Made by a program: the position numbers and the translations under genes. A stretch of DNA of 64,000 bases from Thermoplasmata archaeon. Its GTDB lineage: Archaea > Thermoplasmatota > Thermoplasmata > Lutacidiplasmatales > UBA184. The notes under the pieces were generated by a model. It ran no database searches. It was not told the origin of the DNA and worked only from the letters and a program-made list of their open reading frames with translations. The stretch covers positions 1 through 64,000 of the forward strand of contig JAKAVQ010000007.1 in NCBI GenBank assembly GCA_021817245.1, in the 5' to 3' direction. This document shows, piece after piece, positions 1-64,000 of this stretch; position 1 is the stretch's first letter, and each line of letters starts with the position of its first letter.

Positions 1-64
1 CGAGCGGCCTTCGCGCTCGGGCTCGTCGGGTCAGACGGTTCCTGAGCCTGAATTCTAGGCCGTA

Positions 65-1755
65 TACGGGACAGGTCCCACCTCGGATCGCCTGATCCAC
101 GCCGTGCCGGTTCGGTTCCACCGTCAGGTACTTCTACCTGCGATATGTCCCGTAATACGGGGTATATGGCGTTCCGGGAGGTCTATCGCAAGGGACATCG
201 CCACTACCTCTACGAGCGGGAGTCCTACTGGGACCCCGAGCTCCGCAAGGTCCGCAAGCGCACTCTCCGCTACCTGGGCCCTTGTGATGTCCGGGGTCGC
301 ATCCTCGCCCCGCCGGCGGTCCGGGTCGACTCCTTCCACTCTTCCTTCCCCGTCGGATCCCTCGCGACCCTCTACGCGGCGGCCCGGGACCTCCACGTGG
401 TCGACCGCGTCGAGGAGGTCCTCGAGGTCGAGCGGCGAGAGGCCAGCCTGCTCCTCGCCCTCGCGCTCAACCAGGCGATCCACCGGCTTCCCCTGAGTCG
501 CGTCCCTCCGTGGATCGCGCGCAGTCCGCTTCCTCGGTGGGAGGCGTTCGACCCGGGCGGTGTCGACCGGGCCGCCCTGGATACCGCGCTCGGTCGACTC
601 TCCCGCCTCCTCCCCACGCGGGAGTGGGATCAGCGGGGCTTCGAGCTCCAGCGCGTGCTGACGCGAAGTTGGCGGAACGGGTCCCGGGAGCCGGCGACCT
701 GCTACTACGACATCACCAAGCAGGCGTACTACGGCAGCGAGTGTCCGTGGGCCGAGGTCGGCCACGACCCGGCGATCGGAGCGATCGGATCCGTCGTCGG
801 GTTCGGGATGGTCGTGTCGCGAGACCACCACCATCCGGTCCTCTGCCGCCCCCTTCCCGGCTCCCTGAGCGATTCGGTGTCGATGGCGACGACCCTCGAG
901 ATGCTCCAAGGGTTCGGCCTCGGGCCGATCACCCTGGTCGTCGACCGGGGGATCGTCTCGAAGGAGAACGTCACTCGGGTGGTGGAGACGGGCCACCACC
1001 TCCTGGGCATGGTCCGGGGTTGGACGGACGAGACCCGCGGCTACGCGACCCGGTGGACCGAGGAAGGGCTCGAACGCCCCGAGTATGTCGTCGCCCGGTC
1101 CCATGGGAACGCGGCGTATGCGCGAGGGTTCACGGCCCCGCTCTTCGGGCAGCCGAAGGTCCGCGTCGTGGTCGTCTCGGACGCTCGGCGTCGGGTCGAG
1201 GAACGGCAGAGCCGGGACTTGCTGGTCCAAGAGCTGGGCGGTCATCCCCCGAAAGGCCGATTGGGAGAGATCCGGCGCGAACTGGGGCGTGTCGTGGTGC
1301 CGTCGGTGGGGCGCCGAGGGTTTCGCGTCGATCCGGTCGTCTCGGAACGGGAGCGGAAGCTCGACGGTCGGTTCCTCCTGTTCCACACGGACCCATCGGT
1401 CTCGGCGAGCGAGGTGTTTCGGACCTACTTCCAGAAGGATGCGATCGAGAAGGTGTTTCGGACGGCGAAGGGTCCGCTGTCGCTCGGGCCGCTCCGATAC
1501 CGTCGTCGGGATCGGATCGAGGCGTATGCTACGGTGGTCTACCTAGCCTATCTGTTGTGGAGTTGGTCGGAGCGCAAGCTGCGGTCGAAATACCCGGGGA
1601 CGACGCTGGAGGAGGCGTTCCACACTCTCGGAGAGGTGGCGTGGATTCGGTTTGGGGCCGGGAAATCGGTTCGAGACTGGACAACGCGGCCCACGGAAGA
1701 CCAGGCGGGGCTGCTCGATGCTCTCGGAGCGACGCCCTACCTACCTGTCCCGTAA
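65..1755 (+). mobile_element. Insertion sequence, IS1634/IS4-like, with short terminal inverted repeats
   Basis: The transposase gene at 145 is bracketed by a 12-bp perfect inverted repeat: TACGGGACAGGT at 65-76 and its reverse complement at 1743-1754. The right repeat contains the transposase stop codon. I see no convincing short target duplication outside the repeats; members of the IS1634 family can make long, variable duplications. The true element ends may lie a few bases further out. Confidence 0.55.
145..1755 (+). CDS. DDE transposase, IS1634/IS4 family
   Basis: The 536-residue protein has the layout of IS1634-type DDE transposases. The probable catalytic triad is Asp189 in the YYDIT motif, Asp267 in VVDRG and Glu435 in the segment around EKVFR. 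The last of these is followed by the conserved stretch in which the C-terminal helix begins (RDRIEAYA). It catalyses cut-and-paste movement of its own element. The length is normal for the family and the frame is intact, so the copy may be active. The stop codon lies inside the right terminal repeat. The ATG at 145 is the first in frame and no strong ribosome binding site precedes it. The gene stands next to a second, broken transposase, so this corner is an insertion hotspot. Confidence 0.85.
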   Translation: MSRNTGYMAFREVYRKGHRHYLYERESYWDPELRKVRKRTLRYLGPCDVRGRILAPPAVRVDSFHSSFPVGSLATLYAAARDLHVVDRVEEVLEVERREASLLLALALNQAIHRLPLSRVPPWIARSPLPRWEAFDPGGVDRAALDTALGRLSRLLPTREWDQRGFELQRVLTRSWRNGSREPATCYYDITKQAYYGSECPWAEVGHDPAIGAIGSVVGFGMVVSRDHHHPVLCRPLPGSLSDSVSMATTLEMLQGFGLGPITLVVDRGIVSKENVTRVVETGHHLLGMVRGWTDETRGYATRWTEEGLERPEYVVARSHGNAAYARGFTAPLFGQPKVRVVVVSDARRRVEERQSRDLLVQELGGHPPKGRLGEIRRELGRVVVPSVGRRGFRVDPVVSERERKLDGRFLLFHTDPSVSASEVFRTYFQKDAIEKVFRTAKGPLSLGPLRYRRRDRIEAYATVVYLAYLLWSWSERKLRSKYPGTTLEEAFHTLGEVAWIRFGAGKSVRDWTTRPTEDQAGLLDALGATPYLPVP

Positions 1756-1834
1756 CAACTCGGAAAGTCAGGCTGTGGTGCCGATGGAATCGAAAGAGCG
1801 GGTCGACGCGTCAACGCGCGAACGACGAAGGTAG

Positions 1835-2128
1835 GTGTTTAAATGGAAGTGGGGAAAAATCAAAGCCCAGAAGTGGGGAAATTACCAGGCCCATCGACAC
1901 CTGTGCGTGATGGGGCTGCTGCTCTACCGGTACGTGCAGTTGCGATTGGAGAAGGCGCAGAAGGTACGAACGCCGATCGGGGCGCTGGGGGCGCAGTTGA
2001 AGCGGATCCGCCTGGGCGTGGTGTCGGTGGACGAAGGGAAGGCGGTGCGGGCGAAGCTGGAACGGATGGGTCCGGAGGAACAGCGCATCGTGAAGGCCCT
2101 CGGTTTGGCGGCCCTCGCCCCGAAGTGA
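1835..2128 (+). pseudogene. C-terminal remnant of a second IS1634-like transposase
   Basis: The frame encodes about 97 residues. It reads like the last helix-rich part of an IS1634-type transposase: a hydrophobic stretch (HLCVMGLLLYRYVQLRLEK), then a segment with IRLGVV and a final EEQRIVKALGL. The intact transposase just upstream has the same layout at its end but a clearly different sequence, so this is not a duplicated end of that copy. No catalytic residues are present and the N-terminal four fifths are missing. It is best read as debris of an older element. A GTG at 1835 is the only start in frame and is probably not used. Confidence 0.5.
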
Positions 2129-2876
2129 GTCGAGCGGGCTCTGCGCCCGCCTCGACCCCCCGAATTACGCCCGGGTGATACTACACGGTCTCACGTCAGA
2201 AAAACGGACCTCATGTCCAAACTCGGGTCGGACCGGTGCCGTTTCGACCCCCGTGCCCTCCCGTTGTGGGACACGGAGCCCGAGGAGCACGTCTGGCGGC
2301 CGTCGGCCGACGATCGATGCCTGGAACAGCTCAGCCCGGTCTCGGTCCGCGGGGCAGGACGCCGCGCCCCGAACCGTTCCTCATTATAGTCCGCTCCGTT
2401 CGTGGTGATGGCGACGCCCCCTGTACGACGACCTCGCGGTGCCGGTCGGTGCGAGCGAGGCCCCGTTGAGTGACCGTGGTCTCCGATTGTTCCGCGTGCG
2501 ACTACCCAGGGCTCGAGCCCGTACTGCCGACCGCGACTGCAATCAGCGGCCGGTCTACTCCTCAACCCGGCCGACCGACGCAGCGAACCGGGAATTGGAG
2601 CCGGACCCGTGTGGTCCGGGGGACCACCCGGGCATCCTCCCGAGGATTGCCGACACCGAACGGTGAAGCCGCGATGCCGCGGACCGTCCCTGGCGCTTCA
2701 GGGAGCCGTGACCTGCCTCCTACGTCGAACGGGAACCGGCGGAACTGCTGCCTTCTCGCTCGCAGCGCAGTCACCCCTGAAGCACGCGCGGTTCGGATGT
2801 CCCCCGCAGGCCCAAGCCCCGGCCCACCGTTCCTAACAGCGGGACCTGCCACTTCGAAGGGGGTAGAGAATACTGA
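2129..2876. other. Intergenic stretch without a recognisable gene
   Basis: About 750 bases between the transposase remnant and the terminator of the thermopsin gene. Short frames exist on both strands, but none has a recognisable motif, ribosome binding site or family resemblance. I see no tRNA, repeat array or promoter that can be tied to a gene. It is probably insertion-scarred spacer. Confidence 0.5.
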
Positions 2877-2903
2877 GGGAGGTCCCGGCCGCCGGGACCT
2901 CCC
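2877..2903 (-). terminator. Perfect 12-bp hairpin downstream of the thermopsin gene
   Basis: GGGAGGTCCCGG at 2877-2888 is followed by a 3-nt loop and the exact complement CCGGGACCTCCC at 2892-2903. It lies 36 nt past the stop codon of the minus-strand thermopsin gene. A second small stem (GCGCGC, loop TCG, GCGCGC) is at 2915-2929. A transcript-end or stabilising hairpin is likely. No T-run follows, so intrinsic termination is not certain. Confidence 0.5.
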
Positions 2904-2938
2904 CGGAAAGGGTAGCGCGCTCGGCGCGCGTCGACCTC

Positions 2939-5587
2939 CTAGGAGTGGGCGGCCAACGAGACCCTCACGGCGTGGCTTCCGACCGTCACCGTTCCGCTGC
3001 TGGGCATGATCGTCGCCGACCCATGGAGCACGTTGACCGTGTACGCGTACATGCCCGGCGTCTCCCAGAAGACGATCGTCGACCCCCACGTCGACTGCGT
3101 GACCCCGTTGAGGGTCACCGCCCAGTGGAGGCCATCGCCGTGGGGCCCGGTGAGCATGAAGGTCACCGCGTAGGCCGTGATCGGGAGCGGGAAGTAGTCA
3201 CCGCCGGACTGGATGAATCCGAACTCGTTGTACGGCAGCGGGCTGCCCGCGACGTAGTCCGCCCAGTAGTTCCCGCCCTGGAACGCGGAGGGGATGATCG
3301 TGCCGGAGAGGCGGTAGCCGTTCACGAAGTGGGCCCTGTGGGCCGGCTCGACCATTGACAGGTTCCAGTTCTCCAGGTTCAGCTGCGGGAACCCGAAGTA
3401 CATGTTCACGTCCGGCGAGTACGCGGTGATCGAAGTCCCGACCCAGTTGTTGTAGATCAAGTCGCCCGACTCGAAGGCGAAGATCGCGATCGGCGGCCCA
3501 TTGGCAAACCCGTTCCCCGGGTACATCGTCGGCGCCAGGTTCGCGCTGTTCACGAACGTGTTGCCCCAGACCACGTTCCCGGTGGGAGCGGCGGGGTCCA
3601 CGTTCGCGAGCACGAGCGCGCTGCCCTGGCTCACGAACAGATTGTGCCCGACCAGGTTGTCCATGCCACCCCAGATCACGACGTTGGCGATCGGCAGGAG
3701 ACCCGACGGTCCGTAGTCCTCGTAGAAGAACCAGCCGGTGATCCCCTGCGCACCCCAGATCGAGACGTGCGACGCGAACGCGATCTCGAACGGCAGGTTG
3801 TTCGACATCGGCAGGCCCAAGGCCGTCAGGACGGCATCGTACTGAGGCAGGTACGTGACCGGCATCGTCGACGGGTGGTTCAACGAGGCGTAGGCCGTCG
3901 TGCCGGCGAACAGGACGCCGGGGAACACCTCGAAGAGGTAGTCGTTGAACTCCGAGAAGACCGGATTGAGCCCACCGACCGCCGGGTTGTTGAAGATCAC
4001 GTAGGGGTTCGCCTGGGTGCCCGCCCCGTGGTACGCGAGGGCGGCGAGTTGGCCGTTGTTCCACGCAAAGAGCGGCGTGTAGACGCCCCACGCGTAGTCA
4101 CGGTGCAGGACCGACTTCAGCGCCACGTAGCCGCCCGCGTGCGCGGTGGCGGTCATCTGAGTGGGCGCGTAGTCGCTCAGCATCGTGGTCACGGTGTAGG
4201 TGCCGGGCGGGAGCACGTAGCTCATGTGGCTCGCCGTCTGCGTCGGCGCCCACGCGGCGGTGTTCACGTTGAACTGCGCGCCCGGGGTGAAGAAGACGAA
4301 CGCGTTCGACGGAGAGACGGTCCCCGCGAACGTCGCCCGCCCCTGATTCCCTCCCGGGGTTGCGTTCCAGAACGGCATCGGTATCGAAGGACCGGTGCTG
4401 AGCTGCACCGTCCCCGGCGCTGTCCAGGTCTCCGCGATCCCTTCCGAGGTCTCCCCAGTCTCGCTCCCGATGTTCCAGGCCGACGGGGAGTTCAGGTAGC
4501 GGCCCATGTGGTGGCTCCAGTACTGGAGGCTCTCCGAACCCTGGATCCCGTAGACCGAGGTGGTGGTACCGCCACCGGGTCCCCCGATCATGATCTCGGC
4601 GTCGTACGGGATGAATCCCGTGGGAGTGACCTGGGAACCGTCGATCAGGTACGACGAACGGGGGACCTTGGGGCCGGGCAGGCTCGAGTTGAACAGCACG
4701 GTGTCGTAGACCCCGTTCTCCTCGCTCATCCCGGTCGTCGGGTTCACGACGTTGTAGCCGAATCGAACGGTGCTGAAGCCGATCCCGTGGATGTACGTCT
4801 TGCTCAGGTTGAGGTAAAGCTGGACGGAGAGCGGGAACGTCATCGGGAACGACGGACCGAAGTCGTAGTAGAACTCGGGATACACCGGGGTCCCGTTGTA
4901 CGAATACAGGGTCCCGCTCGTGAGCGAGACGGCGGGCGACGAGAAGTTCCAGATGTTGTCGAGGAACGTGATGTACCCGGGCTGCGGGAAGTTGAAGTAG
5001 AGCACGTTCTGGGTCCAGAACGAGTAGTTGCTCGACGTCCCGACCGTCGTGTTGACGGTCACCGCGTTCAGCTGGACGCCGAAGGTGTTCTCGGAACCGG
5101 CGGTCGAGATCGCGCCGTCATTCGCCAGCAGGAACGTGTTGATGTTGTTGAGGGTGATCGTTCCCTTCCAGCTCAGGGTCTTCAGCGAGAACGCGCTCGC
5201 GGTCCCTGTGGTGTTGCGGATTCCGTAGGCGCCAATCCCCATCGGGGCCGGTGCCGTGGTGCTCAGGGGTTCGACGACCCCGTTCGAGATCTTGGGCTGG
5301 GCGAAGAAGTTCGGGAGCGACACGGCTTCGGTCGGGATATGGCTCGACCGGGCCCGAGCCAGGATGCTCGCGACCTGGGCGGCACGCGACGATCCTGCGT
5401 TCGCGGCGTTCCCGACCCCGAGCGCGGTCGTATGACCCGCGGCCCCGAGCGTCCCCGCGGACGCCGTAGAGGTCGCCGGGCCGGTCGAGGGGGACGCCGT
5501 AGCACCTGCAGAGAACAACCCGATCCCTATCGCCGAGATCGTCAACGCCGTCACCAAGACCACCAAAGAGCTGCGTGAGGCCGACAC
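2939..5587 (-). CDS. Secreted thermopsin-family protease (peptidase A5)
   Basis: Thermopsins are acid proteases secreted by acidophilic archaea. The protein begins with a signal peptide: a short basic start, then a hydrophobic run (LVVLVTALTISAIGIGLF) and small residues. The mature part shows family signatures, including the MGIGAYGI segment, the YDAEIMIGGPGGG stretch and the region around GSETGETSEGI. It is rich in Asn, Ser, Thr and Tyr, with many potential N-glycosylation sites. The long C-terminal half continues the beta-rich pattern and has no anchor, so the enzyme is probably released. I chose the GTG at 5587 (882 residues) because the signal peptide follows directly and a TATA box (TTTTTAAG, 5609-5616) lies about 25 nt upstream, which fits a leaderless mRNA. 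The open frame continues upstream, but that extension is low-complexity and arginine-rich. Confidence 0.85.
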   Translation of the reverse strand: MSASRSSLVVLVTALTISAIGIGLFSAGATASPSTGPATSTASAGTLGAAGHTTALGVGNAANAGSSRAAQVASILARARSSHIPTEAVSLPNFFAQPKISNGVVEPLSTTAPAPMGIGAYGIRNTTGTASAFSLKTLSWKGTITLNNINTFLLANDGAISTAGSENTFGVQLNAVTVNTTVGTSSNYSFWTQNVLYFNFPQPGYITFLDNIWNFSSPAVSLTSGTLYSYNGTPVYPEFYYDFGPSFPMTFPLSVQLYLNLSKTYIHGIGFSTVRFGYNVVNPTTGMSEENGVYDTVLFNSSLPGPKVPRSSYLIDGSQVTPTGFIPYDAEIMIGGPGGGTTTSVYGIQGSESLQYWSHHMGRYLNSPSAWNIGSETGETSEGIAETWTAPGTVQLSTGPSIPMPFWNATPGGNQGRATFAGTVSPSNAFVFFTPGAQFNVNTAAWAPTQTASHMSYVLPPGTYTVTTMLSDYAPTQMTATAHAGGYVALKSVLHRDYAWGVYTPLFAWNNGQLAALAYHGAGTQANPYVIFNNPAVGGLNPVFSEFNDYLFEVFPGVLFAGTTAYASLNHPSTMPVTYLPQYDAVLTALGLPMSNNLPFEIAFASHVSIWGAQGITGWFFYEDYGPSGLLPIANVVIWGGMDNLVGHNLFVSQGSALVLANVDPAAPTGNVVWGNTFVNSANLAPTMYPGNGFANGPPIAIFAFESGDLIYNNWVGTSITAYSPDVNMYFGFPQLNLENWNLSMVEPAHRAHFVNGYRLSGTIIPSAFQGGNYWADYVAGSPLPYNEFGFIQSGGDYFPLPITAYAVTFMLTGPHGDGLHWAVTLNGVTQSTWGSTIVFWETPGMYAYTVNVLHGSATIMPSSGTVTVGSHAVRVSLAAHS

Positions 5588-5608
5588 GGCGCGACGTATA
5601 ACCTCCTG

Positions 5609-5616
5609 CTTAAAAA
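5609..5616 (-). promoter_or_regulatory. TATA box of the thermopsin gene
   Basis: TTTTTAAG on the minus strand, centred about 25 nt before the GTG start at 5587. This spacing predicts that transcription begins at or next to the start codon. Confidence 0.5.
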
Positions 5617-5856
5617 TGTTTTGAGCTCCGGCGCCGGTATTGCACTGGGTCGGGTCTGGGGGCGGCGAGATCGCCGCCAAGTCGCGACCGGCGTCGGGAC
5701 GGCCTCGCGCGAGCGCCCCAGGGGGTCGAAGACTCTGTGTCGCGGCGGGACCTCGCGACCGCTCCCTTTGCGTGGCCCCGAGCCCGCCCGCTGCAAAGGG
5801 GGGAGCCGGTGCGGGCCGGTCCGCTGTCGAGCGCCGGCGTTTGGGTCTCCCGACGA

Positions 5857-6822
5857 TCAGAACCGGTCCCCGGCGAGGCAGACGAACCGCGAATCGTCGG
5901 TCGCAAACTTTCCAATCGCCTCGCTCGAGCTCCACGCCCGGCCCAGCCGGGCGGCCATGAGAACGCGGCCGCTGACGGGCGAATCGACGCTTCCTCGACG
6001 GGCGAGGAGGTGCGGGTCATCGGTGACGAGCGTGTGCTGAAAGGCGACCGGGCGCCCCTCGGCGCTCCGGCCTACTTCCCGCAGGAGGTCTCGCCGCGCC
6101 GAGGAGGAGAGCGCGACCAGTTCTCCGCACACGACGCGGGAAGGAGCGCGGTCGATATGAGCGTAGCCGGCGAGCCGGCCTCCGCGACTCACGATCCGGA
6201 GCGTGGCGCTCGGGTCGATGCGGCCCGCAGCGGCCCACGCCGAGAGCGAGCCGCGCGGCCGGCGGCGAAAGCCGAGGCGCTCGGAACACGCCCGGTCATG
6301 GAGTTCCTCAAGGGCGTCGCAATCCTCCGCGGTGGCGGGTCGGATCCCCTCCACGGGCACCGAGGAGCCGGGGACGCGGGGCGGTGCACCGACGACCCAG
6401 GGAGGGGAGTAGACGTCGCGGAAGCCCAGCCGCTCATACAGCGCATGGGCGACCCAGGAGCGGTCGGTCCAGAGCACCGCGTGCTCCCGTCCCTCGGCGC
6501 GCTCGCGGGCCAGGACTTCGGCGAGGAGGGTGCGCGCCACTCCCGCGCGTCGCCGGTCCGGTCGGGTCGCTACCGCCGCGATCCCCGCCAGGAGGGCCGG
6601 GCCGTCCGGGAACTCATACGGAAGCCGCTCGACGAAGACCTGCCCGATGACGCGGTCGTCCTCCACCGCGAACATCCCGACGTACTCCGCGAGCCGGTTC
6701 GACCGCCGCCGCAGCTCGTCGATGCTCCGCGGGGAGGCGATCCCTCCGAAGGCCGCCAGATGGACGAGCGCACGGTCCTGGTGCAGTCCTGGGGTGAGCT
6801 CGTCGTACGAGAGGGTACGCAT
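5857..6822 (-). CDS. GNAT acetyltransferase, Eis-like with two tandem GNAT folds
   Basis: The 321-residue protein should transfer an acetyl group from acetyl-CoA to an amine; the substrate is unknown. The N-terminal half has the acetyl-CoA pyrophosphate loop in the segment RPDRRRAGVARTLL, preceded by the beta-strand AAVATRP and followed by the ALYERLGF motif typical of GNAT enzymes. The second half restarts with IRPATAEDCDALEELHDR, as in the second GNAT domain of Eis-type proteins. The third, SCP-like domain of bacterial Eis (about 400 residues) is absent. The ATG at 6822 was chosen because the domain begins right after it and the upstream extension is low-complexity. It lies between two secreted-protease genes but has no signal peptide, so it acts in the cytoplasm. 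Confidence 0.7.
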   Translation of the reverse strand: MRTLSYDELTPGLHQDRALVHLAAFGGIASPRSIDELRRRSNRLAEYVGMFAVEDDRVIGQVFVERLPYEFPDGPALLAGIAAVATRPDRRRAGVARTLLAEVLARERAEGREHAVLWTDRSWVAHALYERLGFRDVYSPPWVVGAPPRVPGSSVPVEGIRPATAEDCDALEELHDRACSERLGFRRRPRGSLSAWAAAGRIDPSATLRIVSRGGRLAGYAHIDRAPSRVVCGELVALSSSARRDLLREVGRSAEGRPVAFQHTLVTDDPHLLARRGSVDSPVSGRVLMAARLGRAWSSSEAIGKFATDDSRFVCLAGDRF

Positions 6823-7146
6823 CGCAGCGGCCGGAGGATCCGGACCTAGGTCTTGAGCGTTCAGGCCTCCCCACGCCGAGACGTCGGGAGAAAAGGGTTT
6901 AGGGCCCGCTCTGTGACGGGCGTGCCGGTGCGCTGCCCGGGCTCGAGCCTGGGCGGCGCACTCTCCCGACCCCCTAGCTTCGTACGTTGGCCCGCAGCGC
7001 CGCGCGGGCAAGGGGATCCGTCGGTACGCGGCACGGAGTCTCGCGGCGAGGGACCCCGACCCGGTGTTCGGTCGCCCCGACGCCGCCCGCCCTCGATCGG
7101 AGGCGCGATGCCGCGAGGGGCGTGTTCACCGGTGCTTCGGCCGGTC

Positions 7147-9729
7147 TCACGCGAGCGGCGCCGGAACCGGCTGGGGGGGCGGCCGTCTTCGCCGGCGCCG
7201 TCCCAAGATCGCGCCCGCGGTGGCGGCCACGGCCGCGAGGAGGATCCCGGCGAGGACCGCGTAGCCTTCCACCGCCGGCAGGCCGAGGACGGAGGTCACG
7301 ACCGTGAGCTTGAGTGGGGGGGCGGTCGCGGAGACGCCGTTCGAGTCGACGACCGTCACTCCGACGGTCCAGGTACCGGTGGCGCTGGGGGCGCAGGTCA
7401 GCGTGGAGCGATTCTCCGCGGAGCACCCCGGCGGTAGGCCGGACCAGAGGTAGGTGAGTCCCCCGGAGCCGTTCGCGACCTGAACCTCGAGCGTCACGGA
7501 CTGGCCCTGAAGCGCAGGTCCGGCGGGACGGGCCGAGAACGACGCCACGACGGGGGGCGCCGCGACGAGGTAGCCCGTCGCCGTCGCCGTGACCGATCCT
7601 CCGTTCGAATCCGTCACGGTCACGGAGAGCGGAAAGACCCCCGCCGTGGAGGGACGGCAGACGAGCGAGGAGAGGTTCACCGAACCACAGCCCGGAGGGA
7701 GGCCGGCCCACGCGTACCGGTACCCGCCCGATCCTCCGCTCGCGTTCACGGAGAGATCGACCGACTGGCCGATGTCCACCGAGCGCGGCACCGCCCGGAT
7801 CGGCGTCACGGCCGGCGCCGGCAGCACCGGGAGATCGAGGGACGTGCTCTCGGCCGAGAGCCCCGCCGCGTCGACGAGGGAGGCCCGGACCGTGAGGTTG
7901 GCGGCCGAGGTGAGCGCGCAGGCCGGTTGTCCGGTCGAGATGCCGGTGCAACCGGCCGCGGGAAGTCCGGTCCAGTTGAACTGGAACGGCGCCGAGCCGC
8001 CGACGGGCGTCGCGTTGAACGTCACCGTTTGACCGACGTCGGCCGAGGCCCGGTCCGCGACGGGCGCCCCGAGACTCGGTCTCGGCGCGACGACGTAGGT
8101 CAGCGCCGGGCTCGTGAAGGCGGTGCCGTCCGCATCGCGTACGGTCACGGTCACGAGGTACGTCCCCGCCGGGACGGTGGCGCAGGTCCAGGAGAGGGGC
8201 GACCCCGTCGGCACCCCACACGTCGAAGGAGGGTAGCCGCTCCAGGAGTACGTGTACGGCGGCGTGCCGCCCGCCGGAGCCCCGGAAGTGAACGTCGCGT
8301 TCTGGCCGGCGTCGATCCTCCCCGGTAGCGGCAGGGCGGTCGGAACACCGACCGTCGGACCGTTGACCACCACCGCCGGCCCGATCGTCGGCCCGCCGGC
8401 CGTCTGGAGCAGGAGCGATCCCGCGCCTCCGATCGTCCCGTTCGAGGGGAGGTACCAGACCTCGACGCCGAGCGAGTACACCCCCGACGGCATCCCGGCG
8501 CCGACGACGTACGCGGCCGAGTAGGCCGCGGTCCCGGCGGCGACGCTGAGCCCCACCGTGGCGTCGGCCGGGTCGGCGTACGCGAGGGCGCCCTGGGCCA
8601 GAGTGACCTCGATCGCGAGGTTCGAGGCTCCGGAACTCGGAGTGAAGGCGACCGCGGTCGAGAGGTTCAACGACCCGGAGAATTTCTGGCCGGTGACCAC
8701 GTTCACCGCCGAGGTCCCGCAGCAGCGGGACGCGTTCCGCAGGGTATTCACGAGATAGTCGATGTAGACCACGTTCGGTGCAGGATAGAGCCCGGAAGGG
8801 TCGACGGTCGCCGCGGTGCTGTACGCGCTGTTGATCAGGTAGACCTGGTAAACGGAAGCGGTGGTTGGAGCGAGCAGCGACCCCGCAGATCCGTTCACCG
8901 AGAACTCAGGATCGACGAAGGAGAACGAGGAATACGCGGGGATCTCGGCCGTGTGGGAGCCGATCATCGGACTCTCCTGGATCCACTCTGCGGTGCCGAA
9001 CCCCGACGGGGTGCATCCGGTGCCGCAGACTTCGGTCGCTTGCCAGCTTGAGGCGGTCGTCGCGTCTCGTAGGGTGAACGCCCAGAGCTCGCTGCCGGTG
9101 GCGTTAGTTCCTCCGTAAGCGACGGCCGCATAGACCGTGTCCCCCGCCGAGATCTGCGGGTTCGGGGCCAGCGTCACCATCGTGGCGTAGGCCGGGAGCA
9201 TCTCCCACCACATCTGGTAGACCGTGGCCCCGTTCGGCTGGACCTCGGCCAGCAGTCCCGCCTGGACGAGGTCGCTCATACCGACCCACCCACCGATCCC
9301 GACCCAGGTGGACGCGTACTCGGCCACGAGCGAGGTCGACGTCGTGTTCGGAACCTGCCAGGAGGCCTGCACGCCGGTGACGCCCTGAGCGGCCACCGTG
9401 GTAAGGCAGCTACCCGCGACCTCGTCCACGCAGTGCACGTACCCTCCCCAGTTGGCCGAATAGAACGTCGACGACCGTTGCGGGGCCGCCGGCGCTCGGT
9501 CGGCCACCGACGGGGCGGCCGGGAGGACGGGGTGAGAGTGGGGGCGAACGCTCGGACCGATCGGGACCAGCGGAGGGTGCGTCACCGCTCCCGGGAGGGT
9601 CGACCCCGGGCGATGAGCCGGAGCGGACGATCCGGTCGACGGGCCGAACGGCCCGCTGGCCGGAGCGAACACCGAGAGGCCGATCAGGACGAGGACCACT
9701 GCTGCGGAGAGTCGGAGCGAGCGACGCAT
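7147..9729 (-). CDS. Secreted, membrane-anchored peptidase G1 (eqolisin) with four Ig/PKD-like repeats
   Basis: This 860-residue protein has a signal peptide (hydrophobic run LRLSAAVVLVLIGLSVF), a peptidase G1 domain at roughly residues 90-310, four beta-sandwich repeats and a C-terminal membrane helix followed by an arginine-rich tail. The G1 signatures are SANWGGY, TWVGIGGW, a Gln in the DLVQAG segment, WWEM, and a Glu in AEWIQESP. Gln and Glu form the catalytic dyad of eqolisins, which work at acid pH. Each repeat carries a (Y/F)xWxGxPxxxC motif and a second Cys, suggesting one disulfide per repeat. The repeats probably act as a stalk that holds the protease away from the membrane. The ATG at 9729 starts the signal peptide; 18 further in-frame codons upstream are unlikely to be used. 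Confidence 0.8.
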   Translation of the reverse strand: MRRSLRLSAAVVLVLIGLSVFAPASGPFGPSTGSSAPAHRPGSTLPGAVTHPPLVPIGPSVRPHSHPVLPAAPSVADRAPAAPQRSSTFYSANWGGYVHCVDEVAGSCLTTVAAQGVTGVQASWQVPNTTSTSLVAEYASTWVGIGGWVGMSDLVQAGLLAEVQPNGATVYQMWWEMLPAYATMVTLAPNPQISAGDTVYAAVAYGGTNATGSELWAFTLRDATTASSWQATEVCGTGCTPSGFGTAEWIQESPMIGSHTAEIPAYSSFSFVDPEFSVNGSAGSLLAPTTASVYQVYLINSAYSTAATVDPSGLYPAPNVVYIDYLVNTLRNASRCCGTSAVNVVTGQKFSGSLNLSTAVAFTPSSGASNLAIEVTLAQGALAYADPADATVGLSVAAGTAAYSAAYVVGAGMPSGVYSLGVEVWYLPSNGTIGGAGSLLLQTAGGPTIGPAVVVNGPTVGVPTALPLPGRIDAGQNATFTSGAPAGGTPPYTYSWSGYPPSTCGVPTGSPLSWTCATVPAGTYLVTVTVRDADGTAFTSPALTYVVAPRPSLGAPVADRASADVGQTVTFNATPVGGSAPFQFNWTGLPAAGCTGISTGQPACALTSAANLTVRASLVDAAGLSAESTSLDLPVLPAPAVTPIRAVPRSVDIGQSVDLSVNASGGSGGYRYAWAGLPPGCGSVNLSSLVCRPSTAGVFPLSVTVTDSNGGSVTATATGYLVAAPPVVASFSARPAGPALQGQSVTLEVQVANGSGGLTYLWSGLPPGCSAENRSTLTCAPSATGTWTVGVTVVDSNGVSATAPPLKLTVVTSVLGLPAVEGYAVLAGILLAAVAATAGAILGRRRRRRPPPQPVPAPLA

Positions 9730-9783
9730 CTCGGGCCAGAAGTATTCGCCCCCCTCCCGCCATAAGCGTTTGGTCAGTCCCAT

Positions 9784-10261
9784 CCCGTTCTCCCGGGGAG
9801 AGGCCCGGCGGGATCCGCGCTGCGCGTGCCCCGCGGCGACCCCCGACCGGCTTTCCGGTACCGTATCTCCGGAACCGATGGGCGGGGGGGCCTCCGGGCC
9901 GCTCTCGGTCTCGATCGATCGGACCTTTGGGGGGGCTGCCGAGCCGCGCTCAAGCTGTACGCGATCGCCACGACGATGGTGGGTGACGTACTACCGGTGG
10001 TCATCTCCCGGGTGGGAAACGCGGGCGTGGGGGCCGTTGGCTCGGCCGTGGGACCCTCCGATCGGAGGGCCGTAGTCGTTCGTACCGAAAGCGCCGTCGG
10101 AAGCGGCGGCGACCGACCTTCGGCACCCTCACCGGCCACGGAGGCCTCCCCACCCCCGTCAGCCCCGGAAGCGGGCGGCCGGGGGGTCGGGGGCTGCGCG
10201 AACTCTCCTCGCCATTTCCTTATGAGGGCGGCACCGTTCGAGTGCGTCGCGGGCGAGCGTC
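9784..10261. other. Divergent intergenic region between two surface-protein genes
   Basis: About 480 bases separate the divergent starts of the G1 peptidase (9729) and the kelch protein (10262). AT-rich patches that could be TATA boxes occur at 9761-9767 (minus, about 35 nt before the peptidase start) and at 10216-10224 (plus, about 40 nt before the kelch start). A 16-bp perfect palindrome lies at 10054-10069. Overlapping frames on both strands have no recognisable family, so I treat the region as regulatory. Confidence 0.4.
10054..10069. promoter_or_regulatory. 16-bp perfect palindrome, possible operator
   Basis: CCCTCCGATCGGAGGG is a perfect dyad inside the divergent promoter region of the two surface-protein genes. 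Its place suits a binding site for a dimeric regulator acting on both genes. No other copy was noticed in the window. Confidence 0.25.
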
Positions 10262-12955
10262 ATGCGTCTCACGGCGCGTCGAGCAACTCGAGCCCCGGCC
10301 GCGGCGCTCGCGCTGGCCGTCGTCCTCCTGCTCCTCGCGGGCACGTTCGCGCTCCCCGGCCGGGTAGCACCGGCGCCGGCGGCGCATTCCCCGGGGGTCC
10401 CTTCGGCCTCGAATCCCGCGACCGTGCCGTTCGGGTGCCCTGGACCCGCCCACTGCCTCCCGACATCGTCCGCCCCGTCCGCGCCCCATCGCGAAACCTT
10501 CGCCGGCCTCGACCCCGCGGAAGCGGTCGGCTGGTCGGCGGTCGCGCCGCCCCCCGCGCCTCCGGGCGCCGGGAGCGGAATGATCACGGTGCCCTCCACC
10601 GATTCCGCGATCGTGTTCGGGGGGGAGAACGGCACCGTGCTGTCGAACTCGACGTACTCGTACTCGGAAGCGACCAACCGCTGGAGCACGCTCTCCGACA
10701 CGCACGGACCGTCCCCGCGGAGCGACTTCGCGTTCGCGTTCGATCCGACGACCGGCCGTGCGCTCCTGTTCGGCGGGCTGACGAACCTCGTGACCCTCGC
10801 GGTCTCGAACGACACCTGGAGCTACGTCCCGGGGTCGAACCGGTGGACCCGCGAGTCCTCGGGCTCTGCCCCTTCCCCCCGGGCGTCCCCCGCCTTCGCG
10901 ATCGATCCCGCGCTCGGGGTCGGGGTCCTCTACGGAGGCAGCGCCGGGAACTACTCGGGGGTCGGGACCCTCACCTTCTCCGACCTGTGGGAGGTGAACC
11001 TCACGACCTACGCCTGGAGTCGCCTCGCGCCGTCCGGGCTTCGCCCCCCGCCGCTCGCCGGCGCCGCCCTGACCTGGGACTCGAAGCTCTCCCAGTTCGA
11101 GATGTTCGGGGGGTGCGCGCCCTGCTCCTCCGGGGTCTGGGAGTTCAACCTGTCGGGCGACCGCTGGAGCTACCTCCCGACGCCGGGGGGCGGGCCCCCG
11201 GCCCGCGCCTACGCGAGCTGGTCGTTCGACGCTCAGCTCGGTGCCGACCTCCTCTTCGGAGGTTCGGACGGCTCGGTTGTCTTCGGGGACACCTACGTGT
11301 TCTATCCGACCAACAACTCCTGGGTCGCCCAGACGACCTTGCCCCACCCGGCCCCCCGGACGGACTCCGCGGCCGCGTTCCTCGACGCGACGGGCAACGC
11401 GACGTGGCTGGTCGCGGGCGGCACCTCCGGAACGACCTACTATCCCGACCTGTGGCGCCTTTCCTCGACCTCCAACCTCGAGATCTTTGTCGAGAACGCA
11501 TCGGACCCGACGCATCCGCTCCAGGAGGTGGCCGTTCTGCTCGACGGCGGTCTGGTCGGCTTCACCTCGGCCGCCGGCGCCCTCAACCTCTCCCAGGTCA
11601 ATGTCGAGGGCGCGACGCTCGTGGTGAGCCTCTTCGGCTTCTACTCCCAGAGCTTCACCCTCTGGGACCCGCCCGGGTCGAGCTCCGTCCTACAGATCCT
11701 GCTCGTCCCCGAGCCGACCGGGACCGTCGCGATCCGGGTCGTCGCTCCCTCCGGATCTCCGCTCGCCGGTGCCCTGGTCCAGCTCGCGATCAACTTCACC
11801 GGCGTCGGCGGCACCCGGGTCGCGGACCTTGGGGGGATCGCGCACTTCGACGGCGTGCCGATCGGGACCGCGAACGGTTCCGCGTTCGAGCGGGACTATC
11901 ATCCGGGGTACGCGACGGGCCTTCTCACGAGCAACGCTACGCTGAACCTCACGGTCGTGCTCGTTCCCGACCCGTACCTCACGGTCACGGTCCTCGCAGG
12001 GCTGCTGGGCGCCCCGGACGTCCCCGTCGTCGACGCGGAGGTCTACCTGAACCGGATCCCGTTCGGCAATACCAGCACCCTCGGGAACGTTTCGGGCTAC
12101 TCGTCGCTGAAGGGGACCGTCATCGTCCAGGCCTCGGCGACCGGCTACGTTTCGAACTACACCGAGATCGTGCTCCCGTACACCGGGAGCTTCAACGCCA
12201 CGGTCGTGCTCGTTTCCCCGCCCGCGGGCCACCTCACGGTCCTCGTCTTCAACGTCCTGAACGGTCAACCCATCGCGACCGCGCTCGTCACGGTCACGAA
12301 CGTCCAGCCGCTTCCGACCGGACCGGTCGACGTCTCCCAGACCACCAACGCGACCGGGGGGACCGAGTTCGAGCTGCCGAGTGGGGTCTACTCGGTCGAA
12401 GCCGGCGCCGCGGGGTTTGCGATCAACAGCCTCGAGCCGGTCCCGGTCCTTTCGGGCTACGGGATTCCCGTTCGCCTCTACCTCTCCCCGCTTCCCGGAG
12501 CCACGGTCCACGTGCTCGTCGAACGGGCGGGAGAGCAACAGCCGCTCTCGGGGGCGACCGTCGACATCGTGGGGCTCGTCGAGGGCAGCTCGAACTCCAC
12601 GGGGTACTTCAACGCCTCGGATCTCCGGCCCGGCGCCTACGAACTGCTGGTCACCGACCCCGGCTACTACGCGAACGAGACCGCGATCCAGTTCTATTTT
12701 CTCGAGGACGTGCTCCGGATCGTCAACCTGACCGCGCTGCCGGCCGGCACCGGAGGTTGGCCCTCCACCCTCCTTCCTTCTGGAAGCCCGGAGGTCGGGG
12801 CGCTCGCCCTCCTGCCCCTGCTCTTGGTGGGGGGGGTGTTCGTCCTGCTGTCGCTCACCAGGGTCCGACGGACGCGGCCCCCCCGCCCCGGGCCGGCGGA
12901 GGGCCCGCCGGTCCGGCGCGAGAGACCTCCCTCCAGCACGCCGCCCGAGAGATGA
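10262..12955 (+). CDS. Surface protein: kelch beta-propeller plus carboxypeptidase-regulatory-like repeats, membrane-anchored
   Basis: The 897-residue protein starts with a signal peptide (hydrophobic run AAALALAVVLLLLAGTFAL). Residues of about 110-400 form a kelch-type propeller: the blade motif (hydrophobic)-F/Y-GG occurs six times (IVFGGENG, LLFGGLTN, VLYGGSAG, MFGGCAP, LLFGGSDG, LVAGGTSG). From about residue 400 to 840 there are repeated beta-sandwich segments of the carboxypeptidase-regulatory-like type (for example GATVDIVGLVEG followed by GYFNASDLRPGAYELLV). A C-terminal membrane helix and a basic tail anchor it, leaving the rest outside the cell. It probably binds a ligand or partner; no catalytic motif is visible. 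Many Asn-X-Ser/Thr sites suggest glycosylation. The ATG at 10262 directly precedes the signal peptide. Confidence 0.75.
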   Translation: MRLTARRATRAPAAALALAVVLLLLAGTFALPGRVAPAPAAHSPGVPSASNPATVPFGCPGPAHCLPTSSAPSAPHRETFAGLDPAEAVGWSAVAPPPAPPGAGSGMITVPSTDSAIVFGGENGTVLSNSTYSYSEATNRWSTLSDTHGPSPRSDFAFAFDPTTGRALLFGGLTNLVTLAVSNDTWSYVPGSNRWTRESSGSAPSPRASPAFAIDPALGVGVLYGGSAGNYSGVGTLTFSDLWEVNLTTYAWSRLAPSGLRPPPLAGAALTWDSKLSQFEMFGGCAPCSSGVWEFNLSGDRWSYLPTPGGGPPARAYASWSFDAQLGADLLFGGSDGSVVFGDTYVFYPTNNSWVAQTTLPHPAPRTDSAAAFLDATGNATWLVAGGTSGTTYYPDLWRLSSTSNLEIFVENASDPTHPLQEVAVLLDGGLVGFTSAAGALNLSQVNVEGATLVVSLFGFYSQSFTLWDPPGSSSVLQILLVPEPTGTVAIRVVAPSGSPLAGALVQLAINFTGVGGTRVADLGGIAHFDGVPIGTANGSAFERDYHPGYATGLLTSNATLNLTVVLVPDPYLTVTVLAGLLGAPDVPVVDAEVYLNRIPFGNTSTLGNVSGYSSLKGTVIVQASATGYVSNYTEIVLPYTGSFNATVVLVSPPAGHLTVLVFNVLNGQPIATALVTVTNVQPLPTGPVDVSQTTNATGGTEFELPSGVYSVEAGAAGFAINSLEPVPVLSGYGIPVRLYLSPLPGATVHVLVERAGEQQPLSGATVDIVGLVEGSSNSTGYFNASDLRPGAYELLVTDPGYYANETAIQFYFLEDVLRIVNLTALPAGTGGWPSTLLPSGSPEVGALALLPLLLVGGVFVLLSLTRVRRTRPPRPGPAEGPPVRRERPPSSTPPER

Positions 12956-13012
12956 ACCGTCGGGACGCCGCACGTGCGGAGCACGGACGGTGGTCGGACG
13001 GCGGATCCCCCG

Positions 13013-13948
13013 TCAGGCCGCGAGTCCTCCGGTCGGCGTGAGCCGCCGGTGGAGGAGCGCGACCACCGCGCCCTCGGCGGCGGCGAGCCCCACCGCCAGG
13101 AAGAGGAGCGCGTCGACCGGCACCCGGTCGGCCGCGACGATCAACAGGGCGACCGCACCGCCGGCGACCAGGAAAGCGCCGAAGCCGGGGGGCGCGGCCG
13201 TGGCCGGGACGCGCGGCCGGGTCCGGCTCTCGATCGTCGCCCGCTGGTCGGGACGGAGCGGCAGTTCCGGCGGCACCCGGCCGCCGAGGTCCGGGTCGTC
13301 GGGGTCGACGCTCCAGCTCCACGGCAATGCCTCGCCGAGCGCGTTGCGGGGGATCGCCCAATCGAGGAGGAGGCCGAGCGTCGCGAGGGCGACGAGCGCG
13401 AGGAAGATCGGATCGAAGATCGTGCTCAGCGGGAGCGCCGGCGCCGCGGCGCCGCCGAGCAACGCAATCAGGCCATGGAACTGGGCCCCGACGACCGCGG
13501 CCATCGCGGCGAGGTACGCCTGGCCCGTCACGTCGTGCCCCGTCGGCGCGAGAGCGACCAGCGTCGCGAGGCCGAGCGTCCCGAAGATCGCCATCGCCTC
13601 GAGCGCGAGCACCCGGGTTCCGGGCGACGCGTCGGAACGGCCGACGTACTCGATCCAGAGGAACGGCGAGGCGAGGACGATCCCGCCCGCGAGCGCGGCG
13701 CCGGCCGGGCCGAAGGGCTCGGTCGGAAGGGCACCGATCGCCACGCCGAGCGCCAAGGCCGCCCACGCGGGACCGACCAGCAGCCGGTCCCGGACGGCTC
13801 CGACCGAGGTGAGCGCGCCGAGCGTGACCGTGACGCCGACGCCGAGGAGCGTCGGGAGATCGAGCGCGGAATCGCTGACGAGGAACAGCGCCGCGATGTA
13901 CGCGTAGGCGAGGTACGCGGGGATCCCGGCCGCCGCGCGGGCGTTCAT
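13013..13948 (-). CDS. Polytopic membrane protein of the MoxR/DUF58 operon
   Basis: The 311-residue protein has about eight hydrophobic segments. A soluble loop rich in Pro, Asp and Arg lies at roughly residues 200-240, before the last two helices. I do not recognise the family. The start codon overlaps the stop codon of the DUF58 gene (ATGA at 13945-13948), so the two are translationally coupled. It is the last gene of a five-gene operon and probably holds or exports something under control of the MoxR ATPase. It is convergent with the kelch gene, 57 nt away. Confidence 0.65.
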   Translation of the reverse strand: MNARAAAGIPAYLAYAYIAALFLVSDSALDLPTLLGVGVTVTLGALTSVGAVRDRLLVGPAWAALALGVAIGALPTEPFGPAGAALAGGIVLASPFLWIEYVGRSDASPGTRVLALEAMAIFGTLGLATLVALAPTGHDVTGQAYLAAMAAVVGAQFHGLIALLGGAAAPALPLSTIFDPIFLALVALATLGLLLDWAIPRNALGEALPWSWSVDPDDPDLGGRVPPELPLRPDQRATIESRTRPRVPATAAPPGFGAFLVAGGAVALLIVAADRVPVDALLFLAVGLAAAEGAVVALLHRRLTPTGGLAA

Positions 13949-15279
13949 GAGACCCCCAACTCGAGTGGCACCGACTCGAGGATCGCGTCGGCCGCCCCCC
14001 GCAGGTCGGGCGCCGGGTACAGGGTGACCGGGACCCCGCACGCGCGCAGCCGGGCGGCGGTCCGGTCGATGTCGGCGCGCAGCGGGGCCCGGACGTAGGC
14101 GACCGCCCGCTCGGCCAAATCCTCCGGCGGCGGAGGGAAGAGGCGGGCCGGGTCCGGCCCGACGACGACGAGGCGGTGTCCCCGGGCCCGAAGGTCGCCG
14201 ACCGCCACGTCGATCGACGTGCCCGTCGGCCGGATCCGAAGCGTCGAGAGCAGGACCACCGGCGTCGGCTTCGACAGCCGCTCGACGGCGGCGTGCAGCG
14301 CACCCTCGAAGTCGAACGGCCGGGGGCAGATCGCGGCCCGGGCGAGCGCCTGGGTCAGCTCGCGGGCTCCCTCGAAACCGCGCCGGAGCGGCACGAACTC
14401 CTCGACGCGGTCGGAGTAGACGAGGAGGCCGACGCGGTCCGCGCCGGCGAGCGAGCGCCCGGCGAGGACGGTGGCCCCCGCGATGGCCTGCTCGAACGCC
14501 TCTCCGCCCGGCGGTCCCAGTCGCATCTCCCACCCCGCGTCGACCACGATCAGGAGGTCGGCGTGCACCTCCTCCTCGTGCTCGCGGACGTAGACCTTTT
14601 CGAGGCCCGAGCGGCGCCAGGCGATCCGTCGGGCGTCGTCGGTGGGGAGGTATTCCCGCAGGGAACGGAACTCCGAACCGGTGCCGACCCGACGTCGCGT
14701 AAGATCGGTCGGCGACGGGCGGGTGGCGGCCCAGCCGGCCGCGGCTTCCTCGACCGATAGCGCCGGGGTGACGAGCACCTCCCAGCGGTTCTCGAGCTTC
14801 GCCATGCGGAACGCAAAGCCGAGCGGATCGTGCGCGACCACGATTGTCGGGCCGATGCGGAAGCGACCGCGCTCGCGGGGTCGGTAGGCATACGCGAGCC
14901 GGATCGGCGCGTCGGGGCTCCACCAGGAGAGGAGCCGGGGCGACCCTGCGACGACCTCGAACGACTCCGGCTGGGGGTCGAACACCTCGGCGTAGACCGG
15001 GCCGGCGCCGTCGAACCCGAGGTCGATCGCCATCGAGCCGGCCGTGTCGAGCGGGACCTCCGCGCTGTTCTCGAGCCGCTGCCAGCGGAACCGCTCGGGG
15101 CCGAACCCCCGGGTCGCCCGGTCGAACAGGAGCAGCTCGCCGGCGGCGAGGGCCAGCACCGCGGTCGGGAGCAGGAGGAGCAAAAGGTTCAGGGTGAGGA
15201 GCCCGAGGAGGAGCGCGACCACGCTCCCGCCGACGATCGCCGCTCCTCGCCCGCTGAGCACGACCCGCGAGCTCGCCAT
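13945..15279 (-). CDS. DUF58 family membrane-associated protein
   Basis: The 444-residue protein has two membrane helices near the N-terminus (about residues 15-50). A beta-rich central part follows, then the DUF58 core with the motif GTGSEFRSLREYLPTDDARRIAWRRS. After that comes a von Willebrand A-like domain with ADLLIVVDAGWEM; the canonical DxSxSM metal site is degenerate here (VVDAGWEM). DUF58 proteins are regularly paired with MoxR ATPases and are thought to act in assembly or maturation of envelope complexes. The gene follows moxR by 10 nt and overlaps the next membrane gene by 4 nt. Confidence 0.8.
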   Translation of the reverse strand: MASSRVVLSGRGAAIVGGSVVALLLGLLTLNLLLLLLPTAVLALAAGELLLFDRATRGFGPERFRWQRLENSAEVPLDTAGSMAIDLGFDGAGPVYAEVFDPQPESFEVVAGSPRLLSWWSPDAPIRLAYAYRPRERGRFRIGPTIVVAHDPLGFAFRMAKLENRWEVLVTPALSVEEAAAGWAATRPSPTDLTRRRVGTGSEFRSLREYLPTDDARRIAWRRSGLEKVYVREHEEEVHADLLIVVDAGWEMRLGPPGGEAFEQAIAGATVLAGRSLAGADRVGLLVYSDRVEEFVPLRRGFEGARELTQALARAAICPRPFDFEGALHAAVERLSKPTPVVLLSTLRIRPTGTSIDVAVGDLRARGHRLVVVGPDPARLFPPPPEDLAERAVAYVRAPLRADIDRTAARLRACGVPVTLYPAPDLRGAADAILESVPLELGVS

Positions 15280-15289
15280 GGGGTCTCGC

Positions 15290-16339
15290 TCAGCGGGGCG
15301 CGGGGATCTTTCCCAGCGTCTCCGACACGATCGTCCGCACGACTTCGAGCCCGACGGCGCTCGTCCCCGAGGTTGCGTGACGGCCCCGGAACTCGGGCCG
15401 GACGATGAGGCGGTGGTTCAGGACCGGGAACGCGAGCGCCTGGACGTCGTCGGGGAGTACGTAGGAGCGACCGGCGAGGTAGGCATGCGCCCGTGCCGCG
15501 CGCATGTACTGGACGGCGGCCCGGGGGGAGGCGCCGGCCTCGACCCGGCGGTCGTCGCGGGTCGCGCGCACGATCGCGGTGACGTACCGCAGCACGTCGT
15601 CCTCGACCCGGACCGTCGTGACCGAACGGCGGAACCGATCGAGCTCGCTCGCGGAGAGGACCGTCGGAAGCGACCCGGCGTCCTTGGGATCGAGCTGGGT
15701 GCGCACGATGCGGTGCTCGTCGACCTCGGACGGGTACGACATCGTCCAGCGAAAGAGGAACCGGTCGAGCTCCGCCTCGGGGAGCGGGTACGTCCCCTCC
15801 TGCTCGATCGGGTTCTCGGTGGCGAGCACGAGGAACGGCCGGGGCAGCGGGTAGGAACGGCGGTCGACCGTGACCTGCCCCTCCTGCATCGCCTCGAGCA
15901 GCGCCGACTGCACTTTCGGGGGCGCCCGGTTGATCTCGTCGGCGAGGACGACCTGCGAGAACAGCGGACCCGCTCGGTAGACGAACGATCGGTCCCTTGG
16001 GTCCATCACGAGGCTGCCGATGATGTCGGCGGGCAGCACGTCGGGCGTGAACTGGATCCGCTGGAACGAAAGCCCGAGCGCGTGGGAGAACGTGCGCGCG
16101 AGAAAGGTCTTCGCGATCCCGGGGACCCCCTCGACCAGGACGTGGCCCCCGACCGCGAGCGCGATCGCGAGCGCTTCCACGACCCCCTCCGCCCCGATCA
16201 CGACCTCGCCGATCGCCGCGTCGAGACGGCCGAGGAGCGCCTTCGCCTCCGCCGGGGAGTACGGTTCGATCGGTCCCGTCGGCGCCTCCGCCTCCGTCCG
16301 CGGCTCGGAGATCTCCCGTACCGGTGCCGGGTCGGTCAT
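15290..16339 (-). CDS. MoxR family AAA+ ATPase
   Basis: The 349-residue protein is an AAA+ ATPase of the MoxR class. The Walker A motif is GVPGIAKT at residues 71-78. Walker B is VVLADEINRAPP at about 127-138, followed by the sensor-1 segment LVLATENPIEQEGTYPLPEAE. The C-terminal lid domain is present, with the sensor-2 arginine in ASPRAAVQ. MoxR ATPases act as chaperones that assemble or activate a partner, usually a DUF58 and VWA-domain protein encoded next to them, as here. The start overlaps the end of the upstream membrane-protein gene by 4 nt (16336-16339). Confidence 0.9.
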   Translation of the reverse strand: MTDPAPVREISEPRTEAEAPTGPIEPYSPAEAKALLGRLDAAIGEVVIGAEGVVEALAIALAVGGHVLVEGVPGIAKTFLARTFSHALGLSFQRIQFTPDVLPADIIGSLVMDPRDRSFVYRAGPLFSQVVLADEINRAPPKVQSALLEAMQEGQVTVDRRSYPLPRPFLVLATENPIEQEGTYPLPEAELDRFLFRWTMSYPSEVDEHRIVRTQLDPKDAGSLPTVLSASELDRFRRSVTTVRVEDDVLRYVTAIVRATRDDRRVEAGASPRAAVQYMRAARAHAYLAGRSYVLPDDVQALAFPVLNHRLIVRPEFRGRHATSGTSAVGLEVVRTIVSETLGKIPAPR

Positions 16340-16839
16340 CGATCTCCGTCGCGCGCGGCCGAAAGTGCCTCGAGCCGCTCGAGCTCCTTGGAGAGGACGC
16401 GCCGGGCCGCCGCCTTCCAGGCCGGCCGTCGCCAGTTCGACCAGAGGTCGTGGCGCTCCGGATCCTCGGCCCGCTCCGCCGACCGGTACGCGATCCCGAG
16501 GGTCGCGATCGCCCGTACGTTCGCCGCAGCCTCGGGGTCCTTACGGAGCGGGAACGGGGACCCGCCGCGGTAGATCTCCTTCTCGGTCAGGCCGTACCTC
16601 ATGTGCAGCTCGGCCAGGAGCCGGCCGCGCACCGCGTCGAGCGCGCTCGCGAGGGAGCCGTTCCGCAGGTCCCGGTCCAGCACGGCGACCGGATCGATCT
16701 TCCAGGTCGGATGGACCTCGTACCCCCGGAATCGGGGCGGCTCGGCAGCGCGCGTCGCGACGGCCCAGAGAAGCACCGTGGTCGCGCCGAGGCCCAGCGA
16801 GAGGCCGAGCACGAGGCCGGGGGAGAGCGCAAGGCCCAT
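16336..16839 (-). CDS. Small single-helix membrane protein of the MoxR operon
   Basis: The 167-residue protein has one N-terminal membrane helix (LVLGLSLGLGATTVLLWAVA) and a soluble, charged cytoplasmic-type region with several Arg- and Glu-rich helices. I do not recognise a family. Its 4-nt overlap with moxR and 10-nt distance from the upstream gene show that it belongs to the operon. It may correspond to the small membrane subunit often found between DUF4129 and MoxR genes. Confidence 0.6.
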   Translation of the reverse strand: MGLALSPGLVLGLSLGLGATTVLLWAVATRAAEPPRFRGYEVHPTWKIDPVAVLDRDLRNGSLASALDAVRGRLLAELHMRYGLTEKEIYRGGSPFPLRKDPEAAANVRAIATLGIAYRSAERAEDPERHDLWSNWRRPAWKAAARRVLSKELERLEALSAARDGDR

Positions 16840-16849
16840 GCGACCCGAC

Positions 16850-17326
16850 TCACCGGCCCCCGGACCGGCCGAGCGGTCCGTCCGTCCTCCGCGCCGGGAG
16901 GTCGTCCGGGCGCGGGCCGCGGGTTTGGAAGAGCGGGTGGAAGGCCCGAGCGAGCGGCGTCTCCGCGCAGAGCTGCCGGACGAGGGCGACGACCGTGTCG
17001 GGCCCCTCGGTCATGGAGCCCCCGAACCGCGCCGGTTCGTACAGGTCGTACAGCCGGGGGAGAAGCTCGCACAGCCGGCCCATGTCCTCGCGCAGGAACT
17101 CCCGGAGCACCGCCCGATGGGTCAGCGACTCCGGCACCATCAGGCCGAACGAGCGGATCGTTTCCGCGAGCGCCCAAGGATAGGCGCGTCGGACCGCGGC
17201 AGCCGCATCGCCGTGCGCGCAGAGCTCCCGGGTCTCCCGGACCAGCGGATGATCGTCGACCTCCGGGACCTCGGAGGGAGAGGGCGCCGCCGGCACCGCA
17301 GTTCGCCGCCCCCGTCCCGGGGTCAT
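16850..17326 (-). CDS. DUF4129-like protein, first gene of the MoxR operon
   Basis: The 158-residue soluble protein contains a helical segment (AAAAVRRAYPWALAETIRSF) followed by a Pro-Glu-Ser-Leu-Thr-His-Arg stretch. This resembles the C-terminal DUF4129 pattern, in which an alpha-helix leads into a T-x-R-E-(Y/F)-L motif. Such domains are commonly encoded next to MoxR and DUF58. Both ends are low-complexity and rich in Pro and Arg. The assignment rests on this pattern and the context, so it is moderate. A symmetric TATA-like element at 17440-17449 lies about 115 nt upstream and could serve this gene. Confidence 0.5.
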   Translation of the reverse strand: MTPGRGRRTAVPAAPSPSEVPEVDDHPLVRETRELCAHGDAAAAVRRAYPWALAETIRSFGLMVPESLTHRAVLREFLREDMGRLCELLPRLYDLYEPARFGGSMTEGPDTVVALVRQLCAETPLARAFHPLFQTRGPRPDDLPARRTDGPLGRSGGR

Positions 17327-17530
17327 GGGAATTTCCCCGCCTTCGCCGCGAACCGGAGCGCGACCGCGTCAGCCGCCTGGCCCGCGGCCGGCATCCCGAC
17401 CGTCGCCGGGAGTCTCATCGTCGCCGAGAGCGGAGCCGCGCCATATAAGACGCACGTACGCCGATCCCCCCGAAGGGCGGGCCGGCGGCGGCGGGCTATC
17501 CATATGTACCTGTGCCCTCACGCTTTCCCC

Positions 17531-17974
17531 GTGGTCTACGTTCTCGACGCGGGCGACGAGTTCGATGCTCCCCGGGAAGTGGTCTGGGAGTTCGTGGGCT
17601 CCCCTCCGCATCACTCGGGGGCGCATCAGCACCGGGCGACGGACCGGCGGCGGATCTCCGAACGGGTGGGGGAGTACTCCTGGGAGCAGGACTTCGACGG
17701 CGCGCCCGCGCGGTTCACGATGCGATGGACGGTGTTCCCGCCGGTCGGGATCGCCTACGAGGTCCTAGAGGGACCGTTCACCGGCTCGGTCTTCTTCCTG
17801 TACTACGAACCCCGCGGGGACCGGACCGCGGTGACGGTCGCCGGCGAGTTCGTTTCCCCGACCCTCCCGGCAGCGGAGATCGCGGCGGCGGTCGACCGGT
17901 TCTTCTCGATCGAGTTCCGCCAGGACCACGAGGGGATCCGGCGGTTCCGCCAGGAAAAGGCCGGGGGCCGCTGA
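17531..17974 (+). CDS. SRPBCC/START-like fold protein
   Basis: The 147-residue protein starts with the pattern VYVLDAGDEFDAPREVVWEFV, the first strand and helix of the SRPBCC (Bet v 1-like) fold. It continues with alternating strands (RFTMRWTVFP, GIAYEVLEGPFTG, TAVTVAGEF) and ends in a long helix. Such proteins have a deep hydrophobic cavity for a lipid or other small ligand; the ligand here is unknown. I chose the GTG at 17531 because a TATA-like box (CATATGTA, 17501-17508) lies about 26 nt upstream, as in other genes of the window. The ATG at 17504 would add nine residues. Confidence 0.65.
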   Translation: MVYVLDAGDEFDAPREVVWEFVGSPPHHSGAHQHRATDRRRISERVGEYSWEQDFDGAPARFTMRWTVFPPVGIAYEVLEGPFTGSVFFLYYEPRGDRTAVTVAGEFVSPTLPAAEIAAAVDRFFSIEFRQDHEGIRRFRQEKAGGR

Positions 17975-18008
17975 GGGCCGCTCGGCGAGCGCACCCGGAC
18001 GCACGGCG

Positions 18009-19265
18009 CTACGTCGTTCGCCGGGAGCGGTGGAGCACCGTCCGGTAGGCCTCGACGAACTCGTCGGTCATCCGGCCGAGCGCGGCGTGGGTCGTGACCC
18101 ACTCCCGGGCGCTCGCCCCGAGCGCCCGGGCAGCGAGTTCGTCGCAAAGGAGCCCCTCGATCCCCGCGGCCATCGCTCGGGGATCCTCCGGGTCGACGAG
18201 GAGGACGGCCCCCGAGCGGCGGCCGATCTCCCCGGGACCTCCCCGCTCGGTGACAACGCAGGCCGTCCCGCAGGCCATCGCCTCGAGGAGCGCGACCGAC
18301 GAGGTGTCGGAGAGCGACGGGAGCACGAAGACGCGGCTCTGCGCGAAGAGGGCCGGCTTTTCCGGTTCAGCCACGGGCCCGACGCAGCGCGCGGTCGCGG
18401 AGAGCGCGGGGTCGAACCGGCAGCGTCGCTCCACCTCGGCGCCGAGAGGGCCCTCGCCGGCGATGACCGCGGTGAACCGGCGATCGACCGGTATCCGCGC
18501 GATGGCGTCCAGGAACCGGAGGATGCCCTTGTCCCGCGTCCACCGGCCGACGAACGTCACGACCGGGCGGGCCTCGCTCTCGAGCCGAAGGCGCCAGTCC
18601 GGCGTCGCCACCCCGGGCCGGAACGTCTCGGCGTCGACGCCGTTCGCGATGACCCGAGGCTCGAGCCGGCCCGGCGTGGGAGCTCCGAGGGCTTTAACGG
18701 CCGTCGCCGTGGGGGCGGTCGAGAGGTCGCACCATCGGCAGAGGTCGATGCTGAACCGGGCCCACGATCGGAAGAAGGCGCGGCCGGTCCGGCTCCGGCC
18801 TTCGCCGCGAAGCAGGTCCGGGAGGTTCGTGTGGTACGTACCCACCGTAGGGAGCCGGGCCGCCCGGGCCGCGAGCCAGCCCGCAAGCCCCACGAACCCG
18901 GGGGTGTGGATGTGCACGACGTCGAACTGGCGGACGCCGAACACGACCCGCGCCCACGGCCCGAGCGCCACGCGGTACTGGGCGTACCCCGGCGCCGCGA
19001 TCGAGAGGTGGCGCCGTACCTCGACCCCGTCCGGTCGCAACTCCCGGGCCCGGCTACCAGGGGTTCGTACCGTGAAGACCGTCACATGGTGGCCGGCCCG
19101 GACCAGGGATCGGGCGAGCGTGTCGGTGACCCGGGCCACGCCGTCGTGCGTGGGGGCGAACGTGTCGGTGAAGAAGGCGATGCGGAGCGCCGCGTCGTCC
19201 GTGCCCCCTCCCCGACTCGCCGGCCCGCGGGACGGCGGAGGCGCTCCTTCGGGGACGGCCGGCAT
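18009..19265 (-). CDS. GT4 family glycosyltransferase
   Basis: The 418-residue protein is a two-domain (GT-B) glycosyltransferase of family GT4. The N-terminal domain begins with RIAFFTDTFAPTHDGVARV, which carries the donor/acceptor glycine loop. It also has the HIHTPG and GTYHTN motifs seen in diacylglycerol- or phosphoinositol-mannosyl/glucosyltransferases. The C-terminal domain has FVGRWTRDKG (start of the nucleotide-sugar site) and SLSDTSSVALLEAMACG with the conserved Glu. It probably adds a hexose to a membrane lipid or glycan at the inner membrane face. About 25 low-complexity residues precede the domain, so the start may be later, although I see no better codon. Confidence 0.8.
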   Translation of the reverse strand: MPAVPEGAPPPSRGPASRGGGTDDAALRIAFFTDTFAPTHDGVARVTDTLARSLVRAGHHVTVFTVRTPGSRARELRPDGVEVRRHLSIAAPGYAQYRVALGPWARVVFGVRQFDVVHIHTPGFVGLAGWLAARAARLPTVGTYHTNLPDLLRGEGRSRTGRAFFRSWARFSIDLCRWCDLSTAPTATAVKALGAPTPGRLEPRVIANGVDAETFRPGVATPDWRLRLESEARPVVTFVGRWTRDKGILRFLDAIARIPVDRRFTAVIAGEGPLGAEVERRCRFDPALSATARCVGPVAEPEKPALFAQSRVFVLPSLSDTSSVALLEAMACGTACVVTERGGPGEIGRRSGAVLLVDPEDPRAMAAGIEGLLCDELAARALGASAREWVTTHAALGRMTDEFVEAYRTVLHRSRRTT

Positions 19266-19343
19266 GCGTGGGCTGTCGAGGCCCGAGGCGGCGCATTACG
19301 CTTGGCGCGCCCGCGGGCGGCCCGTGCGGCCCCGGTCGGGAAC

Positions 19344-19351
19344 GTTATATG
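19344..19351 (+). promoter_or_regulatory. TATA box of the DUF1015 gene
   Basis: GTTATATG, about 35 nt before the GTG at 19383. The distance leaves room for a short leader, and a ribosome binding site (GGAAGGAG, 19369-19376) ends 6 nt before the start codon. This gene is therefore probably leadered, unlike several others here. Confidence 0.5.
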
Positions 19352-19382
19352 GCAACGGGCTCGGCGGCGGAAGGAGACGTCG

Positions 19383-20672
19383 GTGGTCGACCTCGCGCCC
19401 GTGCGGGCTTGGCATCCCGACCCCGACCTCGCCTCCCCCAACGACCTCGTCTGCCCCGTCTACGACACCTTGTCGGACGCGGAGCTCGCCCGGTACTCTC
19501 GGCACATGTTCAACGCGGCTGGCTTCGTGCCTCGCCCCCGGACGCTTCCGCTCGCCCGGTTCCTCGGGCAAGCGCGGTCCCGGCTCTCCGAGGCGCTCGC
19601 TGCGGGGGCGTTCCGCCAAGATCCCCGGTCCGCGCTCTACGTCTACGGGATCCGTTACTCTCCGCCCCCCGATATCATCGAGACGATCGCGCCGAAGGAC
19701 CGCCGGCACGAGTACCTCCTCCTCGGGCTCGTCGGCGCCCTCGATCTCGATCGCGTCGGCCCCGGCGAGGTGGCGCTCCACGAACGGACCTTCGAGGACC
19801 GGGTCGACGAACGGGTGGCGCTCACCGACGCGACCGGCATGAGCTTCGCACCGATCGTCGCCGGCTACCACCTCCCGGACCACCGGCTCAACGACCTTCT
19901 GGAACAGATCCTCGGGCTCGACCGGCGCCGGCTCGCCTTCGACGGGACCGAGCGTCCGGTCGCGGAGGCGGTGCTCGACGGCACGGTCCATCGGCTCTGG
20001 CGGGTGGACGACCCGGCGCACCTCCGTGCGATCCGGGAGATCGCGCGCCCCCTGCGACTGCTCATCCTCGACGGCCACCACCGGTTCACGGCGGCGGCGC
20101 ACCGGCACTTCGAGGGCCGGCGGTCGGCCCCCCTGACGATGATCGTGGACGGACGCGACCGCGCCCTTCGGGTCCTCCCTTGGCACCGGGTGCTGCCGGC
20201 GCGGATCGTTCCGGCCCCCGAGCTGATTGCGGCCGCCCGCCGAGAGTTCGAGCGCGTGCGCCCCGTCTCGGGGACCGCCTCGACGGCCCGCGCGATCGCG
20301 ACGCTCCGGGCGATGGGGGGAGACGGCCCACGCGGGTTCCTCGCGGTCTCGGGCCGGCGGATGGTCCGGATCACCGGACCGGCCCGCCGCGACGTCGGGG
20401 CCGACTTCGATCTCCTCCACGCGTTCCTCGAGGAACGGCTTCACGTCGACCCCCACGAGCTCGCCTTCCTGCGTTCCCCGCGGGCCGCGCTCGCGGCCGC
20501 GGCGCGCGCCGGGCCCGGCCCGGGGACCGCGCTCCTCCTTCCCGGCCTCACCGAGGCCGGGATCGAGGAGCGGGCGTTCGGCTCGGGCGCACCCATGGCG
20601 CACAAGTCGACGATGTTCCTGCCCAAGGTCGTCGAGGGACTGATCTTCGCCCGGGCGGACGGTCGGGACTGA
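19383..20672 (+). CDS. DUF1015 family protein
   Basis: The 429-residue protein matches the DUF1015 family, whose members are soluble proteins of unknown biochemical role found in archaea and bacteria. Visible signatures are an N-terminal segment around CPVYDTLSD, a YVYGIRY strand, the conserved LLILDGHHRFTAA motif near the middle, and a C-terminal segment ending with a Lys-Ser-Thr-x-Phe-x-Pro-Lys pattern (HKSTMFLPKV). The GTG start at 19383 is supported by a Shine-Dalgarno-like GGAAGGAG 6 nt upstream and by the TATA box at 19344. It is divergent from the glycosyltransferase and convergent with the polyferredoxin gene. Confidence 0.8.
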   Translation: MVDLAPVRAWHPDPDLASPNDLVCPVYDTLSDAELARYSRHMFNAAGFVPRPRTLPLARFLGQARSRLSEALAAGAFRQDPRSALYVYGIRYSPPPDIIETIAPKDRRHEYLLLGLVGALDLDRVGPGEVALHERTFEDRVDERVALTDATGMSFAPIVAGYHLPDHRLNDLLEQILGLDRRRLAFDGTERPVAEAVLDGTVHRLWRVDDPAHLRAIREIARPLRLLILDGHHRFTAAAHRHFEGRRSAPLTMIVDGRDRALRVLPWHRVLPARIVPAPELIAAARREFERVRPVSGTASTARAIATLRAMGGDGPRGFLAVSGRRMVRITGPARRDVGADFDLLHAFLEERLHVDPHELAFLRSPRAALAAAARAGPGPGTALLLPGLTEAGIEERAFGSGAPMAHKSTMFLPKVVEGLIFARADGRD

Positions 20673-20730
20673 CCCGCTGGTCCCGGGCGGTCCGGCGCGC
20701 GCTCCCCCCGAGCGGGACGGCGCCGCCGCT

Positions 20731-22875
20731 CTACGGGCCCGCCGGCGTAGGCGAGGACGCTCCGCTCGGTGCCGCCTTGGCCCGCGGAACGGGAACCGGA
20801 GGAGTGGCGGGCGACGCCCTCACCATCGGCAGCCGGGCCGGCCGGGGCGGCTCGGGGACTCCGAGCTTCTCCCGGAACCAGTGCCGCGCGTCGTAGAAGT
20901 ACATGTTGTCGTACGGGCACGCCTCGACGCAGTCGCCGACGCCACAGCACTTCGAGCTGCGGAACTCGCCCTTCGAGCGGAAATGCCCGGGCATGTCGAC
21001 GAGACCGACCGGGCAGGATCGAGCGCAGTCGACGGTCGTGCAGCGCCGGCAGACCTCTCGGTCGCGCACCTTGAGACGAAAGAGGCCGAGCCGGGAGAAG
21101 GCGCCGCTGATCGTGCCGGTGTAGCACCAGCCGGTCGTGACGCAGTTGTAGGTGCCGAAGTACGGGATCGTGACGAACAGCACGTACCACAGGATGCTGA
21201 AGTAGCACGCGAACAGGAAGACCGTCGGGTCGGCGCCGAGCACCACGAGCCCGAGACGGCCGGACGCGTCGAGCGCGGAAGCGAGCGCGGCGAGCACGAG
21301 GGAGACGAGGACTACTCCGGTCACGGTCGAGAAGGTCCGGGAGAAGCGGCTGCTCAGGAACTTCCGGGCGAGGGGGGAGGAACGGTTGAAGCTCTTCATC
21401 GCGTCGACCGTCGTCCCCTGGAACATCAGGGGAGCGGTGCAGAACGTCGAACAGACGACCCGCCGGCCGAAGAGGAAAGTGAGGACGCCCAGGACCGCAT
21501 ACGTCGCGAGGATCGCCCCGAAGACCCCGGTGGCGATCGGCGCGGAGCCGATCCCCATCGGCCAGCCGAGCACTGGGACGCTCGTCCCGGCCGGAGCTCG
21601 CGGAAAGAGCTCGGCGTAGTAGACGCTCGGGAACCAGACGGCGAAGGCTCCGTAGGCCGCCATCATCAGGCCGAGGCGGACTCGGGTCTCCCGCGAGCGG
21701 GTCTCGCGGAACTTGAAGAGCACGAGCGTGCCCATCTCGACGCCCATCATCAAAAGGAACCACGTCGACGCCGTCGTGCTCGCGAAGAACCAGAACCCGT
21801 TGTAGATCGCCGCGTAGATCATCCGAGACCCGGGCCCGGAGAGCGCGAGCGGGGCGAACCCCGCCCCGTAGAGGGATCCGACGACGGCGACGTTGAGCAG
21901 CGCGCCCATGAACAGCTCGGCGACGAAGATCCCGGCAAGGATCCCGGTGGTCCATCCGGGTCGAAGTGCCCAGGCGAACCGGTCCGGCCGCTCGACCTCT
22001 TCGGGACGGACGATGAGGTCGAAGTACAGGACCATCTCGACGACGACGGACGCCGCGAAGGCGAGCGGGTCGCCGTAGACCCACCAGAGGTAGAGTCCGG
22101 CCATCATCAGGCCGTAGACCCCGAGGAGACGGAGGAGGTACCTCCCGAAGGCCCGGCCGACCTCCCGGGTCCGGTAGAGGTACTCCATCAGGAAGACGAA
22201 CAGCCCGATCATCACCGCGCTCGCCGCGTAGGTCGAGAGATCGACCCACACCGCCACCGCGAGGGCGGGTGGCGAGAGCAGCATGATCACCGACTGGCCG
22301 ATCAGAACGACGAGGACCGCCCGCGGCAACCGGTGACGGAGCAGGACCGCGGTCAGGAGCATCTCCGCGGACATCGTGAAGAGGAACCAGGGAGAGTTGA
22401 CGACGGACGCGAGCCCCGAGAGCACGCCGGCGAGGTTCCCGGCGCCGAAGCCGATCGGGAGACCGGCCGCGGCCTGGAACGTCCACCCCATCAGGAACTC
22501 GTTCGCGAGTACGAGCGTGAGGACCGTGGCGGCGAAGAGCCGCGGACGGCCCCGGCGGGGCGGATCGTCCGGACGCGGAGCGTCGGTCCGGCGGCGGACC
22601 TCCTCGAGAAACCCGAAGAAGACCTCGATGACGCTCACGGACATGAGCGCGCTCGCAACCCAGAACCCCTCCACCAGCGACGACGAGCTGGGACGGACGT
22701 AGTAGACGGCCGCGCCGACGAGCATCGCGACCATCATGAGGAGCAGGAAGACGACGGTCGAGGCCCTTAGCGGGGTGCGCGCTTCCCCCGCCCACCTCAG
22801 CAGGTACGCGGTCGCGGCGGCCATGCCGGCGGCGAAGAGGGAGAGGATCGCGAGGACCGCGTCGGAGGCTACCAT
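20731..22875 (-). CDS. Polytopic membrane polyferredoxin (NapH/CcoG-like electron carrier)
   Basis: The 714-residue protein has about a dozen or more membrane helices. Near residue 520 a membrane-proximal Cys pair ([11 protein letters not shown]) recalls the CxxxCP-type motifs of NapH/NosR/CcoG proteins. The C-terminal domain has two ferredoxin motifs: C-x2-C-x4-C-x3-CP ([14 protein letters not shown]) and an unusual CC-x4-C-x3-CP ([12 protein letters not shown]). Such proteins pass electrons between the quinone pool or a membrane partner and soluble iron-sulfur proteins. The electron partner is unknown; no reductase is encoded beside it. The upstream membrane-protein gene lies 34 nt away on the same strand and is a likely partner. 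The tail is rich in Pro and Ala. The ATG at 22875 starts the first helix. Confidence 0.7.
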
Positions 22876-22909
22876 CGGACGGCGACTCCCGCCGCGTCGC
22901 CGCCGGGGC

Positions 22910-24238
22910 TCACAAACCGTCGGCCGAGGCCGGGCCGTCCGGGGCACGGTGCCGCGGCTCCGTCACGCCCGGGACCGACGGGGGGGCCGGAACCCCTCGC
23001 CGTCCCGCAGAAGCGGTCGCCGAAGCGGCGTCCGCGCGGTCCCACCGCCCGACCGACCACGTGACCGGCACGAACGCCCGGGCCCCGAGCAGTCCGACCG
23101 CCAGGGAGAATCCGCCGACCGCGAGATACTGGACACCCCACCGGAAGAAGAGGTCGGCGCCGGGGGCGAAGACCGGCACGACGGCCCCCCATGCGGCGGG
23201 CAGACCGAACACCCCCATGAGCTCGTTGCCGAGGCCCTCGATGCCCCACCCGGCGAGGGGCGGCGGCGCCCCCGCGATGAGGACGATCCCGGCCGCCGCG
23301 GCGAGTCCCCGGAGGACCCACGGGCCGGGCGATGCGGTCTGGCGGCGCACGAAGTCGGCCGTGCCCTTGGGAAAGAGCGCCGCGAAGATGGCGAGGAACG
23401 ACGGAAGCTGATGGATCACGATCCACCGGAACCAGAGCGCGGCCGAAGCGTGGATCGGATCGGTGGCCGTCCACTCGACCAGCATCGTGAGGGACCAGGT
23501 GATCCCGCCGACGAGGAGCGCCGTCCGAACGAGCGCGCTGATCGCGAACCGGCGGTCGACCCGGGGAGGGACGTAGATCGCCTCCTCCTCGGCGCCTCCC
23601 GAGAGGCCGAGGATCCCTCCGTACACCCGGAGCACGACCTCCTGGGCGAGCAGGGCCACCCACACGATGACCATCTGGAACGCGCCCAGGACCCAACTGT
23701 TCAGGAGGAGGTTGCCGGTCGAAGAGCCGGAAACCTGTGCGACGAGGCCGACCCCGGCCGTCGCCGCGGCGGTGGTCGAGCAGCACGCGCCGAGGGTGAC
23801 CAGAGCGATCATCGCCGGGGTCAGGCCCGCGACGGAGCTCACCGATGCGGGGCGCCGGACGCTCGCGCGACGGGAACGCACGAGCGCGACGCCGAGCAAC
23901 ACCGCGATCGCCATCCCGATCCCCACCCCGACCGAGACGACGATCATCGAGAGCGTCGCGAAGAACGGAAGCTCCACGAACCCCCACGGAGCGAGGATCA
24001 GGAGTCCCGGGTAGTTCCACGGCTGCGTTCCGAGACCGTTCCCGAGGATCAGGAGGACCTGGTACCCCCCGCTCAGGTTCGCGAAGACCAGCATCCCACC
24101 GACCACCATCGAACCGAGGGCGTAGAGCACGACGAACGTGACCGTCATCGCGATCACGTGCGAGCGTCGGATGTACCGACGGATCTCGCGGAGCGAGAGG
24201 ATGGAGAGGGGAGAGCCCAGCTCCGGGCCGGCCGACAC
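22910..24238 (-). CDS. Polytopic membrane protein with a conserved-looking di-Cys motif, partner of the polyferredoxin
   Basis: The 442-residue protein has about ten membrane helices and no domain I can name. A notable intramembrane motif is [13 protein letters not shown], in which two adjacent cysteines could bind a metal or take part in redox chemistry. The GTG start at 24238 is supported by a TATA box (GATATAAG region, 24260-24268) 26 nt upstream, giving a leaderless mRNA. The gene is followed 34 nt later by the polyferredoxin, so both are probably transcribed together and may form one membrane redox complex. Confidence 0.6.
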
Positions 24239-24259
24239 GGGGTCGCAGCCGCGAGCGCG

Positions 24260-24268
24260 CTTATATCG
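24260..24268 (-). promoter_or_regulatory. TATA box for the membrane redox operon
   Basis: CGATATAAG on the minus strand, centred about 26 nt before the GTG at 24238. The spacing predicts a leaderless transcript that covers the membrane protein and the polyferredoxin. Confidence 0.55.
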
Positions 24269-24431
24269 CGTCGGTTCGGACGGCCCACCGCCGGTGTCGA
24301 GGGCCGCCCGACGCCGGCGTTACTCGGAGGTCCCGAGCCCCGCCCGGGAGCGCCCGCCTCCCGAGCCTGCACCAACGGAACCGAGGACCGCACCAAAACG
24401 GCTTCATCCCCAAGGACCCCACCAGAGCTCG

Positions 24432-26255
24432 ATGAGCACTCCGCCGATCCTCCGGGAGGATCCCCGAGCAGAGACCGCGACCCGGCCCCGCGGGGACGGC
24501 GCGGCCCGCCCTCGGAAGGTATTTCCCCGCTCGACCTCATCCGATCCCCAGGACCCACGCGGAGCGGCGGGAGGGGTACTTCCCGCGCTCGCCGGGGAGA
24601 ACGTGACCGTCCGACGCGAGCGGCAGGTCGGTACCACCGGTCGGGCCGCGGCCCGGTCCGTGGTCGGGACGCTTCGGCTCCTTGCGCCGGTCCCGCCCGG
24701 TGCCGAGGGGATCCTTACTCGGGAAGCGCTCGACTTCGTGCGCGAGCTCGATGCCCGGTTCGATCCGGAGCGCCGCCGCCTCCTCGCTCGGCGCGGTCGG
24801 TTCCACGCCGCGCTGCGCGCGGGCAAGCTCCCGGGCGTTCTCCCCGAGACCGCACGGCTCCGGCGTTCCGCGTGGAAGGTCTCTCCCCCGCCTCCCGATC
24901 TCGCCGACCGGCGGGTCGAGATCACCGGGCCGGTCGACCGGAAGATGATCATCAACGCCCTCAACTCTGGGGCGAAGGTCTTCATGGCCGATTTCGAGGA
25001 CTCCCACGCCCCGACCTGGGAAGGGACGGTCCTCGGGCAGGTGAACCTCTTCGATGCGGTGCGCCGTCGCATCGAGCTCACGACTCCCGACGGACGGCGC
25101 TACCGCCTGAACCCAACGACGGCGACCTTGATGGTGCGACCGCGAGGCTGGCACCTCGAGGAGCACCACGTGCGGTGCGGGGACCGAACGGTCTCGGCGA
25201 GCCTCTTCGACTTCGGGCTCTACCTCTTCCACAACGGCGCCGAGCTGCTCCGTCGGGGAACCGGGCCGTACTTCTACCTCCCGAAGATCGAGCACCATCT
25301 CGAGGCCCGGCTCTGGAACGACGTCTTTCGCTTCTCGGAGGAGCGGCTCGGCCTACCGGTCGGGTCGATCCGGGCGACCGTGCTGATCGAGACGCTCCCG
25401 GCCGTCTTCCAGATGCACGAGATCCTCTGGGAGCTCCGCGAGCACTCCGCCGGTCTCAACTGCGGCCGGTGGGACTACCTGTTCAGCTTCATCAAGCAGT
25501 TCCGCGACGACCCGGACGCCCTCTTCCCGGACCGCTCCCAGCTCGCGATGACCACGCCCTTCCTCACCGCGTACTCCCTTCGGCTCGTCGAGACCTGCCA
25601 CCGCCGCGGCGCCCACGCGATGGGCGGCATGGCCGCCCAGATCCCCATCAAAGAGGACCCGATCGCGAACGCCGAGGCGATCGAACGGGTCCGGGCCGAC
25701 AAGGTTCGCGAGGTCCGGGCCGGGCACGACGGCACGTGGGTGGCGCATCCCGGTCTCGTCCCGGTCGCGCTCGAGGTCTTCGACGCGGAGATGAAGGAGC
25801 CGAACCAGCTCGACCGCCCGGCCGAGCCGACCCGGGCGGGTCCCCGGGAGCTGCTCGCGATCCCTCGCGGGCCGATCACGCGCGACGGCGTGCGGCGGAA
25901 CACCCGCGTCGCGCTCCGGTACCTCGAGGCATGGCTCCGGGGCGTCGGCTGCGTTCCGATCGACCATCTGATGGAGGACGCGGCGACCGTGGAGATCGCC
26001 CGCTCCCAGCTCTGGCAGTGGCTGCGCCATCGTGCGCCGCTCGAGGGGGGCGGGGTCGTCGACCCGGCCCTTTTCCGGGCGTATCTCCTCAGCGAGGCGG
26101 AAGAGCTCGCCCGGGAGTCGGGCGGCGGGTCGCCGTCGCTCGCGCGGGCGAGGAGGATCCTGGACGAGGTCGTGACGTCCCGGTCCTTCGAGGAGTTTAT
26201 CACGCAGCGCGCGTACCCCGAATTGGTGGGCGCGCCCGGGGGGAACGGGAAATGA
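24432..26255 (+). CDS. aceB: Malate synthase (AceB-like)
   Basis: It condenses glyoxylate with acetyl-CoA to malate, the second step of the glyoxylate shunt. The conserved core starts near residue 80 ([18 protein letters not shown]). Signatures include [34 protein letters not shown], a [16 protein letters not shown] segment with an active-site Glu, and [19 protein letters not shown] with the conserved Asp. From the ATG at 24432 the protein has 607 residues, but type A enzymes usually have about 530. The first 57 or so residues are low-complexity, so a GTG at 24603 (550 residues, preceded by GGAGA) is a good alternative start. The stop overlaps the isocitrate lyase start (ATGA). Confidence 0.88.
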
Positions 26256-27586
26256 GCGAGGCGGTCGGAAACGACTGGAAGCGGAACGAGCGGTGGAGAG
26301 GGATCGTACGACCGTACAAGGCCGAAGACGTCGAGCGCCTCCGCGGTTCGGTCCAGGTCCAGTACACCCTCGCGACGCTCGGTGCCCAGCGGCTTTGGCG
26401 ACTCCTCCGCACGGAGCCGTACGTCCCGACGCTCGGCGCGATGACCGGCACCCAGGCGGTCCAGATGGTCGCGGCGGGACTTCCCGCGATCTACGCGAGC
26501 GGGTGGCAGGTCGCGGCGGACGCGAACGACGCCGCCCAGACCTACCCGGATCAGAGCCTGTACCCCGCGGACTCGATGCCCCACCTGGTCCGCCGGATCA
26601 ACAACGCCTTCCGACGCGAGGACGAGAAACAGCATGCGACGGGGAAGGACGAGGTGTACTGGTACGCCCCCATCGTCGCCGACGGCGAGGCGGGTTTCGG
26701 GGGGAACCTGAACGTCTTCGAGCTCACGAAGGGGCTGATCGAGGCGGGCACCGCGGGTCTCCACCTCGAGGACCAGCTCGCCTCCGTGAAGAAGTGCGGC
26801 CACATGGGCGGAAAGGTCCTCGTGCCGGCCCGGGAGTTCAACCAGAAGCTCTGGGCCGCGCGCCTCGCCGCCGATGTCCTCGGGGTCCCCACCGTGCTCG
26901 TCGCCCGGACGGATGCGCTCTCGGCGAAGCTCCTGACGAGCGACATCGACCCGCGCGACGCGCCGTTCCTCACGGGAAAGCGTACCCCCGAAGGGTTCTT
27001 CGAGATCACCGGCGGGCTCGACCAGGCGATCGCCCGGGGCCTCGCCTACGCCCCGTACTCGGACCTCCTCTGGTTCGAGACCGGCGGGCCGGATCTCGAC
27101 GAGGCCGAGCGGTTCGCCCGGGAGGTCCACGCGCAGTTCCCCGGAAAGCCCCTCGCCTACAACTGCTCGCCGTCCTTCAACTGGCGCAAGAAGCTGAAGC
27201 CCGAGGTGATCGCCGAGTTCCAGTCGACGATCGCCGAGATGGGCTACAAGTTCCAGTTCGTGACCCTCGCCGGATTCCACGTGCTCAACCTGTCGATGTT
27301 CCAGCTCGCGAAATCGTACGGCCAGAGCGGAATGGCGGCGTATAGCGACCTCCAGGAGGCGGAGTTCCGTGCCGAAGAGGAAGGGTATTCCGCCGTCAAG
27401 CACCAAGCGTTCGTCGGAACGGGGTACTTCGACGACGTCGCCCAGGTCCTTTCCGGCGGCCTCACCTCCACGCTGGCGATGGACGGCTCGACCGAGTCGG
27501 AGCAGTTCCAGCCGGCCGCGAAGAGCCCGGCCGCGCCGCCCTCCCGCACGGGACGGGGCCGCTCGGCCACTTCGAAAGCGACCTAG
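26252..27586 (+). CDS. aceA: Isocitrate lyase
   Basis: It splits isocitrate into glyoxylate and succinate, the first step of the glyoxylate shunt. The 444-residue protein carries the hallmark [13 protein letters not shown] with the catalytic cysteine. Mg-binding and substrate motifs are also present: [28 protein letters not shown] and YNCSPSFNW. The length is normal. The start codon overlaps the malate synthase stop (26252-26255), so the two enzymes are translationally coupled and made in step. The last 30 or so residues are low-complexity. The pair lets the cell grow on acetate or on fatty acids degraded to acetyl-CoA, consistent with the acyl-CoA genes next door. Confidence 0.95.
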
Positions 27587-27594
27587 GGTCCCGT

Positions 27595-27608
27595 CCGGCC
27601 TTGGCCGG
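27595..27608. terminator. Short dyad between convergent genes
   Basis: CCGGCC-TT-GGCCGG lies just past the isocitrate lyase stop and before the convergent acyl-CoA dehydrogenase stop. It could help end transcription from either side. The two-base loop must open to form a hairpin, and no T-run follows. Confidence 0.25.
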
Positions 27609-27672
27609 GCGCTGGGATTCGGCCGCCGCCGACCGTACCCCCGAGAGGGCGCGGAGTCGCGAGCCGGTCCGA

Positions 27673-28845
27673 TCAGGCTCCGCGGCCGCCCGGCTCCGTG
27701 GGGGGCGGCGGCCACAGTCGCCGTGCGGCGGTGTGGAGCATGATCTCCGACGGCCCGTGCGCGATCTGGCCGCTCCGGACGTCACGCCACCGCTGCTCGT
27801 GCGGCAACTCGGCCGAGTAGCCCCGCCCCCCATGAAACTGGATCGCGTGGTCGAGCGTGCGAAGGGCAACATCGGTCGCGAGCCACTTCGCGAGCGCGGC
27901 CTCGGCGACCGCGGGGCTTCCCGCCTCGAGGAGCGCGAGCGTCCGGGCGGTGTAGAGCCACGCGGCCTCGAGTCGGGCGCCGTCCTCGGCGAGCGGGAAC
28001 GCCACCGCCTCCTGCTGGGAGAGCGGTCGGCCGAACGCACGCCGACGCCCCACGTACTCGACGGTCTCGTCCCACGACGCCCGCGCGACCCCGAGATAGA
28101 TCGCCGCCAGGAGCGCATGCTCGCGCGTCAGCTCCGATCGGAGGTAGCGGAATCCGGCGCCCTCCTCCCCGATCCGGTACTCCCGGGGGAGCCGGACGGA
28201 ACGGTACCGTACGGTGCCGCGACGCTGCCAGCGCTCCCCCAGGTCACCCGGCGGCGGGACGTGCTCGATCCCCGGGAGGTCCTGGGGGACCAGGAAGGCG
28301 GTGGCGCCGCTCCTCGGCTCCGCCGGCGGCACGCGCGCGTAGACGATCGCCGCGTCGGCGTCGCCGGCGAACGCCGCCTCGCTCTTCTCGCCGTCGAGGA
28401 GGTAGCCTTCCCCGCTCCGCTCCGCGGTCGCGGAGATCCCGGCGGCATCGGAACCGGCCCCGGGCTCAGTGATATGGTTGCCGACGAGCCGCTCTCCCCG
28501 GACCATCGGCCGGAACCACGCCTCGACCAGCTCGGGGGCGCCGTGCTCGGCGAGCACGCTTGAAAACTCCGGCTGAAGGGAGAGCTTGGCAAAGGTCGTC
28601 CCTCCGAGGTACGCGAAGTGGAAGAGCGCGATACCGGCCCGCGGGAGCGAGAGGCCGCGACCCCCGAGGGCGGTCGGCGTGCGCAGTCCGAGTAGGCCGG
28701 CCTCGCCGAGGGCCCGGAACTCAGCACGGGGAAAGGCGGGAGTGCGGTCGAGCTCGCGATACCGCCGGGGAAGGTCGAGCCGGCGGCTCGCCGCACGGAC
28801 CTCGTCGACGAGGGGGTCGTCGGGGAGCTCGGGCCGCCCGTCCAT
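27673..28845 (-). CDS. Acyl-CoA dehydrogenase family flavoprotein
   Basis: The 390-residue protein should oxidise an acyl-CoA to the 2-enoyl-CoA using FAD. The family features are ITEPGAGSDAAGI (flavin and substrate site), GEKSEAAFAGDAD in place of the usual G-x-K-x-(W/Y)-I-(T/S)-(N/G), and the C-terminal QFHGGRGYSAELPHEQRWRDVR. The usual medium-chain-type catalytic Glu in the YEG motif is replaced here (QIAHGPSEI). A Glu in the LTREHALL segment is at the place where isovaleryl-CoA dehydrogenase has its base. The substrate cannot be told. The gene starts immediately at the end of the CoA-transferase gene and shares its transcript. Confidence 0.8.
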   Translation of the reverse strand: MDGRPELPDDPLVDEVRAASRRLDLPRRYRELDRTPAFPRAEFRALGEAGLLGLRTPTALGGRGLSLPRAGIALFHFAYLGGTTFAKLSLQPEFSSVLAEHGAPELVEAWFRPMVRGERLVGNHITEPGAGSDAAGISATAERSGEGYLLDGEKSEAAFAGDADAAIVYARVPPAEPRSGATAFLVPQDLPGIEHVPPPGDLGERWQRRGTVRYRSVRLPREYRIGEEGAGFRYLRSELTREHALLAAIYLGVARASWDETVEYVGRRRAFGRPLSQQEAVAFPLAEDGARLEAAWLYTARTLALLEAGSPAVAEAALAKWLATDVALRTLDHAIQFHGGRGYSAELPHEQRWRDVRSGQIAHGPSEIMLHTAARRLWPPPPTEPGGRGA

Positions 28846-30159
28846 CTAGCGGTCCTCCCGGAGGAAGCGGGGAGGCCCCGACGGCGGTGGGCCCGAAGGG
28901 GGATGCTCCCCGATCGCGCCGGCCGCCCGGAGCCGGTCGACCTCGGCCGGCGCGTAGCCGAGTCGCCCGACGAGGACGCGCTCATTGTCCTGACCGAGCC
29001 ACGGGGCCCCCCGCCACACGCCGCCCGGGGTCTCCGAGAACTTCGGCGCCACGCCCGGCCCCTTCACCCGGCCCGCCACGGGATCGTCCCACTCGAGGAA
29101 CATCTCCCGCTCCCGATAGTGCCGGTCACGCGCGATGTCGGCGATGTCGAGGACCCGGGAGATGGCGACGTCGTTCGACCGGCCGAGCTCCTCGAGCTCG
29201 TCGCGCGTGCGCTCCCGGCAGAACGCCGCGATCGCCGCGTCGACCGGGCCTCGGTGCGCGAGTCGGTAGTCCCGGTCGTCGAACGCCGGGTCGCGAAACC
29301 CGATCAGCTCGGCGAGGCGCCGCCAGGCGTCCGGGGTCGGCGCGGCGACGACGACCCAACCGTCGCGGGCTCGGTGGACATCGTACGGGTGGAGCCGCTG
29401 GTGGCCCGAACCGTAGCGTCCCCGGACCACGCCCCGCATGAAGTAGTCGAGCGCGAGGTTCTCGAGGAGGACGAAAAAGACCTCGTACTGGGCGACGTCG
29501 ACCGACTGGCCCCGTCCGGTCCGCTGGGCGTGGACGTAGCCCATGAGGCCGGCGGTCGCCGAGGCGAGCCCCGTGACCGTGTCGTTGAGCGCGGTGCCGG
29601 CCCGCATCGGCGGTGCGGGGTCCGGTTCGCCCTGGAGGGAGAGGTACCCACTGTACGCCTGCGCGGTGAGGTCGTAGGAGGGGGCGGCGACCCGGGTCGG
29701 GTCTCCGGTGCGGCCGTGCCCCGAGACGTGCACGATCGTGAGGCGGGGGTTCGCCGCCCAGACCTCCTCGTCGGAGAGCCCAAGCTTGTCGTACGTCCCG
29801 GGGCGCGACGACTCGATCCAGATGTCGGAGGCCCGAGCGAGGTCGAGGAAGACCCGCCGACCCTCCGGATGGCGGAGGTCGAGCCCGACCGAGAGCTTGT
29901 TGCGCGAGTACTGCACCCACGACTCGGAGACCTCCTCGCCGGGCGCGGGGCCGGCGAGGAGCGGGCGCAGCGTCCGCGTCGGATCGGCGTACGGCGGGCC
30001 GAACGGAGGCCCCTCGACGTGCACGACCTCGGCGCCGAACTCCGCGAGGTAGGCGGCGGCCCACGGCCCCGCGACGAACCGTGCGGACTCGAGGACCCGC
30101 ACGCCCGCGAGCGGGCCGTACGGGGGGACGAGCGACCGTGCCCGGGAAGGTGCTTCCAC
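28846..30159 (-). CDS. CaiB/BaiF-type (class III) CoA transferase
   Basis: The 437-residue protein belongs to the family that moves CoA between carboxylic acids. Signatures are the N-terminal PLAGVRVLESARFVAGPWAAAYLAEFGAEVV segment (positions about 20-50), a VQYSRNKLSVGLDLR strand, and GTALNDTVTGL with the catalytic Asp. I chose the GTG at 30159 because a TATA box (GTTTATCG, 30182-30189) is centred 26 nt upstream. The downstream acyl-CoA dehydrogenase gene follows without a gap. Together they suggest activation and beta-oxidation of an unusual acid. The C-terminus is Pro- and Gly-rich. Confidence 0.88.
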   Translation of the reverse strand: MEAPSRARSLVPPYGPLAGVRVLESARFVAGPWAAAYLAEFGAEVVHVEGPPFGPPYADPTRTLRPLLAGPAPGEEVSESWVQYSRNKLSVGLDLRHPEGRRVFLDLARASDIWIESSRPGTYDKLGLSDEEVWAANPRLTIVHVSGHGRTGDPTRVAAPSYDLTAQAYSGYLSLQGEPDPAPPMRAGTALNDTVTGLASATAGLMGYVHAQRTGRGQSVDVAQYEVFFVLLENLALDYFMRGVVRGRYGSGHQRLHPYDVHRARDGWVVVAAPTPDAWRRLAELIGFRDPAFDDRDYRLAHRGPVDAAIAAFCRERTRDELEELGRSNDVAISRVLDIADIARDRHYREREMFLEWDDPVAGRVKGPGVAPKFSETPGGVWRGAPWLGQDNERVLVGRLGYAPAEVDRLRAAGAIGEHPPSGPPPSGPPRFLREDR

Positions 30160-30181
30160 GGGGGCGAAGGCGGCCAATCCT

Positions 30182-30189
30182 CGATAAAC
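30182..30189 (-). promoter_or_regulatory. TATA box of the CoA transferase operon
   Basis: GTTTATCG on the minus strand, centred about 26 nt before the GTG at 30159, as expected for a leaderless mRNA. It faces the divergent box at 30218-30225. Confidence 0.45.
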
Positions 30190-30217
30190 GCCGGGGTTTC
30201 GGGCGGAACCTCGGGCA

Positions 30218-30225
30218 CCAAATAG
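30218..30225 (+). promoter_or_regulatory. TATA box of the heme-oxygenase-fold gene
   Basis: CCAAATAG, centred about 25 nt before the ATG at 30247. The spacing predicts a leaderless transcript. Confidence 0.45.
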
Positions 30226-30246
30226 CGACTGCCGCTCCCTCGGCCG

Positions 30247-30987
30247 ATGACCGAGGCCCCCTGGGTCCGCTTCGAGGGCGAGAGGTTCCGCGACGAGCTC
30301 ACGAGGTACAAGATGGAGCACCATCCGTTCAAGACCCACCCGTTCTTCGCGCGGCTCGAGCAGGGGGAGGTCCCGCTCCCGGTCGTGAAGGAGTGGGTCC
30401 GTCAGTTCTACCCCTGGCTCGCGTCCGTTCCGATCGCGATGGCCGAGCGGTTCGCGAACTGCTCGTGGGAGCCGTCGAACGACCGGTACCGGCGGATGAT
30501 CCTCGACCAGCTCGTCGAGGAGGCCGGAGACCCGAAGGGCAAGGAGCCCGGGCACCCGGAGCTCTGGCTGAGGTTCTGCGAGGGACTGGGCCTCTCCCGC
30601 ACCGACGTCCAGTCGGCGCCGCTCCTTCCGAGCACGATGGTGGCGATCGACGACTTCCTCTATACCAACCGCGTGAACTCCTTCTACGTGAGCGCGGCGG
30701 GCTCCTCCGAGCCGCCGAACGTCGAGCTTTGCGCGCGCCTGCTGCCCGCGTTCCGTCGCCACTACCACGTCGACGAGGACCACCTCGCCTACTACAACCT
30801 GCACGTGGTCGCGGACGTCGAGCACAGCGAGTGGATCGGTCAGATCGTCGCCGGCTTCGCGAATTCGCCCGAGGTCCGCAAGCAGATGTGGGACCAGATG
30901 CTCCGCGGCTTCTCGATCCACGCGCTCCTGGTGGACGGGGTCCTCGCCGCCGCCGATCGCGCCGGCGCAAAGACCAAGCATAAATAG
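30247..30987 (+). CDS. Heme-oxygenase-fold protein, PqqC/TenA-like (possible di-iron oxidase)
   Basis: The 246-residue, mostly helical protein resembles the TenA/PqqC/CADD group of the heme-oxygenase fold. It starts with a helix rich in aromatic residues (HHPFKTHPFFARLEQGEV) and has LVEEAGDPKGKEPGHPELW with candidate metal ligands (Glu, then His). It ends with HYHVDEDHLAYYNLHV followed by DVEHSEW, which again offers Asp, Glu and His ligands. This spacing fits the non-heme di-iron oxidases of the fold better than thiaminase TenA, which uses a Cys. The substrate is unknown, and no pqq or thiamine genes are nearby. It is divergent from the CoA transferase. The start codon is fixed by the TATA box 25 nt upstream. 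The stop codon overlaps the TATA box of the downstream aro-trp operon. Confidence 0.65.
   Translation: MTEAPWVRFEGERFRDELTRYKMEHHPFKTHPFFARLEQGEVPLPVVKEWVRQFYPWLASVPIAMAERFANCSWEPSNDRYRRMILDQLVEEAGDPKGKEPGHPELWLRFCEGLGLSRTDVQSAPLLPSTMVAIDDFLYTNRVNSFYVSAAGSSEPPNVELCARLLPAFRRHYHVDEDHLAYYNLHVVADVEHSEWIGQIVAGFANSPEVRKQMWDQMLRGFSIHALLVDGVLAAADRAGAKTKHK
30980..30987 (+). promoter_or_regulatory. Strong TATA box of the aro-trp operon
   Basis: ATAAATAG is close to the archaeal box A consensus and has a purine-rich AAGC just upstream that could be the TFB site. It overlaps the last codons of the preceding gene. Transcription should start near 31008-31012. That places the ADH synthase start (31186) behind a leader of about 175 nt and puts the leader-peptide ATG (31011) at the very 5' end of the mRNA. 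Confidence 0.65.
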
Positions 30988-31010
30988 GGGCAGGGGGCTC
31001 GCAGGTTCCG

Positions 31011-31082
31011 ATGCCGGACCGGTGCGCGCGCCCCTTCGACGTGCGGGCGACGGGCCGGACGGCCGCGACCTGGCTCTGGTGA
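31011..31082 (+). CDS. Candidate Trp-rich leader peptide of the aro-trp operon
   Basis: A 23-codon frame begins with ATG at the predicted transcription start. It reads MPDRCARPFD at its beginning and TAATWLW at its end, so two of its last three sense codons are tryptophan (TGG at 31071-31073 and 31077-31079), followed by TGA. It has no ribosome binding site, but leaderless starts are common in this window. A stable hairpin begins 2 nt after the stop codon and the first biosynthetic gene follows 100 nt later. The layout is that of a transcription-attenuation leader: ribosomes stalling at the Trp codons could change folding of the RNA behind them. This is inferred from position and codons only, and a chance frame cannot be excluded. 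Confidence 0.45.
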   Translation: MPDRCARPFDVRATGRTAATWLW

Positions 31083-31083
31083 A

Positions 31084-31111
31084 CGGGAGGCGCCGGGAGG
31101 GCGCCGTCCCG
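31084..31111 (+). promoter_or_regulatory. Leader hairpin of the aro-trp operon
   Basis: CGGGA (31084-31088) pairs with TCCCG (31107-31111), and GGCGCC (31089-31094) pairs with GGCGCC (31100-31105), with one bulged G (31106) and the loop GGGAG. The stem begins 2 nt after the stop codon of the candidate leader peptide. A competing pairing of CGGACGG (31056-31062) with CCGTCTG (31119-31125) would enclose this hairpin. No T-run follows, so it could act as a pause, a terminator aided by protein factors, or a translation control element. Confidence 0.45.
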
Positions 31112-31185
31112 ACCTGCCCCGTCTGAGCTCGGGCCGTGCTCCCCGGACGCTTCCCTCGATCGCACACGAACGAAGGGGAGAAACG

Positions 31186-31938
31186 ATGTACGGAAAAACG
31201 GTCCGACTGAAGCGCCTGTTTCCCGAACCCGGCCACCGCCTGTTCAGCGTCCCGCTCGACCACCCGGTGTCGATGGGACCGATTGACGGGCTCGAGGAGC
31301 TCCGACCGCTCGCCGAGGAGCTCCAGGACGGCGGCGTCGACCTGTTGATCGTGACAAAGGGGGCGGTCCGCGAGCTCGTCCCGGTGCTCGCGCCGACGAC
31401 CCTGCTCGGCGTGCACGTCTCGGCGTCGACGACCCTCGGCTCCACGTCGAACCGTAAGGTGCTGGTCGGGAGCGCCGAGGAGGCCGTGAGCCTCGGCGCC
31501 GACGTCCTCTCGATCCAGGTCAATTTCGGGATTCCCGAGGAGCCCGACATGCTCCGGGACCTCGGGATCGCGGCCGACCAGTGCCGGGCGCTCGGCCTGC
31601 CGCTCCTCTGCATGGCCTACGTGAAGAAGGCGAACGGCGGCACGCCTGACGAGCTGCGCCACGCGGCCCGCGCGGCCGCCGACACCGGGGCGGATATCGT
31701 CAAGACGAGCTACCCCGGCTCGCGCGAGGAGTTCGCGAAGCTCTGCCGTACCACGCCGGTCCCGGTGCTGATCGGCGGCGGGGTCCGGCTCGAGGACGAG
31801 GCGGAGTTCCTCCGCATCGTCTCCGACAGCGTGGCGGCCGGCGCGGGAGGGATCTGCATCGGGCGGAACCTCTTCCAGCGGCGCCCGGTCGCGCCGCTCG
31901 CCCGGTCGATCGCGAACGTCCTCCACGGGAGCGCGTAG
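31186..31938 (+). CDS. aroA': ADH synthase: 2-amino-3,7-dideoxy-D-threo-hept-6-ulosonate synthase
   Basis: It catalyses the first step of the archaeal shikimate route, a transaldolase-like condensation of aspartate semialdehyde with 6-deoxy-5-ketofructose 1-phosphate to ADH. The 250-residue protein belongs to the class I aldolase (DhnA) family. Catalytic residues are in place: Asp25 in VPLDHPVSMG, Tyr145 in CMAYVKK and the Schiff-base Lys173 in DIVKTSYPG. It has a real ribosome binding site (GGGGAG, 31175-31180, 5 nt before ATG), in contrast to the leaderless first genes elsewhere here; this fits a long mRNA leader. It is the first gene of a 15-gene operon that also encodes the two enzymes that supply its aspartate semialdehyde. 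Confidence 0.92.
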   Translation: MYGKTVRLKRLFPEPGHRLFSVPLDHPVSMGPIDGLEELRPLAEELQDGGVDLLIVTKGAVRELVPVLAPTTLLGVHVSASTTLGSTSNRKVLVGSAEEAVSLGADVLSIQVNFGIPEEPDMLRDLGIAADQCRALGLPLLCMAYVKKANGGTPDELRHAARAAADTGADIVKTSYPGSREEFAKLCRTTPVPVLIGGGVRLEDEAEFLRIVSDSVAAGAGGICIGRNLFQRRPVAPLARSIANVLHGSA

Positions 31939-31951
31939 GGGGACCCGGGCG

Positions 31952-32983
31952 ATGACGCGGGAGCGCGCGGTCGTGAATCCCGTCGCCGACGACGCCACGA
32001 CGTTCGGCGCGATCGTCGAGCGCGCGCGCCGGCGGGGGTTCCGCCAGTTCGTCGTCGACGCCCGGATGCAGTACGCCTTCCGCCCCGACGAAGAGGTGCT
32101 CCGCCGTGACGGGAACCGGCTCGTCGGCCCCGAGGGCGGCCCGCCGCCGATCCCGATCGTCACCGTCGCCGACGAGGCATCGCTCTCCCGGGCGGTCGGC
32201 GCCGTCGCCGACGGAGCGACGCTCGCGATCGAGTGGACCGCGGACCGAGTGATCCCGCTCGAGAACGCGATTGCTGCGCGGGGCCGACGGTTCCGGCTCT
32301 GGACGTACGCGCGGACCCCCGCCGAAGTCCCCGCGGCGCTCGGGGCGCTCGAGCACGGGGCCGACCGGGTCCTGGTCTCCGTCCGCACGCCCGAGGAGGT
32401 CGACGCGCTCGAGGCGGTCGTCGAGGGCCCGCTCGCCTCCGACCTCGCCTGGGACGTCGTGCCGATCACCGCGGTGCGGCCGGTTGGCCTCGGCGACCGG
32501 GTGATCGTCGACACCACGTCGATCCTCCGGCCCTCCGAGGGTCTGCTCGTGGGGAGCCAGGCGGCCTTCCTGTTCCACGTGGCGAGCGAGGCCGAGGGCT
32601 CCGCGTTCAGCCGTCCCCGACCGTTCCGGGTCAACGCCGGCTCGGCCCACTCCTATGTCCTGATGGCTGATGGCTCGACGCGCTACCTCGCGGAGCTCTC
32701 CGCCGGCGATGCGGTCCTCGTCACCGAGCCGCGGGGCACGGTCCGCGCCGTACGGGTCGGACGGATCAAAGTCGAGCGCCGGCCGCTCCTGGTCCTCGTC
32801 GCCGATCCGGGCGACGCGCACCGGACGCTCTTCCTGCAGGAGGCGGAGAGCGTCCGGGTCAGTGCCGAGTCGGGCCGCATCCCGACGACCACCGTCGACG
32901 TGGGGGCGCGGCTCTGGGGAGTCCGACTGCCGCCGGCCCGCCATCTCGGGAAGGCGATCGAGGAGACGATCGAAGAGCGATGA
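31952..32983 (+). CDS. aroB': 3-dehydroquinate synthase II
   Basis: It performs the NAD-dependent oxidative deamination and cyclisation of ADH to 3-dehydroquinate, replacing bacterial AroB in archaea. The 343-residue protein has the family layout. A first half with RRGFRQFVVDARM and alternating strands is followed by VIVDTTSILRPSEGLLVGSQAAFLFHVASE, FRVNAGSAHSYVLMADG, and a conserved TRYLAELSAGDAVLV segment. The length matches archaeal homologues. The gene lies 13 nt after ADH synthase and overlaps the next gene by 4 nt. Confidence 0.92.
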   Translation: MTRERAVVNPVADDATTFGAIVERARRRGFRQFVVDARMQYAFRPDEEVLRRDGNRLVGPEGGPPPIPIVTVADEASLSRAVGAVADGATLAIEWTADRVIPLENAIAARGRRFRLWTYARTPAEVPAALGALEHGADRVLVSVRTPEEVDALEAVVEGPLASDLAWDVVPITAVRPVGLGDRVIVDTTSILRPSEGLLVGSQAAFLFHVASEAEGSAFSRPRPFRVNAGSAHSYVLMADGSTRYLAELSAGDAVLVTEPRGTVRAVRVGRIKVERRPLLVLVADPGDAHRTLFLQEAESVRVSAESGRIPTTTVDVGARLWGVRLPPARHLGKAIEETIEER

Positions 32984-34482
32984 CCGCCGCGAGGCCTCGG
33001 ATCATCGTCTCTCTGCCGGCCCGCCACCTCTCCGAGGTGCGTTCAGAGCTCGAGCGCGCCGCGGCGGGAGGCGCCGACGTGGCGGAGCTGAGAATCGACC
33101 GACTGGCGCCCGGAGAACGGTCACGCACCTCCGAGCTCTTCCCTACGCCCGTTCCCCTGCTCGCGACGCTGCGCTCGCGGGCGGAGGGCGGAGAGGGACC
33201 GGACGACCCGGCCGAACGGGCACCGCTCCTGGGGCGCCTTGCCCGGGAGGGGTTCCGCTGGATCGACCTCGAGGTCGGCCGGGACCTTCCCGAGCCCGCC
33301 GGCATCCCGCCGGCCCCGCAGGTCGGCCGCATCCTCTCGGTCCACCGGCTTCGTCCGATCTCGGACGAGGAGTGGCCCCGCCTTGTCGGACGGACCGTGC
33401 CCGAGGGCGCGTACCTCAAGATCGTCGCTCCCGCCGGGGTACTCGAGACCCTGACCCTTTGGCTGCCGACCCTCTCCGCCGCGCATCCGCCTTCCGTCGT
33501 CGCGATGACCACCGGTCCCTCCGGACCGCTCCTGCGCGCGCTCGCCGGCCGGCTCGGCGCCCCGATAGTCTTCGCCGCGCTCCCCGAGGCGGGATCTCGC
33601 TCGCCGTCGCCGGTGGAGCCGGGTCAGCTACCGGTCGACCGCCTCCGACCTTTCCTCGACTCCCCCGGCGGCCCGATCTTCGCGGTCGTCGGCCACCCGG
33701 TGGCCCACTCGCGGAGCCCGGCGCTCCATCACCGCTGGATGCGATCGCACGGGCACGCCGGTCTCTACGTCGCCCTCGACATCCCCACCGGGGCGGAGCT
33801 CGTCGCCGCCTTGAGGCCCCTGGCGGCCTGGGGAGTCCGCGGGGTCAACGTGACCCATCCGCTCAAGTCGGCGGCGTTCGGGGCGGCGACGGAGCTCTCG
33901 GAGGGGGCGCGGGCCTCCGGCGTCGCGAACTGCCTCACCCTATCGGGGGACCGGATCGTGGCGGAGAACACCGACCTCGGTGCGGTGCGCCGCCGCCTTA
34001 CCGAACTGCGCGCCGAGGGCCGATGGGACGGCGCGCGTCTCGCGGTCGTCGGGACCGGCGGGGCGGCCCGGGCCACGCTGGCTGCGGCACGCTCCTTGGG
34101 CGCGATCGCCTCGGTCTACGGTCGCCACCCCGGCCGCACCCGAGCGCTCGCGGAGGAGTTCGACGCCCGGTCCGGCCGGCCGGACGGGGCCCTCGCCGAG
34201 CAGCTCGTCGTCCACGCCACCTCCGTGGGTCGCACCGATACCGGCTCCCTCGAGTTACCCCTCGAAGGACTGCTCCGGGCCGGATCCCACGTACTCGACT
34301 GGGTCTACGACCCGGTCCAATCCGAGGTCCGCGAACGTGCACGGCGGGCCGGGGCGACCTACGAGGACGGACGTCGCCTCCTCGTGTACCAGGCCGCGGC
34401 GAGCTACGAGGTATGGTGGGGGGAGTCCCCCGACGCGACGGAGATCGCCCGGACGCTCGAGGAGGAAGGATGCACGGCGTAG
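32980..34482 (+). CDS. aroDE: Fused 3-dehydroquinate dehydratase (type I) and shikimate dehydrogenase
   Basis: The first 225 or so residues form a type I dehydroquinate dehydratase, and the rest a shikimate dehydrogenase, so one 500-residue chain carries 3-dehydroquinate through 3-dehydroshikimate to shikimate. In the dehydratase part the catalytic His is in ILSVHRLRP and the Schiff-base Lys in AYLKIVAP. In the dehydrogenase part the substrate site is VVGHPVAHSRSPALHHRW, the catalytic Lys is in NVTHPLKSAAFG, the ENTD motif is present, and the NADP loop is VVGTGGAARATL. Such fusions are known in plants and some bacteria and archaea. The frame is intact. It overlaps aroB' by 4 nt and the shikimate kinase gene by 13 nt. 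Confidence 0.93.
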   Translation: MTAARPRIIVSLPARHLSEVRSELERAAAGGADVAELRIDRLAPGERSRTSELFPTPVPLLATLRSRAEGGEGPDDPAERAPLLGRLAREGFRWIDLEVGRDLPEPAGIPPAPQVGRILSVHRLRPISDEEWPRLVGRTVPEGAYLKIVAPAGVLETLTLWLPTLSAAHPPSVVAMTTGPSGPLLRALAGRLGAPIVFAALPEAGSRSPSPVEPGQLPVDRLRPFLDSPGGPIFAVVGHPVAHSRSPALHHRWMRSHGHAGLYVALDIPTGAELVAALRPLAAWGVRGVNVTHPLKSAAFGAATELSEGARASGVANCLTLSGDRIVAENTDLGAVRRRLTELRAEGRWDGARLAVVGTGGAARATLAAARSLGAIASVYGRHPGRTRALAEEFDARSGRPDGALAEQLVVHATSVGRTDTGSLELPLEGLLRAGSHVLDWVYDPVQSEVRERARRAGATYEDGRRLLVYQAAASYEVWWGESPDATEIARTLEEEGCTA

Positions 34483-35348
34483 GGAGCGCGTCGGCCGCGA
34501 TGACCGTCGTGAACGCGCTCCCGACCGGCATCGGCGCGGCGCTCGGGATCGACCTCTGGACCTCCGTCGAGCTCTCGGTCGTTCCAGCGGCAGACCCCGC
34601 CCGCTCCTACTTCCGCCTCGACGAGCCGGCGCGGACGCCGCTCTTCGAGATGTCCCTCGGCCGGGCGCTCGAGCGCTACCTTCCGGGGCGGCGGTACGAC
34701 GTCGAGGCCCACGTTCGCTCCGAGATCCCGGTCGGGCGGGGTTTGAAGAGTTCGAGCGCGGTGGCGAGCGCGGCCGTCCTTGCGATCGCGGCCGCGGCCG
34801 GATCCCGGCCGACCCCGCTCGAGGTCGCCCGCCTCTCCGCGGAGCTCGGACGTGCGGCCGGCGTCAGCGCGACCGGTGCGTTCGACGACGCGCTCGCCGG
34901 GCTGGTCCCCGGCGTCGTGGTCACGGACAACCGGTCCGACACCGTGCTCCGCTCGGACCCCATCGGGGAGGAGCTCGAGGCGGCGATCCTCCTGCCGCCG
35001 TCGGTCCATCCGCCGGCACCCGAGCTCCGGGAGCGGTTCCGGGCCGCGTCCGAAGAGGGACTTCGCGCCGCCACTGCGGCTCGCGAGGGGGCGCACTGGG
35101 CGGCGATCGCGCTCAATTCCGATCTCGTGGAACGGGTGATGGGCTACTCCTACGCGGCCCTGCGCCGCGACCTCGAAGGCGCCGGGGCCGTCGCCGCGGG
35201 GGTCAGCGGCCTCGGGCCGGCCCTGGTGGCGCTTGCGCCGTCGGGGCGCATCCCCCGCCTTCTCGACGCGATGTCCGGCTTCGAGGGCGACCGCCTCCGT
35301 ACCCGCTTGAGATTGGCGCCCGCGGTCGGCGGCGGAGGGGGGCGGTGA
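34470..35348 (+). CDS. aroK: Archaeal shikimate kinase (GHMP type)
   Basis: It phosphorylates shikimate to shikimate 3-phosphate with ATP. It belongs to the GHMP kinase superfamily used by archaea instead of bacterial AroK. The 292-residue protein has the GHMP phosphate-binding loop in EIPVGRGLKSSSAVASAAV and the archaeal N-terminal pattern TVVNALPTGIGAALGIDL. The C-terminal motif GAVAAGVSGLGPALVAL also matches. The ATG at 34470 lies inside the end of aroDE. A later ATG at 34500 is possible, but the family usually has about ten residues before the TVVNA stretch. Confidence 0.9.
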   Translation: MHGVGSASAAMTVVNALPTGIGAALGIDLWTSVELSVVPAADPARSYFRLDEPARTPLFEMSLGRALERYLPGRRYDVEAHVRSEIPVGRGLKSSSAVASAAVLAIAAAAGSRPTPLEVARLSAELGRAAGVSATGAFDDALAGLVPGVVVTDNRSDTVLRSDPIGEELEAAILLPPSVHPPAPELRERFRAASEEGLRAATAAREGAHWAAIALNSDLVERVMGYSYAALRRDLEGAGAVAAGVSGLGPALVALAPSGRIPRLLDAMSGFEGDRLRTRLRLAPAVGGGGGR

Positions 35349-36631
35349 GGCGCCTACTCCTCACCCCGGGGACCGTCCGGGGTCGGTTGCGCGCGCCGCC
35401 ATCGAAGAGCTACACGCACCGGGCGTTGGCCGTGGGCCACCTCGCGGGCCACCGGTACCGCATCGAGCGCCCGTTAGACTCGGACGACACGCGGGCCACC
35501 GCGCGGGCGATCACCGCGCTCGGGACCCGGGTGGTCCGGGACCCCCGCGGCTGGACGGTCGGGCCTGGGAGAGGCCCAGGGCGCGGGAGCCCGGTACGGA
35601 TCGACTGCGGGGAGTCCGGCACCACGCTGCGGTTCGCGGCCGCGCTCGCCGTCCGCGCGGCCCGGCCGTCGATACTGCTCGGAGCGGGCCGACTGCCGAT
35701 CCGGCCGATGGATCCGCTTCTAAGGGCGCTAACAGCGCTCGGCGCGCGGGTCGCGCGCCCCCGGGAGGGCGGCGGGCTGCCGCTCCGGTTGGAAGGACCG
35801 CTCCACGGCGGCGCGGTCTCGCTCGACGCCTCGGGGAGCTCCCAGTTCGCCTCGGCGCTCCTCCTGGTCCTGCCGACGCTCGACGAGGACTCGACCGTGC
35901 GTCTCACGGGCCGCGTCGTCTCGCGCCCGTACCTTGACGCCACCCTGCGGATGCTCGCCGCCCATCACGTCCACGTCGACGCGGACGCGTCGGGGCGTCG
36001 GTACCGCGTCGCGGGAGGACAGGCCTACCGAGGCTCCCGCTTCCGGGTGCCGGGAGACGCCTCCTCGGCGGCGTACTTTTGGGTCGCGGCCGCTCTGACC
36101 GGCGGCTCCGCCCGCGTGGACGGGGTCCCGGCCGCCTGGCCGCAGGCCGACCTCGCGGTCCTGGAGCTGCTCCGACAGGCGGGCGCCCGGGTGCGCACCC
36201 ACCGGGACGGCGCGACCGTCACCGCCGGGACCTTGCGGGCGTTCTCGGTCGACCTCACCCACGCTCCGGACCTCTTCCCGCTCGCGGGCACACTGGCCGC
36301 GGGGATCGAAGGCCGCAGCACGCTCGCCGGCGCCGGACGGCTCGTCGCGAAGGAGTCGGATCGCCGCGCCGGGACCGAGCGACTGCTGCGCGCACTCGGA
36401 GCGCGGGTGGAGCGACGCCGGGACCGGCTCGTGGTCGAGGGGCGGCCACCGTTCCGCCCGTTCGCGCTCCTCGGGGCGGGGGATCATCGAATGGTGATGA
36501 CCGCCGCGGTGGCCGCCCGGGCGGCCGCCCGGGGACCCTGCACCGTGGAGGACGCCGGTGCGGTCGCGAAATCCTACCCCGGGTTCTGGCAGGACCTCGA
36601 ACGGATGACCGAAGGAGCTCTGGAACGATGA
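35345..36631 (+). CDS. aroA: EPSP synthase (3-phosphoshikimate 1-carboxyvinyltransferase)
   Basis: It adds the enolpyruvyl group of phosphoenolpyruvate to shikimate 3-phosphate. The 428-residue protein shows the two-domain EPSP synthase pattern. PPSKSYTHRALAVGHLA (active-site Lys and Arg) is followed by CGESGTTLRFAAALA, GAGRLPIRPMDPLL, ASGSSQFASALLL, FRVPGDASSAAYFWVAAAL, LKESDR-like VAKESDRRAGT, and DHRMVMTAAVAA. Note that DASGSSQF lacks the extra residues of bacterial class I enzymes. The GTG start overlaps the shikimate kinase stop (GTGA) and the end overlaps the chorismate synthase ATG. Confidence 0.93.
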   Translation: MRRLLLTPGTVRGRLRAPPSKSYTHRALAVGHLAGHRYRIERPLDSDDTRATARAITALGTRVVRDPRGWTVGPGRGPGRGSPVRIDCGESGTTLRFAAALAVRAARPSILLGAGRLPIRPMDPLLRALTALGARVARPREGGGLPLRLEGPLHGGAVSLDASGSSQFASALLLVLPTLDEDSTVRLTGRVVSRPYLDATLRMLAAHHVHVDADASGRRYRVAGGQAYRGSRFRVPGDASSAAYFWVAAALTGGSARVDGVPAAWPQADLAVLELLRQAGARVRTHRDGATVTAGTLRAFSVDLTHAPDLFPLAGTLAAGIEGRSTLAGAGRLVAKESDRRAGTERLLRALGARVERRRDRLVVEGRPPFRPFALLGAGDHRMVMTAAVAARAAARGPCTVEDAGAVAKSYPGFWQDLERMTEGALER

Positions 36632-37713
36632 TGCGAATCGGAGAACGCTACCGCGTGACGCTGTTCGGGACGAGCCATGGACCCGAGGTCGGCGCCGTGA
36701 TCGAGGGGGTCCCCGCCGGCACCCCGATCGACGCCGGTCGCATCCAGTCGGACCTTGACCGACGCCGGCCGGTCGGTCGGCGGCTGGCCACCAAACGCCA
36801 GGAGGAGGACCGCCTCGTATTGGACGACGGCGTCGTCGACGGACGCGCGACCGGGGGGGCGCTGCGGGCGCACGTGGCGAACGAGGACGTCCGTCGCGGA
36901 CCGTACGACTCGCTGCGCAACACGCCGCGGCCCGGCCACGCCGATTACCCGGCCCGCGTCCGCTACGGGCCCGAGGCCGACCTCTCCGGAGGGGGGATCT
37001 TCTCCGGGCGGATGACCGTCGGGCTGGTGATCGCGGGCGCGATCGCGGATTCCCTCCTGCGCCCGCTCGGGGTCCGAGTGGTGGCGTTCACCCGCTCGAT
37101 CGGAGCGGTCGACGCGGCCGTCCCCGACTCGCTCGAGCCAGGGGAGATCGCCCGCCGCGCCGCGGAGAACGAGGTAGGAACGCCGGACGCGCGGGCCGCC
37201 CCCGCGATGGAGGCGGCGATCGCCGACGCCCGCCGCGACGGAGACTCGGTGGGGGGGACTATCGAGGTTCGTGCGGTCGGCATCCCGGTCGGGCTCGGCG
37301 AACCGTTCTTCGACTCGATCGAGGGCACGATCGCCCATGCGGTCTTCTCGGTGCCCGCGGTAAAGGGGATCGAGTTCGGGGCCGGTTTTTCCTCCGCACG
37401 GATGCGCGGGAGCGAGCACAACGACGCGTTCGTCCTCGAAGAGGGCCACGTGCGGACCTCTACGAACCATGCCGGGGGGATCCTCGGCGGCCTCGCGACC
37501 GGGATGCCGATCGTGTTCCGCGCCGCGGTCAAGCCGACCAGTTCGATCGCCCGCCCGCAGCGAACCGTCGACCTCGAGCGGGGCGCGGAGACCACGTTGG
37601 TCGTCACGGGCCGCCACGACCCCTGCATCGTCCCCCGCGCGGTCGTGGTGCTCGAGTCGGTCACCCGGATCGTCCTTGCGGACCTCGCGCTCCGGGGAGG
37701 GTTCGTCGCATGA
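36628..37713 (+). CDS. aroC: Chorismate synthase
   Basis: It makes chorismate from EPSP using reduced FMN. The 361-residue protein has the conserved YRVTLFGTSHGPEVGAVIEG start, the RRPVGRR(L/M)ATKRQEED FMN-site segment, GGGIFSGRMTVG, and the TNHAGGILGGLATGMPIVFR motif. The length is normal. The usual ISNGEP sequence appears as LATGMP. The start (ATGATG at 36628) overlaps the aroA stop. The gene completes the route to chorismate, and the operon then continues with genes for aspartate semialdehyde and tryptophan. Confidence 0.94.
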   Translation: MMRIGERYRVTLFGTSHGPEVGAVIEGVPAGTPIDAGRIQSDLDRRRPVGRRLATKRQEEDRLVLDDGVVDGRATGGALRAHVANEDVRRGPYDSLRNTPRPGHADYPARVRYGPEADLSGGGIFSGRMTVGLVIAGAIADSLLRPLGVRVVAFTRSIGAVDAAVPDSLEPGEIARRAAENEVGTPDARAAPAMEAAIADARRDGDSVGGTIEVRAVGIPVGLGEPFFDSIEGTIAHAVFSVPAVKGIEFGAGFSSARMRGSEHNDAFVLEEGHVRTSTNHAGGILGGLATGMPIVFRAAVKPTSSIARPQRTVDLERGAETTLVVTGRHDPCIVPRAVVVLESVTRIVLADLALRGGFVA

Positions 37714-38801
37714 GCGGCGCAGAGCGGATCCCGGTCGCGATCCTCGGCGCCGGCGGCTACATCGGCCAACACTTCGCGCGGCTCCTCGCCGACCACCCCT
37801 ACTTCGCTCCCGAGGTCCTCGCCGCCGGCGAGCGCTCCGAGGGCCGTCGCCTCGCGGACCTCTGGCAGCTCGCCGACGCGCCGCCCGCGGAGCTCGCCGA
37901 CCGCGTCCTCCGTGCGCTCGGCCCCGGAGAGCTCGCCCGGGCCGGCGTGGCGCTCGCCTTCTCCGCGCTTCCTTCGGGGACGGCCGGCCCGGTCGAGACC
38001 GAGCTCGTGCGTCGGGGCGTCTCGGTCTTCTCGAACGCCGCCGATCACCGGCTCGACGCCCGGGTCCCGCTTCTGGTCCCCGAGGTGAACGGCGACCATC
38101 TCGGCCTCCTCGCGCGGCCCCGGGGCGGTCGCGGGCTTCTCGTCACGAACGCGAACTGCTCGACCACGGGACTGGTCCTTGCGCTCGCGCCGGTGGCGGA
38201 GCTCCTGCGACCGAAGGTCGTCCACGTCGCGACCTACCAGGCGCTGAGCGGCGCGGGGTACCCGGGCGTCCCGTCGCTCGCGATCACCGACAACGTCGTC
38301 CCGTTCATCCGCGAGGAGGAGGAGAAGCTCGCCCGCGAGACCGCGCGGATCCTCGGGACCCGGCGCGGCCCGCGCGTGGTGCCGCTCTCCACACCGGTCC
38401 TGTCGCACTGCGCGCGGGTCGCGACCCGCGAGGGCCACCTCGAGGCGGTCACGATCGAGGCGCTCCACCGGCCCCGCCGAAGCGAGCTCGAGGCGGCCTG
38501 GCGCGCCTTCGACCCGCTCGGCGGCCTCGACCTTCCGACCGCGCCCCGGCCGCCGGTCGAGCTGCGCCGCGAGCCCGACCGTCCTCAGCCGCTGCGGGAT
38601 CGCTGGGCCGGGACGCCGGCGCGGGCCCGCGGGATGGCGGTGGTGGTGGGCCGAATCCGCTGGGAGCCTCCCTACCTGCGCTTCTTCACCCTCTCGCACA
38701 ACGCGGTCCGGGGCGGCGCGGGGGGCTCCGTGCTGAACGCCGAGCTCGCGCTCGCGCGGGGGTACCTGGACCGGCACGGGAGGCCCGGGCATGCCGAGTA
38801 G
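37710..38801 (+). CDS. asd: Aspartate-semialdehyde dehydrogenase
   Basis: It reduces aspartyl phosphate to aspartate semialdehyde. The 363-residue protein has the NADP loop AILGAGGYIGQHFARLL, the catalytic Cys in VTNANCSTTGLVLAL, a QALSGAGYPG segment, and the substrate-side His in LSTPVLSHCARVATREGHLEAV. It belongs to the archaeal/fungal-type subfamily. In archaea with the ADH pathway, aspartate semialdehyde is a substrate of ADH synthase, which explains its place between the aro and trp genes. It overlaps aroC by 4 nt and lysC by 11 nt. Confidence 0.92.
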   Translation: MSGAERIPVAILGAGGYIGQHFARLLADHPYFAPEVLAAGERSEGRRLADLWQLADAPPAELADRVLRALGPGELARAGVALAFSALPSGTAGPVETELVRRGVSVFSNAADHRLDARVPLLVPEVNGDHLGLLARPRGGRGLLVTNANCSTTGLVLALAPVAELLRPKVVHVATYQALSGAGYPGVPSLAITDNVVPFIREEEEKLARETARILGTRRGPRVVPLSTPVLSHCARVATREGHLEAVTIEALHRPRRSELEAAWRAFDPLGGLDLPTAPRPPVELRREPDRPQPLRDRWAGTPARARGMAVVVGRIRWEPPYLRFFTLSHNAVRGGAGGSVLNAELALARGYLDRHGRPGHAE

Positions 38802-40110
38802 TCGACGCCCCATCGTCCTCAAGTTCGGGGGTGCGTCGCTCGAGGACCCCGATCGGCTCGCCCGAGAGGTCCGGGACGCGCGAACGGAAGGCGCGCCCGT
38901 GGTCGTGGTCGCCTCCGCCCGCGAGGGGGTTACCGATCTCCTCTCGGAGTCGCTCGCGCATCCCCGCTCCCAGGCCGTGCACCGACGCACCCTCGAGGAA
39001 CTGCGGCGTCGCCACCCGGGCCTCCCCCCCGCGGGCCGTCGGCAGCTCGCGCGCACGCGTCGTCTCTTGGAGCTGGTCGAGCGGGGCGGTGGCCACGACG
39101 CGCCGCTCGCCGACCGTCTCCTGAGCCAAGGGGAGCGGCTCGCGGTGCACTGGCTCTCCGCCCAGCTGCGCCTCCACGGCCTGCCGGCGGTACCGGTGGA
39201 GGCGGACCACCTCGGGCTCATCACGGACAACACCTACGGCGCCTCCCTGATCCTGTTCGACCGGTCGAGGGGCCCGGTCCGCCGGGGCGTCGGCCGCCGG
39301 CTCGCGCGCGGGGAGCTCCCGGTCGTCACCGGCTACTTCGGCCGGAGCCTGGAGGGCCGGGTCGCGACGCTCGGGCGGGGGGGGTCGGACTACGCCGCGG
39401 CCGCGCTCGGCGCGCTGCTCGGCGCGCGCCGGGTGGAGCTCGTGAAGCGGCACGTCGCGGTCCTCTCCGCCGACCCGAAGGAGGTCGCCGCGGCACGTGC
39501 GCTGCCCGAGCTCTCCTACGAGGAGGCCGAGGAGCTCGCGCAGTTCGGGGCCAAGGTGTTGCATCCGCTCACGATCGAGCCCGCCCGCGCCCAGAGCATC
39601 GAGCTCCGGGTCCGCTCGCTCGAGGACCCCCGGGTCGTCACGACGATCGCCCCAGAACGGCCGGGCCGCCGGAACCGCGCGCTCACCGTGTTGCGACCGC
39701 TTCGCCTCTTGCGGTTGCGGGTTCCCGGCGGCCGTCAGCGGCCCGGGATCGTTGCCGAGGTCTCGCAGCGGCTCGCGAGCGCCGGGGTCAACCTGGTACA
39801 GCTCTACACCTCCTCCGCGCTCCTCTGCCTCGTTCTCGAGCCTCCCCAGGTCCTCGCCGCGATCCGCGCTCTTGCTCCCGTGACCCGGGAGGCCGCGGCC
39901 ATGGTGGAGGGACCGTACCCGGTCGCCCTCGTCATCGCGATCGGCGACCACATCCTCGACGACCTCGGCCGGTTGCCGGCGGGGGCCGTCGCGGGCGCCG
40001 AAGGGTTCAGCGCGACGCCGCGCGCGCTGTCGCTGGCGGTGCCCGAGGCGAGGGCGCGCGACGTCCTTCGGGCGCTCCACCGGGCGCTCGTCGAGGAACG
40101 GGGGCCGTGA
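38791..40110 (+). CDS. lysC: Aspartate kinase
   Basis: It phosphorylates aspartate. The 439-residue protein begins with the ATP-site motif VLKFGGASLEDPDRLA and has the TLGRGGSDYAAAALGALL motif that binds aspartate and nucleotide. The segment YEEAEELAQFGAKVLHP is highly typical of the family. The C-terminal third carries ACT-type regulatory folds (RQRPGIVAEVSQRLASAGVNLVQL), so allosteric inhibition by an amino acid is likely. Which one cannot be told. In this operon the product feeds asd and then ADH synthase, so the kinase may serve aromatic synthesis rather than lysine or threonine. Confidence 0.92.
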   Translation: MPSSRRPIVLKFGGASLEDPDRLAREVRDARTEGAPVVVVASAREGVTDLLSESLAHPRSQAVHRRTLEELRRRHPGLPPAGRRQLARTRRLLELVERGGGHDAPLADRLLSQGERLAVHWLSAQLRLHGLPAVPVEADHLGLITDNTYGASLILFDRSRGPVRRGVGRRLARGELPVVTGYFGRSLEGRVATLGRGGSDYAAAALGALLGARRVELVKRHVAVLSADPKEVAAARALPELSYEEAEELAQFGAKVLHPLTIEPARAQSIELRVRSLEDPRVVTTIAPERPGRRNRALTVLRPLRLLRLRVPGGRQRPGIVAEVSQRLASAGVNLVQLYTSSALLCLVLEPPQVLAAIRALAPVTREAAAMVEGPYPVALVIAIGDHILDDLGRLPAGAVAGAEGFSATPRALSLAVPEARARDVLRALHRALVEERGP

Positions 40111-41312
40111 CCGACCCGTGGGAAGCCTTCGTCGCGCGCAGCGACGGCGCCGAGATCGCCGGATACTTCGAGCGGCGGCCGGACCGACGCGAGGGTCCGG
40201 GAGCGGCGGTCGCGTTCGTCGGCGCCGACTTTGTCGAGACCCTGACGCCGCGGACCGATCTCGAGGAGCTCACGCGCGCGACGGGCCGGTTCCTCCGGTC
40301 CGGCCGACGCGGTCGTGCGGTTCTCGGCTACGCAGGGTTCGACGCGGTCGGACTCTTCGAGCCGGCGCTCCGGGACTTCCCGGAGGGATCGCCGTTCCCC
40401 CTCGGAGAGTTCGCGTTCGTCGAGCGCGCCGAGGCGCGGGCGCTCCCCCCCCGGCGACGCTCGCCCGGCAGGGCGACCGCGCCCCCGGCGACCGCGCTCC
40501 GTCCCGCGGCGGACTCGCTGCCCCGCGCGCGGTTCGTGGAGAGCGTCCGGCGCCTGCGCCGCGACATTCGGGACGGCGAGGCCTACCAGATCGTACTCGC
40601 CCATCGGCGGCGCTGGAGCCGGCCCGACGACCTCCTCGGGCGGGCGGGACGGCTCCGTGCCTCCGAGCGGTACGCGTACTTCTACTACCTGCGCTTTCGC
40701 GATCGGGAGATCGTCGGGGCGAGCCCGGAGTCGGTCGTCGAGGTGCACGGGACCCGCGCGCTCGTCAACCCGATCGCGGGCACGATCTGGCGTGGACCGG
40801 GATCGCCCCACCGGCTGCCGCTCGAGGTCGACCCGAAGGAGCTCGCGGAGCACCGGATGCTCGTCGATCTCGCCCGCAACGATCTCGGCGCGATCGCCCG
40901 TCCCGGGACCGTGCACCTTCCGTGGACGGAGCGGAGGGTCCGCTACGCGCGGGTCGATCACCTCGTGAGCCGGGTCGCGGCAACCCTGCGAGCGGGGGTC
41001 GGACCGTGGCAGGCGCTCGGCGCGACGTTCCCCGCCGGAACCGTGAGCGGGGCGCCGAAGATCCGCGCGACGGAGCTCCTCCGGCGCGAGGAGCGGACCT
41101 GGCGCGGCCCGTACGCGGGCGCGGTCGGTCTCCTGCTGCCCGGAGGTCGTGCCGACTTCGCCCTCGCGATCCGCACCGCCTTCGCCGAAGGGCGGCACCT
41201 GTACACCGCGGCCGGTGGCGGGGTCGTCTACCGTTCCCGGCCGGCGCAGGAGTTCCGCGAGACCCTCGCGAAACTGGCCCAGGTCGAGGCGACGTTGGTG
41301 GAGGACCGATGA
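40107..41312 (+). CDS. trpE: Anthranilate synthase component I
   Basis: It converts chorismate and ammonia to anthranilate with the TrpG subunit. The 401-residue protein has the chorismate-binding core: IRDGEAYQIVLAHR, FIGASPE-like IVGASPESVVEV, NPIAGTIWRG, ELAEHRMLVDLARNDLG, FPAGTVSGAPKIRA, and YTAAGGGVVY near the end. It is shorter than the usual 450-520 residues, mainly in the N-terminal domain. The LLES motif that binds the feedback inhibitor tryptophan in well-studied TrpE proteins is not visible. A GTG start overlaps the lysC stop. The next gene encodes its partner TrpG. Confidence 0.9.
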   Translation: MTDPWEAFVARSDGAEIAGYFERRPDRREGPGAAVAFVGADFVETLTPRTDLEELTRATGRFLRSGRRGRAVLGYAGFDAVGLFEPALRDFPEGSPFPLGEFAFVERAEARALPPRRRSPGRATAPPATALRPAADSLPRARFVESVRRLRRDIRDGEAYQIVLAHRRRWSRPDDLLGRAGRLRASERYAYFYYLRFRDREIVGASPESVVEVHGTRALVNPIAGTIWRGPGSPHRLPLEVDPKELAEHRMLVDLARNDLGAIARPGTVHLPWTERRVRYARVDHLVSRVAATLRAGVGPWQALGATFPAGTVSGAPKIRATELLRREERTWRGPYAGAVGLLLPGGRADFALAIRTAFAEGRHLYTAAGGGVVYRSRPAQEFRETLAKLAQVEATLVEDR

Positions 41313-41890
41313 AGCTCCTCCTGGTCGACCACGAGGATTCGTTCGTCCACAACATCGAGCAGGCGCTCGCCGCCCGGGGCGCGTCGGTCGTCTGCCTCCG
41401 GGCGACCGCTCCCTTGCGGGCCGCGCTCGCGGCCGACCCCGACGCGGTCGTGCTGTCGCCCGGACCCGGCCACCCGCGCGACCGCCGCGTCACCGGCCTC
41501 GGCCGTGCGCTGCTCGGGCGGTGGGACCGGGAACGGCCGTTCCTCGGGGTCTGTCTCGGCCACCAGCTCGTCGCCGAGCATTACGGAGGTCGCGTGGTCC
41601 ACGCCCCGGCGCCCGTCCACGGCGAGCTCTCGGAGGTGCGGCATGACGGGAAGGGGATCTTCCGCGGGATCCCCTCGCCGTTCTCCGCGGCCCGGTACCA
41701 CTCGCTGGCGGTCTCGGAACGCTCGGTCCCTCCCGCGCTCGAGATCTCGGCCCGGGGCGCCGAGGGGATCGTCATGGGCCTGCGGCACCGTCGCCGGCCG
41801 GTCGAGTCCGTCCAGTTCCACCCGGAGTCGTACCTGACGCGCGAGGGGCCGAAGCTCCTCGAGAACTTTCTTCGCGAGGTGCGACGGTGA
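41309..41890 (+). CDS. trpG: Anthranilate synthase component II (glutamine amidotransferase)
   Basis: It releases ammonia from glutamine for TrpE. The 193-residue class I amidotransferase has the oxyanion-site segment VVLSPGPGHPRD, the nucleophile Cys in FLGVCLGHQLVAEHYGG, a YHSLAV motif, and the His-Glu pair in VQFHPES. The start overlaps the trpE stop by the ATGA arrangement, so the two subunits are made in equal amounts. The sequence before the catalytic Cys (PGPGHPRD) is the TrpG/PabA type. Confidence 0.93.
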   Translation: MKLLLVDHEDSFVHNIEQALAARGASVVCLRATAPLRAALAADPDAVVLSPGPGHPRDRRVTGLGRALLGRWDRERPFLGVCLGHQLVAEHYGGRVVHAPAPVHGELSEVRHDGKGIFRGIPSPFSAARYHSLAVSERSVPPALEISARGAEGIVMGLRHRRRPVESVQFHPESYLTREGPKLLENFLREVRR

Positions 41891-42924
41891 CGCTCTCCCG
41901 CACGCTCTCCCGCCTCCTCGATCCGGCGACGCTTTCGCCCGGGGCCGCCCGCGCCACGCTCGCCGAGCTGCTCGGAGCCTCTACGAGCGACCTCGAACGG
42001 GCCTCCGTCCTCGTCGCGCTCGCGGCCCGGGATCTCGCCGCGTCCGAGCTCGCCGCTTTCGCTCTCGAGATGCGCAAACGGGCCCGGCCGTTCTCGGTGC
42101 CGGCCGCCGACCGTCCGGTCGACCTCTGCGGGTCGGGGGGGGCCCCCCGGGCGTCGTTCAACGTCTCGACGGTCAGTGCGTTCGTCGTGGCGGCGGCCGG
42201 GACGCCGGTCGTGAAGCACGGCAACCGCAGCGCACGGGGGCGGTGCGGCTCGAGCGACCTGCTCGAGGCGCTCGGGCTCCCCGTCACGACCAGCGTGCCG
42301 TTCGCGCGGTCGTCGTACCGCCGCTTCCGCCTGGCCTTCCTGCACGCTCCGCTCTACCATCCCGCGACCCGCTCCGTGGCGGAGGCCCGTCGGCGGCTCG
42401 GGATCCCGACGCTGTTCAACCGCCTCGGTCCGCTGTCGAACCCGGCGCGCGTCCCGTACCAGGTCGTGGGCGTGCCGGACCTCGCGACGGCCCGGCAGGT
42501 CGTGAGCGCCTTTCCCGCACTGGGCGTGCGCCGCGGCGTCGCGATGACGTCGGACGAAGGGTGCGACGAGTTCTCCCCCCGCTCCGAGACCACCGCCGTC
42601 GTCTGGGACGGGAGCGCGCGTCGCACGATGCGGGTCCGGCCGTCCCGGTACCTCCTCCCCGAGGACCGGCGGGGCGACTGGGGAGCGCTGCCTCCGCCCG
42701 CTGCGGCCGCCGAGGCGGAGCGCATCCTCGCCGGGGGCGGTGGCGCCCGACGGGGCTCCGTCCTGCTCACGAGCGGGACGGCGATCTGGGTCGCCGGGCG
42801 CGCGTCGACGCTCGCCCGCGGGGTCGCGCTCGCCCGAGAGGCGCTCGACGACGGTCGGGCGGAGCGGCTGCTCGAGGGATTGCGCGGGCTCGCCGCCGGC
42901 TACCGGGAGGCGGCCTCGGCATGA
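41887..42924 (+). CDS. trpD: Anthranilate phosphoribosyltransferase
   Basis: It joins anthranilate to the ribose of PRPP. The 345-residue protein has the conserved PRPP loop DLCGSGGAPRASFNVSTVSA and the KHGNRSARGRCGSSDLLEALG anthranilate/PRPP motif. The LFNRLGPLSNPA segment with the second anthranilate site and a DEGCDEFSP Mg-site motif are also present. The length is normal. A GTG start overlaps the trpG stop, and the end overlaps trpC by 4 nt. Confidence 0.93.
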   Translation: MTLSRTLSRLLDPATLSPGAARATLAELLGASTSDLERASVLVALAARDLAASELAAFALEMRKRARPFSVPAADRPVDLCGSGGAPRASFNVSTVSAFVVAAAGTPVVKHGNRSARGRCGSSDLLEALGLPVTTSVPFARSSYRRFRLAFLHAPLYHPATRSVAEARRRLGIPTLFNRLGPLSNPARVPYQVVGVPDLATARQVVSAFPALGVRRGVAMTSDEGCDEFSPRSETTAVVWDGSARRTMRVRPSRYLLPEDRRGDWGALPPPAAAAEAERILAGGGGARRGSVLLTSGTAIWVAGRASTLARGVALAREALDDGRAERLLEGLRGLAAGYREAASA

Positions 42925-43736
42925 CCCCCGGCGGATTCCTCGCGGAGATCGTGCGCGCGGCGCGCCGCGAGGTGGGCGCTCCCGGGTACCTGGACTCCGT
43001 CGGTCCCCCCGCGGGCCGCTCCCGCGTCAGCCTCCGGGCGGCGGTGGAGCGCGACCGGGCGCGCGGCGCCCTGGTCGTGGAGTTCAAGCGGCTGTCGCCG
43101 GGGCGTCCCGACCCGCGGCTGCCGGAGCGCCCGATTCCGGAGTTCGTCGGGGCGACGGAGGCCGCCGGCGTGAGCGGCTACTCGTGCCTCGCAACGCGCG
43201 CCCGCTTCGAAGGATCCCCGTCCGATGTCCGGCAGCTCGCGATGGCGACGGCGCGACCCGTCCTGTTCAAGGACTTCGTCGTGGAGCCGGTCCAGATCGA
43301 CGCAGCCGAGCGCGCCGGGGCGAGCGCGGTCCTCCTCATCGCTCGTCTCGCGACCGAAGCGCACCTGGAGCATCCGCTCCCCGAGCTCGCGGCCTATGCC
43401 CACGACCGCGGGCTCGAGGTCCTGCTCGAGTTCCACCGTAGCACAGAATTAAGTGCGGCAAGCGAGGTGGCGGCCGACATGTATGGCGTGAACGTCCGCG
43501 ATCTCGACACCCTCGCGATCGAGCGGGCGACGGCGTTCGAGACGTTGCGGACGGCGCGCGAGCGGGGTCTCGCGCCGCTGCTCGGGCTGAGCGGGGTCGA
43601 GGGCCCGGTGGAGGCGCGCGCGTTCTGGCGGGCCGGCGTCGACGGGATCCTCGTGGGCAGCGCGGTCGCGCGCTCGAAGACGCCGGACCGGTTCCTAAAG
43701 TCCATCTTCCGTCCCGAGGCGGGAGGTCGCGCATGA
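42921..43736 (+). CDS. trpC: Indole-3-glycerol-phosphate synthase
   Basis: It closes the pyrrole ring to give indole glycerol phosphate. The 271-residue TIM barrel has most known active-site residues: Glu and Lys in VVEFKRLSPG, Lys in PVLFKDFVV, Glu in EVLLEFH, and Asn in YGVNVRDLDT. At the position where the family usually has E-S-G-(I/V) the protein reads L-S-G-V (LLGLSGVEGP), so one conserved Glu is replaced by Leu. The GILVGSAV phosphate-binding strand is present. Start and stop overlap trpD and trpF by 4 nt each. Confidence 0.9.
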   Translation: MTPGGFLAEIVRAARREVGAPGYLDSVGPPAGRSRVSLRAAVERDRARGALVVEFKRLSPGRPDPRLPERPIPEFVGATEAAGVSGYSCLATRARFEGSPSDVRQLAMATARPVLFKDFVVEPVQIDAAERAGASAVLLIARLATEAHLEHPLPELAAYAHDRGLEVLLEFHRSTELSAASEVAADMYGVNVRDLDTLAIERATAFETLRTARERGLAPLLGLSGVEGPVEARAFWRAGVDGILVGSAVARSKTPDRFLKSIFRPEAGGRA

Positions 43737-44380
43737 CGACGTTCGTGAAGTTCTGCGGGCTCTCCGACCCGCTCCACGTCGCGCTGGTCCCGGCGGGCGG
43801 CGCCGCGGGGTTCGTGATCGACGTGCCCGCGTCCCCGCGGAACCTGTCGCTCGCCCAGGCGACCGACCTCATCGCGCACGTGCCGTCGGAGGCGGAGGCG
43901 TGGGCGGTCGTGGTCCGGCCGACGGCGGAGCTCGTCCACCGGCTGTTCGACGAGGTCGGGGTCGATCGCGTCCAGGTCTACGGCGAGATCCCTGCTGGGC
44001 TCGAGTTCCTCGAGGTGCACCACCTCGTCCCGTCGATGGCGATCCCGCCGACCGGGGCGACCGGCGACGTACCGCCCGTCCCCGCGGCCGAGGATTACCC
44101 CCGGGTCCACCTCGACGCGGCCGGGCAGCCGCTTCCGGGAGGCAGCGGCACGCGACCGAACTGGGAGCTCTGCGCGAAGATCGTCGACGCTCACCCCGGC
44201 CGCAAGTTCGTGCTCGCCGGCGGGCTCGCTCCCGACAACGTGGGTGACGCGCTCGCGACCGTCCGGCCCTGGGGGGTCGACGTCTCTTCGGGGATCGAGA
44301 GCGCTCCCGGCGTGAAGGACCCGGAGAAGATGCGGGCGTTTTTGCGGGCGGTCGAGGAGTTCGAGCATGGGCACGGCTAG
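43733..44380 (+). CDS. trpF: Phosphoribosylanthranilate isomerase
   Basis: It catalyses the Amadori rearrangement of phosphoribosylanthranilate. The 215-residue TIM-barrel protein starts with VKFCGLSDP, which carries the catalytic Cys. The GVDRVQVYG strand (usually V-Q-L-H-G) and RVHLDAAG with the catalytic Asp follow, then [12 protein letters not shown] and [20 protein letters not shown] at the phosphate site. It overlaps trpC by 4 nt and trpB by 14 nt. Confidence 0.9.
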
Positions 44381-45527
44381 GCGCTACGGTCCGTACGGGG
44401 GGTCGTTCGTTCCCGAGACCCTCGTGCCGGCCCTCGACGAGCTCGACCGGGTCTGGCGCACGGCGCGTGGGGACCCCGCCTTCCGTCGCGAGCTCGCCCG
44501 CCTCTCGAGGAGCTTTGGGGGGCGACCCACGCCGCTCTACTTCGCCCGGAACCTCACGCGCCGGGGTCGCGGGGCGGAGATCTGGCTGAAGCGCGAGGAC
44601 CTCGTCCACGGAGGCGCGCACAAGTTCAACAACGCGCTCGGACAGGGACTGCTCACCGTTCGGATGGGCAAGCCCCGGCTGATCGCCGAGACCGGGGCCG
44701 GCCAGCACGGGGTCGCGACCGCGATGGTCGGGGCCGCGCTCGGCCTCGAGACCGAGGTCTTCATGGGCGAGGTCGACATGGACCGCCAGAAGCCGAACGT
44801 CGACCGGATGCACCTGCTCGGCGCCAAGGTCATCCCCGTGACGACCGGCCGCCGGACGCTGAAGGACGCGATCAACGCCGCGTTGCGCGACTGGATCGCG
44901 AACGTGCGCACGACCCACTACCTCATCGGCTCGGCGGTCGGGCCGTATCCGTTCCCCGCGATCGTCGCCGACTTCCAGAGCGTCATCGGCCGGGAGATCC
45001 GGCGCCAGTCGCTCGCCGAGTTCGGCCGTCTCCCCGACCTCGCGATCGCCTGCGTGGGCGGCGGGTCGAACGCCATCGGCACCTTCCACCCCCTCCTCCG
45101 CACGCGCGTGGAGCTCCTCGGCGTCGAGGCGGGCGGGCCCCGGGGCTCGCGGGGGGCCGCCTCCCTTACCTACGGTCGCCCGGGGGTCCTCCACGGGAGC
45201 TTCTCCTACCTCCTGCAGAACGACGACGGTCAGGTCTCGGACACCGAGAGCGTCTCGGCCGGGCTCGACTACGCGGGCGTCGGACCCGAGCACTCCTGGC
45301 TCAAGGAGACGGGTCGCGCCCGGTACATCGCCGTGCACGACGAGGACGCGCTCCGCGCCTTCCACTGGCTCGCGGAGGACGAAGGGATCCTCCCGGCGCT
45401 CGAGCCGTCGCATGCCCTCTTCGCGGCGGTCCGGGAGGCCCGCCGACGCCCGAACCAGCGGATCGTGGTGACCCTCTCGGGCCGGGGTGACAAGGACCTC
45501 GGGGTGGTGCTCGACGCCGCTCGCTGA
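44367..45527 (+). CDS. trpB: Tryptophan synthase beta subunit
   Basis: It joins indole and serine to tryptophan with pyridoxal phosphate. The 386-residue protein is of the main TrpB1 type, which pairs with Trp[20 protein letters not shown] is followed by the [19 protein letters not shown] motif with the PLP Lys, [13 protein letters not shown] with the catalytic Glu, VGGGSNAIG for the phosphate, and a [13 protein letters not shown] segment. It overlaps trpF by 14 nt and trpA by 41 nt, an unusually long overlap that should couple synthesis of the two subunits. Confidence 0.94.
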
Positions 45528-46311
45528 CGCCCTCGCCGACGCCCGGCGCTCCGGCCGGACGATCGTCGTACCGTACCTCCTCGTCGATCGCCGCCGACGC
45601 GCCCGGCTCGCGCTCACCGTGCGCGCTCTGCGCGACGCCGGGGCGACCGCCCTCGAGCTCGGCTATCCGTTCTCGGACCCGATCGCCGACGGTCCGGTGC
45701 TCGCGGCGGCCGCCGACCGGGCGCTCGGCGACGGCACGGACTGGTCCGATCTCGTCCGATCGGTGCGCACCGCGAGCCCGGTGCTGCCGACCGCTGTCAT
45801 GACCTACGCGAACCCGGTGGTCCGACACGGGCTCGTGCGGGCGCTCGCGGAACTCGCGAGCGCCGGCGCCTCCGGCCTTATCGTCCCCGACCTCTCGCTC
45901 GAGGAGTCCCTGCCCTGGCAGCGCGCGAGCCAACGGGTGGGCCTTTCGCTCGTACTGATGGCCGCGCCCGGCGCCTCTGCGGACCGAGCCGCACGGATCG
46001 CGCGCGCCTCCCGCGGCTTCCTGTATCTGGTCGCCTACTACGGAACGACCGGACGCGCGTCGGAGGGGCCGGCCGCCGACCTCGGTCCGATCGTCACGGC
46101 GGTGCGACGGGCGGCGCCCGACCGGCCCATCCTGCTCGGCTTCGGGGTCCGGGACCGACGCTCCGCCGAGCGAGCCCTCGCGCTGGGGGTCGACGGGGTC
46201 GTCGTCGGGACGGCGCTCGAAGAGGCGATCGCGCGCGACCCGAGCCCCCGGGCGCTTGGGGACTGGCTCCGCGAGATCGCTGCGGCCCGTAGAGCTCCGG
46301 CCGTGGGGTAG
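45487..46311 (+). CDS. trpA: Tryptophan synthase alpha subunit
   Basis: It splits indole glycerol phosphate and passes indole to TrpB. The 274-residue TIM barrel has both catalytic residues: Glu in [11 protein letters not shown] and Asp in [10 protein letters not shown]. The conserved [21 protein letters not shown], and phosphate loop [11 protein letters not shown] segments are also present. The loop usually written SxxGVTG reads YYGTTGR. The only in-frame start that keeps the first helix is the GTG at 45487, inside trpB; it adds about eight residues compared with the family norm. It is the last gene of the aro-trp operon. Confidence 0.92.
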
Positions 46312-46333
46312 TCGTCCCGCCCCGGAGAGCCCC

Positions 46334-46354
46334 TCCGTCCGGCTCAGGGACGGA
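46334..46354. terminator. Hairpin between the convergent trp and endA transcripts
   Basis: TCCGTCC (46334-46340) pairs with GGACGGA (46348-46354) around a 7-nt loop. The dyad lies 22 nt after the trpA stop and overlaps the end of the convergent endA gene. It may mark the end of both transcripts. Only a short T stretch follows on the plus strand. Confidence 0.35.
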
Positions 46355-47408
46355 TCCTTTCGAGCGAGAGGAACCGGACGCGCGACTCGGGGTCGACGCC
46401 CGCAACGAGGAACTCCTTGCGGACCCCCTGAGCGACCCGGACACCGCCCGCGATCTCGGGCCAGGCGGTGACATGGCTCGACGGGACGGCCTGCACGAGG
46501 TAGCGGGCGTGCGCGTTCGCCGGATTGCGCGGATAGGCGCGAAAGTGCGCCCCGTACTTGAACCCCGTCTTCACGACCAAGTGGCGTCCCCGGAGGTCCC
46601 GGTAGGCGGCGAGCCGTTCGGAGAACCGGGGATCGAGGCGCCGCGCCCGGCGTTCGAGCCGATCGAGCGGAACGGTGCGCCCGCTGCGCGCGTCCTTGAG
46701 CCGGAGCTGGCCGGTGGCGACCAAGTAGGCGGCCTCGAGGAGGCTCAGCTCGAGCCGGTCACCGACGCGGCTCCCGTACGCGAGCTCTCGGCCGAGCTCC
46801 TCGACCGCGGTCGGCGCGTGGACCGTCACGCGGTCCTCCGAAAGCCAGCCGTCCGTGGGTGCGGCGAGCGGGCGAGGAGGGAGCGCGCCGGTCGGCGTCG
46901 GGCGGCGGACCCGGTAGTAGGTGAGGTCCGACTCCTCGTCGACGAGGGCGAGGAGGAGGACCTTCTTCGCGCTCTGGGCGCGCTCCGCGAGATCGAAGAG
47001 CCGGGCGAGGTCGAAGGCGACGCGCTCGGAGAGGACCTCGACCCAGAACCGGGACGGCGTCTTGTGGAGCGTGCCGCCCCGGGGGAGGACCGCGAAGGCG
47101 ACCGGGGGCGGGCTCGCCCGGACGACGTACCCCCGTTGGCGAAGGTCCCGGTAGACGAGGTAGCGGACAGGAAAGCCGCGGTCGCTGCGCACGGCACGGC
47201 GGAAGATCGCGGGCCACTCCACGGCCGGTCCGGTGGGGACGACGACCGACGCGCGGCCCATCTCGGCGAGGTACACCGATTCGTACCGGTCCAGCGAGAG
47301 CCCGCCGCCGGGGAGCGGCGTCCCGAAGAACCCCTTCGCGTGGATCGAGCTCGCCTCGGCCGGGTCGTCGACCCGCACCGTCGCGTCGGCGGCGAGGACG
47401 CCGCTCAC
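46344..47408 (-). CDS. endA: tRNA-splicing endonuclease EndA (fused-dimer type)
   Basis: It cuts bulge-helix-bulge junctions of tRNA and rRNA introns. The 354-residue length matches the homodimeric archaeal form, in which a degenerate N-terminal copy is fused to a catalytic C-terminal copy. The catalytic Tyr and His are in GFKYGAHFRAY, and the Lys is in VRKEFLVAG, all in the C-terminal unit. The N-terminal half repeats the fold (ESVYLAEMG, VYRDLRQRGYVV, FWVEVLSERV) without the full triad. A tRNA gene with a predicted intron lies at about 61.6 kb. The GTG start overlaps the pyrE stop, and the gene is the last of a seven-gene operon. Confidence 0.88.
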   Translation of the reverse strand: MSGVLAADATVRVDDPAEASSIHAKGFFGTPLPGGGLSLDRYESVYLAEMGRASVVVPTGPAVEWPAIFRRAVRSDRGFPVRYLVYRDLRQRGYVVRASPPPVAFAVLPRGGTLHKTPSRFWVEVLSERVAFDLARLFDLAERAQSAKKVLLLALVDEESDLTYYRVRRPTPTGALPPRPLAAPTDGWLSEDRVTVHAPTAVEELGRELAYGSRVGDRLELSLLEAAYLVATGQLRLKDARSGRTVPLDRLERRARRLDPRFSERLAAYRDLRGRHLVVKTGFKYGAHFRAYPRNPANAHARYLVQAVPSSHVTAWPEIAGGVRVAQGVRKEFLVAGVDPESRVRFLSLERIRP

Positions 47409-47959
47409 CGCCGGGCGCCCCTCAGGTCGGCGATGGTGAGGAGCGGCTCGAGCCGCACGCCGGCCGCGGCCAGCTGCTCGGTCGCCCCCATCTCCCGGTC
47501 GACCACGACGAGCGCCCGGTCGACGATCCCCCCGGCCGCCCGCACGATCTCGACGGAACGGGCGAGGCTCCCCCCGGTGCTCGCGACGTCCTCGATCAGG
47601 AGGACGCGGGCCCCGGCCGGCACCTCCCCTTCGAACGGTTGTCGGGTCCCATGCTCCCGGGCGCCCTTGCGGAGCACGAGGTACGGGCGGTTGGTACGGA
47701 GCGCGGTCGCGACGACGAGCGGGACCGCGCCGAGCTCCATCCCGGCGAGCCGGTCCGCCCCGCCGACCCGCGCTGCCAGCGCGCGCGCGATCGTATCGAG
47801 GCGCGCGGGGTCCGTCCAGGCCCGCTTCACATCGACGTAGTAGTCGCTCTGCTGGCCGGACGTGAGCGTGAACGCGCCGAAGCGCACGGCGCCCGCATCG
47901 AGGAGGATCCGCGCGAGCTCCTCCGAGGAGGGGATCGGTCCGGGAGCCTCCACCGTCAC
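47405..47959 (-). CDS. pyrE: Orotate phosphoribosyltransferase
   Basis: It joins orotate and PRPP to orotidine 5'-phosphate in pyrimidine synthesis. The 184-residue protein has FGAFTLTSGQQSDYYVDVKRA (substrate loop), AGMELGAVPLVVATAL, RKGAREHGTRQ, and the PRPP motif VLLIEDVASTGGSLA. The length is that of the compact archaeal form. The GTG at 47959 overlaps the CarS stop codon (GTGA), and the end overlaps endA by 4 nt. Confidence 0.93.
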   Translation of the reverse strand: MTVEAPGPIPSSEELARILLDAGAVRFGAFTLTSGQQSDYYVDVKRAWTDPARLDTIARALAARVGGADRLAGMELGAVPLVVATALRTNRPYLVLRKGAREHGTRQPFEGEVPAGARVLLIEDVASTGGSLARSVEIVRAAGGIVDRALVVVDREMGATEQLAAAGVRLEPLLTIADLRGARR

Positions 47960-48534
47960 CACGGCACCTTCTTCAGCCCCGCCTTGAAACCGACCCAGTT
48001 GAAGGCGGCGTGCAGGCCGAGCGTGTACACGAGGAGCCATAAGACCGCTTCCCAGTGCGCGAACACGCTGACGAACAGCGCGGGGTCGACGGCCAGGCCG
48101 AGCGCGATCGGAACGAGGACGAACGGCATCTGGTCGAGGAGCAGGGTGCGCGCTCCGCTCTCCCGGCCGAGGCGACGCTTGAGGAACGAACCGACCGCGT
48201 CGCCGGTCATCGCCCCGAAGGTGAGGATCGCCGCGAGCGGGACCGCGGCGAGGGCGGTCGGCGCGAGGACCGGCACGAGCTTCAGGTTCGGCGGGGCGAG
48301 CAGGATCAGCCACGCTTCGAGGAGGCAGAACGGCATCGCGAAGACGCCGGCGAAGAGGAAGCCGGACCAGGTCTTCGACGCACCGAAGATCCGGCGCCCA
48401 TCACCCGGCCAGAGCCGCCCGAAATCCATCGGGGGACCGCGGCCCCGCGGGATCGTCGCGAAGGCGTTCGCGATGTACGACGGCAGGAGCAGCCAGAGGA
48501 CCGCGAGGGCGCTCGCGGCGAACTGGACGACCAC
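47956..48534 (-). CDS. carS: CDP-archaeol synthase
   Basis: It transfers CMP from CTP to digeranylgeranylglyceryl phosphate to give CDP-archaeol, the activated precursor of archaeal phospholipids. The 192-residue protein has five membrane helices. The family segments are LLPSYIANAFATIPRG, RIFGASKTWSGFLFA, GDAVGSFLKRRLGRESG and LLDQMPFVLVPIAL. The same operon encodes GGGP synthase and DGGGP synthase, so three consecutive steps of ether-lipid assembly are made together. It overlaps pyrE by 4 nt and is separated by 15 nt from the peptidase gene. Confidence 0.92.
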   Translation of the reverse strand: MVVQFAASALAVLWLLLPSYIANAFATIPRGRGPPMDFGRLWPGDGRRIFGASKTWSGFLFAGVFAMPFCLLEAWLILLAPPNLKLVPVLAPTALAAVPLAAILTFGAMTGDAVGSFLKRRLGRESGARTLLLDQMPFVLVPIALGLAVDPALFVSVFAHWEAVLWLLVYTLGLHAAFNWVGFKAGLKKVPW

Positions 48535-48549
48535 GGCCGCGCGCCTCCG

Positions 48550-50181
48550 TTACGGTTCCCGGACGAACCGCTCGATCGTCCGCACCACGCCACCGAAGAG
48601 CGCCGGGTCGAGGCTCTCCTCCGCGTCGTGGATGTGGGCGAGCGGATCCATGCTGCCGAAGACGAGCGCCGGGAGCCGATGCCCGTCCGGGGTCGTGAGG
48701 TCGCGCAGAGCGCTCGCGTCCGTGCCCCCGTACTCCCCGCGCACCCCCGTGCTGCCGAGGGTCTCCTGCAGGATCCGATCGAGCCGCCGTACCTCCGGGT
48801 GGTCGACGGGGATCGCGTAGCCGGCGCGGCAGCGCTCGTTCGGAACCACGAGGCGGGCCGAGGGGGCCCGGCCGAGCGCGGCCGACCGCGCCGAGCGGAG
48901 CGCTTCCTCGAGTCCGGTGGCGAGCTGCATCTCGGGCGGAAGGCGCAGATCGACCGTGAACGCGGCCGAGGCGACCGACCGCTGGTCGATCCAGCCGCGG
49001 GAAGCGGCATCGCGCAGCAGCCGGAGGGCGGCCGGAACCGGGTTCTGTCCCCGGTGCGGGTAGCCTCCGTGCGTCGCGACCCCCACGAGCTGGAGCGCGA
49101 GCGTTCCCGGGGGGACCGAGAGCGCGGTCGCGCCGTGCTCGTCCAACCGGAACGGCGACGGCACCAGGGCCGCGAGCCGTCCGGGAAGGCTTCCGAGCTC
49201 GACCGCCGGTCCCCCGAAGAGGAGCGTGACCGACCGGGCGATCTGGTTCGCCGCATCGGTCTCGGCGTGCGCGGCGAGGAGGCCGACCCGGTCCGGGGCG
49301 AGCTCCGCCTCCTCGAGGTCGAACTGGGTGACCGACGCGCGTCCGGTGATCACCGGCTCCGGGGCGTTCCGGTCGGGCCAGTCGGGGGAATGGTACACCG
49401 ATCGCCAGGTGCGGGCGAGGTCGTGGAGACCGACCAGGCTCTCTCCGAGCGCCAACGTCTCGGCCAGCGGGACCGAGCGGTCGAACGAGCCGAGCAGCAC
49501 CGCGTGGCCGCTCGACGCCGCGGTCGTCTCGGGGCTCCCGTCGGGGATCAGCGCGACGGACCCGCGGAGGAAGCGGTCCGGGTCGTCGATCGGGAGCGCC
49601 GCGTCGTGCGCCTTGATCGCCTCGATCCCTCCCGCGCCACCAGTCTCCTCGTCGCAACAGACGAGCAAGCGGACGTTGCAGGGGAGATCGTCGACGTCCG
49701 TGAGATGGCCGAGCGCGGTGAGCGACGCCGCCACCCCGCTCCCGAGGTCGTCGTTCGAGCCCCGGCCGTAGAACCGGCCGTCCGAGCGCAGGGTGAGCGA
49801 ATGGGGGGGGCTCTTCCAGCGGGAGAGCTGCTCGGCGGGGACCGGCACGACGTCGTAATGGGCGAGAATCAGCACGGTCCGAGGGGCACCGACGTTGAGA
49901 TCGGCGATCACGTTCGGCCGGGAGAGCCCGTGCCACTCCCCCTGAACGTCCCCCGCAACGACGGGGTCGTAGACCCTCGTCGCGAGACCGGCCTCGCGGG
50001 CGAGGCGAACGATCGCCTCGGAGGCCCGCACGTAGTTCGGCTTCTCCCAGCGACCGATCCGGGGGTCCTCGAGATTGGTCGGCGCGAGCGCCACCAGTTG
50101 GGTCAGCAACCGCCGAGGCGCTTCCCCCCCCAGGAGCCCGGTCGCCCGCGTCCCGTCCGGGTTGTCCGAAGAGGAGCTCAT
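48550..50181 (-). CDS. M20 family metallopeptidase
   Basis: The 543-residue protein is a zinc-dependent peptidase or amidohydrolase of the M20 (ArgE/DapE/CPG2) family. Metal ligands and catalytic residues are visible: His and Asp in LILAHYDVVPV, Asp in YGRGSNDDLGSG, Glu-Glu in CCDEETGGAGG, Asp in LIPDGSPET, and a late His in LAHIHDAEE. A dimerisation lid domain sits between. It is longer than most members (about 400-480). It has no signal peptide and acts in the cytoplasm, probably on small peptides or acylated amino acids. The gene lies 8 nt after DUF2070 in the lipid operon; the connection is unclear. Confidence 0.82.
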   Translation of the reverse strand: MSSSSDNPDGTRATGLLGGEAPRRLLTQLVALAPTNLEDPRIGRWEKPNYVRASEAIVRLAREAGLATRVYDPVVAGDVQGEWHGLSRPNVIADLNVGAPRTVLILAHYDVVPVPAEQLSRWKSPPHSLTLRSDGRFYGRGSNDDLGSGVAASLTALGHLTDVDDLPCNVRLLVCCDEETGGAGGIEAIKAHDAALPIDDPDRFLRGSVALIPDGSPETTAASSGHAVLLGSFDRSVPLAETLALGESLVGLHDLARTWRSVYHSPDWPDRNAPEPVITGRASVTQFDLEEAELAPDRVGLLAAHAETDAANQIARSVTLLFGGPAVELGSLPGRLAALVPSPFRLDEHGATALSVPPGTLALQLVGVATHGGYPHRGQNPVPAALRLLRDAASRGWIDQRSVASAAFTVDLRLPPEMQLATGLEEALRSARSAALGRAPSARLVVPNERCRAGYAIPVDHPEVRRLDRILQETLGSTGVRGEYGGTDASALRDLTTPDGHRLPALVFGSMDPLAHIHDAEESLDPALFGGVVRTIERFVREP

Positions 50182-50189
50182 CGCCGCTC

Positions 50190-52004
50190 CTAGCGGATCG
50201 CGAAGATCACGAGGAGCGAGCTCGTCAGCAAGAGGAGCAGCGTCGCGGGGAACATGTTCGTGAACATCGACAAGGTGTCGCCGAGGGAGGTCAAAAGCCG
50301 AGCGGTGTGCCCGGGTCCGAGGACACGGACCGCCGGCACTTCCGCCTCTCCGTAACGGGGCTCCACCGGCGCGAGCGCCGCGCGCGCCCGCGCCAAGACC
50401 TCGCGCGCATCGGCGAGGAGCGCCGCGCGCGCGTACCGCTCGCCGACCGGGTTCACGCCGCCGTCGACCTCGTGCACGACGTGGTTGTCGGTCGTCAGGA
50501 CCTCGGCGTCGTCGACGACCTCCTCGAGCACCTTCACGATGGGATCGCGCAGGCCGACCACGAGGTTGTTCCCGTCGATGAGGAGGTAGCCGGTCGTCCG
50601 GCCCCCCGCGCGCACGACCAGGGCGCGCATCCCCTGCGGCCCGATGCCGTCGCGACCGATCGAGTAGCCCGCGCGCTCGGCGACCCCCACCTCGATCGGA
50701 CCGGGGCGCGCGACGGCCCGCGCGGCGGCCGCCGCGGCGCGCACGTCGGTGAAGAGCTGTTCCGCGACGGGCGTCCCGTAGATGATGTCGCCCTCCCCTT
50801 CGATGTAGGAGTTGTGTGCGTCGATGAGCGCGATCGCCGGTCCGCCGTCCCGCCCGGCCTCGCGCACGATGCGGTCGGCGACGCTGTAGGCGATGTCATC
50901 GGTCGGCGCCGGCGCCTGCGTCACCGTCACGAGCACGACGTCGCCGATCACCTGGGCCCGCGCGAGGCTCCCGGGGTAGGGCCGAATGAGCGGCCCGGCC
51001 GTCGGCGAGCGGGGCCGCGGCAGGTCGGCGAACAAACGCCGCGCGGCCTCTCCGACCCGATCGACCTCGGTCCCGCTCGGGAGGTCGAGGTCGTGGTCGG
51101 ACGGCGTGTGGGGGACGAGGACCGTACCGGCGGGGGCCCCGAGCTGTTCGGCGAACTTCCTCGGGAGGTCGCTCGCGCCGAGCGCGGCGAACGGGCCCGG
51201 GTGGACGGTCGGTAGCGCGACGGTCGCGACCGCCGTGTCGCCCCGATAGAACGCGAGGAGGCGTACCTTGAGGTCGGCCGGGACCGCGGTCCGAAGGAAG
51301 AACGCTTCGAGCTCGCGCGTCGCGAGCGGGTCCCGGTGCGCGACGTGATCGAGCAACGGTCGGATCATCGCGACCCCCGAGGCCCGGAACTCTCGGCGGA
51401 TCGGCCGGTCGGCCGCGTGGAGCAGGGCCACGGCGCAGCTGAACGCGAGCAGGATGCACGCGGCGGCGGTGACGAGCACCCGCAGGGTCGGGGGGACGAC
51501 GAGGTAGAGGGCGAAGAGGTAGAGCACGATCGGGGAGAGCGAGACCGCGAGCGTGCGGGCGTGGCTCGGCCGGGAGACCCCGTAGAGCGTCAGGTGCCGG
51601 AACCAGAACGCGGGACCGATGAGGAACGTCGCGAGGTAGAGCGGATCCGGGACCACGTTCGGCCAAACGGCCGCCGCCCCGCGCCAGATGGCCGCCAGCG
51701 GGATCTCAAGGACGAGGACGGTGAGCATCAAGAAGGCCGAGCGATGGAACTCAAAGCGACCTCCAAGGGCCCTCGCGAGCGGTGGCGTGAGCCCCACCCC
51801 GAGGAACGAGGGAACGAGGATCACGGCGACGTAGCCGACGAGGAAGAGGGAGGTGGACGGAAGCCAGAGGAGCGCCGCGAGCGCCGCGCCCGCGACCCCG
51901 ATCAGTCCGAGGGCGACCGGCGAGGGGGGCGCCCGTAGGAGGAGCCGCCCCCGCGGGGGTTCCCGCGCGGAGGCGTTCGCGGAGACCCTAGGGTCAGCGG
52001 CCAC
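50190..52004 (-). CDS. DUF2070 family membrane protein
   Basis: The 604-residue protein has about six to seven N-terminal membrane helices and a long soluble domain. That domain has the conserved TVHPGPFAALGASDLPRK, VPHTPSDHDLDLPSG, and IDAHNSYIEG segments, and a final membrane helix completes the protein. DUF2070 is an archaeal family of unknown function; its conserved His and Asp residues suggest a metal-dependent enzyme. I chose the GTG at 52004, which lies 8 nt inside the end of the GGGP synthase gene. The consistent neighbourhood with GGGPS and DGGGPS suggests a role at the membrane, perhaps in lipid chemistry. Confidence 0.8.
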   Translation of the reverse strand: MAADPRVSANASAREPPRGRLLLRAPPSPVALGLIGVAGAALAALLWLPSTSLFLVGYVAVILVPSFLGVGLTPPLARALGGRFEFHRSAFLMLTVLVLEIPLAAIWRGAAAVWPNVVPDPLYLATFLIGPAFWFRHLTLYGVSRPSHARTLAVSLSPIVLYLFALYLVVPPTLRVLVTAAACILLAFSCAVALLHAADRPIRREFRASGVAMIRPLLDHVAHRDPLATRELEAFFLRTAVPADLKVRLLAFYRGDTAVATVALPTVHPGPFAALGASDLPRKFAEQLGAPAGTVLVPHTPSDHDLDLPSGTEVDRVGEAARRLFADLPRPRSPTAGPLIRPYPGSLARAQVIGDVVLVTVTQAPAPTDDIAYSVADRIVREAGRDGGPAIALIDAHNSYIEGEGDIIYGTPVAEQLFTDVRAAAAAARAVARPGPIEVGVAERAGYSIGRDGIGPQGMRALVVRAGGRTTGYLLIDGNNLVVGLRDPIVKVLEEVVDDAEVLTTDNHVVHEVDGGVNPVGERYARAALLADAREVLARARAALAPVEPRYGEAEVPAVRVLGPGHTARLLTSLGDTLSMFTNMFPATLLLLLTSSLLVIFAIR

Positions 52005-52761
52005 GGGCGCGCCCGACCTCCGCAAGGATATCCCGGAACGCTTCCCCGAGCCCTTCCTCCTCGGTGATCGTACCGGTGACGAGCACGTTCGCGCCGGCCT
52101 CGAGAAGGGTGCGGGCATCGGCGCCGGACCGGATCCCGCCGCCGACGATGACCGGGATGCGAAGAGCGGCACGCACGGCCGAGACCATCGGGCCCGGTAC
52201 CGGTGCCGGCGCGCCGGATCCCGCCTCGAGGTACACGAACCGCATCCCGAGGAACTCGGCCGCGAGCGCCCAGCCGGTCGCGCCCGAAACGTCGTCGCGG
52301 GCGACCGCGTCGACCTGGCCGACCTCTCCGACCCGCATGCCGGGGGCGATCACGAGGTAGCCCATCGGGATCGGCTCGAGGCCCATCGCGCGGACGACCG
52401 GCGCCGCGCGGGCGTGGGTCCGGATCACCAGGTCGAGGTTGCGAGAGTTCAAAAGACTCATGAAAAGGACCGCGTCGGCCTCGGGCGCGAGGGATCCGGG
52501 CCCCTCGGGAAAGATCACGACGGGCACCCGCACGGCGGCTTTCACGGCCGCCGCGGCCCGTCCCATGACCTCCCGCGACATCCCGGTCGATCCGCCCAGC
52601 AGGATCACATGGCTCCCGAGCTCGACGGCTCCCCGGGCGATCCGACCGGCGTGCTCGCCGGGGGACTTGTCGGGGTCGATGAGGGTGAAATGCGCCGGAC
52701 CGGCCGCGATACGCTCCTCAAGGTAGCGCTCGACCGGCCCGAGGGTCGCGGCCGCGGTCAC
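51994..52761 (-). CDS. Geranylgeranylglyceryl phosphate synthase
   Basis: It forms the first ether bond of archaeal lipids by joining geranylgeranyl diphosphate to sn-glycerol 1-phosphate. The 255-residue TIM barrel has the N-terminal HFTLIDPDKSPGEHAGR, the LLGGSTGMSRE segment, VIFPEGPGSLAPEADAVLFMSLLN, MGYLVIAPGM, and FVYLEAGSGAPAPVP. The phosphate-binding IVGGGIRSGADARTLLEAGANVLVTG comes near the end. The GTG start at 52761 overlaps the DGGGP synthase stop codon by the GTGA arrangement, so the two enzymes are coupled. Confidence 0.94.
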   Translation of the reverse strand: MTAAATLGPVERYLEERIAAGPAHFTLIDPDKSPGEHAGRIARGAVELGSHVILLGGSTGMSREVMGRAAAAVKAAVRVPVVIFPEGPGSLAPEADAVLFMSLLNSRNLDLVIRTHARAAPVVRAMGLEPIPMGYLVIAPGMRVGEVGQVDAVARDDVSGATGWALAAEFLGMRFVYLEAGSGAPAPVPGPMVSAVRAALRIPVIVGGGIRSGADARTLLEAGANVLVTGTITEEEGLGEAFRDILAEVGRARGR

Positions 52762-53606
52762 CGGAACGCCACCGCCAAGAACGCGCACAGCGCCACGGTC
52801 ATCGCGACCTTGCTCATCGTCTGCTCGTAGTGGAGTCGACCGGGCAGGTAGCGAACGGAGACCCCGAAGCCCACGTCCGCCGCCCCGACCAGCCCCAGGT
52901 AGATAATCCCGACCCCGCTCGTCACGGAGACGAACCACGCGAACGGGACGGCGCTGAGCACGATCCCGGCAAGCGCGCTCGCCGTCGCGACCCGGCCGGC
53001 GAACGGAAGACCGTAGGTCATCGGCAGGGTCGTGCGACCCACGTCCCCCGCTACGTCCTCCATGTCCTTGATGACCTCCCGGCTGAGCGTGGCGAGGAAC
53101 GCCATCCCCGCGAGCGGCACCAGGAGGCCCGCGTCCCCCGCGGCGGCCCCACCGTACAGGAACACCATGCCGGTGAGGAAGCCGACCACCAGGTTGCCGA
53201 CGAACCCTCGTGCCTTCAGCAGAAACTCGTAGCCGAGCAGGGCGAGGACCGCCGCGCCGAGGATCGCGCCGACGAGCGGCGCTGCGGCGACGACCGGAAG
53301 CGCGACGAAGAGGCCCGCGACGAACAGCGCGACCACGAGCCCCCGGGCCCGCTCGACGCTGACCTCCCCGGTCACGATCGGACGGTCGGGGTGGTTCGTC
53401 CGGTCGACCTCGAGGTCGAGGACGTCGTTGAGCACGTTCCCCCCCGCGGTGACGCAGGCGGTCGAGGTCGCGGCGAGCAGGAGCAGCGTACCGAGCGACG
53501 CGGAGATCGCGACGCCCTGGCCGGCCGCGACGAGCCCCCCTACGAGCGTGCCGACGAACGACACCGCGAGGTTCTGGACGCGCAGCAACCGAAGGACCGG
53601 ATGCAC
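52758..53606 (-). CDS. Digeranylgeranylglyceryl phosphate synthase (UbiA family)
   Basis: It adds the second geranylgeranyl chain to GGGP. The 282-residue prenyltransferase has about nine membrane helices. The first Asp-rich motif is NVLNDVLDLEVDRTNHPDRP, and the second is SREVIKDMEDVAGDVGRTTLP. It is the first gene of the seven-gene minus-strand operon. A TATA-like box (GTTAAGC, 53630-53636) is centred 27 nt before the ATG, so the mRNA is probably leaderless. It is divergent from the M16 peptidase genes. Confidence 0.92.
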   Translation of the reverse strand: MHPVLRLLRVQNLAVSFVGTLVGGLVAAGQGVAISASLGTLLLLAATSTACVTAGGNVLNDVLDLEVDRTNHPDRPIVTGEVSVERARGLVVALFVAGLFVALPVVAAAPLVGAILGAAVLALLGYEFLLKARGFVGNLVVGFLTGMVFLYGGAAAGDAGLLVPLAGMAFLATLSREVIKDMEDVAGDVGRTTLPMTYGLPFAGRVATASALAGIVLSAVPFAWFVSVTSGVGIIYLGLVGAADVGFGVSVRYLPGRLHYEQTMSKVAMTVALCAFLAVAFR

Positions 53607-53629
53607 GCCGAGCGATGGCCGAACCGCTC

Positions 53630-53636
53630 GCTTAAC
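53630..53636 (-). promoter_or_regulatory. TATA-like box of the ether-lipid operon
   Basis: GTTAAGC on the minus strand, centred 27 nt before the ATG at 53606. This is the only evident promoter for the seven genes from DGGGPS to endA. Confidence 0.4.
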
Positions 53637-53708
53637 GGTTTTGCCGGACGGTCGGGCCGAGCTTGTCCGGAACGAGTCGTGCCGGCCGCTGCCGGCGTAC
53701 GGGGCGCG

Positions 53709-53716
53709 TTATATGC
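53709..53716 (+). promoter_or_regulatory. TATA box of the M16 peptidase operon
   Basis: GTTATATG, centred about 25 nt before the ATG at 53738, as expected for a leaderless transcript. The same sequence occurs before the DUF1015 gene at 19344. Confidence 0.55.
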
Positions 53717-53737
53717 CGTCGGACTTCCCCCGCCCCG

Positions 53738-55057
53738 ATGCTGCGAAGGCGGGTCCCCCGGCCGGCGACCCGGAGGTTCGCCCTCGACAACGGCCTCCCG
53801 GTGGTCCTCGCTCCGATCCCGGCCAGCCCGACGGTCAGCGTGTGGGTCTGGTACCGGGTCGGCTCGAAGAACGAGTGGCCGGGCGTCACGGGGGCTTCGC
53901 ACTGGGTCGAGCACATGCTCTTCGAAGGCTCTCCCCGCTATGGGAAGGGTGAGATCGATCGCGCGATCGTGAGCGTCGGAGGGGAGCTGAACGCCTTCAC
54001 CGACACCGACTTCACGGCCTACTTCTCGACCGTGCCCCGCGAGCACCTCTCCGTGCCGCTCGACATCGAGTCGGACCGGATGACGCGGGCCCTCCTCCGC
54101 GACGAGGAGGTCGCGCGGGAGCGGACGGTGATCCATTCCGAGCGCGAAGGGAACGAGAACTGGCCGGAGTTCCGGGTGGAGGAGGAGCTCTACCAGCTCG
54201 CGTTCCGGGTGCACCCGTACCGGTGGGACGCGCTCGGCCGACGCGAGGACATCGAACGGATGACGGCCGAGGAGCTGCGCGGCTACTACCAGCGGTTCTA
54301 CGGAACGCGCAACGCGGTCTTGGTGGTCGCCGGCGGGTTCGACCCGGCCGCGACCGAGGCGGAGGTGCGCCGGCGCTTCTCGCCGCTTCCCGTTTCGGGC
54401 GACGATGTGACCGTCAAGGACGTCGAGCCGCCGCAGGTCGGCGAACGTCGCGCGAGCCTCGCCGGCCCGGGGACCACCCCGTACCTCCAGCTCGGCTGGA
54501 GGGCGCCCGCGCTCACCGACGCGGCGACGCCCGCGGCGACCGTCCTCGACACGCTGCTCGACGGAGAGGCGGGGATGTTCTCCGCCGGCGCCGGCCGACG
54601 GCGTTCCGCCGAACACCCGAACTCTCGCCTCTACCGCGCGCTCGTGGACCCGGGACTCGCCGTCCGCGCGAGCAGCGAATTCCGCCCGAAGTTCTACCCC
54701 TCGCTCTTCACCATCCAGGCGCTCGCGGCGAAGGGCGTATCGCTCGAGCGGCTCGACCGGGAGGTCGGCCGGGTCCTCGAGCGGCTCTGCCGGACCGGCC
54801 CGACGCGCGCGGAGGTCGACGAGGTGCGCACGAAGGTCCGACGGGGGGCGGCGCTGGCCTACGAGGGGGCCTCGCGGACGGCATTCCGCCTCGGCTACTT
54901 CTCCGTCCTCAAGGGACCGGAGTACGAGGACGAGGTCTATCGCTCGGTACTCGCCGTCACGCCCGGGCAGGTCCGGGACGTGGCTCGATCGGTCTTCCGG
55001 CCCGAGCACCGGGTCGTCGTCGGGTACGAACCGACCGGGGAGAACGATCGTGCCTGA
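53738..55057 (+). CDS. M16 family zinc peptidase, catalytic subunit
   Basis: The 439-residue protein is an inverzincin. The zinc-binding HxxEH motif is HWVEH at residues 55-59, with the third ligand Glu in the ERTVIHSEREGNEN segment. Two M16 folds follow each other, and the second contains PNSRLYRALVDPG. The family cuts peptides in a closed chamber, like the mitochondrial processing peptidase. The next gene encodes a homologous chain without the zinc site, so the enzyme is probably a heterodimer. No signal peptide is visible. The start is fixed by the TATA box 25 nt upstream. It overlaps its partner gene by 8 nt. Confidence 0.88.
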   Translation: MLRRRVPRPATRRFALDNGLPVVLAPIPASPTVSVWVWYRVGSKNEWPGVTGASHWVEHMLFEGSPRYGKGEIDRAIVSVGGELNAFTDTDFTAYFSTVPREHLSVPLDIESDRMTRALLRDEEVARERTVIHSEREGNENWPEFRVEEELYQLAFRVHPYRWDALGRREDIERMTAEELRGYYQRFYGTRNAVLVVAGGFDPAATEAEVRRRFSPLPVSGDDVTVKDVEPPQVGERRASLAGPGTTPYLQLGWRAPALTDAATPAATVLDTLLDGEAGMFSAGAGRRRSAEHPNSRLYRALVDPGLAVRASSEFRPKFYPSLFTIQALAAKGVSLERLDREVGRVLERLCRTGPTRAEVDEVRTKVRRGAALAYEGASRTAFRLGYFSVLKGPEYEDEVYRSVLAVTPGQVRDVARSVFRPEHRVVVGYEPTGENDRA

Positions 55058-56342
55058 CCCGACCGAGACGCTGCGGATCGAGTACGGCGCCGAGCTCGAT
55101 GGCCTGCGCGTCGTGCGTCAGGCGCCCCCTCCGGGGGCGGCCAGCTTCTCGGCGACCTACGTCGGCCCCGCCGGCTGGGGATTCGATCCTCCCGGTCGGG
55201 AAGGCGTTGCGCGGCTCGTGAACCTCATCGTGACGAGCGCCGCCGGCCGATTCGACCGGGTTGCGCTCGCGCGGCGCCTCGACCGGGCCGGAGCCACGCT
55301 CTCGGCCCAGTGCGCCCCCGAGTCGGCCGAGGTAACGGTCTGGGGACCGATCGCCGACTGGGAGCCACTCCTCGCGCTCCTTTCGGACGTCGTGCTTCGA
55401 CCGCGGTTCGATCCGAGCGACCTTGCGCGCGCTCGGCGCCAATTGCTCGAACACCAGCTGCGGGAGATGGCGCAACCCGCGCACCGAGCGGAGCTCGAGA
55501 TGCTCCGCGCGGTTTTCCCCCGGAACCACCCGTACCGGGAGAGCGGCCTCGGGGGACCGAAGTCGATCGCTCGCATCGCGCGGGCCGATCTCGTACGGTT
55601 CCACCGGGCCCATTACACGAGCGGGGACGCGACCCTGGTCGTGACGGCCCCGGCGCGCCTCGGAGAGGTCGAGCGGGCAGCCCGCCGCCTGTTCGCGCGT
55701 TTCGCCGAGAGCCGGGCGCCTGCGCTCTCGCTGCCGCCCACCTCCACGACGCGATCCGGCGAGCGGAAGATCGACCTGCCCGGCCGCGCGCAGGTCGAGG
55801 TGCGGATCGGGGGACCCTCGATCGCACGGTCGGCTCCCGAGTACCCGGCGGCGTACCTCGCGAACCAGGTGCTCGGGGGTCGGCCGATGCTGAGCCGGCT
55901 CTTCCAGCGGGTGCGGGAGGAGGGCGGGCTCGCCTACCACGCGTCGAGCACGCTCGAAGCGATGCGCTTCGGAGGATACTGGGTGGCTCAGGCGGGGACC
56001 GGCCCGGATCGCTGGCCGACCGTCCGCAAGATGCTCACGGAGGAGCTCGAGCGGCTGCGACGGGAGGAGGTCCCGTCCGACGCGCTCGATCGGATCCGCG
56101 AGAGCGCGATCGGCGAGATCCCGCTGGCGCTCGAATCGACGAGCGAGGCCCACGAGCTCGCGGTCGACCTGGCGTACCACCGACTGCCCGAGGACTACTG
56201 GGTCCGCTGGCCCGGACGGCTCCGCTCGGTCACTCCCCGGGAGCTTCGGGAATCGGTGAGGGTCGCGCTCGACGGTCGGTCGGCGGTCACGGTGCTCGCG
56301 GGACCCCTTGCGGCCCGGGCGGGCGGAGCCCGCGCGAACTAG
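55050..56342 (+). CDS. M16 family peptidase, non-catalytic subunit
   Basis: The 430-residue chain has the two-domain M16 fold, but the HxxEH position reads RLVNL (in GVARLVNLIVTSA), so zinc cannot bind. The C-terminal half has the LSRLFQRVREEGGLAYHASS segment, whose Arg and Tyr help bind substrate in the active site of the partner chain. This division of labour is known from the mitochondrial processing peptidase and from bacterial M16 pairs. The GTG start lies 8 nt before the end of the catalytic gene. Its stop codon overlaps that of the convergent fdhD gene within a CTAG. Confidence 0.85.
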   Translation: MPDPTETLRIEYGAELDGLRVVRQAPPPGAASFSATYVGPAGWGFDPPGREGVARLVNLIVTSAAGRFDRVALARRLDRAGATLSAQCAPESAEVTVWGPIADWEPLLALLSDVVLRPRFDPSDLARARRQLLEHQLREMAQPAHRAELEMLRAVFPRNHPYRESGLGGPKSIARIARADLVRFHRAHYTSGDATLVVTAPARLGEVERAARRLFARFAESRAPALSLPPTSTTRSGERKIDLPGRAQVEVRIGGPSIARSAPEYPAAYLANQVLGGRPMLSRLFQRVREEGGLAYHASSTLEAMRFGGYWVAQAGTGPDRWPTVRKMLTEELERLRREEVPSDALDRIRESAIGEIPLALESTSEAHELAVDLAYHRLPEDYWVRWPGRLRSVTPRELRESVRVALDGRSAVTVLAGPLAARAGGARAN

Positions 56343-57202
56343 GGACTCCCGAACCCGACCCCGCCGCCGAGGATCCGCTCGGGGTGGGTGTACAGGTTGA
56401 AGTGGTCATCGCGGACGAACCCGGCGAGCGTGAGGCCGAGCCGGTCGGCCGCGCCCACCGCCAGGCTCGAGGGCGCCGAGACGGCGGAGACGATCGGGAT
56501 GCCGGCCGTACCCGCCTTCTGCACGATCTCGAAACTGACGCGACCGCTGACCTGGAGGACCGATCGGGCGTCGGGCAGTCGACCGGCGAGGAAGCGACGG
56601 CCGATCACCTTGTCGACGGCGTTGTGCCGACCGACGTCCTCCGCGACCTCGAGGAGCGTGGCGTCCCGGTCGAAGAGCGCCGCGGCATGAAGGCCGCCCG
56701 TTCGGTCGAAGAGCGGCTGCGACCCCCGGAGCCGCCGGGGCATCTCGAGCAGCCGGGCCGCCTCCACCGTGAGGTCGCTGCGGACCGGGCCTCCGCGGCT
56801 CGCGTAGAGGCCCTTCACCAGCGAACGGCCGCAGACCCCACAGCTCGAGTTCACGAAGAAGGCGCGTCGGAGATCCGGGTCGAAGCGCACCGGTCGACGC
56901 GTGATGACGTCGACGATGTGCTCGCCCTCGGCCCGGTGCGAAACGATCCGCTCGACCTCCTCCGGGGCGGAAAGGATCCCCTCGGTGAAGAGGAATCCTA
57001 CGGCGAGCGCCGTGTCGTCGGTCGGCGTCCGCATCGTCACGCTGACGCTCTCCACGTGGTCGCCGTGGACGAGGCGGACCTCGAGCGGCTCCTCGGTCGC
57101 GACCATCTCCTCGACCGGGAACGCATGCGCTCGGCCGTCCGCGGGGACGGCGCACTTGAGACTCTCTACCGCGGCGACGCTCTCGAGCTCGATCGCGACC
57201 AT
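56339..57202 (-). CDS. fdhD: Formate dehydrogenase accessory sulfurtransferase FdhD
   Basis: FdhD moves sulfur from a cysteine desulfurase to the molybdenum cofactor, which is needed for active formate dehydrogenases. The 287-residue protein has TEEPLEVRLVHG, AVGFLFTEGIL, the catalytic Cys motif SSCGVCGRS, TGGLHAAALFD, and the EDVGRHNAVDKVIG and SGRVSFEIVQKA segments. It lies downstream of mobB and mobA on the same strand, 92 nt after mobA. No formate dehydrogenase gene is in this window, but one is expected elsewhere in the genome. Confidence 0.92.
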   Translation of the reverse strand: MVAIELESVAAVESLKCAVPADGRAHAFPVEEMVATEEPLEVRLVHGDHVESVSVTMRTPTDDTALAVGFLFTEGILSAPEEVERIVSHRAEGEHIVDVITRRPVRFDPDLRRAFFVNSSCGVCGRSLVKGLYASRGGPVRSDLTVEAARLLEMPRRLRGSQPLFDRTGGLHAAALFDRDATLLEVAEDVGRHNAVDKVIGRRFLAGRLPDARSVLQVSGRVSFEIVQKAGTAGIPIVSAVSAPSSLAVGAADRLGLTLAGFVRDDHFNLYTHPERILGGGVGFGSP

Positions 57203-57294
57203 CGTTCCGATGCCTGGGGCGTCCCGGCCCGGACCCCCGTCGGGCTACGACGGGGCCGCGGGCGGAACCCGCCGGCCGGGGAAGAGCGGTCGAC

Positions 57295-57894
57295 CTATTT
57301 GTCGGCTCGAGCCCCTCCGCGGCCGAGGGCGCGTCGATAGTCGGCGGGGGTGTCGATATCGACGAGCGACGCCTCGGGGACCTCGCCGTCCGAGAGGAAG
57401 CGCACCCGTCCGGCCGCGTCCAGCTCCCGGACCAGATCGCGCAGTCCCGCTCCACCGCGGCGCAGCCGGAGGATCCGCGGAAGCTCGAGGTCCGCGTAGA
57501 TCGCGTGCAGCACGGCCCACGCCCCGCTCGCATCCACCGGTACCACCGAGCGGCCGTCGAACGCGTCCCGCAGGGCATCGACCGCCCGGGGGTCGACGAA
57601 CGGCATGTCCGCTCCGAACAGGAAGAACGGCCCGTCGGCGTCGCGCCGCGCTACCTCGAGCCCGCCGAGCGGGCCGGCGTCGAACGGGTCCGAGAGCGTC
57701 CGGGTCCCCCGGACCTCGAGCGGGAAGACGCTGACCAGCACGACCTCGAGCCCGGCCCGACTAAGCCGCTGCGCCAGGCGCTCGACGACCGGGATCCCGT
57801 CGATCGGGAGCTGGAACTTGCCCGGGAGCCGGGAGGCCCGCCCGGCGAGCAGGTACGCGCGCCGAACCGAGCCTTCGATCCGGTCGCCGTTCAT
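57295..57894 (-). CDS. mobA: Molybdenum cofactor guanylyltransferase MobA-like
   Basis: It should add GMP to molybdopterin to form the guanine dinucleotide cofactor. The 199-residue protein has the nucleotidyltransferase fold, with DPFDAGPLGGLEVA and FFLFGADMPFVDPRAVD (Mg-binding Asp). The N-terminal loop reads YLLAGRASRLPGK, one glycine shorter than the usual LAGG-x-S-x-R-M-G pattern, so nucleotide binding may be altered. The start overlaps the mobB stop (ATGA at 57891-57894), so the two are coupled. Confidence 0.8.
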   Translation of the reverse strand: MNGDRIEGSVRRAYLLAGRASRLPGKFQLPIDGIPVVERLAQRLSRAGLEVVLVSVFPLEVRGTRTLSDPFDAGPLGGLEVARRDADGPFFLFGADMPFVDPRAVDALRDAFDGRSVVPVDASGAWAVLHAIYADLELPRILRLRRGGAGLRDLVRELDAAGRVRFLSDGEVPEASLVDIDTPADYRRALGRGGARADK

Positions 57895-58391
57895 CGGCCG
57901 AGCCGCACCTCGGTGACCCCCTTCGACACCATCCAGTGCTCTACGAAGCGCCAGCCGGGCTCGCGGCCCGCCGGTCGCCCGTCCACGAGAAGCGGCCGGC
58001 GCGAAGGCCGAGCGCCGGCCGAGGCGAGGACCCTTGCGATCGCTTCCGCCACCTCTCCCGAACCCCCGACGCGGATTCGAAAGCCGCCGAACTTCCGGCG
58101 CGAGTATCCCTCGACCAGCACCACGTCGACCGGGAGAAGTCGAACGAGCCCGGCCGGGTCCCCCCGGAACGAGAGGAACGGCTCCCGCGAAGCGAAGAGG
58201 ACGAAATCGGCTCCGGCCGCGCGGAACCGCCCCGTGTCCTTTCCGCGCAGATCGGGGGTGTGGTGGGAGTGCTTGACGACCGCGACCGACCGACGCTGGG
58301 CGCGCAGGCGACGCACGGCGGTCTCCACGACAAGCGTTTTTCCTGCCCCGCTGTCTCCCACGACCTGAATGACGAGGGGGAACGTCGGCAT
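57891..58391 (-). CDS. mobB: Molybdopterin-guanine dinucleotide biosynthesis protein MobB
   Basis: MobB is a GTP-binding helper of MobA. The 166-residue protein starts with the P-loop IQVVGDSGAGKTLVVE, followed by VAVVKHSHH and a DTGRFRAAGADFV segment, and VDVVLVEGYSRRKFGGFRI near the middle. These are all typical of the family. The ATG at 58391 lies 23 nt inside the divergent moeA reading frame, so the two genes overlap head to head. The gene ends within the mobA start. Confidence 0.88.
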   Translation of the reverse strand: MPTFPLVIQVVGDSGAGKTLVVETAVRRLRAQRRSVAVVKHSHHTPDLRGKDTGRFRAAGADFVLFASREPFLSFRGDPAGLVRLLPVDVVLVEGYSRRKFGGFRIRVGGSGEVAEAIARVLASAGARPSRRPLLVDGRPAGREPGWRFVEHWMVSKGVTEVRLGR

Positions 58392-59598
58392 CCGATCCCC
58401 CGAGCAGCCCCCGGGGCCATCAACCCTCCTCCTTCCGCTCGACGAGGCCCGGCAGCGGATCGATCGGGCCCGGTGGCAATCTCCGGCGGTGGGGTGGACC
58501 CCCGTCCGCAACGCCGTCGGACTGACGAGCGCGCGGACGGTCCGCGCGCGGCGGGACGAGCCCGGCGCGGACGTCGCCGCGATGGACGGGTACGCCGTCC
58601 GCATCGCGGGCCGGGGGTCCGCTCACCGCTTCCGGGTCCGGGCGGATCGTCCCCGCGGGACTTCGCCGCAGGGGCGGCTGGGCACGGACGAAGCGGTGGT
58701 GATCTCGACCGGCGCCCGCCTCCCTCCGGGCGCGAACGCCGTGGCCCGCCAAGAGATCGTGACGACCCCATCGGAGGGCACGCTCCTCCTCCGCCACCCG
58801 CTCCGTCCGGGCGTCGACGTGCACCGGCGGGGAGAGGACCTGCGGCGCGGAAGCGTCCTCTTGCGTCCGGGCGAGGTCGTGCGGCCGTTCCATCTCGGGA
58901 TCCTGATCGCGCAGGGGTTCGAGCGGATCGCGACCCGGAGGATCCGCGCCACGGTCCTCACGATCGGGGACGAGCTCGCGCGGCCGGGAGACCGGAACGC
59001 CGGGCGGATCCAGGACTCCCTCTCCCCGCTCATCCGGTCGCTGGCGCCCCTCTTCCTCTGGCGGCAGATCGGCCCGTTGCCGGACGACCCCGCGACCCTC
59101 CGCCGGGCGCTCCGCGCCGCCGCGCGGAACTCCGACCTCATCGTGACGATCGGCGGGACCTCCGTCGGCCCTCACGACTACACGAAGGCGGCGGTCGCCT
59201 CCGCGGGCCGACTGCTCTTCTCGGGAGTGCGCGTGAACGTGCTGAAGCGCGGGGGCGTGGGGGAGGTCGCGGGCGTCCCGGTCGTGCTGCTGCCCGGCCA
59301 GGTCGTCAGCGCGGTCGTGGTCTGGCATGAGTACGGACGAGCCGTGACCGACCGTATGCTGGGTCGACCGCCGCGGCCGCTCACGCGGGTCGCGCTCGCC
59401 CGTCCTCTCGCGAACCCCCACCCAATGGATTCGGTGTACCTGTTCCGGGTCGACGGGGGGAAGGCCCGGCCGTGCCGCTGGGGGGTACGGCTCCTCTCCG
59501 AGCTGGTCGGGGCGAACGCCTTCGGGATCGTGCCGCGCCACGCGACGATGCGGGCCGGAGCGATGGTCGAAGTCCGATGGCTCGACGGCGCCTCGTGA
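58369..59598 (+). CDS. moeA: Molybdopterin molybdenumtransferase MoeA
   Basis: It inserts molybdate into adenylylated molybdopterin. The 409-residue protein has the MoeA layout. AAMDGYAVRIAG is followed by STGARLPPGANAVARQE, GEDLRRGSVLLRPGE, TIGDELA with a nearby GRIQDS, IVTIGGTSVGPHDYTK, and a C-terminal beta-barrel domain. The start at 58369 overlaps the start of the divergent mobB by 23 nt, and I find no later in-frame ATG or GTG before the conserved region. The canonical SNG of the GxIxDSN motif is changed to DSL. Confidence 0.9.
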   Translation: MTRGNVGIRSPEQPPGPSTLLLPLDEARQRIDRARWQSPAVGWTPVRNAVGLTSARTVRARRDEPGADVAAMDGYAVRIAGRGSAHRFRVRADRPRGTSPQGRLGTDEAVVISTGARLPPGANAVARQEIVTTPSEGTLLLRHPLRPGVDVHRRGEDLRRGSVLLRPGEVVRPFHLGILIAQGFERIATRRIRATVLTIGDELARPGDRNAGRIQDSLSPLIRSLAPLFLWRQIGPLPDDPATLRRALRAAARNSDLIVTIGGTSVGPHDYTKAAVASAGRLLFSGVRVNVLKRGGVGEVAGVPVVLLPGQVVSAVVVWHEYGRAVTDRMLGRPPRPLTRVALARPLANPHPMDSVYLFRVDGGKARPCRWGVRLLSELVGANAFGIVPRHATMRAGAMVEVRWLDGAS

Positions 59599-59710
59599 TC
59601 ACGGGACCATCGGTCCCCGGGGCCGCGGATCCCTCTGGGGGTCCGAACCGACCTCAGAGCGCCGTCGCCCGCACCCGTGTGGAGGGGGGTTTCCTGCGCA
59701 CCAATACGCA

Positions 59711-59718
59711 CTTATACG
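59711..59718 (+). promoter_or_regulatory. TATA box of the small protein gene at 59739
   Basis: CTTATACG, centred about 25 nt before the ATG at 59739, which predicts a leaderless mRNA and helps choose that start. Confidence 0.5.
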
Positions 59719-59738
59719 CCGAGATTGTGGGGAAGCGC

Positions 59739-59993
59739 ATGCGAATCCGACCGCGTGCCGAGCTCCCCGCGCAGGGAATGCTCCGTAAGAACATCACGAT
59801 CACCCCGGAAGAGGCCGAGTTCCTCGAGCGCCACCCCGAGATCAACCAGAGCGCGCTGTTCCGGCAGATCGTGGAGAGTCTGATGCTCGCGGAACGCACC
59901 CCTGGTGTCGCGTCCACGCAACCGGTGAAGTTGGGGAAGGCCGTCTACCGGTCCGGCGCGATCATGTTCCAGAAGAACGAGAAGCGCGAGTAG
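59739..59993 (+). CDS. Small protein, possible ribbon-helix-helix fold
   Basis: The 84-residue protein is not a family I can name. The middle reads RKNITITPEEAEFLERHPEI, then NQSALFRQIVESLML: a short strand with Ile and Thr, a helix, a turn and a second helix. This is the order of ribbon-helix-helix DNA-binding proteins, in which the strand contacts DNA. The C-terminal part (GKAVYRSGAIMFQKNEKRE) is basic. The start is supported by the TATA box 25 nt upstream. A longer frame upstream exists but lacks such support. It may regulate the neighbouring molybdenum genes, but nothing proves it. Confidence 0.55.
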   Translation: MRIRPRAELPAQGMLRKNITITPEEAEFLERHPEINQSALFRQIVESLMLAERTPGVASTQPVKLGKAVYRSGAIMFQKNEKRE

Positions 59994-60015
59994 GGCGAGG
60001 TCCGACGCGCTCTTC

Positions 60016-60822
60016 TTACCGGACCGGGGCCTCGCCGTCCCTGCGTCGCTCCCCGAGCCCGGCAAGCGCCGCAGTGGACGCGTCCTGCGCCCGAGCGAAG
60101 AGGACACCGTCCGCCGGCCCGGATGCCTCATAGGCGGCCCGCGCGGTCGTCGCGTCGAGCGTCTCGAGCGCGTGGCGCGAGATGAGGTGCCCGAACGCCC
60201 AGCACCGGCGTAGGGCGAGCTCGGTAAAGTGGGGGGCGTAGTGCCCGCCGCCCACCCCGAGGACCGGCCGGTCCCGGGCGTCGGGGACGATCTCCCGGAG
60301 GGCCTCCGAGAGGAGGCGGACCGCCTCCGGCGGAGGGCCGGCCGCCGTGCCGAAGCCGATCTCGACGAACAGGGAAGGCAGTTCGAGCGCGGGCCCGTGG
60401 TGAGTCGCTTCGTAGGTCACCGGTAGCCCGAGCGGCACCGCGCCCTCTTTCAAGCGGGACAAGAGCGCGGCCATGGCACCGGGGTCGGTGGGGCAGACCG
60501 TCCTCGGGCTCCCGCCGGCCTCCGCTCGGGGGCCGACGTTGCCGAGCGGATGCACGGTGAGGCACGCAATGTTCTGCGCGCTGCGGTGGATCGAGGGGAA
60601 CACCAGGGTCGGACGCGCGTTCCGAAGGGACGGCGGGAGGCGTAGGTCGACCCGCTCGTCGTGGATGTGGAGGGCCGCCCGCGGGAGGACGACCGCGGAG
60701 GCCGAGAGACGGCGGATCGCCGCCCCGTCGACGTGATCCCCCGAGGCCGGCAGAGGACCCCAACAGTCCCGGACCGCGCTCGCGACCGGGTCCGGCGCAG
60801 AGACGACGATAACGAACGTCAC
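60016..60822 (-). CDS. dtdA: D-aminoacyl-tRNA deacylase, archaeal type (DtdA/DTD2)
   Basis: It frees tRNAs that were wrongly charged with D-amino acids. The 268-residue protein has the archaeal/plant DTD2 motifs: VFPSIHRSAQNIACLTVHPLGN, PVTYEATHHGP with conserved His residues, FVEIG, and GVGGGHYAPHFTELAL followed by FGHL. A GTG at 60822 is the start. The gene is convergent with the small gene at 59739, 22 nt apart. Confidence 0.88.
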   Translation of the reverse strand: MTFVIVVSAPDPVASAVRDCWGPLPASGDHVDGAAIRRLSASAVVLPRAALHIHDERVDLRLPPSLRNARPTLVFPSIHRSAQNIACLTVHPLGNVGPRAEAGGSPRTVCPTDPGAMAALLSRLKEGAVPLGLPVTYEATHHGPALELPSLFVEIGFGTAAGPPPEAVRLLSEALREIVPDARDRPVLGVGGGHYAPHFTELALRRCWAFGHLISRHALETLDATTARAAYEASGPADGVLFARAQDASTAALAGLGERRRDGEAPVR

Positions 60823-61257
60823 GGAGCGCCCGGTCGATCCCGCCTCCCTGCTATCTACTCTGCGCCGACCGTCGCCGCTTCCGCCGGACCTTCGGCGAAA
60901 GTCGACGAGCGGCCTGCTCGGAACCGTGGGAGAGTCCCTCCTCGGACCGACCGTGGGGACCGGAGCCCATGATCCGTATGACCGCGTGTTGATCCGCGGG
61001 TCAACCGCCTCGAGACCCCTCGGGCCAAGGCCGAGCCGGGCGAGAAGGCCATCGAGGTACGTTCGCGTGTCGGTGGCCGAGCGGTCCCCTACTAGATCGT
61101 GGCCCGTATTTCCGCCCCCGAAGGACGAGATTGGGGACCCCCCCCCAAGCCACTGAAGGGGGGACGACGGGTCAAGACGCGATGAGGGGGAAACGTCCGC
61201 CGGACCGCCCTCGCCCGAGGGATCCGCTCGCGGGGGGGACCCGCATCTCGACGGAAA
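60823..61257. other. Intergenic stretch without a recognised gene
   Basis: About 430 GC-rich bases with long homopolymers (a C9 run near 61140 and G runs). I looked for archaeal RNase P RNA, SRP RNA and tRNAs and found no matching core motif. Short open frames on both strands have no recognisable content. Confidence 0.4.
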
Positions 61258-61411
61258 CTAGGCCATCCGGACGAGGATCGGCCGAAGGCGGTCCGCAACC
61301 GGCTCGGCGTTGCGGACGAACCTCTCTTCGCCGGGCCCGCGCACGTACGTCTCCCCACCGACCGTGAATGTCTTGGGGGGGGTCGAGCGGCTCCGACGAG
61401 CTGGCGAGCAC
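61258..61411 (-). pseudogene. Possible small gene broken at a C8 run
   Basis: On the minus strand a GTG at 61411 opens VLASSSEPLDPP with GC-rich third codon positions. The frame is lost at a run of eight C (61375-61382). In the next frame, coding-like sequence continues as KTFTVGGETYVRGPGEERF and on to a stop at 61258. Removing one C would give a 50-residue protein. Coding-like sequence may extend upstream toward the tRNA, perhaps with a second shift. Either this is a decayed gene or the homopolymer was misread. No family is recognised. Confidence 0.3.
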
Positions 61412-61535
61412 GCCCTTGGGCGGGTTTCGGGATACCTCGGCGAAACAGCCCGGGCTCGAAAGTGGCCGGCGCTTCGGAGAAGTCTGGGGTGGCCGCCAAG
61501 GCCGGGGGGGTGACGTTACCTCCCCCGTGGGGTGG

Positions 61536-61637
61536 TGCTCCCGGCGGGAATCTCCCCGGCCGGAGGGTCCCGGCCGGCTTTGAACCCGCGTCAGAGGCTC
61601 GAGAGGCCTCTATCCTTGACCACTAGACTACGGGAGC
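61536..61637 (-). tRNA. tRNA-Glu (CTC) with a 29-nt intron in the T-loop
   Basis: The minus strand folds as a tRNA. The acceptor stem is GCTCCCG with CGGGAGC, and the D-arm is GTC...GAT with GTGG in the loop. The anticodon arm is GAGGC-CTCTCGA-GCCTC with anticodon CTC (61601-61603), and the T-stem is GCGGG with CCCGC. The T-loop is interrupted: removing 29 nt (61550-61578) restores the canonical TTCAAAT loop and leaves a 73-nt tRNA with discriminator A. A CCA follows directly in the DNA (61533-61535), so the 3' end may be genome-encoded. Without the intron the T-arm cannot form. Confidence 0.85.
61550..61578 (-). other. Predicted tRNA intron at position 59/60
   Basis: The intron contains an 8-bp hairpin (CCGGCCGG, 6-nt loop, CCGGCCGG). 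Together with the T-stem it gives a bulge-helix-bulge-like structure with 3-nt bulges AAG and ATT. The central helix is weak (one A-G mismatch). Cutting after the second base of each bulge leaves exactly TTCAAA joined to T, the canonical T-loop. The EndA enzyme encoded at 46344-47408 is the expected nuclease. Confidence 0.65.
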
Positions 61638-61777
61638 GCCCACCGCCCGTAACGAGTCGGCTCTTTGAGCCTTTCGTCGCGGGAGGGGGAGCGCCGCCCC
61701 CGGGTCCGAGGTCCCCGCGCGTCGGCCGTCCGGAGCCGCGCGATGGTCCCGCCCAACGGTGGCGGGGGAAAGCCGCT

Positions 61778-62260
61778 ATGAGCCCGCGCCCCGTTCCTCG
61801 GGGCGTGACCCCACCGGTGAAGGCCCGCAGCGGGCACATCCTGCTCGATTCGAAGCGCTCGTACCGTGACCTCGTCCGGGTCTATCCCGAGATCCACAAG
61901 CGGGTCGTCGAGATGAACCGTCCGTTCGTGAAGGACACCGACCCGCTCCTGCCGGATGTCCTCCTCGACGAGAACCTTCGCGACCTCAAGGGGGACCGCA
62001 AACCGGTCGGCTACAACCGCCAGGACGCGTTCGGCCTCCGACTGATCTTCCCAATCGTCGACGAGCGGCGGGCCGAGTTCTACTTCACGAAGCCCGCTCG
62101 CTGCCAGGAGGTCGTGCAGATCACCGAGCAGGTCTCCGTGCTGTTGCGCCGCCGCGGCATCAAGCACACGGTCGAGTACGATCGGCTCTCCCTCGGACCT
62201 CCGCGCGGGCTCCCGAACCTTCCCGCGACCGGCGTCGGCTCCGGCTTCCTCTCGTCGTAG
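61778..62260 (+). CDS. Unrecognised protein of 160 residues
   Basis: I do not recognise this family. The protein has no signal peptide or membrane segment. After about 20 variable residues it reads HILLDSKRSYRDLVRVYPEI, with a charged helix and then LLPDVLLDENLRDLKGDRKP. A strand pattern (FGLRLIFPIVDERRAEFYF) and a helix-strand pair (EVVQITEQVSVLLRRRGI, then HTVEYDRL) follow. The mix resembles a small alpha/beta fold. The ATG at 61778 was chosen because the open frame upstream runs antisense through the tRNA gene and cannot be coding. The sequence looks constrained (strong third-position GC, balanced charges), so I think it is real. Confidence 0.6.
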   Translation: MSPRPVPRGVTPPVKARSGHILLDSKRSYRDLVRVYPEIHKRVVEMNRPFVKDTDPLLPDVLLDENLRDLKGDRKPVGYNRQDAFGLRLIFPIVDERRAEFYFTKPARCQEVVQITEQVSVLLRRRGIKHTVEYDRLSLGPPRGLPNLPATGVGSGFLSS

Positions 62261-62292
62261 GCTACGGGGAGCCTCTCCCGCCGGTCCCTCGC

Positions 62293-64000
62293 CTACGGTT
62301 CGCTCGGGGGCCGGCGGAACGGCCAGATGGGCGACGCGGCGGGAGCTGGCTCGGAGGCGACCCCGCCGGACTGTTGGAGCTTGCGCAGCGCTTCCCGGGC
62401 CTTTTCGAGCGCGGCCGCGTAATCGGTTTCGCGCAGCCGGATCGACTCGGAGAGGAGCGCACGCGCCGGCGCGGTGTCGACGTGCCGGTCGTGGGCCCGG
62501 GCGAGGGCGGCGTCGATCAGGTAGTGGAGGTTCATCAGCTCCCGGTGGAGCGACTTGCGGAGGTTCAGCTCCTCCTCGGTCTTCAGGAGGAGACGGCCGG
62601 CGTCCAGAAGCCGACCGGCCCGATCGAACTCGTCGACCTCCTTGAGGCGGGCACGGACCGGGCCCGCGCTGACGTGAAGCCCCTCCTCGGCGAACGTCAC
62701 CTCGGTCTGGAGCTCCTTCAGCTTGCGGGAGAACGGCTCGCGGACCGCCGGCTCGAGGGAAAGGGCCGCCCGAGAGAGCACCGTCTCGGCCTCGCCAAGG
62801 CGGCCGGCGTCGAGCGCGACGCGCGCCTCGCTGAACGTCTGCATCATCGGAGTCGTGTCGATCCCGAGGCGCTCGCCGACCCAGAGCCGATCCTTGAACT
62901 CGGCCATCCGCGCCTCGATCTCCTCGGCCCGACGCCGGTGGGCGAGCTCCGCCTCCGCCCGCAGCAGCTCGAGCGCGTTCCCGAAGTCCCGGCTCTCCCG
63001 GAACGCCGCGAGCCTCAGGCGCGCGTCGTCCCGACGGGCGAGCTCGGCCGCGGACGGCGGAGCGCTGCGTGCGTACTCCGCTTCGACCTCCTTCCATCGT
63101 CCGTCGACGACCGCCGCAAAGACGCGTCGGGCGGCCTCCTCGGCCCGGGAGATCGCCGCCCGAACCCGGCCCCACTCGCGGGCCCGAAGCGCACCCTCTC
63201 CCTCGGCGACCACGGCCTCGAACGGGTCGATCTCCGTGCCGAGCCCGGCGCGCCGGGCCGCATCGACCTCCTGGCGCAGGCGACCGAGGGGGACCGCGAA
63301 CAGGCGCTCGATCGCCCAGCGGCCGGTCTCCGTCGCCTCGCGCGCGCTCCGGACCGCTTCCCCGTAGCGGCCGAGGTCGAAGAAGCGGCGGGCATCGAGC
63401 TGGCGCTGCGCGGCCTCCCCCGCCTCGGCGCCGTTCGCGGTCGTCTCCGAGAGCTGGCGGTCGGCGATCCCGAGCGCTTCGAGCGCCCGCCGATGCCCGT
63501 CCCGCGACGACGCGAGCGCATCGAGGGAGTCCATCGAGCGCTCCAGCACGTCCGGGTAGCTGCGCTCCCGGAACGCGGCGCGGGCGCGCTCGTACTCTTC
63601 GGTCGCGCTCGGGGAGACGATCCCCTCGGTCACCGCCTTCGCGACCGCCGCCCCGGCCGCCTCGAGAGAGCCCTCGGCGACCCGGCGCTGGAGCTCGGCC
63701 CGCTCGAGCTCGCCCTCGCTGTGGGTCGCGAGCTGGAGCGCTTCGACCGATCGGCCCTCGTCGAGCGCCATCCGGGCCTGGTGGAGCAGGTTCTCCGCGA
63801 GCGAAGTGTCGACGCCCGAGCTCCGGATCCGGGAGACCGTCGCCTGGAAGCCCGCGAGCGTCTTCGAAACGTGCTGGTAGGTGACCTGAAGCAGGTCGCG
63901 CTCGATGGGGCCTCCGAGCTCGATCACCCGGGCGTACTGCTTCTGCAAGAGAAGCCCCTCGAGCTGGTCCATCCGTCCGCGCAGCCGGACGGTGTCGGCG
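62293..64000 (-). CDS. Large coiled-coil/helical-repeat protein, cut by the window edge
   Basis: At least 569 residues, almost all helical, rich in Glu, Arg, Ala and Leu, with repeated patterns of about 35-40 residues such as ARMALDEGRSVEALQLATHS and ARVALDAGRLGEAETVLSRA. This resembles TPR-like helical hairpins embedded in long coiled coils. The frame stays open to the last base of the window, and the residues before the first ATG at 63972 (DTVRLRGR) continue the same pattern. The N-terminus therefore probably lies outside. The C-terminus ends in a Pro-rich tail. It is probably a scaffold or structural protein; no catalytic motif is visible. Confidence 0.7.
   Translation of the reverse strand, partial: ADTVRLRGRMDQLEGLLLQKQYARVIELGGPIERDLLQVTYQHVSKTLAGFQATVSRIRSSGVDTSLAENLLHQARMALDEGRSVEALQLATHSEGELERAELQRRVAEGSLEAAGAAVAKAVTEGIVSPSATEEYERARAAFRERSYPDVLERSMDSLDALASSRDGHRRALEALGIADRQLSETTANGAEAGEAAQRQLDARRFFDLGRYGEAVRSAREATETGRWAIERLFAVPLGRLRQEVDAARRAGLGTEIDPFEAVVAEGEGALRAREWGRVRAAISRAEEAARRVFAAVVDGRWKEVEAEYARSAPPSAAELARRDDARLRLAAFRESRDFGNALELLRAEAELAHRRRAEEIEARMAEFKDRLWVGERLGIDTTPMMQTFSEARVALDAGRLGEAETVLSRAALSLEPAVREPFSRKLKELQTEVTFAEEGLHVSAGPVRARLKEVDEFDRAGRLLDAGRLLLKTEEELNLRKSLHRELMNLHYLIDAALARAHDRHVDTAPARALLSESIRLRETDYAAALEKAREALRKLQQSGGVASEPAPAASPIWPFRRPPSEP

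Follow-up and report, generated by a model that had tools for sequence, protein, structure and literature searches.

Leader-peptide attenuation is a textbook bacterial mechanism. In the trp attenuator of Escherichia coli, the leader has its own ribosome-binding site and the output is an intrinsic terminator, while bacterial translational attenuators of the erm type respond to antibiotics. A ribosome-mediated trp attenuator has also been described for trpLE(G) of Sinorhizobium meliloti, in which the mRNA begins at the leader ATG (PMC7298713). The regulators described for archaeal trp or aromatic operons, TrpY in Methanothermobacter and Tar (TK0271) in Thermococcus, are DNA-binding proteins found at the promoter (PMC6737238).

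The locus reported here lies in a 64,000-nt stretch of a Thermoplasmata archaeon contig (hereafter the window, meaning the whole stretch of DNA that was analysed) and precedes an aro-trp operon. It resembles S. meliloti trpL in having a short putative leader peptide with Trp codons, competing RNA structures and trp genes as the putative target, and in that the peptide is unconserved apart from Trp (PMC7298713). It differs from it in that the Trp codons abut the stop codon instead of lying inside the peptide, in that no U-tract is found where trpL uses a transcription terminator, and in its archaeal promoter and host, the likely output here being access to a Shine-Dalgarno sequence. Leaderless S. 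meliloti trpL is the closest known system, although the terminator that characterises its class is lacking at this locus. As in the E. coli trp leader, two nearby Trp codons occur in a short frame next to mutually exclusive hairpins, but the terminator is absent. With the erm type the locus would share the principle that the position of the ribosome on the leader decides whether a downstream Shine-Dalgarno is accessible, the proposed signal being charged tRNA-Trp rather than an antibiotic. Finally, TrpY and Tar also place an archaeal trp or aromatic operon under the control of tryptophan or aromatic amino acids, yet without any leader peptide or RNA switch (PMC6737238). Comparison of the locus with its relatives indicates that it is quite probably a ribosome-operated tryptophan attenuator ahead of an archaeal aro-trp operon, with Shine-Dalgarno access as its output. 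Its features are as follows.

30980..30987, + strand: TATA box ATAAATAG, read from the sequence, with a conserved TAAATA from 30981
31011..31082, + strand: leader reading frame of 23 codons, MPDRCARPFDVRATGRTAATWLW, plus TGA, from the sequence and its relatives
31071..31079, + strand: putative sensing codons TGG-CTC-TGG (Trp21, Leu22, Trp23), immediately 5' of the TGA, from relatives
31083..31098, + strand: segment 2, the switching strand right 3' of the leader stop, which pairs with segment 3 or segment 4
31100..31111, + strand: segment 3, 3' arm of a local hairpin with 31084-31094, from the own-versus-swapped test
31126..31155, + strand: segment 4 region, 3' side of a long antisequestor hairpin with 31085-31115, from covariation
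31150..31180, + strand: proposed sequestor hairpin, 31150-31162 with 31167-31180, hiding the Shine-Dalgarno in the fold predicted with a ribosome at the stop codon
31173-31180, + strand: Shine-Dalgarno AAGGGGAG of the first gene, whose ATG is at 31186
31186..31938, + strand: first gene, 2-amino-3,7-dideoxy-D-threo-hept-6-ulosonate (ADTH) synthase
31952..40110, + strand: DHQ synthase II, aroDE, GHMP shikimate kinase, EPSP synthase, aroC, aspartate-semialdehyde dehydrogenase (asd) and aspartate kinase
40107..46311, + strand: trpE, trpG, trpD, trpC, trpF, trpB and trpA

The near-consensus TATA box reported in an earlier note on this DNA is present and overlaps the stop codon (30985-30987) of an upstream tenA-like gene; in the window its TAAATA stands 30 nt from the leader ATG (31011-31013). 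Judging from this spacing the 5' end would be near that ATG, as in leaderless mRNAs, and translation of the leader probably takes place on an mRNA that is leaderless or nearly so. Also found as described in the earlier note were the 23-codon frame running from this ATG to Trp-Leu-Trp and a TGA at 31080-31082, the GC-rich hairpin after the stop, the alternative pairing of 31085-31115 with 31126-31155 that encloses it, and the Shine-Dalgarno before the first gene. The 15 downstream genes that it had counted could all be identified and make up the archaeal shikimate route from aspartate semialdehyde followed by trpEGDCFBA. In other TrpE proteins the N-terminal domain carries the feedback site; here TrpE matches Chorismate_bind (PF00425) and leaves the N-terminal Anth_synt_I_N domain unmatched, which fits the lack of a feedback site that had been suspected.

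Taken alone, the sequence of the window could owe these features to chance, since the single-sequence fold of the region is no stabler than shuffles (z -0.38) and other frames are often open in GC-rich DNA. Openness of the frame was itself rejected as evidence, another frame of the same stretch being open in 49 of 51 relatives. The evidence for the leader is comparative, and relates to homologues of the first gene taken from 80 records, nearly all labelled as Thermoplasmata MAGs and including one of Candidatus Lutacidiplasma silvani (L118). On the strength of that record the group, a family of uncultured archaea from soil, is taken to be Lutacidiplasmatales-like. The leader was found in 51 loci, window included, of these Thermoplasmata MAGs, each with a TATA box, an ATG, a frame of 22-24 codons typically ending in Trp-(Leu/Ser/Pro)-Trp-TGA, and an adjoining hairpin. 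The distance from ATG to TGA is 69, 72 or 75 nt, a multiple of three in all 51, while the stop-to-gene spacer (91-115 nt) covers all residues modulo 3 (21, 19 and 11 loci); independent indels in the frame are few, perhaps six by eye, since lengths mostly coincide and some of the loci are closely related. The earlier note had expected relatives to keep the ATG at the start defined by the TATA box and the Trp codons beside the stop while the rest of the peptide drifts, and this is what is seen: the TATA-to-ATG distance is 28-31 nt in 50 of 51 loci, the last codon is Trp in 51/51 and the third-last in 49/51, and the body has no conserved sequence. The ending is thereby rich in codons for the operon's own product, Trp being confined to the last codons with a single Trp among 916 body residues.

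Conservation in this part of the leader exceeds the coding need at the nucleotide level, the core formed by CTGGYYCTGGTGA and the hairpin being nearly invariant. In 50 of 51 leaders a C immediately precedes the first Trp codon, against 42% C at third positions of the body. The codon separating the two Trp codons was likewise observed to be YYC (CTC, TCC or CCC) in 50/51 leaders (31068-31082 in the window). Together, the YYC codon and the preceding C suggest a constraint on the RNA, which might stem from CUCU/GGAG pairing with segment 2. At one locus (L101, 2816-3011, in genome G022), GGG replaces the first Trp codon so that the leader ends in GSW; trpE is present in that genome. Apparent second copies of the leader in genomes G016 and G011 were discarded as contig-end duplicates of the same locus.

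When 400 genomes of the class were searched with a covariance model built on the 67-nt core, strong matches were confined to the window's own family. Those matches outside family f1 and weak own-genome matches that were inspected lay in sequence without a leader and were not retained. Other genera of the family have leaders with a different ending, namely WAW (L187-L189), WSWW (L137), WW (L134) or SWWW (L190, L191), which always abuts the TGA and is accompanied by a TATA-like box and a downstream ADTH-synthase gene. The Trp codons are the part kept by selection, their number and spacing being variable (2-3 terminal Trp). A scan for Trp-rich small frames found no matching leader in seven genomes of other Thermoplasmata families having ADTH-synthase or trp genes, some of the stretches scanned ending short of the full region upstream of trpE.

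In all 46 genomes with a completeness of at least 80%, the leader and operon-borne trp genes are either both present or both absent, a tally in which two genomes were labelled by hand (G135, whose leader was seen in L188, and G016, whose leader is on another contig, L049). Four leader-less relatives whose regions were read share the content and order of the aro genes and keep trpF while missing trpEGDC, trpB and trpA, and neither trpE nor trpB was found elsewhere in their genomes. In another genome (G279), an ADTH synthase 85% identical to that of the window occurs without leader and without trp genes. On the ADTH-synthase tree the leader and the operon trp genes each change 7 times, and all four strongly supported independent pairs are concordant, which are too few to reach significance on their own (sign test, p 0.125). 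The Fisher and Wilcoxon p values take no account of relatedness, and the sign test, which corrects for the tree, comprises these 4 pairs only. In genus g24, the trp cluster is on a separate contig, and in one genome (G079) a leader, MAAGPCHVSYDARPAMSSCAWGW, ending in AWGW and provided with a TATA box, occurs before trpE, none being found before the ADTH synthase; in three other genomes of this genus, which make three of the four with separate trp clusters, the leader was found in neither place. Since the leader occurs with trp genes and is absent where only aro genes remain, the element follows the tryptophan and not the shikimate genes. The comparison thus supports the attenuator reading, with the absence of the leader from ADTH-synthase operons devoid of trp genes as a further test that had not been foreseen. 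In the lineages of loci L202, L203, L204 and L205, trpF stays in the aro operon after the loss of trpEGDC, trpB and trpA, which suggests either another job for the isomerase or a recent loss.

Helices were sought by an unguided scan of 1934 pairs of 13-nt windows, in which the pairing energy of a species' own segments was set against the energy obtained after exchanging segments among species (background SD of z, 1.28). The top signal was a 5'-end helix joining the start-codon region to the stretch upstream of the first Trp codon (z -8.3), and the second was the pairing of segments 2 and 4 (2:4), i.e. of the strand after the stop with a strand ca. 45 nt before the gene (z -6.2). When each of ten clades was represented by a single leader, the own-versus-swapped comparison gave z -4.2 for the 5'-end helix, -3.6 for 2:4 and -2.8 (p 0.004) for the pairing of segments 2 and 3 (2:3), so that the covariation proposed earlier as a check on the hairpins is borne out for 2:3 and 2:4 over ten clades; inside the main clade alone, 2:4 covariation was not significant. 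A compensatory GGCACC/GGTGCC change in 2:3 is found in L193 and L194. Because 2:3 and 2:4 share segment 2, they are mutually exclusive helices beside the putative sensing codons. In the window, 31085-31155 are engaged by 2:4 and 31150-31180 by the sequestor, and the two are also mutually exclusive, 31150-31155 being common to both. Pairing of segment 4 with the Shine-Dalgarno is possible in each of the clades (-10 to -21 kcal/mol); own and swapped segments were no different for this helix (4:5, the output step) over 10 clades (p 0.23), and the output step is therefore argued from pairing potential and not from covariation. Rfam (4227 families) gave no match to the leader and, in the window, only a tRNA-Glu gene.

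The start and second codons (31011-31017) pair with about 31059-31063, with the strongest covariation in the leader (relatives L065-L143), and RNAalifold on 50 aligned leaders detected changes on both sides of this start-codon helix (column pair 19-70, 25 sequences). The window itself keeps the 5'-end helix only partly. This helix may gate translation of the leader.

Ribosome positions were simulated on 48 leaders with the ribosome footprint held unpaired and nearest-neighbour energies at 37 C. On average, the unpaired fraction of the Shine-Dalgarno was 0.45 when the first Trp codon occupied the A site, 0.24 when the second did and 0.23 when the stop codon did. The difference between the first Trp codon and the stop (p 3.5e-9 over 48 leaders, a value unsafe at face value as the species are related and the energies modelled) kept its sign at three footprint sizes; among ten distant leaders it was as predicted in five and opposite in none. 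Without a ribosome the Shine-Dalgarno was 0.40 open, about as with a stalled ribosome, and an untranslated leader would thus not be off.

In the mechanism proposed, transcription would start at the leader ATG or a few bases upstream of it, and the ribosome would initiate there. When charged tRNA-Trp is scarce, the ribosome would pause with the first Trp codon in its A site and segment 2 free; segment 2 would then pair with segment 4, so that the Shine-Dalgarno stays accessible and the operon is on. With ample tryptophan, the ribosome would reach the TGA and cover segment 2, and segment 4 would pair with the Shine-Dalgarno. Such masking would lower translation of the first gene, and the downstream genes would follow via translational coupling or polarity. 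No U-tract of an intrinsic terminator was found in the 51 leaders, in which the longest T-run of the spacer is 1-4 nt and usually 2, and translation attenuation is therefore the most likely output. Sequence comparison shows that the frame with its Trp codons is conserved, that helices 2:3 and 2:4, which compete, are conserved too, and that the element is tied to trp genes; we infer that the leader is translated, that the ribosome pauses on it, that the switch works in the on/off direction given above and that its output is translational.

Archaeal factor-dependent termination responds to absent translation, and a ribosome-sensing Trp attenuator could also end transcription before the first gene, the untranslated or structured leader giving way to a factor such as FttA or to a hairpin. 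The leader evidence fits such an output too, and bacterial trp attenuators do end transcription (PMC7298713). Termination is nonetheless rather unlikely here, given that no T-run in the spacer exceeds 4 nt, which leaves no intrinsic terminator of the archaeal U-tract type, and that a conserved downstream strand is able to pair with the Shine-Dalgarno in every clade examined.

Other readings dispense with tryptophan sensing by the ribosome. The reading frame might be incidental to a structured RNA or a protein-binding element, such as a Trp aptamer or an RNA or DNA operator, and this would suit the almost invariant core of CTGGYYCTGGTGA and hairpin, the C that precedes the first Trp codon in 50/51 leaders and the strong covariation of the 5'-end helix. 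We regard it as quite improbable, because indels in the frame come only in threes, because Trp number and spacing vary between genera while Trp-rich ends and the TGA stay, because helix partners change together, unlike in a DNA operator, and because Rfam has no match. That the leader encodes a small protein acting in trans, or merely aids translation by re-initiation, is hardly credible: the peptide body is not conserved, competing hairpins occupy the 91-115 nt from stop to gene, and the leader is gone along with the trp genes even where aro genes persist. The points in its favour are that bacterial peTrpL acts in trans (PMC7298713) and that the leader is close to the first gene. The ribosome-operated attenuator acting on Shine-Dalgarno access is thus retained as the preferred reading.

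No archaeal leader-peptide attenuator was found in the literature, as judged by titles and abstracts with subscription papers largely outside the coverage, and the main text of the paper describing Lutacidiplasmatales does not mention tryptophan, leader or attenuation. As far as could be found, a ribosome-operated tryptophan sensor has apparently not yet been described in archaea, which does not amount to proof of priority. The locus probably represents an archaea-native attenuator, in which a leaderless frame with Trp codons abutting the stop and an antisequestor/sequestor switch preside over a 15-gene aro-trp operon. Within a single archaeal family it would have been passed on, respelled and lost in company with the trp genes. 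If so, archaea too would sense metabolism through the position of the ribosome, leaderless translation being the entry point. Searching for the signature (TATA, about 29 nt, ATG, Trp-rich end, TGA, hairpin) is simple, and the case opens the control of archaeal metabolism at the level of translation to direct tests.

Neither HisG nor prephenate dehydratase was found in the host genome (G000), these absences being provisional as it is 93% complete. The host may lack the ability to synthesise histidine and phenylalanine, and tryptophan may be the chief aromatic amino acid that it produces; this would account for a whole shikimate operon standing under a tryptophan leader. Genes for asd and aspartate kinase (37710-40110) are built into the aro-trp operon, so that precursor supply would fall under the same leader.
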